Made by a program: the position numbers and the translations under genes | Notes under the pieces: generated by a model | Database searches by the model: none | Told to the model about the DNA's origin: nothing | What the model saw: only the letters and a program-made list of their open reading frames with translations | Shown: positions 1-22,724 of the stretch, one piece after another | Numbering within the stretch: position 1 is the stretch's first letter | Layout of the letters: every line of letters begins with the position of its first letter | DNA from: a virus | Direction: 5' to 3' (one strand) | IMG/VR virus record: IMGVR_UViG_3300022752_000415 | Coordinates: 1 to 22,724 of that record | Length of the DNA stretch: 22,724 bases

Positions 1-330
1 AATTGCATTCTTGTCTCCAATTAAAAGACTTCCAAGCATAATTCTTTTATCAACAATTAAATCTTGCAAGAGTCTTTCAATTGCAATTCCTTTCTTTAGA
101 AGATTTCTCGATGTAAGAGTATCTTCGTCTTTTGCTGTCATATATTTGATTTCAATTGAATCTTTTCCATGCAATGGGTGTCCTTCTGGATAGAACATAC
201 CTTTTGATGGTAACTCAACGTGCTCTGTTGGTACAACAAATGAAAGTTGTTGCATCAATGCAGCAGCAGCAGAATCATCTTGTTCTGCTTTTGGTGGGGT
301 CATACCCAACCTGTCTAGGTTATTTCTCAT
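1..330 (-). CDS. T4-like baseplate protein (PF12322-type, gp26-like), N-terminal part
   Basis: This is the first 110 residues of a protein that runs off the left edge of the window. The start ATG at 330-328 follows the Shine-Dalgarno site AGAGGAAT. After a variable N-terminus there is a conserved block: VELPSKGMFYPEGHPLHG, then IEIKYMTAKDEDTLTSRNLL, then KKGIAIERLLQDLI, ending in LLIGDKNAI. I recognise this pattern from the T4-like baseplate family that is often annotated gp26-like or T4 baseplate protein in marine T4-like phages. Members belong to or assemble the central baseplate hub. It lies directly after the two tail-tube-family genes, which fits a tail and baseplate operon. The family call rests on remembered consensus; whether it corresponds exactly to T4 gp26 or gp51 is not settled. 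The missing C-terminus lies outside the window. Confidence 0.65.
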   Translation of the reverse strand, partial: MRNNLDRLGMTPPKAEQDDSAAAALMQQLSFVVPTEHVELPSKGMFYPEGHPLHGKDSIEIKYMTAKDEDTLTSRNLLKKGIAIERLLQDLIVDKRIMLGSLLIGDKNAI

Positions 331-339
331 TTATTCCTC

Positions 340-1029
340 TTATTTAATAACAACCCATTGTGGGACAAATGTAACGGAGATTTCATTAATATCATCCGAA
401 CCATATTCAAAGGAGCCAAAATCTACGCTTGTAATTCTTGGATTATAGAATTCATATACAATTTCTCTATTTAAAACAGATTTGTTGTTTTTAGTAGAAA
501 AATCTTTATTTGCAAAACGAATATTGTTTTTAACTTGAATCAAATTACAAAAGATTGGCAAATCAATAACACCAGTTACATTTTTTGATAATTCTGATGT
601 AGCAATCTCGGAAGGGTCAGAAAATTTATCAATTAAATTTATTTGAAGATAATAATTAAATATTTCTCTTATTGAAAGTTTTGAAGAAATGTCTAATTGA
701 CTTTCTAAATCAGAAACTTCTTGATTATTATTTACATCATTACCTGTACTATTTTCACCGCTTGTAATACCAAAATCAGCAAATGTTATTGTAATTGGTT
801 CCCAATGAATTGCTCCGTTTTGAAAATAGTGAACATACTCGTTAGCATATGCTCTTTCAAATTCCACTTTCATATTTGGAGCAGATACTTTTTTGGCAAA
901 AAAACTCAATACTTTATCATCAGTTTCTAGTTCAATTAATTTTTCATTTAATCCACTAAAATTAACAATAAAATTAAATTTATTATATGGTAATGCTTGC
1001 TGATTTTTGCCACCAGTATTCCAAAACAT
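340..1029 (-). CDS. Second tail-tube-family protein (gp19 paralogue; possibly gp54-like tube initiator)
   Basis: A 229-residue protein. I start it at ATG 1029-1027, not at the in-frame TTG three bases upstream, because the ATG follows an AGGTGA Shine-Dalgarno site and gives MFWNTGG, matching the MAFWNE start of the neighbouring tail tube protein. The C-terminus holds FGSFEYGSDDINEISVTF, nearly the same as FGELDYGSDDINEVQLTF in the neighbour, so the two are paralogues. Between these ends the sequence has diverged and carries an Asn- and Ser-rich insertion near residues 85-110. T4 has gp19-fold paralogues, gp54 and gp3, that start and cap the tube; this gene could play such a role, or be a minor tube or baseplate subunit. 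The paralogy is visible; the role is inference. It lies between the tube gene and the baseplate gene. Confidence 0.7.
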   Translation of the reverse strand: MFWNTGGKNQQALPYNKFNFIVNFSGLNEKLIELETDDKVLSFFAKKVSAPNMKVEFERAYANEYVHYFQNGAIHWEPITITFADFGITSGENSTGNDVNNNQEVSDLESQLDISSKLSIREIFNYYLQINLIDKFSDPSEIATSELSKNVTGVIDLPIFCNLIQVKNNIRFANKDFSTKNNKSVLNREIVYEFYNPRITSVDFGSFEYGSDDINEISVTFVPQWVVIK

Positions 1030-1039
1030 CAATCACCTA

Positions 1040-1669
1040 TTATGATTCTAATTCAGAATTGAATGATTCAGTTTCAGAACCAGCAGCATAAACTTTAATA
1101 TCTGCCCAATCATATCGGAATGTTAACTGAACTTCATTAATATCATCGGAACCATAATCAAGTTCACCGAATGCCATTTTTTTAATCCAAGCATTATTAA
1201 GAGTCCAAACTTCAATTGGAGAACCAGATGCATCAAGTTGAATAATTTCGATTCTATCAAATTGCGCTGTTGCTGTTGATTTAGCAAATGTTCTCAATGT
1301 TGCACCAGCACCGCCAGCAGAGGCATAGCCTTGTGCTACTGGAGATTGATACCCCGCAGCAAGGAGAACTCTATATAAGCCTTCTGCAACGTCTGTAGCA
1401 GTTGCTTGTGGAGTTGATGTATCAGCATCGCCAACGCCACCCAAGCCATTAGGGTCAATAACAGCAGCCGTTATTTCATTCCATGTTGTTGTTGCTGGAA
1501 AGTAATATGTGTGGCCTAAGAACTTATGTGTAGCCTCAGAAATTGTTATTTCTGGTTTATTGACTTTCTTGACTATAAAAGAAGGTAGTGCATCAGATGC
1601 AGCACCAAATCTTAACAAGAATTTAAACTTTCTTTTTGGCTCAACGCTTGCTTCATTCCAAAATGCCAT
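1040..1669 (-). CDS. gp19: Tail tube protein gp19
   Basis: A 209-residue protein of about the usual gp19 length (T4 gp19 is 163). It should form the stacked hexamers of the inner tail tube through which DNA passes. It has the family layout: the N-terminal block FKFLLRFGAASDALPSFIVK followed by KVNKPEITISE and FLGHTYYFP, then WNEIT, a variable Ala/Gly-rich middle (about residues 75-125), and the C-terminal block WIKKMAFGELDYGSDDINEV ending in a beta strand. The ATG at 1669-1667 follows an AAAGGAAA Shine-Dalgarno site. It follows the sheath gene by 32 bases with no terminator, as in the T4 order 18-19. The C-terminal tail after the last strand is short and acidic (ESFNSELES). Confidence 0.9.
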   Translation of the reverse strand: MAFWNEASVEPKRKFKFLLRFGAASDALPSFIVKKVNKPEITISEATHKFLGHTYYFPATTTWNEITAAVIDPNGLGGVGDADTSTPQATATDVAEGLYRVLLAAGYQSPVAQGYASAGGAGATLRTFAKSTATAQFDRIEIIQLDASGSPIEVWTLNNAWIKKMAFGELDYGSDDINEVQLTFRYDWADIKVYAAGSETESFNSELES

Positions 1670-1701
1670 GTTTTATGTTTCCTTTTATATTATATAGTCA
1701 A

Positions 1702-2952
1702 TTAATCAATAAATGATGCGCCAGAATCTGTAATTGTAAAGTCAATTGCGATAAATTCTATTGCTCTTGCTGGCTTCAAGAAGATTTTGGCATACATGAT
1801 ATTTCTATCAACCAAATCTGGTGTTGTAGTGGTTTTGTCAAGGATTACGCGATAGTCAGAAAGACCTAGGCGAGACTTAACAGAAGCAAGGAATGGATTT
1901 GCTTGACCCAAGAATCTACTCCAAGTTACATCAACATTTTGGTCAAAGAGAATTGTTGCAGCAATTCTTGAAATTTCTCTCTTTAAGTAAATCATTAATC
2001 TACGAACATTAATTCTATCAAGTGCAGATGGAGTTACTTGTAATGTCTTTTGACCAAAGATAACAATACCTTCTGCTGGGAATTGAGCGATAGGATTGAT
2101 GTTGGCTTCATAAAGTGTGTCTCTATCAGTTGAAGAAAGTCTTTGTGTTACGCCGATAACTGGAATGCCGCCACGACCCTCAGTAAGACCACCACGGGTG
2201 AAGCCTGCTGGAGCGAACCAAAGTTCTTGCGTTCTTTGTCCATATGACATAGCGCCAAGTGCTACAACAGATGGTGGAACGAATACAAGTTGGTCATTGA
2301 TGGTGTCACGGATTTGTACCCAAGGATAATAGCAAGTACCATAACTTGAATTTAAACCTCTTGATTTAATGTCAAGTGCTGCTTGTCTTGCAGTTCCAGC
2401 ATATCTTGAAGTTCTATTTGAAAGATATTGTTCTTGTTCTGGAATATAAACGTTTGGAAGGTCTATAACGGCAAGTACATCTGCTCTTGCTTCACAGGTT
2501 TGAACCAACTTGGTTGTCAAAGGAGCATAAGTAAGACCGGGAACACATGCAACATCAGTTACTAATGTTTCTGGGTCTGAGATTGTATCTATTGCTCTGC
2601 TAAGAGTAAAGTATTCGTAACTTGTACGTTCAGTTGGTGAACCGTCAGAAAGAATCTTGTTTCTAAGTGGGTCTGCTTCTGTAATGTCGAATCCGTCAAA
2701 GCCGTTATAGAATGGCATTGTGAAACGATTGTAAGCATTAGAGCCTGTTATAATTGAACGATATCCACCATTTACTGCGGTAATTGATGTGGTTGCTGCT
2801 CTAGAGCCAGATACATAAACATATCCAAGTCCAGTAGAAGTAGAACCAGAAACATCATCTAATGAGAATACAAATGAATTTTCTCTATAGGCTTCGTTAC
2901 CATAATCATATTGGTCGTCACTACCAAATGAAGATGGAAATGCTCTTACCAT
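1702..2952 (-). CDS. gp18: Tail sheath protein gp18, C-terminal part after a frameshift
   Basis: This frame holds the C-terminal part of the contractile tail sheath protein, whose N-terminal part is at 2946-4529 in another frame. Homologous sequence in this frame begins upstream of the ATG at 2952: codons from about 3033 read SPVTNAYFGITTGEKTAY, a typical sheath segment, then continue in frame. The ATG at 2952 has no Shine-Dalgarno site, so it is not a credible start. Sheath hallmarks follow: LWFAPAGFTRGGL, INPIAQFPAEGIVIFGQKTL, and the conserved C-terminal domain INVRRLMIYLKREISRIA with TWSRF and a final set of strands, KIFLKPARAIEFIAIDFTI. These are the parts that form the interlocking sheath core. 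Rejoining the frames near 3033 would give a protein of about 942 residues. Nothing else in the gene looks decayed, so I read it as one gene with a one-base error or a recent mutation. Confidence 0.8.
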   Translation of the reverse strand: MVRAFPSSFGSDDQYDYGNEAYRENSFVFSLDDVSGSTSTGLGYVYVSGSRAATTSITAVNGGYRSIITGSNAYNRFTMPFYNGFDGFDITEADPLRNKILSDGSPTERTSYEYFTLSRAIDTISDPETLVTDVACVPGLTYAPLTTKLVQTCEARADVLAVIDLPNVYIPEQEQYLSNRTSRYAGTARQAALDIKSRGLNSSYGTCYYPWVQIRDTINDQLVFVPPSVVALGAMSYGQRTQELWFAPAGFTRGGLTEGRGGIPVIGVTQRLSSTDRDTLYEANINPIAQFPAEGIVIFGQKTLQVTPSALDRINVRRLMIYLKREISRIAATILFDQNVDVTWSRFLGQANPFLASVKSRLGLSDYRVILDKTTTTPDLVDRNIMYAKIFLKPARAIEFIAIDFTITDSGASFID

Positions 2953-3090
2953 ATCAGCATAACTGTAATCATAAGTTGTATATGCTGTCTTTTCACCAGT
3001 TGTGATACCAAAGTATGCATTTGTAACTGGAGAGATGCAGATTGTCTTAATGGAATTGCTGGGAATACCATATTTGCTGTTAAATTAGCA
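2946..3090 (-). other. Frameshift zone in the tail sheath gene
   Basis: In this stretch the N-terminal sheath frame and the C-terminal sheath frame are both open. The second frame opens after an in-frame TAA near 3084, and the first closes at 2946. Joining them at about 3033 by adding one T (GCA TCT TCT CCA) gives PLRQSASSPVTNAYFG with no loss of sheath-like sequence. The plus strand here reads GGAGAGATG, a short dinucleotide run that could lose a base in sequencing or assembly. A real null mutation in an essential tail gene is less likely, and I see no signal for programmed frameshifting. Confidence 0.75.
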
Positions 3091-4529
3091 ACTGATGCCG
3101 ATAAGAATACGCCGGAATTGTATGCTCTTGCATATCCACCAGAAACAACAGTATTAACAGGAGCAGCAGAAGAAGAATTATTTATAATTGGAATTGTGAA
3201 ACTTTTTGGTCTTGGTGGTCCAAAGAAACCAAATGGTAAGTAAGTTGGGTCTATTGCACCAGCATCAACATCTGCATCCATTTCGACGCGAACGTGCTTT
3301 GATACATTTGTGTATGTACCATATTCTTTTAATCTCTTTTCGGTATCATCCCAAGCAACGTATTTATCGCCAATCTTTCTTGCAATATAATTTGGTGAAA
3401 CTGGATTTAAGTTAACATTTGTGTATTGTTCGACAACGCTAACATTGTTATCAGAATCTGTAACTCTTCTTAATTGTACAGAGAATGAACCGTAATCATC
3501 AAAATCAGTTGCTGGTGGTTTAATGTCAGTAATGGATACTTTGATGTTTTGTTGTAACCATTCTCCGTTATCTAACCCAACAAATCTAAATAATTTTTGT
3601 TGTAATGCTGGATTGTATGAACCAGAGTTTGTTGTTAAATCTTGACCAATAATCCAGCCTGTTTTTGCTGGTCTAGTTGGAGAACGGAACTTGTTGTAAC
3701 TTACAGTACCGCTTACTAATGGGGCAATAAATGCATATGTTGATAATGAACCAAGTCCAACTACTTCATCAAGGCTTCTTTCGAAACTTTCTCCAAGCCA
3801 ATAATATTCAACGTTGCTTGGAGCAGTAATTTCTGAATTTGTTAAGATTGGATTAGTATTAAATACTTTTCTAATGTACTTATCGGAATCTACATTAAAG
3901 TTGAAGTTTGATGCATATGTTCCGTTTGGAGTGGTAACTACAGCATAAAACTCTGAGTATCCACCATTTGATTTAATAAGAACGTTAGTACCAGATACAT
4001 ATGTTGGTGATGTATCAGAACCAGCAAATGTTCCAGAAAGAGCAACAGAACCAGTCTTCATATACCAAATGGCAGCGAGTGTACCAGAAACTGTGGAACT
4101 ATCTGAACCAGATTGCATAACAAATAAACCGTATGCACCACCACCAGAATCGTTAGTAGCAAATGTTGGTACTTCCCAACCTGCAACACCATCTGGTGTA
4201 GCATTTGGACTTTGTGTACCGAGTAAGCGAATAATATTAACAGCAGGAGTGTTCGTTAACCATGCTTGTGCAGCATAACCAGCATACATTGTTCCAATTG
4301 TATTTCCATCACGCCAAACATCATCACCAGATTTACCGGGAACTGGATTTCCAAAGGTTTCAACCAATTGTGATTTAGAGGTAATATAAACAGGACGATT
4401 GGCTGGTCCTCTTATGAAGCGACCAATGATAGTTGGTCCTACAAGGTTAGAAGTGTTTGGAAGTTGGGATTCATCAATCTCTTGAACTTGAACACCGGGA
4501 GAAACGAATCTATATGAGGTTATAGCCAT
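2946..4529 (-). CDS. gp18: Tail sheath protein gp18, N-terminal part before a frameshift
   Basis: The N-terminal part of the contractile sheath, which surrounds the tube and shortens on infection. It opens with the classic sheath start MAITSYRFVSPGVQVQEIDE (residues 1-20), followed by GPTIIGRFIRGPANRPVYIT and LVETFG, the conserved N-terminal subdomain. The ATG at 4529 follows an AGGAG Shine-Dalgarno site. The last good residues are VFPAIPLRQSAS (to about residue 499). The following 28 codons (SLQLQMHTLV and onward, to a stop at 2946) do not resemble sheath, while the alternative frame continues with sheath sequence. A single missing base near 3029-3036, where the minus strand reads GCATCTCTCCAG, would explain it. 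There is no X XXY YYZ slippery heptamer there. A promoter-like motif lies 32 bases upstream of the ATG at 4562-4570. Confidence 0.85.
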   Translation of the reverse strand: MAITSYRFVSPGVQVQEIDESQLPNTSNLVGPTIIGRFIRGPANRPVYITSKSQLVETFGNPVPGKSGDDVWRDGNTIGTMYAGYAAQAWLTNTPAVNIIRLLGTQSPNATPDGVAGWEVPTFATNDSGGGAYGLFVMQSGSDSSTVSGTLAAIWYMKTGSVALSGTFAGSDTSPTYVSGTNVLIKSNGGYSEFYAVVTTPNGTYASNFNFNVDSDKYIRKVFNTNPILTNSEITAPSNVEYYWLGESFERSLDEVVGLGSLSTYAFIAPLVSGTVSYNKFRSPTRPAKTGWIIGQDLTTNSGSYNPALQQKLFRFVGLDNGEWLQQNIKVSITDIKPPATDFDDYGSFSVQLRRVTDSDNNVSVVEQYTNVNLNPVSPNYIARKIGDKYVAWDDTEKRLKEYGTYTNVSKHVRVEMDADVDAGAIDPTYLPFGFFGPPRPKSFTIPIINNSSSAAPVNTVVSGGYARAYNSGVFLSASVANLTANMVFPAIPLRQSASLQLQMHTLVSQLVKRQHIQLMITVMLIW

Positions 4530-4561
4530 ATTTTTAAATACTCCTGCTTTTAATTATCAAT

Positions 4562-4570
4562 AGTAAATAG
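4562..4570 (-). promoter_or_regulatory. Putative late promoter motif upstream of the sheath gene
   Basis: The coding strand reads CTATTTACT, a one-base variant of the CTATTTAT(A/T) motif found before several other gene blocks here. It ends 32 bases before the sheath ATG, with a Shine-Dalgarno site in between. The same 32-base spacing is seen before the scaffold gene, and the downstream bases also align (TTGATAA follows in both). Promoter function is inferred from position and recurrence. Confidence 0.5.
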
Positions 4571-4591
4571 TAGTAAATTGTTCAAAAATCA

Positions 4592-5488
4592 CTATTCCCT
4601 ATAAGATGTTTTATTTTTAGAGGTATTTAGAAACCATTGTTCGTCTTCCAGCACTACATGCTCTCTAGGAAAAGCAACTTCAACAGCATTTTCTCTATAT
4701 ACAACTCTTGGTGATTCTTGATTTTTATCTTCACCAACCAAATAACCAATAACTTCTATTGTTATTGAAGCACCATAATTTTTTCTTTCTTCGTTTAATG
4801 CTGCTGCATTACTTTCAAACGTAAAGTCGCCTTTGATAAATGCATCATAATGATGATTATCATATTGCAATCTAATAAATCTTGTATTACCATTTTTGGT
4901 AAAAAATGGAGTTGTTATTTCATTTAATTGTTGTTGAAAATCAGTTCTAATATTTATTTGATAAGTTACTGAAACGTGAACTGGAACTGGAATTGTCATT
5001 GTTTGATAAACAACTTTTGGTATTCTTTGTTTATATTTTCTTTTATCATCATACATTGGATAAACTTTATTATCTATTCTGTATTGTTGTCTTGTTTCAG
5101 TACCAGAAGTTGTTGTTCTTTTTGCTTGTGCTGCATTAACAAAATTAGAAGTTTTATCTTGATTTATTCTTCTAGATATTGTAATTGTGCCACCTTTATA
5201 ATCGTTAATAGGTCTTATGTTTGCTGGTAAACCTGTTTTATTTGGGTCTTTATTAATTGATTTTCTTTCAATTGTTATCAATGGTAACTTCAACATCCCA
5301 GAAGAATCACGAATATCTTTGTTTGATTTTATTTGATGTGTTCTTTCAGCAGATATCCAAGTTATTGGAACTTTTTTCCAACCATCTTCAAATGTTGAAT
5401 ATACATCCATATCGACATTAAGCCAATTATAAAATGCCATATCTATTGTTTCAATTGTAGAAGGAGAAATAGGTACTATAGTAGACAT
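4592..5488 (-). CDS. gp15: Tail completion and sheath stabiliser protein, gp15-like
   Basis: A 298-residue protein, close to the 272 residues of T4 gp15, which caps the end of the tail and joins it to the head neck. Features that align with gp15 as I remember it: an early aromatic block (MAFYNWLNVDMDVY, residues 17-30), then VPITWISAERTHQIK (T4 has VPITYASKEHF), a segment LPLITIERKSI, a middle strand pair TIPVPVHVSVTYQINIRT (T4 has a similar YELSIFTRY), then TDFQQQLNEITTPFF, and a late SITIEVIGYLV strand. The basic stretch around residues 125-160 is not in T4. The start overlaps the end of the gp13-like gene region (stop at 5491) and is preceded by GGGAT. It lies between the neck gene and the sheath gene, where gp15 lies in T4-like genomes. 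The assignment rests on motif order and position. Confidence 0.65.
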   Translation of the reverse strand: MSTIVPISPSTIETIDMAFYNWLNVDMDVYSTFEDGWKKVPITWISAERTHQIKSNKDIRDSSGMLKLPLITIERKSINKDPNKTGLPANIRPINDYKGGTITISRRINQDKTSNFVNAAQAKRTTTSGTETRQQYRIDNKVYPMYDDKRKYKQRIPKVVYQTMTIPVPVHVSVTYQINIRTDFQQQLNEITTPFFTKNGNTRFIRLQYDNHHYDAFIKGDFTFESNAAALNEERKNYGASITIEVIGYLVGEDKNQESPRVVYRENAVEVAFPREHVVLEDEQWFLNTSKNKTSYRE

Positions 5489-5490
5489 TG

Positions 5491-6759
5491 TTATCCCACA
5501 AATACCAATGATGGTATTTTCTGTCCAACTTTTTGAAGATTATCTGATAACGTACCTTGTTGCTCAATAATCTTTGGATAAGTCATTTCAGCAAGAATTG
5601 TCTTTAATTCATCGCGCAATTCTTTCTTTTCCGCTGCTGCCTCTGTTAATAAAGCAGTACCATTTAATTGCACAGATTCGCCGGGAATTGGTATTATATT
5701 AAACTTAGAACGAACGTGTCCTAATATTTCCTTGCAAACAGCAAGTGCATATCTTCTAATCCATTGCTTACCAATTGAATTTATACTTTCGTATGGTATA
5801 TTAGCAAATGGAAGAGTGTTCATGTTATTAACACCATTTACACCAGTATCAACTCCTTGTTCGTTTTCTGTCCAAGGGTCTGAAGGAATTGTAAATTCAA
5901 CCCAGAACTTTTGTGGAGTTGCAATATTTGGTACTGGGAACAATCTTAACATATTGTTTTTGATTTCAAAAGAATAATGTGAGTTTCTAGTATATATTGC
6001 AGTTTCGTATGCCATTGCTTGAAGTTTGTTTTGCCATGTTGGAATAACTTCAAATGTTGAATCATCAGCATATTGTCCATAAGAAGACATATTGCCAATT
6101 GTATTCAAGCCACCATAATAGCCAAAAAATCTCCACATGGATTGTGGAGTTTTGTAAAACACTCTTCTTATAACAACTTTCTTTGAACCTACTTTACCTG
6201 CATATGGAACATTATTACCATTAACATCTATGCCACTAACTGAGGCTGATTCAATTATGTTTTGTAAATCATAATCTTGAACATCAACAACTGTACTTAA
6301 TGAAGCTGAATATATTGGGTCATTTGATGATAAACCGCCTTCAAGAGCAAATGCTTTACCGTAGTTCCTAAAATAATCAAGAGAATACTTTGGATACTTT
6401 AAAGCGACGTTTATAGCTCCAGAAACAATTTCACCATCTTGGTCAAATGAACCAGTTGATTTACCAAGCATTGATGGAAGTGCATTTGTTGCTTGATGAA
6501 GATTAACAAGGTACGAATACTCTAATACTGCTTCTTCATATGCAGCATAAACATTTCCAGTTGTTAATTCAATATCTAATATGTCACCACCAAGTTTCTT
6601 ATAAACATATGCAACTTGGTCTGCTGCGCCAGATATAAATGCTGGTGAATCAGAATAAATTCCAAATGGTAATGCTACAGCAACATCGCTAAGATTACCA
6701 GCAGAAGGAAGAACAACAGCACTTAATGTGCTTGCAGGGGTTAAAGTAGGAACAGCCAT
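5491..6759 (-). CDS. gp13: Neck / head-completion protein, gp13-like
   Basis: A 422-residue protein. I start it at ATG 6759-6757; a longer frame from TTG 6822 would run into the terminator and add a poor leader. The block GDILDIELTTGNVYAAYEEA (about residues 58-77) and the following VLEYSYLVN look like the helical core of head-tail adaptor proteins, and I associate this signature with neck proteins annotated gp13 in T4-like environmental phages. Later it has MWRFFGYYGGLNTIG and a C-terminal helical part (YALAVCKEILGHVRSKF, then LRDELKTILAEM). Its position between major capsid and gp15-like genes agrees. T4 gp13 is shorter (309 residues). The start is unusual: there is no Shine-Dalgarno site, and the CTATTTATT motif ends two bases before the ATG. 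An alternative reading is a different head-tail connector subunit with the same fold. Confidence 0.55.
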   Translation of the reverse strand: MAVPTLTPASTLSAVVLPSAGNLSDVAVALPFGIYSDSPAFISGAADQVAYVYKKLGGDILDIELTTGNVYAAYEEAVLEYSYLVNLHQATNALPSMLGKSTGSFDQDGEIVSGAINVALKYPKYSLDYFRNYGKAFALEGGLSSNDPIYSASLSTVVDVQDYDLQNIIESASVSGIDVNGNNVPYAGKVGSKKVVIRRVFYKTPQSMWRFFGYYGGLNTIGNMSSYGQYADDSTFEVIPTWQNKLQAMAYETAIYTRNSHYSFEIKNNMLRLFPVPNIATPQKFWVEFTIPSDPWTENEQGVDTGVNGVNNMNTLPFANIPYESINSIGKQWIRRYALAVCKEILGHVRSKFNIIPIPGESVQLNGTALLTEAAAEKKELRDELKTILAEMTYPKIIEQQGTLSDNLQKVGQKIPSLVFVG

Positions 6760-6761
6760 AC

Positions 6762-6770
6762 AATAAATAG
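6762..6770 (-). promoter_or_regulatory. Putative late promoter motif upstream of the gp13-like gene
   Basis: The coding strand reads CTATTTATTGTATGGC, with the ATG only two bases after the nine-base motif. It lies just after the terminator that ends the capsid transcript (6821-6850), so a new promoter is expected here. Transcription starting the usual 5-7 bases after a minus-10 element would begin at or inside the start codon, which would give a leaderless mRNA or none for this gene; see findings. Confidence 0.45.
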
Positions 6771-6793
6771 TTAAATAACTTATTAAATACAAA

Positions 6794-6810
6794 CTAAACT
6801 TTAAGTTTAG
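6794..6810. repeat. Palindrome between capsid terminator and neck gene
   Basis: CTAAACTTTAAGTTTAG is an 8-base perfect inverted repeat around one central base. It lies between the terminator at 6821-6850 and the promoter-like motif at 6762-6770. It could be an operator or an mRNA hairpin, but its AT content makes it weak. Its first ten bases recur at 6874-6883. Confidence 0.4.
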
Positions 6811-6820
6811 ATTTGGAAAC

Positions 6821-6850
6821 AAAAAACCCCCCGATATTTCTATCGGAGGG
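6821..6850 (-). terminator. Rho-independent terminator after the major capsid gene
   Basis: On the minus strand CCCTCCGATA pairs with TATCGGGGGG around a GAAA tetraloop (10 base pairs, one G-U wobble), followed at once by six T. The stem spans 6827-6836 and 6841-6850. It lies about 40 bases after the gp23 stop. A strong stem, a stable tetraloop and a clean U tract make this a convincing terminator. It separates the gp22-gp23 transcript from the neck and tail genes. Confidence 0.92.
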
Positions 6851-6867
6851 CTTCTTGTCGTTAATAG

Positions 6868-6884
6868 CTAAAGCTAAACTTTAG
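6868..6884 (-). repeat. Small hairpin just after the gp23 stop codon
   Basis: CTAAAG-CTAAA-CTTTAG forms a 6-base-pair stem with a 5-base loop, starting three bases after the gp23 stop codon and lying before the main terminator. It may protect the 3' end of the capsid mRNA or simply add to termination. No U tract follows. Confidence 0.4.
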
Positions 6885-6887
6885 TTA

Positions 6888-8663
6888 TTATGCGCCGGAT
6901 TCACCGAACATGCCACGGATGACGACCAAGCCGTAGAAGTCTGGTCTAATCATCTTCTTGGCGTAACGGGTCATAACGCCCTTACGTGGTACGAAGTCCT
7001 CAATACCAAAGATGGTTGGAGTAACTTGTAATGGAACGTATGGAGCATATACGAAGCCGCTTTCAAGGAAGGAGCTTCCCTTACGACCGACGAGGATGAC
7101 GTTACGGAGGAAGTATGGATCGACATATACATCCCATTTCTTAGAAATGGAACCTACATTAACGACACCAACTTCACCCTTGTCGTCATCTACTGCGATT
7201 CTGGCTTTGAATCCTGCTGTCATTTCAAGAATTGAAGCAACTTCTGGGTTACAAACGAGGAAGTTTGCACCGCCACGAAGAGTCTTTCTGTGGATTTGAG
7301 CAGATACGTCATTGATGGTTTCAATGAGGGTTTCGTACCACATTGATACGTTACCAGTAAAGTCTGGAGCCTTTGCAGAGGCACCAACTTCCACGCCAGT
7401 AAGTTTATTGACGAAGAGGCCGGGGCTTCTTGACCAGTAGAATGTACCAGCAGTTGCACCTTTAACGAGGTCTTCAAGAATTTCACGGTCAATTTCAAGG
7501 CCGATTTGCTCGGAAAGAATTGAGGTTAATTCAACTTCTGCATCCAAGTTGTGGTAAGCATTGAGGTCTTGACCAAGTTCTGGGGACCATTTTGCTTTCA
7601 TTTTCTTGGTTACAGCGGTAACGCTTACAGAATCGACTTTGATATCGATTTCTGGGATTGCGGTGTTACCTTCCAAGCCCCATGAATCAGTACCAACTAC
7701 TGCACCAAGAGCGTTGGTTGTGCCAGCGGCTGGTGTTCCAGAGAAATCGTCGGTTTGAGCATAGGAGAGTGTGGTTGTACCAGAAAGAACCATATCTGTG
7801 AGGATATTGGCAACAGTTGCTGTATCAGATGCAAATACGAGATAAGCATTTGTCTTTGAGGTTGCAGAACCGCCAAGAGCAGTTGCACCATCACCAAGTT
7901 GGGTTAATCTTCTAACCAAACGTGTTCTACCAGCAGAACCTGTTGCATTGTTTCCAACAGATGAACTGAATGAAACGGTAACGAGGTCTTTGAGGTTAAG
8001 TTGGCTAAATGAAGCAAGTGGTGTTGAGAATACTGCAACATTTGTTGTTCCAGAAGCAAAGTCTGCATCGTAACGAACCCATTGGTCAAGATATGCACCA
8101 CCACCAGAAGTTGCACCAGCACCGAAAGTACCAGAGGCAACAAGTGTTAATGCGGCAGAGTGTGAGCCAGTTGGTGAGGTATAGCCGTTATTGAGGTTGT
8201 AGAAACCTTTTTCAGCGTTTGCACCAGTTAAACTAACACCGCCTGTGATTTGTTGACCAAGGACGCCTTGACCATAAACGGAATCATTGGCTTCGTATCC
8301 AAGTCTTGGACCAGAACCTGCTGTTGAGGAAATGTTGAAGTCAAGGAAGAAGATAAGACCGCTTGGGAGTGACATTGGTTGAACTGAAACGAGGTCGTTT
8401 GCAATCAAACCAGCGAATACTCTACGAACGATTGGGAATGCTACGGCAGCAAAACCTTCTACGTCGCCAGCAGCCATGCTGGAGGATTCACGGAGAAGTT
8501 CTTTTGCTTGGTTTTCAAGCAAACGAGCCATGCCGTGACGAGTTCTTTCATCTGACAAGCCTTCTAAAAGACCAGTCTTTTCCCACTTTTGAACGAGGGC
8601 ATGACCTTCTTTGCGTAAGTCTCTATTGACCATGCCTTCTGTTAATTTTTGAATAATAGACAT
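6888..8663 (-). CDS. gp23: Major capsid protein gp23
   Basis: A 591-residue precursor of the main head shell protein (T4 gp23 is 521). The N-terminal 59 residues are the helical, charged leader of T4-like capsid proteins (MARLLENQAKELLRESSSMA). After it comes the conserved start of the mature HK97-fold domain: FAAVAFPIVRRVFAGLIAND, LVSVQPMSLPSGLIFFLDF. Later conserved blocks include MKAKWSPELGQDLNAYHNLD with AEVELTSILSEQIGLEIDRE, and near the C-terminus YVPLQVTPTIFG and KKMIRPDFYGLVVIRGM. A likely gp21 cleavage site is LRE/S at residues 57-60. The ATG follows AAGGAG eight bases upstream. The gene follows the scaffold gene with a 20-base gap and no promoter motif between, so they are probably co-transcribed. 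Codon use is visibly more GC-rich than in most neighbours, as expected for the most abundant protein. No gp24 vertex paralogue is in the window. Confidence 0.95.
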   Translation of the reverse strand: MSIIQKLTEGMVNRDLRKEGHALVQKWEKTGLLEGLSDERTRHGMARLLENQAKELLRESSSMAAGDVEGFAAVAFPIVRRVFAGLIANDLVSVQPMSLPSGLIFFLDFNISSTAGSGPRLGYEANDSVYGQGVLGQQITGGVSLTGANAEKGFYNLNNGYTSPTGSHSAALTLVASGTFGAGATSGGGAYLDQWVRYDADFASGTTNVAVFSTPLASFSQLNLKDLVTVSFSSSVGNNATGSAGRTRLVRRLTQLGDGATALGGSATSKTNAYLVFASDTATVANILTDMVLSGTTTLSYAQTDDFSGTPAAGTTNALGAVVGTDSWGLEGNTAIPEIDIKVDSVSVTAVTKKMKAKWSPELGQDLNAYHNLDAEVELTSILSEQIGLEIDREILEDLVKGATAGTFYWSRSPGLFVNKLTGVEVGASAKAPDFTGNVSMWYETLIETINDVSAQIHRKTLRGGANFLVCNPEVASILEMTAGFKARIAVDDDKGEVGVVNVGSISKKWDVYVDPYFLRNVILVGRKGSSFLESGFVYAPYVPLQVTPTIFGIEDFVPRKGVMTRYAKKMIRPDFYGLVVIRGMFGESGA

Positions 8664-8683
8664 AATATAAACTCCTTAAATGT

Positions 8684-9733
8684 TTATTTTGATTTAATAC
8701 CTGCGAGAATTTTCATTCTATCAACAACTGGTGAAGTTACTGAATTCTTTTCCATTCTCTCTACAACAGACGAAGAATTTCTTTCGATTGCTTCGCTCAA
8801 CGATTTTGGTCCAGATGCAGAGTTTGCACCTTGCGTTGTGCTTTGAAGTGTTTCGTAAATTACTTTTGCTTGTTCTATTGTTTGTGCGTTCGTAAGCGAT
8901 TCGACAATCTTATTTTTTTGTCGCTCATTCAAGGAGTGGTTGCTTAGAACACGATTTTTATAGAGTAACTTGGCATTTGATAATGTTAAGTTGTCAAGTT
9001 TCTCTTGAAGAGTTGAAACCACAGATTCATATTGCTCAACTTTGTTGGCTAATGCTTCTGTAACGGGAACCAACTCTTTCATCTTAGAATGATATGTTAA
9101 TACTTTTTGTTTTAATTGTTTGTTCTCTTGTTTGACTTTTCCATATTCTTCTTCCAACTCTTTATCAAGTTGTACTTTCTTTGCTTTGGAAAGTTCATTT
9201 GCATGTTGTATTTCGGCAGCAGTAGCAAGATAAACGTGTCCGTGTGGAACAACTCTTGCATCTACTGTCAATTGTTCAAGAACATCTAAAAGACCGTCTT
9301 TATCAACTTCATATGCTGTTTGTTTTTCTTTGATAGAATTAAGTTGAATATTAAGAGCTTCAGCAATATTCTTTAATGGAATTTCAACTTGCTCTTCGTC
9401 TTCTGGACAAGGGCCACCATCACAAAGTTTTTCTTTATCTTTAACACCCTTCATGTTACGGTCTTTGAAAGCATATGGCAATTTGCTTGTAGCTTCTGGC
9501 TCACCGGATTCGGGTGTTGCTCCCATATCGTCGGTTAAATTTGGTATTCCGCCACCCATTCCTAATGCATCGCCTTGTTCTTCGCCACCTAATTCTTCTT
9601 GCTCGTTTAATATTCCTTCTAAAATGCTTTTCACATCAACGGAATATTTTTCTAACACCATAGCCTCTGCATTTTTTAATGCGGCTTCTTTGAGTGTAAT
9701 AGCATCTATAATGGCTTCATCAAGCAATGACAT
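8684..9733 (-). CDS. gp22: Prohead core scaffold protein gp22
   Basis: A 349-residue scaffold protein that should fill the prohead core and be degraded by gp21 during maturation. The order of segments fits gp22 of T4-like environmental phages: an N-terminal helix (residues 1-48), an acidic and Gly-rich linker (48-115, with CDGGPCPEDEEQ), then a folded HGHVYLATAAEIQ region and a long coiled coil (about 175-260) leading to the hallmark LLYKNRVLSNHSLNERQKNK (257-276) and AKVIYETLQS. T4 gp22 is 269 residues, so this one is longer. The ATG follows GGAGAA; a promoter-like motif ends 32 bases upstream of the ATG. It lies directly before the capsid gene, as in T4. Unlike T4, the protease gene is not next to it but some 12 kb upstream. 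Confidence 0.85.
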   Translation of the reverse strand: MSLLDEAIIDAITLKEAALKNAEAMVLEKYSVDVKSILEGILNEQEELGGEEQGDALGMGGGIPNLTDDMGATPESGEPEATSKLPYAFKDRNMKGVKDKEKLCDGGPCPEDEEQVEIPLKNIAEALNIQLNSIKEKQTAYEVDKDGLLDVLEQLTVDARVVPHGHVYLATAAEIQHANELSKAKKVQLDKELEEEYGKVKQENKQLKQKVLTYHSKMKELVPVTEALANKVEQYESVVSTLQEKLDNLTLSNAKLLYKNRVLSNHSLNERQKNKIVESLTNAQTIEQAKVIYETLQSTTQGANSASGPKSLSEAIERNSSSVVERMEKNSVTSPVVDRMKILAGIKSK

Positions 9734-9765
9734 TAAAATTCTCCAAATAATATATATTTATCAAA

Positions 9766-9774
9766 AATAAATAG
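9766..9774 (-). promoter_or_regulatory. Putative late promoter motif upstream of gp22-gp23
   Basis: The coding strand reads CTATTTATT, then TTTGATAAATATA, then the Shine-Dalgarno site GGAGAA and the ATG at 9733. The 32-base spacing to the ATG is ideal for a promoter with a short leader, and equals that before the sheath gene. The downstream GATAAATA on the same strand resembles the T4 late consensus TATAAATA and could be the true minus-10 element. Either way this is the probable promoter for the scaffold and capsid genes. Confidence 0.6.
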
Positions 9775-9802
9775 TACAGTTTTTGACAAAAAACCATAAA
9801 TA

Positions 9803-10021
9803 TTAAATTAATGACACAAATGACTTGGCTCTCGCTACAAGTTCATTGTTAGAATTGTAAAACTCACATAAAGTTTCATCTTCATGTGTGTATTCTTCAA
9901 CAACAATCGTTTGTCCATTTACATCAATTGTTGGTTGGTACTGATAGCAATTCGTTATCTTAACTTTTGAAATTTGATAATTTTCATTTATTAAGTTTAT
10001 TATATAATCGTGTATTGTCAT
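9803..10021 (-). CDS. Small protein of unknown function (72 residues)
   Basis: I do not recognise this protein. It is 72 residues, begins MTIHDYIINLINENYQISK and is predicted to be mostly beta after the first helix (VKITNCYQYQPTIDV, then GQTIVVEEY, then TLCEFYNSNNELVARAKSF). No signal peptide or membrane segment is visible. It begins two bases after the stop of the preceding virion gene, with AAAGG upstream, so it is translated from the same message. It is the last gene of the fibre island, just before the scaffold promoter. Its reading frame and start site look real; function is unknown. Confidence 0.6.
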   Translation of the reverse strand: MTIHDYIINLINENYQISKVKITNCYQYQPTIDVNGQTIVVEEYTHEDETLCEFYNSNNELVARAKSFVSLI

Positions 10022-10022
10022 A

Positions 10023-10982
10023 TTATGCCTTTAGTAAAATTGCCTGTCCAGTTGCTGCTGTTGAAGATGAAATTATATACCCATTTGTAGCGCCCGAAAC
10101 AGTAAATTTAGTTACAGATACACCGTTAGTAAATATTAAAACCTCTCTCAGCCTACCATAAAACGTTCTTGATGCAGCAGAATTTTCAATATAAATAGGC
10201 AATCTAGCAAATTCATTAGCAGCATTTTTTAAGCTATTTGCACTAAGCGCAATACCGGGAACACCATTAAATCTTCTTGCTGTAGATACTGATGATGCAC
10301 CAAAATTCATGACATACATATGTCCATCGCCTTGACCAATACCCGCTACAGCATATCCTTGTGTCGGAAACGCTTCGTGAGCAAAACTTGCAACAGCAGA
10401 ATAGCCAGTAGTTATTAATCCATATACTTTACCGTCTGATTCTGCTACACCAGATGATGTGCTTTCTGGGTCAATTATAGCGCCAACATGACTTGCCAAA
10501 CAGTTTCCTGTGCTACCTTCTGCGACAATAAAAACAGCATCTTGACTTTCGTAAGCATGTATAAAAGATACAGAGGTTCCTGTCCAAGCACCAGTATAAC
10601 CAGAAAATTGTCCTGTACCATATGGATTTGCGTCTGACCAAGAGTTAAAGTTTCCAGCATTTTTACACATGCCAAAATTAACTCTTAAAGTAGAATATGT
10701 ATCTGGAGATATCATTGTTGGAGAACCACCAGCACCACCGGCATAAACTATTTTATGTCCTAATGTAGAAGTTACAGGAGTTAATGAAACAGCAATCGTT
10801 GTTCCAACGGACACTTGTGAAAATGGCGTCCAAGCAACGCCAGAGCCTGTTACTCTTGAAGTTCCATCAGCATAAGTAGTGCTTGAAAAAGCAGTTGCTA
10901 ACGCAGACATAGTGCCAGAAGTGGTTGATGCTGGTGCTGTAAATTTGCCAATATATTTATATGTTAATCCTGATAAACTCAT
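10023..10982 (-). CDS. Virion or fibre-associated protein of unknown role (319 residues)
   Basis: A 319-residue protein rich in Ser, Thr, Gly and Ala, with alternating strand-like segments. It starts SGLTYKYIGKFTAPASTTSG and ends GATNGYIISSSTAATGQAIL. The middle contains HAYESQDAVFIVAEGS and EAFPTQGYAVAGIGQGDGHM, which look like a compact beta domain. There are no classical fibre repeats, so it may be a receptor-binding tip, a surface decoration or a chaperone-like tip protein. Its ATG overlaps the TAA of the preceding fibre-like gene by one base (TAATG), which suggests translational coupling and perhaps a shared structure. The virion role is inferred from composition and neighbours; I do not recognise a family. 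Confidence 0.6.
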   Translation of the reverse strand: MSLSGLTYKYIGKFTAPASTTSGTMSALATAFSSTTYADGTSRVTGSGVAWTPFSQVSVGTTIAVSLTPVTSTLGHKIVYAGGAGGSPTMISPDTYSTLRVNFGMCKNAGNFNSWSDANPYGTGQFSGYTGAWTGTSVSFIHAYESQDAVFIVAEGSTGNCLASHVGAIIDPESTSSGVAESDGKVYGLITTGYSAVASFAHEAFPTQGYAVAGIGQGDGHMYVMNFGASSVSTARRFNGVPGIALSANSLKNAANEFARLPIYIENSAASRTFYGRLREVLIFTNGVSVTKFTVSGATNGYIISSSTAATGQAILLKA

Positions 10983-11905
10983 TATGCTACTGTCCCGTTT
11001 CCTAAATAAATAGTTTCTGTATAATTTAATGTTTGTCCTTCAACGGCAATTTCTGCATATCTTGCTGCTGTAAATGCTACGCCTAATGTCACAACAACCC
11101 AAGCAAGTTGATTGTTTGACCACCCAAGAACATAACTTGAACGATTTTCTGATGGTGGCGCTAAAACAGATGGAGTTGAAGTTGAGTTATAATAAGGAAC
11201 ACTATTGCTTGCTGAAGGAAATTGTTTTGTATTTAATTCATCAATTGAAGATGATAAAGCAAAACCGCTAATTGATAATTCTTTTGATACTCCATTTCCA
11301 TTAACATCAACAATTGATGTTAATACTTGTATTCCACTTGCTCCTCTGATTTCTAAAGAGTCAGAGCCAGTTGCAACTAACGTTGTTTGTCCATTAACAA
11401 CTATATTTTTGTAATGTGAGCCAATTGAAACTTCTATTTCGTTTGTTGCAGATTGTGAAACTTGAAAACCTGTATTGTTATCAAACTTTATTTTTGATAC
11501 TTTGTTGTCAAAAGAAACTCCCTCTGCACTTGTACCAGATACTGAGAGACTTATTGGTAATCCTACATAATTTGATGCTGTTATTGTTGTTAAGGAAATA
11601 CTATCTGCAAGATTTAAAGTTACAGCACCAGTAGTTCCACCACCAGATAAGTTTGTTCCAGCAGTTACAGAAGTTATATCTCCACTTCCTCCACCACCTC
11701 CACCAGAAACACTTTCAAGCGATGAACCGTTTCCTGCAAATAAAGATGCGCTAAGTTGTGTAGCAGAGATTGAAGCAACAAGATTTCCGCTTACATAAAA
11801 GTCAATTTTATCGCTACTAAAATCAATTTTGGTAGCTCTATTTGGGTCGTCTGCCGCAACTAAGTCGCCAATTACTTGGGTTTGTTTATTGTAACCATAT
11901 GCCAT
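10982..11905 (-). CDS. Fibre-like virion protein with glycine linker (307 residues)
   Basis: A 307-residue protein that looks like part of a phage fibre. The N-terminus (MAYGYNKQTQVIGDLVAADD, then KIDFSSDKIDFYVSGNLVAS) matches fibre proteins that begin with a virion-binding strand region, and resembles the start of the next gene upstream (MAYKFSIGQYRHSGSLVAEE). Residues about 65-75 are a Gly/Ser linker, followed by SVTAGTNLSGGGTTGAVTLN, a segment typical of phage tail fibres. Later parts are Ser- and Asn-rich beta repeats. The gene ends in TAATG, overlapping the next gene. The start is unusual: no Shine-Dalgarno site and the CTATTTATA motif two bases before the ATG. A strong terminator ends the preceding gene just upstream, so this gene must have its own promoter. 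Confidence 0.7.
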   Translation of the reverse strand: MAYGYNKQTQVIGDLVAADDPNRATKIDFSSDKIDFYVSGNLVASISATQLSASLFAGNGSSLESVSGGGGGGSGDITSVTAGTNLSGGGTTGAVTLNLADSISLTTITASNYVGLPISLSVSGTSAEGVSFDNKVSKIKFDNNTGFQVSQSATNEIEVSIGSHYKNIVVNGQTTLVATGSDSLEIRGASGIQVLTSIVDVNGNGVSKELSISGFALSSSIDELNTKQFPSASNSVPYYNSTSTPSVLAPPSENRSSYVLGWSNNQLAWVVVTLGVAFTAARYAEIAVEGQTLNYTETIYLGNGTVA

Positions 11906-11907
11906 AC

Positions 11908-11916
11908 TATAAATAG
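11908..11916 (-). promoter_or_regulatory. Putative late promoter motif upstream of the 307-residue fibre-like gene
   Basis: The coding strand reads CTATTTATAGTATGGC. The nine-base motif ends two bases before the ATG, as at 6762-6770. On the plus strand the same bases read TATAAATAG, a perfect T4 late consensus pointing the other way. It lies just after a strong terminator, where a new promoter is needed. Confidence 0.45.
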
Positions 11917-11920
11917 ATAG

Positions 11921-11959
11921 ATAAAAAGAAAAAGGGGGTATCCCCGAAAGGATACCCCC
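11921..11959 (-). terminator. Rho-independent terminator after the 643-residue fibre gene
   Basis: On the minus strand GGGGGTATCC pairs perfectly with GGATACCCCC (10 base pairs, 11950-11959 and 11934-11943) around the loop TTTCGG, then TTTTTCTTTTT follows. It begins 26 bases after the stop codon of the 643-residue gene and ends 5 bases before the motif of the next gene. This is a textbook terminator. Confidence 0.93.
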
Positions 11960-11962
11960 AGA

Positions 11963-11990
11963 TTCTAATCCAGAAGAATAAGGATTAGAA
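11963..11990 (-). repeat. Second hairpin overlapping the stop codon of the 643-residue gene
   Basis: TTCTAATCC (11963-11971) and GGATTAGAA (11982-11990) are a perfect 9-base inverted repeat with a 10-base loop that spans the stop codon at 11985-11987. It lies directly before the main terminator. It lacks a U tract, so it may act on mRNA stability or ribosome release. Confidence 0.55.
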
Positions 11991-13916
11991 GACCATCCAT
12001 GTAGAGCCGTCCCATACTAATGAAACGGCAGCATTTGGAGATTCAAGAACGATTGAGGCAGCGCCGTCGATTGTTCCACCAGATTGTGCTTCGACAACAA
12101 CGTTGTCTGCTGCACCAACACACTTAACTCTGTGTTCTTGTCCAGTTACTGGAGCAGTTGGGAGTGTAAGTGTAATGTTAGAAGAAGCTCTTGTAACATT
12201 CTTGCTGATTGTAGCGTTTGCACTCTTGGTTTCAACTGAAAGTTGCATAGAACCAACAAGGTTACCATAGAATGAAGCAGCTTTCATTGAAGGTGCTACT
12301 AATGGAAGTGAAGAGGAAAGAGCATTTCCAACATCAGCTACAGCAGCAGCGGTCTTCAATTCAGCATAATCACCAAGTTGCAAACCTTGATTTGCAGCAA
12401 ATGCAGCAGAACCAGAAGCAATCTTAACGAGAGCGTCTGAAACTACTAAATCAGTTGTGTTGATGTAAGTGGTTGTGCCATTTACAGTCAAGTTACCGCT
12501 GATTGTTACGTCATTTGCAAATGTTCTATTGCCAGCAATTGATGATTTGAGAGCGATTTGGTCACTAACAATTTCAAGTGCATCGCCATTTACGGCTACG
12601 TCGAGAGTGATTGAAGAACCAAGTGCTACTAAGCCACCACCAGTAAGTGCTTGACCAGCAACAACTTCAACAGAAGAGTTGATAAGTTTGTTGTTAGCAA
12701 TGTTGCCAGAAAGCATTGCATTGGTAACACCGCCGTTAGCAATAGAGAGTTGTGAAACTGCTCCAAAACCATCAGCGATAAATGCAAGACCGGCACCAGC
12801 AACAGATGCAGAAAGAGCGACGAAATCGTTCTTAATAGCCATTGCACCAGTTGTATTTACTGCAAGAGTACCAGCAGCAAGCCAATCAAGACCAGCACCG
12901 GCAGCAGCAGAAGCAATACGAAGACCTGCTGATGTGACTTCAAGGGCAGAGCCAGAAAGTCTTAAAACACCTTCGATTGTACCGCTTGCGCTGTTGTATG
13001 ACATATCAATGCTGTTTGTATCAACAGCAGAGAAGTGTGCTCTAACTTCGGCAGCAGATGGACCGGTGTATGTGAATACGCCAGTTGCGCTGTTATAGGC
13101 GAAAGAACCATCACCACCAGCATCTACAGCAGATACTGCGGCTCTTGCTCTTGCGTCTGTAAAGTAGAGGTTTGTACCTTCGGCAAGATTTGTTGTTGAT
13201 TTGGTAGCCAATCTAGCGTCAAATGCAGCATCAGCAGATGCAGTAAATGCAGCAGCAGAAACGCCGATTGTACCAGTTCCATCATCGAATGTTACAAAGT
13301 CAGAACCTTCAACAAAATCTGCAACAATGTCACGAACAGAGCCAGAAAGACCAGCAGCGATTTCTGCGGTATCTACGCTAAGAACACCGGCGCTCCAAGC
13401 AAGACCAGCACCAGCAATTGATGATGTTACAGCAAATTGACCACCAGCGAAGGAAAGACCATCGCCAGCAGAAAGGTGTGCTCTTACTTCTGATGCTGAT
13501 GGGCCTGTGTAAGTGATTACGCCAGAACCAGAATCATAGGTAAGTGAGCCGTCGCCGCTAACGTCTGTAACAGAGATAGCTGCTCTTGCTCTTGCATTTG
13601 TGTAGTAAAGATTTGTACCTTCTGCAAGGTCTGCTGTATCAAATGCATTAAGTTCTGCAATCTTGGTAGAAGCAATGCTTCCAGCAAGTTTGTCGTTTGT
13701 AACAGCTAAATCTCTGATTTTTGCTGTTTCAACTGCATCAGTTGCTAATTTTGCTGCTGTAACTGCAACATCAGCAAGTTCTGCTGTGTTGATTTCGCCA
13801 GCAGGAAGTGCTACGGAACCTGTAACTGTAAGACCGCCAGCATCAATGGTAAGACCTTCTTCGGCTACCAATGAACCAGAGTGTCTATATTGTCCTATCG
13901 AAAACTTATAAGCCAT
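11985..13916 (-). CDS. Repetitive fibre-like virion protein (643 residues)
   Basis: A 643-residue fibre-type protein. Residues 43-90 carry short helical repeats (AELADVAVTAAKLATDAVET, DLAVTNDKLAGSIASTKI). Two long repeats follow at about 96-148 and 243-296, both with LAEGTNLY(Y/F)T(N/D)ARARAA, GDGS and TYTGPSA(S/A)EVRAH. After more Ala-rich repeats (SSIAGAGL, SVAGAGL) comes VTISGNLTVNGTTTYINTTD, common in phage fibres, and a C-terminal module (SGGTIDGAASIVLESPNAAV, ending in WMVF) shared with three other proteins here. The ATG follows AAGGAG. The gene is flanked on both sides by strong terminators with one promoter-like motif upstream, so it is probably expressed alone. Its GC content is clearly higher than its neighbours (30 of 60 bases in 13021-13080; 11 of 60 in 14281-14340), as in the capsid gene, suggesting high expression. 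Tail fibre or abundant head fibre are both possible. Confidence 0.75.
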   Translation of the reverse strand: MAYKFSIGQYRHSGSLVAEEGLTIDAGGLTVTGSVALPAGEINTAELADVAVTAAKLATDAVETAKIRDLAVTNDKLAGSIASTKIAELNAFDTADLAEGTNLYYTNARARAAISVTDVSGDGSLTYDSGSGVITYTGPSASEVRAHLSAGDGLSFAGGQFAVTSSIAGAGLAWSAGVLSVDTAEIAAGLSGSVRDIVADFVEGSDFVTFDDGTGTIGVSAAAFTASADAAFDARLATKSTTNLAEGTNLYFTDARARAAVSAVDAGGDGSFAYNSATGVFTYTGPSAAEVRAHFSAVDTNSIDMSYNSASGTIEGVLRLSGSALEVTSAGLRIASAAAGAGLDWLAAGTLAVNTTGAMAIKNDFVALSASVAGAGLAFIADGFGAVSQLSIANGGVTNAMLSGNIANNKLINSSVEVVAGQALTGGGLVALGSSITLDVAVNGDALEIVSDQIALKSSIAGNRTFANDVTISGNLTVNGTTTYINTTDLVVSDALVKIASGSAAFAANQGLQLGDYAELKTAAAVADVGNALSSSLPLVAPSMKAASFYGNLVGSMQLSVETKSANATISKNVTRASSNITLTLPTAPVTGQEHRVKCVGAADNVVVEAQSGGTIDGAASIVLESPNAAVSLVWDGSTWMVF

Positions 13917-13933
13917 ATATTTAACTCCTTAAC

Positions 13934-13984
13934 AAAAAAGTGCGACAGAATTAGAAAGCCTAAAACTTAATAACTCTATCGCAC
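13934..13984 (-). terminator. Long-stem terminator-like hairpin upstream of the 643-residue fibre gene
   Basis: On the minus strand GTGCGATAGAGTTATTAAG (13984-13966) pairs with CTTTCTAATTCTGTCGCAC (13958-13940): 19 positions with two G-U wobbles and two mismatches, loop TTTTAGG, then six T. It can end transcription of the 136-residue gene upstream. It also lies just downstream of the CTATTTATT motif at 13988-13996, so a transcript starting there would begin with this hairpin. Confidence 0.8.
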
Positions 13985-13987
13985 TAC

Positions 13988-13996
13988 AATAAATAG
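13988..13996 (-). promoter_or_regulatory. Putative late promoter motif before the hairpin and 643-residue fibre gene
   Basis: The coding strand reads CTATTTATTGTAGTGCGATAG: the motif is three bases from the first base of the terminator-like stem and 71 bases from the ATG at 13916. It fits the shared motif exactly. If active it should produce an mRNA whose 5' end is a long hairpin with a U tract. Confidence 0.5.
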
Positions 13997-14038
13997 AAAC
14001 GTGCTAACTCAAAAGTATTGTGTTGTCAAGAAAATATT

Positions 14039-14449
14039 TTAATAAATAAACCAACGAGAAAGTCCATCTGTATACAAATTCAAAGAAGCATAAGGAGATT
14101 CAATAGTTATGGATAATTGACCATCTATTGTGTCACTACCACTTGGTTGAAGAATTATATTATTGTTATCACAATTGCCCGTTTCATCTTTTATAAGAAA
14201 TGTTCTACCAGCAATAGAGCCAGAAGCCAATGGAAGATTAATTGTTATAGAAGCAGTTGCGTTTTGCGTATCAACTCCAATGAAATAACTTGTATATCTT
14301 AAATCATAAGAAGATGAAATTACTGTTCTATTTAAAATTTTTGACTGTGCGGAAACAACCGATGCGGTTAACAAACCTGTGCTTACTTGGTTTATTAATG
14401 TATCTGTTCCTAAAATAACTGCTTTTGATTTGCTGTATTTATATGACAT
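14039..14449 (-). CDS. Small protein made largely of the shared fibre C-terminal module (136 residues)
   Basis: A 136-residue protein. I start it at ATG 14449, overlapping the stop of the gp14-like gene as TAATG; a GTG five codons upstream is less likely. Residues 44-136 match the C-terminal module of the preceding gp14-like fusion and of two fibres: SSSYDLRYTSYFIGVDT, INLPLASGS, GRTFLIKDETGNCDNNNIIL, QPSGSDTIDGQLSITIESPY, ending in RWFIY. The first 43 residues (MSYKYSKSKAVILGTDTLIN and on) are a short lead-in like a truncated fibre start. It may be a free tip, a trimerisation unit, or a duplicated tail of the preceding gene. No catalytic residues are evident. A terminator-like hairpin lies downstream (13934-13984), so it closes an operon. 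Confidence 0.7.
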   Translation of the reverse strand: MSYKYSKSKAVILGTDTLINQVSTGLLTASVVSAQSKILNRTVISSSYDLRYTSYFIGVDTQNATASITINLPLASGSIAGRTFLIKDETGNCDNNNIILQPSGSDTIDGQLSITIESPYASLNLYTDGLSRWFIY

Positions 14450-15483
14450 TAGAAGATATACCACCCTGTTGTATCTTTATAGATAGATATTGCTACATGG
14501 TCAATATCTAATGTAGTAAAATCTTCCAAATCTATTTGTTCGCCAGCAGAAGCCGATACTACAACAGCATTAATATCAGCCAAACCAGACAAATCTTTAA
14601 TAACAAATACTTTACCATTATCTACCGATGAAAGAGTTGGAAGAGTAACTACAATACCAGAATAATTCGTATTAACACCAATAAAGTAATCATCAACATC
14701 AACATTGTAACTTGAAGTAATTACAGTAGTATTAAAAGAAATATTATTTGACGAAACAGAAGTTCCGTTTAGTATTAAACTACCACTTATATAAACAGAA
14801 CCAGTTATATAAACTGAATCATTTGGGTTGTCGCCCAAGTAAGTATTATTCTTGACAACCAAATTATTGCTAGCAGTTACGTTTGTAAATAAACCAGTTG
14901 CAGTTGGATTATAAGTAGAAGCAGAACCAGTAGATGTTGAGGTTGTAAGTCTTGTTGGTGTTACAGTATTACCAGTAAACTGAGGATTAAATACACCTTC
15001 TCTTGCACGAATACAATTTGCAACAATTTCAAATTTGTTTTCTATCTGACCAAATAGTTGTTTTGGTTCATTAAGTTTTACTATTTCGTAATATCTATCG
15101 CCGTATAAAATGTAATCGCCTTCACGAACATATAAATCTTGGTCTTCTGTTAAGCGTTTTTTATGAAAATGAATTTCAATAGAAGTTGCTTTGTCAATAC
15201 CTATATTTTGAGTAAATGATTGAGTTTGACCTTCCCACTTAACCAAAGCATATACTCTAACTGGTGGAAGAAATGTTTTTTGTATTGCTTCGCCATAAAG
15301 TGGATGAAAATCTGATTTATTAATATCAATTGCAAAATAAGCAATCTGTTGACCAATGACTCTTTCGATAAGTTCATCATTGACTTGTTTGACAAGATTA
15401 CGCTCTTTCTCTCCTGTGAAAAGCGGAGGAGGAGGAGTTGCGGGTTGTGACCAAGCAGTATCCGATTTCTTTTTACGTGGCAT
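14449..15483 (-). CDS. gp14: Neck protein gp14-like, fused to a fibre C-terminal module
   Basis: A 344-residue two-part protein. Residues about 30-165 follow the order of T4 gp14 as I remember it: a helix (VNDELIERVIGQQIAYFAID), LYGEAIQKTF, VRVYALVKWEG, then VREGDYILYGDRYYEIVKLN (T4 has EGDLIYFPMDNSLFEINWV), KQLFGQ and FEIVANCI. gp14 joins the head and tail at the neck in T4. From about residue 170 the sequence turns into Thr/Ser/Asn fibre-like repeats with YLGDNPNDSVYITGSVYISG, and residues 266-344 are the module shared with three other proteins (YFIGVNTNYSG, FVIKDLSGLADINAVVVSA, ending GWYIF). T4 gp14 (256 residues) has no such extension. The start lacks a Shine-Dalgarno site, with the CTATTTATA motif four bases upstream. 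It lies in the fibre island, far from the other neck genes. Alternatively only the fold is shared and the protein is a neck-attached appendage. Confidence 0.6.
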   Translation of the reverse strand: MPRKKKSDTAWSQPATPPPPLFTGEKERNLVKQVNDELIERVIGQQIAYFAIDINKSDFHPLYGEAIQKTFLPPVRVYALVKWEGQTQSFTQNIGIDKATSIEIHFHKKRLTEDQDLYVREGDYILYGDRYYEIVKLNEPKQLFGQIENKFEIVANCIRAREGVFNPQFTGNTVTPTRLTTSTSTGSASTYNPTATGLFTNVTASNNLVVKNNTYLGDNPNDSVYITGSVYISGSLILNGTSVSSNNISFNTTVITSSYNVDVDDYFIGVNTNYSGIVVTLPTLSSVDNGKVFVIKDLSGLADINAVVVSASAGEQIDLEDFTTLDIDHVAISIYKDTTGWYIF

Positions 15484-15487
15484 TATT

Positions 15488-15496
15488 TATAAATAG
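15488..15496 (-). promoter_or_regulatory. Putative late promoter motif upstream of the gp14-like fusion
   Basis: The coding strand reads CTATTTATAAATAATG, so the nine-base motif lies four bases from the ATG with no Shine-Dalgarno site. TATTTATAAATA here is a perfect palindrome, so the T4 late consensus TATAAATA is present on both strands. This is the only copy where direction cannot be assigned from the motif alone. Confidence 0.45.
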
Positions 15497-15509
15497 AACA
15501 AATATTATA

Positions 15510-15704
15510 TTATTCTATTGTTTGTGGATATTCTCTTGTTACTATAATAGGCCAAGTTGTATTATTTTTTAATTCTTCTTGCAAAAATGGAGGAACTGTC
15601 AAATAAAATATAGCAATTCCATTTTGTATTGCAAAGTTTCCTGCTTCTTCTTGCGTACTTGTTGGAGCAACAACAACTTTTTCTTCTTGCATATAAGTTG
15701 GCAT
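15510..15704 (-). CDS. Small protein of unknown function (64 residues)
   Basis: A 64-residue protein that I do not recognise. It begins MPTYMQEEKVVVAPTSTQEE and continues AGNFAIQNGIAIFYLTVPPF, then LQEELKNNTTWPIIV. It has no membrane segment or signal. The start follows AAGGAAT at good spacing, 11 bases after the stop of the glycine-rich adhesin-like gene, so it belongs to the same message. Small genes directly after an adhesin are sometimes attachment or folding partners; nothing in the sequence proves that here. No motif separates it from the upstream gene. Confidence 0.55.
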   Translation of the reverse strand: MPTYMQEEKVVVAPTSTQEEAGNFAIQNGIAIFYLTVPPFLQEELKNNTTWPIIVTREYPQTIE

Positions 15705-15714
15705 ATTATATTCC

Positions 15715-16611
15715 TTATGCTAATATTATAATCGCAACAGAACCAGAACTTCCTACTCCACCAGTTCCGCCACCCACGACACCAGTTCCACCAGAACCAC
15801 CATTTGCAGTAACAACTCCGTATGATGTTGATTTAGTAATTAAACAAACTAAACCTCCAGCACCACCGCCACCACCCGCTGCTGCTCCCGCTGAACCACT
15901 TGCATTACCGCCGGTTCCTCCATTTGCAGAAATACGACCATTATTAACAACGTTTTTGGCTGCAACCCAAACTATGCCACCACCAGAGCCACCAGCGCCA
16001 GAAGCAAGTGCAGGGTCTGCCGTAGCACAGCCACCGCTACCACCACCAGCGCCACCATTAAATGTACCACCAGAAAATCTACCATCATACCATCTTCCGT
16101 TCCATCTTTGATTTGGACTTGGTTGTGACGCAGAGCCGCCATTACCTCCCGCTCTCGCTCCTGCTGTACCACCGACTCCGCCAGTTGGAGCAAGATTCAA
16201 AGAATTAAGAGAAGCATTGGTACTGCTACCGCCAGTTATGCCGCCCGCAGCAGCATTTAAAATACTATTTGCACCAGCGCCGGAAGCGGCCCCAAGATAG
16301 GCTCTTGTAGTCAATGCAACGCCACCAGTTGTGCCAACAGGAGCATTACCATCATCATTAATAGATGCTGATGTTTCTATTGTCAAGGTTTCTTTGACAT
16401 AAATTTTGTAACCATTTGGTTTGATACTGCCGGTTCCAGTTATAGACAAGTTGTTATAATAATATTCTCTTAATGCTGTAAAAGAACCAGTAATTATTGC
16501 ATCACCATCTATGCCATCACCAAAATATCCAAGTCCATAAGATGTTGATAGCGTATCACCAGAAGTTATTACGTAATCTGTTCCGCTTAGTGTTTTGTTA
16601 TAAGTTGCCAT
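15715..16611 (-). CDS. Glycine-rich adhesin-like tail fibre protein (298 residues)
   Basis: A 298-residue protein. The N-terminal 95 residues have a beta-helix look: a strand ladder with SITGTGSIKPNGYKIYVKET and LTIETSASINDDGN. The rest is very glycine-rich: GGVGGTAGARAGGNGGSASQ, then GGTFNGGAGGGSGG, GAGGSGGGIVWVAAK, and two similar turns NGRISANGGTGG and GVVTANGGSGG, ending in a short hydrophobic strand AIIILA. This resembles the glycine-rich domains of phage adhesins (T-even gp38-type tips and related beta-helical glycine-rich tail proteins), where loops between glycine stretches contact the receptor. Aromatic loops such as RWNGRWYDGRF (about 169-179) could be contact sites. The ATG overlaps the TAA of the 1000-residue fibre gene (TAATG), as expected for a tip made together with its shaft. 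Receptor function is inferred. Confidence 0.65.
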   Translation of the reverse strand: MATYNKTLSGTDYVITSGDTLSTSYGLGYFGDGIDGDAIITGSFTALREYYYNNLSITGTGSIKPNGYKIYVKETLTIETSASINDDGNAPVGTTGGVALTTRAYLGAASGAGANSILNAAAGGITGGSSTNASLNSLNLAPTGGVGGTAGARAGGNGGSASQPSPNQRWNGRWYDGRFSGGTFNGGAGGGSGGCATADPALASGAGGSGGGIVWVAAKNVVNNGRISANGGTGGNASGSAGAAAGGGGGAGGLVCLITKSTSYGVVTANGGSGGTGVVGGGTGGVGSSGSVAIIILA

Positions 16612-19600
16612 TATGTTAGTCCTACGATATAGAATCCATCAACACCATTTGATACTATTGTCGCACTACCAGAAGTGCTTGATATAACCAAACTTGTAGC
16701 ACCATCAATTGTTTGTGAGCCACTTGGTTTGATACGAATATTGTTTGTTCCTGCATTTCCTCCAATATCTTTAAATATAAGAGTTTGTCCTGCTGGATAA
16801 TTTGTTGCGGAATTCAAACTTGCAGTAACAACAGAGCCAGTTGTGCTTATTCCTACAAAATATGAATTTGCTGCTGCTGTAAAACTACCAGTATAAGTTG
16901 CATATCCTGCTTTAAATCCACCAGAACCAACGATATTGCCACCTATATATGCATCTGATGCGACTTGCAATTGACTTGATGCTGTAACAACAGAAGCGGT
17001 AAGTGTAGTATATCTGCCAATTGAACCAGAGATAACACCACTTTCATCCATCACAGAAACAATTACAGCACCAGCATTTCTTACTTGTATTGGTTTGCCA
17101 GTTGTTCTAAAACCAGTAGAAATGGCTTCTGCTACTATTGTAGAGCCAGAAACAATTTGTAAAGAACCAGTAATTCTAACTTGTGTTCCATCAAATGTTA
17201 AATTTGAAGAACCATTTAAAACACCAGCATTATTAAATTGTATTGATTGGGTTGGTCCAAAAGCAACAATGCTATTTGCAGATATATTTGATGCTGTCAA
17301 AGTGGTAAATAATGCCGTTGAACCAGTAACAACAGAACCAGTAACTATTCCAAAACTTGCTCTACCAGAACCTGTTATATATCCACCATCAATATCTAAT
17401 GAACCAGTTCCTACCATATTGAATGAACCAGTTAATGTTAGAACGTTTGTATCAAATGTAAAGTTTGCAGAACCATTGAACACACCAGAATCATTGAATT
17501 GGATTTGATGTGTTGAACCACCGGGAGTTGCTGATGCTCCTCCACCACCGCCGCCATTTGAAGTTGCTCTAAACAAACCTCCATTTACAACTCTTGATTT
17601 TGATGTATCGGTAAAGTTTGATATACCTGCTTCCATAACAACTGAACCAAGATAAACTGCTGATGCTTTTGTGTTATCACCTTCTGTAAAGTTTGGTTCA
17701 TCTGTTATTGCTGCTACTGCATCAGCAAGGGATGAATAAATGGTTGAACCATAATAAACATATAATGCTCTTGTTACAGATTTTGGAAACCAATAAACTC
17801 TTTGAATAGTAAATTTATTGTTTGTTGGAGTTATTGTTGTGATTGTTCCATTCAAATTGTATTTGTTTGGAACCAATGCAGAATATCCAACACCACCATT
17901 GGTATCAAGATTTACGGTTGAACCGCTAACCCACTCGTAAAAAATCTTTGTTGTTGTTAGTGCGGGATCGTCTGCTGCCGATACATAATTTGGAATATTT
18001 GGATTTGCAGAATAATTTCTACCCTCTACGTAAGAATCACCAGCAGTTCTTGTGATTGCCAAAGTTGCAGAACCACTTGATGCCAATACTTGACCACTTA
18101 CTTTTAATGGACCAAATGCTCTAAAAAAGTCTTGTGTATTTGAATTAATACCATATGCTGTTGTTGGTGTTGTAATTGTACCATTTGTTACAGCACCAGA
18201 TTGATGTAATACTCTACCTATTACTATTCTATCTTTAAATTGTTGTTCCGTAAATGCAACATTGGTTTGAGAAATTGCACCATAGTTGTCAATAGCAATA
18301 TATGTAATTGGAGAGGATGCTGAATAAATCAAAGATTGACTTACAAAGTTACCCCATGTAACATATTGAATTGTTGGATATGGGTCTGAGCCTGTTGAGG
18401 CATTAAATGTGACAATAATGCCAGAACCAGAAGTTAAATTAAAAGAAGTAGTTCCAGTTACGGTAGATAAAATGCCACCATGTAACAAGCCTGTGCTTAA
18501 TCCACCTTCTATCCAACGAAGACGAGTTGTATTTGTAAAACTGGTTCCGGGTTGATATTGTGTAAAATATAAGTCGTTTGTTGAACCAGATGTATAAATA
18601 TAAGAAGCAGTTTGATTTGTTGGTATTGTTACATTTCCAACTGGAAGCATTTGAACATAGTTACCGACAGATAACCCGCCAGAAACAAATCCTTCTGATG
18701 CCGTTATAGTTGTAAATAACCCAGTTGAACCAGTTATAGTTGAGCCAGTAATTGTTGTGAATTGTGCGGTTGTGCCACTTAAAGTAGAAGAAACGTTTAA
18801 TGTACCAGTTATAACTTGATTTCCATTGAACGTATTTGAGCCAGTACCAGCGAAGGTAGTGCTATCTCTATTATCAAGTAAATCGGCATTTGATGCATAA
18901 CTTGCAGAAACAGCATTCAAAGCATACGATGCTGTTTGTGCATTAACAACATTGTTTATTGTTAATGGGAATGTTGTTGCATCGCCTTTTGTCAATGTTA
19001 TTGTAGCATCTGTTACACTTGCTGTTATTAACAAACTTGAAGTGTTATAATATGATGCTGTGGCTGCTAATGTGGCGTAAGAGGCAGTACCTAATAAATT
19101 GCCTGTAACGCTGGTAAATAATGCAGTTGAACCAGTTACAATAGAACCTGTAATTGTTGTGAATTGTGCAGTAGTACCACTAACTATCCCACCTAATATA
19201 GAACCAGTAAATTGATGCGTATCAGATGCATCATCGCCAAATATAGTGGAACCAGATTTTAATATTTGAGAAGAAGAAACTATTAAATTATCTGCTCTCA
19301 AAGTACCCGTAAGATACAAAGTGTTGGTATCATAATCAAATGTAAATTTTGATGATGCTCCAAGATTAGAACCAGAATTATATTGTATTTGTTTATCAGA
19401 ACCTGCTGGCGTTGCAGTAACAGTAATACCTTGATAAACAGAAGCAGAAATTGTTCCAGTTACAACCAAAGTGTTTGTTGCTGGATTAAAAGTAAAATTG
19501 GAAGAACCAGTTAATACTTGTGAACCAGAATTAAATTGAACAGAATTGGTTGGGCCATTTGCGACCGCACCAGTTATAGCACTATTAACATACGCCCAAC

Positions 19601-19613
19601 CAAATCTACTCAT
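16611..19613 (-). CDS. Large repetitive tail-fibre-like protein (1000 residues)
   Basis: A 1000-residue fibre protein. It carries four copies of an (S/Q)(I/V)Q(F/Y)N unit followed by GSSNFTF-like sequence and TNTLTLTGT-like strands: residues about 23-54, 74-104, 730-760 and 820-850. Between them are TGSTALFTT(L/V)TAS-type units and TASYA repeats (residues 176-240), then NADLLDNRDSTTFAGTGSN, the D-x-L-D-x-x-D-S-T-x-F element common in phage fibres. Residues about 330-690 are a larger non-repetitive, beta-rich part, followed by a Gly linker. Residues 913-1000 are the module shared with three other proteins (YFVGIST, FKDIGGNAGTNNIRIKPSGS, QTIDGATSLVIS). The gene is joined to the glycine-rich protein by TAATG, a shaft-tip layout. 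The start is two bases after the previous stop. Whether it is a long tail fibre, short fibre or head fibre is not resolved. Confidence 0.75.
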   Translation of the reverse strand: MSRFGWAYVNSAITGAVANGPTNSVQFNSGSQVLTGSSNFTFNPATNTLVVTGTISASVYQGITVTATPAGSDKQIQYNSGSNLGASSKFTFDYDTNTLYLTGTLRADNLIVSSSQILKSGSTIFGDDASDTHQFTGSILGGIVSGTTAQFTTITGSIVTGSTALFTSVTGNLLGTASYATLAATASYYNTSSLLITASVTDATITLTKGDATTFPLTINNVVNAQTASYALNAVSASYASNADLLDNRDSTTFAGTGSNTFNGNQVITGTLNVSSTLSGTTAQFTTITGSTITGSTGLFTTITASEGFVSGGLSVGNYVQMLPVGNVTIPTNQTASYIYTSGSTNDLYFTQYQPGTSFTNTTRLRWIEGGLSTGLLHGGILSTVTGTTSFNLTSGSGIIVTFNASTGSDPYPTIQYVTWGNFVSQSLIYSASSPITYIAIDNYGAISQTNVAFTEQQFKDRIVIGRVLHQSGAVTNGTITTPTTAYGINSNTQDFFRAFGPLKVSGQVLASSGSATLAITRTAGDSYVEGRNYSANPNIPNYVSAADDPALTTTKIFYEWVSGSTVNLDTNGGVGYSALVPNKYNLNGTITTITPTNNKFTIQRVYWFPKSVTRALYVYYGSTIYSSLADAVAAITDEPNFTEGDNTKASAVYLGSVVMEAGISNFTDTSKSRVVNGGLFRATSNGGGGGGASATPGGSTHQIQFNDSGVFNGSANFTFDTNVLTLTGSFNMVGTGSLDIDGGYITGSGRASFGIVTGSVVTGSTALFTTLTASNISANSIVAFGPTQSIQFNNAGVLNGSSNLTFDGTQVRITGSLQIVSGSTIVAEAISTGFRTTGKPIQVRNAGAVIVSVMDESGVISGSIGRYTTLTASVVTASSQLQVASDAYIGGNIVGSGGFKAGYATYTGSFTAAANSYFVGISTTGSVVTASLNSATNYPAGQTLIFKDIGGNAGTNNIRIKPSGSQTIDGATSLVISSTSGSATIVSNGVDGFYIVGLT

Positions 19614-19614
19614 A

Positions 19615-20043
19615 TTATCCGACCCCTACTGAACCTGACCAATTTGAGCCAGATGGTCCAGAATTGACAAGTAAATTGGAATCTATATTTGTAAGTTCTG
19701 CAAATACGGATGCACTTGTTGGCGTTGTTGTATTTGAAAGAATAAATATTGAATTTACTTTTACTCTAAACTCTGCTGTTGGAAAGTTGGTTGTCGATGT
19801 TGCTTGTGGAATAACAAAATAATTTGTTCCCTTTACGCCATTAGCAGAAAATCCAATTCTTAATGGTGCTGCTGTGTTTGTATTTGAAACAATAATTCTT
19901 TGGGTAACCCAAGGAAAATCAACTTGTGTTGGTGTTCCAGCATTACTTGGGGCAGCAATACTTGAAGTTGCATATGGCATACCAGATACTTGGTATGAAC
20001 CAACATTTGCCAAACCTACATAATAGGGGTTATTGAATGACAT
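19615..20043 (-). CDS. Probable small virion protein (142 residues)
   Basis: A 142-residue protein I cannot place in a family. It starts MSFNNPYYVGLANVGSYQVS and contains RIIVSNTNTAAPLRIGFSAN, then FVIPQATSTTNFPTAEFRVK, SIFILSNTTTP and a final Gly/Ser tail (GPSGSNWSGSVGVG). Composition (Ser, Thr, Asn, Val) and the alternation of strands look like a small jelly-roll or immunoglobulin-type surface or tip protein. The start follows GAGGGTAA, which overlaps the stop of the bS21 gene, so translation is coupled to it. It is the first gene of the fibre island. A capsid decoration, fibre-base or tip role would all fit; none is proven. Confidence 0.55.
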   Translation of the reverse strand: MSFNNPYYVGLANVGSYQVSGMPYATSSIAAPSNAGTPTQVDFPWVTQRIIVSNTNTAAPLRIGFSANGVKGTNYFVIPQATSTTNFPTAEFRVKVNSIFILSNTTTPTSASVFAELTNIDSNLLVNSGPSGSNWSGSVGVG

Positions 20044-20046
20044 AGA

Positions 20047-20313
20047 TTACCCTCGCTTTTTATTATAATTATTATCATTTTGAGAATTTATCTTTTTTTC
20101 AAATTCTCTTCTTCTTTTATTTTCGTTTTTAATTCCTTCAAGTTTTGCTCTTCTGCGAACAACTGATGGTTTCTCGTAATATCTTCTTTCTCTTACTTGT
20201 TCTACAACTCTTTCTTTTTTAACTTTCTTGATGAATCTTCTAAGCATTCTTTCAAATGGTTCATCTTTCTTTTGCTCTACCTTTGCATTAACATGTGTAC
20301 TTTTTTTAGACAT
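20047..20313 (-). CDS. rpsU: Phage-encoded ribosomal protein bS21 homologue
   Basis: An 88-residue, very basic protein that matches bS21, the small-subunit protein near the anti-Shine-Dalgarno end of 16S rRNA. Residues 17-30 (DEPFERMLRRFIKK) match E. coli NEPFDVALRRFKRS, and residues 38-57 (EQVRERRYYEKPSVVRRRAK) match [20 protein letters not shown], in the same order and spacing. It has 16 extra N-terminal residues and a polar C-terminal tail rich in Asn and Lys. E. coli bS21 is 71 residues. The start follows AAGAGG; the ATG lies within the end of the preceding gene (8-base overlap), so it is translated with structural genes. bS21 homologues are known in some aquatic and large phages; the likely role is to enter host 30S subunits and favour phage mRNA. 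That role is inferred, the homology is plain. Confidence 0.9.
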   Translation of the reverse strand: MSKKSTHVNAKVEQKKDEPFERMLRRFIKKVKKERVVEQVRERRYYEKPSVVRRRAKLEGIKNENKRRREFEKKINSQNDNNYNKKRG

Positions 20314-21211
20314 ATAAACCTCTTATTTCGTTAAGTCTTTTTTTAAGTTTTCTAACTCTATTTTCTCTTTGTAATTGCTGAGAAATACTCTGTTTCATTT
20401 CCAAACCAGAGCCATAATCATAATCGCTATATCTTATAAATATTTTATCACCAAATACTTTGTCAATTTCTTGTTTCATTTGACTGTTATCGTCAAAATA
20501 ATCTCCCCAAAATGATTTTAATTCAGTTGGTTTAAATCCAAGAACAACATTACCTTCTTCATTTTTTGATTTTGTTGTTATATCTTTATCATATTTAACA
20601 AGAGTTTTTTGTACTTCCATACCAAGACCAATTGTTAAAGCATCAAGAGGTTTTGGTGCGCCAAGTTTGCCCTCTTCTGAGGCGCTTGTTACCATTCCAC
20701 TTCTTCCTTGTTGTTCCATTTTATCTTGAAATTTAGAAACAAGAATGTCTCTTACAAGTTGAGGGTTGTTAATCTTTTTAAGTTCTTCTTTTTGAAATTG
20801 AAATACTTGTTGTTGTTTTTCCTCTTCAGAAAGTTTTTGATTGTATTTTAATTCTTTTTCTTTTTGGATTTTTGCACCCTGCAAAACACCAGCAACAATT
20901 TGTGCTGCGCCGTCTGAATTTAGTCCGTAAGAAACAATTCTTTGTTCTGCGTTAGAAACAATTTGGTCAAATTCTTGCATTGCATCTGGTTGTGTTATTT
21001 CTTGTTTTATTTGTTGTATAGTTTGAGCAGCAGTATTAGCGTTTTGACTTATAATAGCCGAAAGTGCTATCATTCCTATGACATTACCAATTTGTCTTGT
21101 TTTACCTTTTAAATAATCCAAAACGCCTTCTTCAATTAAATATTGTTGTAATTCTTCACGAATTACGGCACGAAGTTGATGTTCATTAATTTTTATTTTA
21201 TTTGTTTCCAT
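20306..21211 (-). CDS. Putative internal head or structural protein (301 residues)
   Basis: A 301-residue protein without a family I can name. Residues 8-30 are an amphipathic start, INEHQLRAVIREELQQYLIE, similar to the starts of two neighbours and containing [IL]xE sites of the kind cut by T4-type gp21. Residues 41-54 (IGNVIGMIALSAII) are hydrophobic but short for a membrane segment. The rest is helical and Gln/Lys-rich, with possible coiled coils (e.g. EKELKYNQKLSEEEKQQQ), and ends in RENRVRKLKKRLNEIRGLYV. It starts 19 bases inside the end of the preceding gene, with AGGTGG upstream, and overlaps the bS21 gene by 8 bases. It could be packaged in the head and processed by gp21, but could also be a scaffold or tail assembly protein. 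Confidence 0.5.
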   Translation of the reverse strand: METNKIKINEHQLRAVIREELQQYLIEEGVLDYLKGKTRQIGNVIGMIALSAIISQNANTAAQTIQQIKQEITQPDAMQEFDQIVSNAEQRIVSYGLNSDGAAQIVAGVLQGAKIQKEKELKYNQKLSEEEKQQQVFQFQKEELKKINNPQLVRDILVSKFQDKMEQQGRSGMVTSASEEGKLGAPKPLDALTIGLGMEVQKTLVKYDKDITTKSKNEEGNVVLGFKPTELKSFWGDYFDDNSQMKQEIDKVFGDKIFIRYSDYDYGSGLEMKQSISQQLQRENRVRKLKKRLNEIRGLYV

Positions 21212-21612
21212 CCACCTGTTATCCTTAATAATCCACCGATATCAACACCGGGGTCGTTTGGGTCTGCATCGGAAAGAGGGTCTGCTGCTCTTCTTTCTGT
21301 GATTGTTTGCTCTGGATTTCCAGCAGAAGCAATTGGAGTTGTTCCTTCAAATATATTTATTCCGCCATATGCTTTTTTACTTACTTCTTCAAGCAATTTG
21401 CGCTTTTCATCTAACATTTTTTGCTTTTGTGCAAGTTTTTCTTTTTGCAAACTATCGTCAACTTTTGTTTGCTGTTTTGATTCAACAACAACGTTTGATG
21501 ATGTTTGTTTGATAATTTCTGAGATTACACTTGATAACTCTTCTTTTAGTGCTTCTTTTACAAGTTGTTTGACAAGAGGTTTGAGTATCAATTTTAATTC
21601 ATTTTTATTCAT
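21193..21612 (-). CDS. Putative structural or head-core protein (139 residues)
   Basis: A 139-residue protein. I start it at ATG 21612; a TTG two codons upstream is possible but weaker. Residues 1-34 are an amphipathic Lys/Leu helix (MNKNELKLILKPLVKQLVKE, then ALKEEL). Residues 56-80 (LQKEKLAQKQKMLDEKRKLL and on) look like a coiled coil, and the C-terminal 50 residues carry INIFEGTTPI and DADPNDPGVDIGGLL. I recall a DPNDPGVDI-type motif in small proteins of T4-like environmental phages but not a function. Being next to gp21, it may be a prohead core or internal protein. A promoter-like motif lies 16 bases upstream (21629-21637), after a hairpin that ends the preceding gene block. It overlaps the next gene by 19 bases. 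Confidence 0.55.
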   Translation of the reverse strand: MNKNELKLILKPLVKQLVKEALKEELSSVISEIIKQTSSNVVVESKQQTKVDDSLQKEKLAQKQKMLDEKRKLLEEVSKKAYGGINIFEGTTPIASAGNPEQTITERRAADPLSDADPNDPGVDIGGLLRITGGWKQIK

Positions 21613-21628
21613 ATACAATCCAATACAT

Positions 21629-21637
21629 TATAAATAG
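21629..21637 (-). promoter_or_regulatory. Putative late promoter motif upstream of the 139-residue protein gene
   Basis: The coding strand reads CTATTTATAATGTATTGGATTG, and the ATG of the next gene is 16 bases past the motif, leaving room for a short leader with a weak TTGGAT site. It directly follows a hairpin (21640-21662), giving a terminator-then-promoter layout. Confidence 0.55.
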
Positions 21638-21639
21638 AA

Positions 21640-21662
21640 AGCGGCACAATAAATGTGCCGCT
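21640..21662 (-). terminator. Hairpin, probable terminator after the lysine-rich 77-residue gene
   Basis: On the minus strand AGCGGCAC pairs perfectly with GTGCCGCT (8 base pairs, 21655-21662 and 21640-21647) around the loop ATTTATT; the stem can extend with GAA/TTC. The following bases are TTCTATTTAT, a poor U tract that overlaps the promoter-like motif. It lies 26 bases after the stop of the 77-residue gene. Confidence 0.7.
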
Positions 21663-21687
21663 TCTATGCAATTTTGAATTTAAAAAA

Positions 21688-21921
21688 TTACTTTTTTGCT
21701 TTTGCTTTGAGTGGCTTCATGGCGTGTGAAGGATGTGGTTTTGCGCCTAATCCTTTCTTAGAACCTTTTGCTGCCTTCATTTTCTTGGCTTCTGCAAGTT
21801 GTTTTTCAAGTTCAGCAATTTCTGAATCAACTGAATCTTCTTCTTCAGTTGCCATATCTGCTGTAAGTTTTTCTAATTCTTCTTTGATAATTCTTTTGAG
21901 AACGTCTTTTGTGAGTGTCAT
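21688..21921 (-). CDS. Lysine-rich small protein, possible prohead core or DNA-compacting protein (77 residues)
   Basis: A 77-residue protein in two parts. The first half is acidic and helical: MTLTKDVLKRIIKEELEKLT, then EEEDSVDSEIAELEKQLAEA. The second half is very basic (AKKMKAAKGSKKGLGAKPHP, then PLKAKAKK). The N-terminus is similar to those of two downstream proteins and includes IKE-type sites that match the T4 gp21 cleavage preference. T4 has small charged prohead core proteins, gp67 and gp68, next to gene 21; position, size and charge fit such a role, but I see no clear sequence match. The ATG follows AAGGAAAA and lies one base after the gp21 stop. The gene ends before a hairpin at 21640-21662. 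Confidence 0.55.
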   Translation of the reverse strand: MTLTKDVLKRIIKEELEKLTADMATEEEDSVDSEIAELEKQLAEAKKMKAAKGSKKGLGAKPHPSHAMKPLKAKAKK

Positions 21922-21922
21922 T

Positions 21923-22528
21923 TTAGTATTTTCCTTTTTTGAGAATATTGTTAATTAAACTATTGATTTTGTTTTCTCTGCCTTCAATCAAGGATTTCTT
22001 TTGCTCTTGCATCATGAATGCTCCGCGAGTTGAAGGTTCGGAAACCATATCAAAGCATATAAGTTGAAAATCGTCTTCTACTATTGTACCTTCTCTGCTT
22101 TCTCTTACAGAACCTGTACCTCTTGAAGAAATGCCGATTTTTACATTTGCTTCAACTAATGATTTTAAAACTTGTCCGGATGGTGTATTAAGGACTTGTA
22201 TTTTTCCCATTAAGTTATTTTTATCCCACCAAATTTCAGTAACTAAATGAGAAACATTTCTTAAATTAATAACAGATTGGTCTGGGTGGTCAAGTTCTCC
22301 TAACGCTCTTCTTTCTTGTACAAGTTTTTTGTAATTTTCTGCTTCGCGTCTTAAAACATCTTCAGTATAAATTCTGTTATTTCCATTTGCTTCGCCAAAA
22401 CGCTGCATGACACCAGTTAATATGGTGCCACCATTTTTTATAAAACGTTTATCAGATTCTGTTAAAACATCCTCGCAATATCCGTCTGGACAAAGTTCAT
22501 AGTATTCTCTTAATAATGGTTTAGACAT
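21923..22528 (-). CDS. gp21: Prohead core protease gp21
   Basis: A 201-residue protease of about the usual length for gp21 (T4, 212). It should cut gp22, gp23 and internal proteins after [IL]xE sites while the head matures. Conserved features: GVMQRFGEANGNNRIYTEDV (residues 39-58), then GELDHP (77-82) with the likely catalytic His81, NVSHLVTEIWWD, VLNTPSGQVLKSLVEANVKI, and GISSRGTGSV (132-141) with the likely nucleophile Ser134 or Ser135, then FDMVSEPSTRGAFM. The His and Ser boxes and the SRGTGSV loop match T4-like prohead proteases. A short CPDGYC motif lies near the N-terminus. The Shine-Dalgarno site AGGAAA lies within the end of the upstream microgene, so the two are likely coupled. Confidence 0.92.
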   Translation of the reverse strand: MSKPLLREYYELCPDGYCEDVLTESDKRFIKNGGTILTGVMQRFGEANGNNRIYTEDVLRREAENYKKLVQERRALGELDHPDQSVINLRNVSHLVTEIWWDKNNLMGKIQVLNTPSGQVLKSLVEANVKIGISSRGTGSVRESREGTIVEDDFQLICFDMVSEPSTRGAFMMQEQKKSLIEGRENKINSLINNILKKGKY

Positions 22529-22533
22529 TTATA

Positions 22534-22632
22534 TTATTTCCTACGGCCAAGCCGTTTTCCTCTGCAACAAAGACGAACTGGTTGTAAAGACCATTTGCGT
22601 GTCCAAAATGCTTGTCTTATTGTAGTTGTCAT
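22534..22632 (-). CDS. Basic 32-residue microprotein gene upstream of gp21
   Basis: The frame encodes MTTTIRQAFWTRKWSLQPVR and a basic tail that includes LCCRGKRLGRRK, 32 residues in all. The ATG at 22632-22630 follows GAGG six bases upstream, and a promoter-like motif ends 17 bases before the ATG, so it has its own promoter and ribosome site. The stop at 22534 lies five bases before the gp21 ATG, and the gp21 Shine-Dalgarno site lies inside its last codons. It might be a leader peptide that controls gp21 translation, or a small core protein at the position of T4 gp67/gp68. I know of no family match. It has no acidic residues, with Arg/Lys near one third of the residues. Confidence 0.5.
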   Translation of the reverse strand: MTTTIRQAFWTRKWSLQPVRLCCRGKRLGRRK

Positions 22633-22649
22633 TTTTAACCTCGGACTAA

Positions 22650-22658
22650 AATAAATAG
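22650..22658 (-). promoter_or_regulatory. Putative late promoter motif upstream of the microgene and gp21
   Basis: The coding strand reads CTATTTATT followed by TTAGTCCGAGGTTAAAA and the microgene ATG. The spacing, 17 bases from the motif to the ATG with a GAGG site between, fits a functional promoter and a short leader. It starts five bases after the stop codon of the partial upstream gene. Confidence 0.6.
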
Positions 22659-22663
22659 TTTAT

Positions 22664-22724
22664 TTATTCTTTATTTACTTTGATATTAAAACCAAAATCA
22701 TTAAATAACATACAAAAGGCATAA
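22664..22724 (-). CDS. C-terminal end of an unidentified upstream gene
   Basis: The minus strand stays open from the window edge to TAA at 22666-22664 in the frame ending YAFCMLFNDFGFNIKVNKE. In T4 the portal gene 20 and small core genes precede gene 21, so this could be the end of such a gene, but 20 residues are too few to tell. The promoter-like motif starts immediately after the stop, which supports a real gene end here. Confidence 0.35.
   Translation of the reverse strand, partial: YAFCMLFNDFGFNIKVNKE

Follow-up and report, generated by a model that had tools for sequence, protein, structure and literature searches.

A phage bS21 gene lies in the head module of a T4-like myovirus fragment, within a run of genes and putative control elements whose order is conserved, and bS21 is nearly a core gene of the phage family to which the fragment belongs. 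We favor a model in which this paralogue, probably made late in infection, would enter host 30S subunits and bias initiation toward late phage mRNAs. The fragment, called the window here, is the whole 22,724-base stretch of an IMG/VR virus record and was assigned by its gene content. It holds both genes that characterize a T4-like myovirus head module, encoding a gp21 protease and a gp23 capsid protein, and these genes and the tail sheath gene are all on the minus strand (Table 1). The sheath gene (1702-4529) is broken into two frames near 3033-3036, a position at which relatives have a single frame of 930-942 amino acids, and the split is either a genuine frameshift or an assembly error. A tRNA scan of the window and three large relatives found none, and an Rfam search of the window returned no match.

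Table 1. Features of the window, listed from the protease gene downstream
Feature	Position	Strand	Remarks
Prohead protease (T4 gp21-like)	21923..22528	-	Peptidase_S77 2.3e-24; phrog_207
Terminator-like hairpin	21638..21664	-	adjoins the motif on its upstream side; -18.5 kcal/mol
CTATTTATA, late-promoter-like motif of the bS21 unit	21629..21637	-	same arrangement in all relatives examined
X, 139 aa	21193..21612	-	re-called start, ATG 21612; leads the bS21 unit
Y, 301 aa	20306..21211	-	upstream of bS21, 3' end overlapping its start; no family match
bS21 (rpsU-like), 88 aa	20047..20313	-	PF01165, phrog_21469, AF2 model, Ka/Ks
Z, 142 aa	19615..20043	-	starts 3 nt past the bS21 stop
CTATTTATA	15488..15496	-	begins 13 nt upstream of the start codon at 15483; arrangement shared by a similar gene in six relatives
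CTATTTATA	11908..11916	-	begins 11 nt upstream of the start codon at 11905
Major capsid protein (T4 gp23-like)	6888..8663	-	PF07068 (Gp23) 2.6e-72
CTATTTATT	6762..6770	-	begins 11 nt upstream of the start codon at 6759 (gp13-like gene)

A preliminary description of the window had identified the open reading frame at 20047-20313 as bS21, and three kinds of sequence match agree with it. The product scores 48 bits against Pfam PF01165 (Ribosomal_S21; cut-off 27, E 1e-12), it matches the PHROGs family annotated 'ribosomal protein S21', and its best matches among solved structures in the PDB are bS21 chains (E down to 1.8e-9). The AF2 model is helical (pLDDT 80) and has E. coli bS21 as its top fold match (probability 1.00); this match is short, with an E of 0.04 and a low TM, and lends the predicted bS21 fold weak support. 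The PF01165 core (F, YxKPS and a basic helix) is present, and its KPS and F residues are conserved across phage and bacterial bS21. In place of the glycine of the turn, the window protein has an arginine. Residues 13-69 align with 5-61 of the E. coli chain, an offset of 8 residues, which shortens to about 8 the N-terminal extension that had been put at 16. Ka/Ks values are 0.05-0.36, and the gene is under purifying selection.

Searching cultured phages with the window bS21 by tblastn returned nothing, even at E 10, although Microcystis phage Mel-JY01 and Pelagibacter phage HTVC008M both carry annotated bS21 genes. Low-complexity filtering or divergence is the likely reason, and we therefore do not take a tblastn miss as absence. 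An asparagine/tyrosine motif in the tail occurs in 34 of 177 phage bS21 tails and none of 53 bacterial ones; we set it aside, since it is partly clade-bound.

The unit around bS21 has a conserved order: hairpin, CTATTTAT late-promoter-like motif, X, Y, bS21 and Z. Every relative that was examined has the hairpin, immediately followed by CTATTTAT, 1.3-2.2 kb upstream of bS21, and the hairpin covaries (in an alignment of 11 copies, 9 of the 11 base pairs are preserved by compensatory changes). Most relatives in the wider family also have a homologue of X close to bS21. Close packing around bS21, which the preliminary description had pointed out, is borne out at both ends of the gene, where Y (21211..20306) overlaps the bS21 start by 8 nt and GAGGG, the Shine-Dalgarno (SD) site of Z, runs into the bS21 stop codon. 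Of 15 relatives, 14 retain the Y/bS21 overlap, and in these 15 the gene after bS21 begins -14 to +5 nt from the bS21 stop, so the arrangement is more than chance. The same description had called Y structural in type; Y is indeed the gene upstream, and its search against Pfam and PHROGs gave no family match, so that the label derives from the neighbors.

The motif that heads the unit recurs through the window and beyond it. CTATTTATA has 4 exact copies in the window against 0.34 expected, and CTATTTA occurs in the 80 nt before genes at about 14 times its overall density. The motif was also recovered de novo from the upstream regions of 962 genes in other phages of the wider family, where the commonest upstream 8-mers were ACTATTTA (80 vs 8 in gene interiors) and CTATTTAT (71 vs 6). 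We read the CTATTTA type as a putative late promoter, which would be like the T4 late promoter, TATAAATA (PMC2984593), in role but differs from it in letters. Late production of bS21 along with head and tail proteins, as had been proposed earlier, can be inferred from the conserved terminator-like hairpin and late-promoter-like motif, and is in line with RNA data for other bS21 phages (PMC9723584).

Retention of the gene across the family is nearly complete. Among 77 loci that were found by protease sequence and extend at least 5 kb downstream, taken from the best 80 of two scans, 76 have bS21, always on the same strand and downstream of the protease at a distance of 192-3,559 nt; near-copies occur among these loci, and one of the scans was seeded with proteases of bS21-positive loci. 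The exception (L258, also G010) is a fragment in which the protease is followed by two Z-like genes and whose 43.5 kb contain no bS21. It offers a natural comparison for the presence of bS21.

Such a fixed place among head genes, held in nearly all relatives, is also what would be seen if a basic bS21 had turned into an internal head or assembly protein that is packaged with the DNA, and packaging was raised for other phages by Chen 2022 (PMC9723584). We consider this quite improbable for the window protein, because the residues conserved in bacterial bS21 remain conserved in it. An [LI]xE protease site is present in X, in Y and in the small protein encoded between X and the protease gene, and absent from bS21; this difference counts for little, as Z also has no site and is itself probably a virion protein, judging by an AF2 beta-sandwich model (pLDDT 81) with weak matches to viral beta-sandwich proteins. 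An LTExxLRxxIRxEL-like motif, accompanied by [LI]xE sites, is common to the N-termini of the products of several neighboring genes (those starting at 21211, 21612 and 21921, and genes in two relatives, G001 and G002); it may be a head-targeting peptide that the gp21 protease cleaves.

Phage bS21 proteins fall into two kinds. Our first scans gave 113 loci with a non-Bacteroidota bS21 (the window, Mel-JY01 and 111 partly overlapping IMG/VR loci), in which the fraction of genes with SD sites is 0.45-1.0; in 21 loci found with Flavobacterium johnsoniae bS21 it is 0-0.17. An aromatic residue at the Tyr54 position is implicated in anti-SD blocking in F. johnsoniae (PMC9976891, PMC9723584). It is present in 21 of 21 Bacteroidota-type phage proteins versus 2 of 138 of the window type, and the window itself has a lysine there. 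The bS21 gene and gp21 share a strand in all 95 window-type loci and lie on opposite strands in all 16 Bacteroidota-type loci. The simplest reading is that the two kinds are separate acquisitions, each matched to a type of host. Both kinds depart from bacteria at the turn: 49 of 53 distinct bacterial cores have its glycine, which is absent from 118 of 153 window-type and 7 of 8 Bacteroidota-type phage cores, although the bacterial figures need wider sampling because bacterial bS21 was sampled through phage-like patterns. An acidic residue three positions past the turn glycine is found in most proteins of both phage kinds. As a separate observation, the Bacteroidota-type phage bS21 genes (L217-L237) do not have the strong SD that autoregulates host rpsU, and may escape that autoregulation.

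These patterns bear on the host and on what the window bS21 does. Genes on the replication side are SD-rich in the window family too (9 of 16 and 14 of 23), and the relative G010 is as SD-rich as the others with no bS21 seen, so SD use does not require bS21. The abundance of SD sites argues against a Bacteroidetes host for the window phage, and we dropped the idea of a Bacteroidota host with an unblocked anti-SD in view of the SD-rich replication-side genes and the SD-rich relative that lacks bS21. Since SD sites are also found before genes that lie outside the structural block, the window bS21 is probably not the anti-SD unblocking device that Bacteroidota would need. A bS21 tree had been proposed as a way to find the host source; it gave no source and placed phage bS21 as a group of its own (66 columns, weak branches), and as bacteria entered it only via phage-like peptide patterns, it neither names nor excludes a host. 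A related phage contig (L035, PBOB01000007.1) had been assigned to the bin of an Acidiferrobacteraceae MAG; this hints weakly at a host for the wider family, and we did not take the MAG as a host.

Published bS21 phages resemble the window in part. The Bacteroidetes phages of Chen 2022, in which bS21 lies beside the prohead protease and is transcribed with late genes according to metatranscriptomics, likewise hold bS21 in the T4-like gp21/MCP region, but on the opposite strand and with the Tyr54-type aromatic kept; the window bS21 is same-strand and overlapping, lacks the aromatic and stands among SD-rich genes (PMC9723584). In the cultured relative Mel-JY01 (PP395634.1), a gene annotated as RpsU has the corresponding place on the same strand soon after the prohead protease, but its sequence is very divergent, the turn glycine is retained and SD use is weaker. 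HTVC008M bS21 belongs to the same protein family as the window's, but its gene is between cobS and hsp20/clamp genes rather than in the head module. Flavobacterium phage immuto (MW353176.1), which by capsid and protease (45-48%) is one of the nearest cultured relatives, has no bS21 in its 160-kb record, and its genes are SD-depleted. In L194 and L034 (Flavobacterium phage immuto), SD-like sites precede 6% of genes versus 16% of internal ATGs, which suggests selection against such sites before genes.

Three window genes had been described as lacking SD sites and as possible targets of bS21 tuning. The absence of the sites is real (starts 15483, 11905 and the re-called 6759), but tuning is doubtful. 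In each case the motif lies 11-13 nt before the start codon, and if the spacing is T4-like, transcripts would start at that codon or close to it. The mRNAs are thus probably leaderless and would not pair with the anti-SD. Before many genes that do have SD sites, the motif is 20-60 nt away. CTATTTA at 8-14 nt before the start is found for 18 of 118 SD-less genes versus 1 of 229 SD genes (Fisher p 2e-8, a count that orthologous genes inflate), and genes with this arrangement form a conserved class of late genes whose mRNAs are probably leaderless. The same enrichment would suit specialized ribosomes for leaderless late mRNAs, with phage bS21 shifting the balance between SD-led and leaderless initiation, and 61S particles, which favor leaderless mRNAs, do lack bS21 (PMC12186496). 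However, that published link is to loss of bS21 and not to a paralogue, and the leaderless starts here come from motif position, in a comparison inflated by orthologues; we regard this explanation as highly improbable.

We instead favor selection of late phage mRNAs. The phage protein would be a paralogue of a ribosomal protein that is loosely bound and exchangeable (PMC12186496), and, made late with head and tail proteins, it would swap with or supplement the host protein on 30S subunits. The phage-specific basic turn, perhaps together with the tail, would then shift initiation to abundant late phage mRNAs, which would mostly carry SD sites and meet an exposed host anti-SD. We infer 30S binding and mRNA selection because of published phages (PMC6375957, PMC9723584) and the heterogeneity of bacterial bS21, in which variants or absence of the protein in Francisella (bS21-2) and F. 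johnsoniae shift which mRNAs get translated (PMC9578407, PMC9976891). Those are cellular genes, whereas the window bS21 is a phage gene.

HTVC008M bS21 incorporates into E. coli 70S ribosomes and lowers in-vitro translation to about 5% (Mizuno 2019, PMC6375957), so inhibition instead of selection is possible. Phage bS21 would then mainly shut off host translation, or replace lost bS21 in bulk, with no selection of mRNAs, and the loose, exchangeable binding of the protein fits this. We think it rather unlikely: a late-type unit is late for shut-off, virion protein synthesis needs active ribosomes, and the heterologous host may account for the published inhibition.

Phage bS21, and the hypothesis that it refits host ribosomes late in infection, are already published (PMC6375957, PMC9723584). 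What is new, as far as we know, is that bS21 is close to a core gene in one family, that it belongs to a conserved transcription unit, that leaderless mRNAs may explain the SD-less genes, and that phage bS21 comes in two contrasting kinds. A broader and speculative reading, to which we give little weight, is that a large aquatic family of T4-like phages has bS21 as a core late gene and not as a transient acquisition, and that both types reached the same turn change (the near-invariant glycine lost, usually to a basic residue, with an acidic residue three on), a phage-specific form that would specialize ribosomes for late phage mRNAs, including the leaderless class. The finding bears on whether phage ribosomal proteins reprogram host ribosomes, and the family offers several handles on that question: nearly all members retain the gene, its transcription unit is fixed, one relative has no bS21 in 43.5 kb, there is a residue signature that could be mutated, and SD-rich phages can be compared with SD-poor ones.
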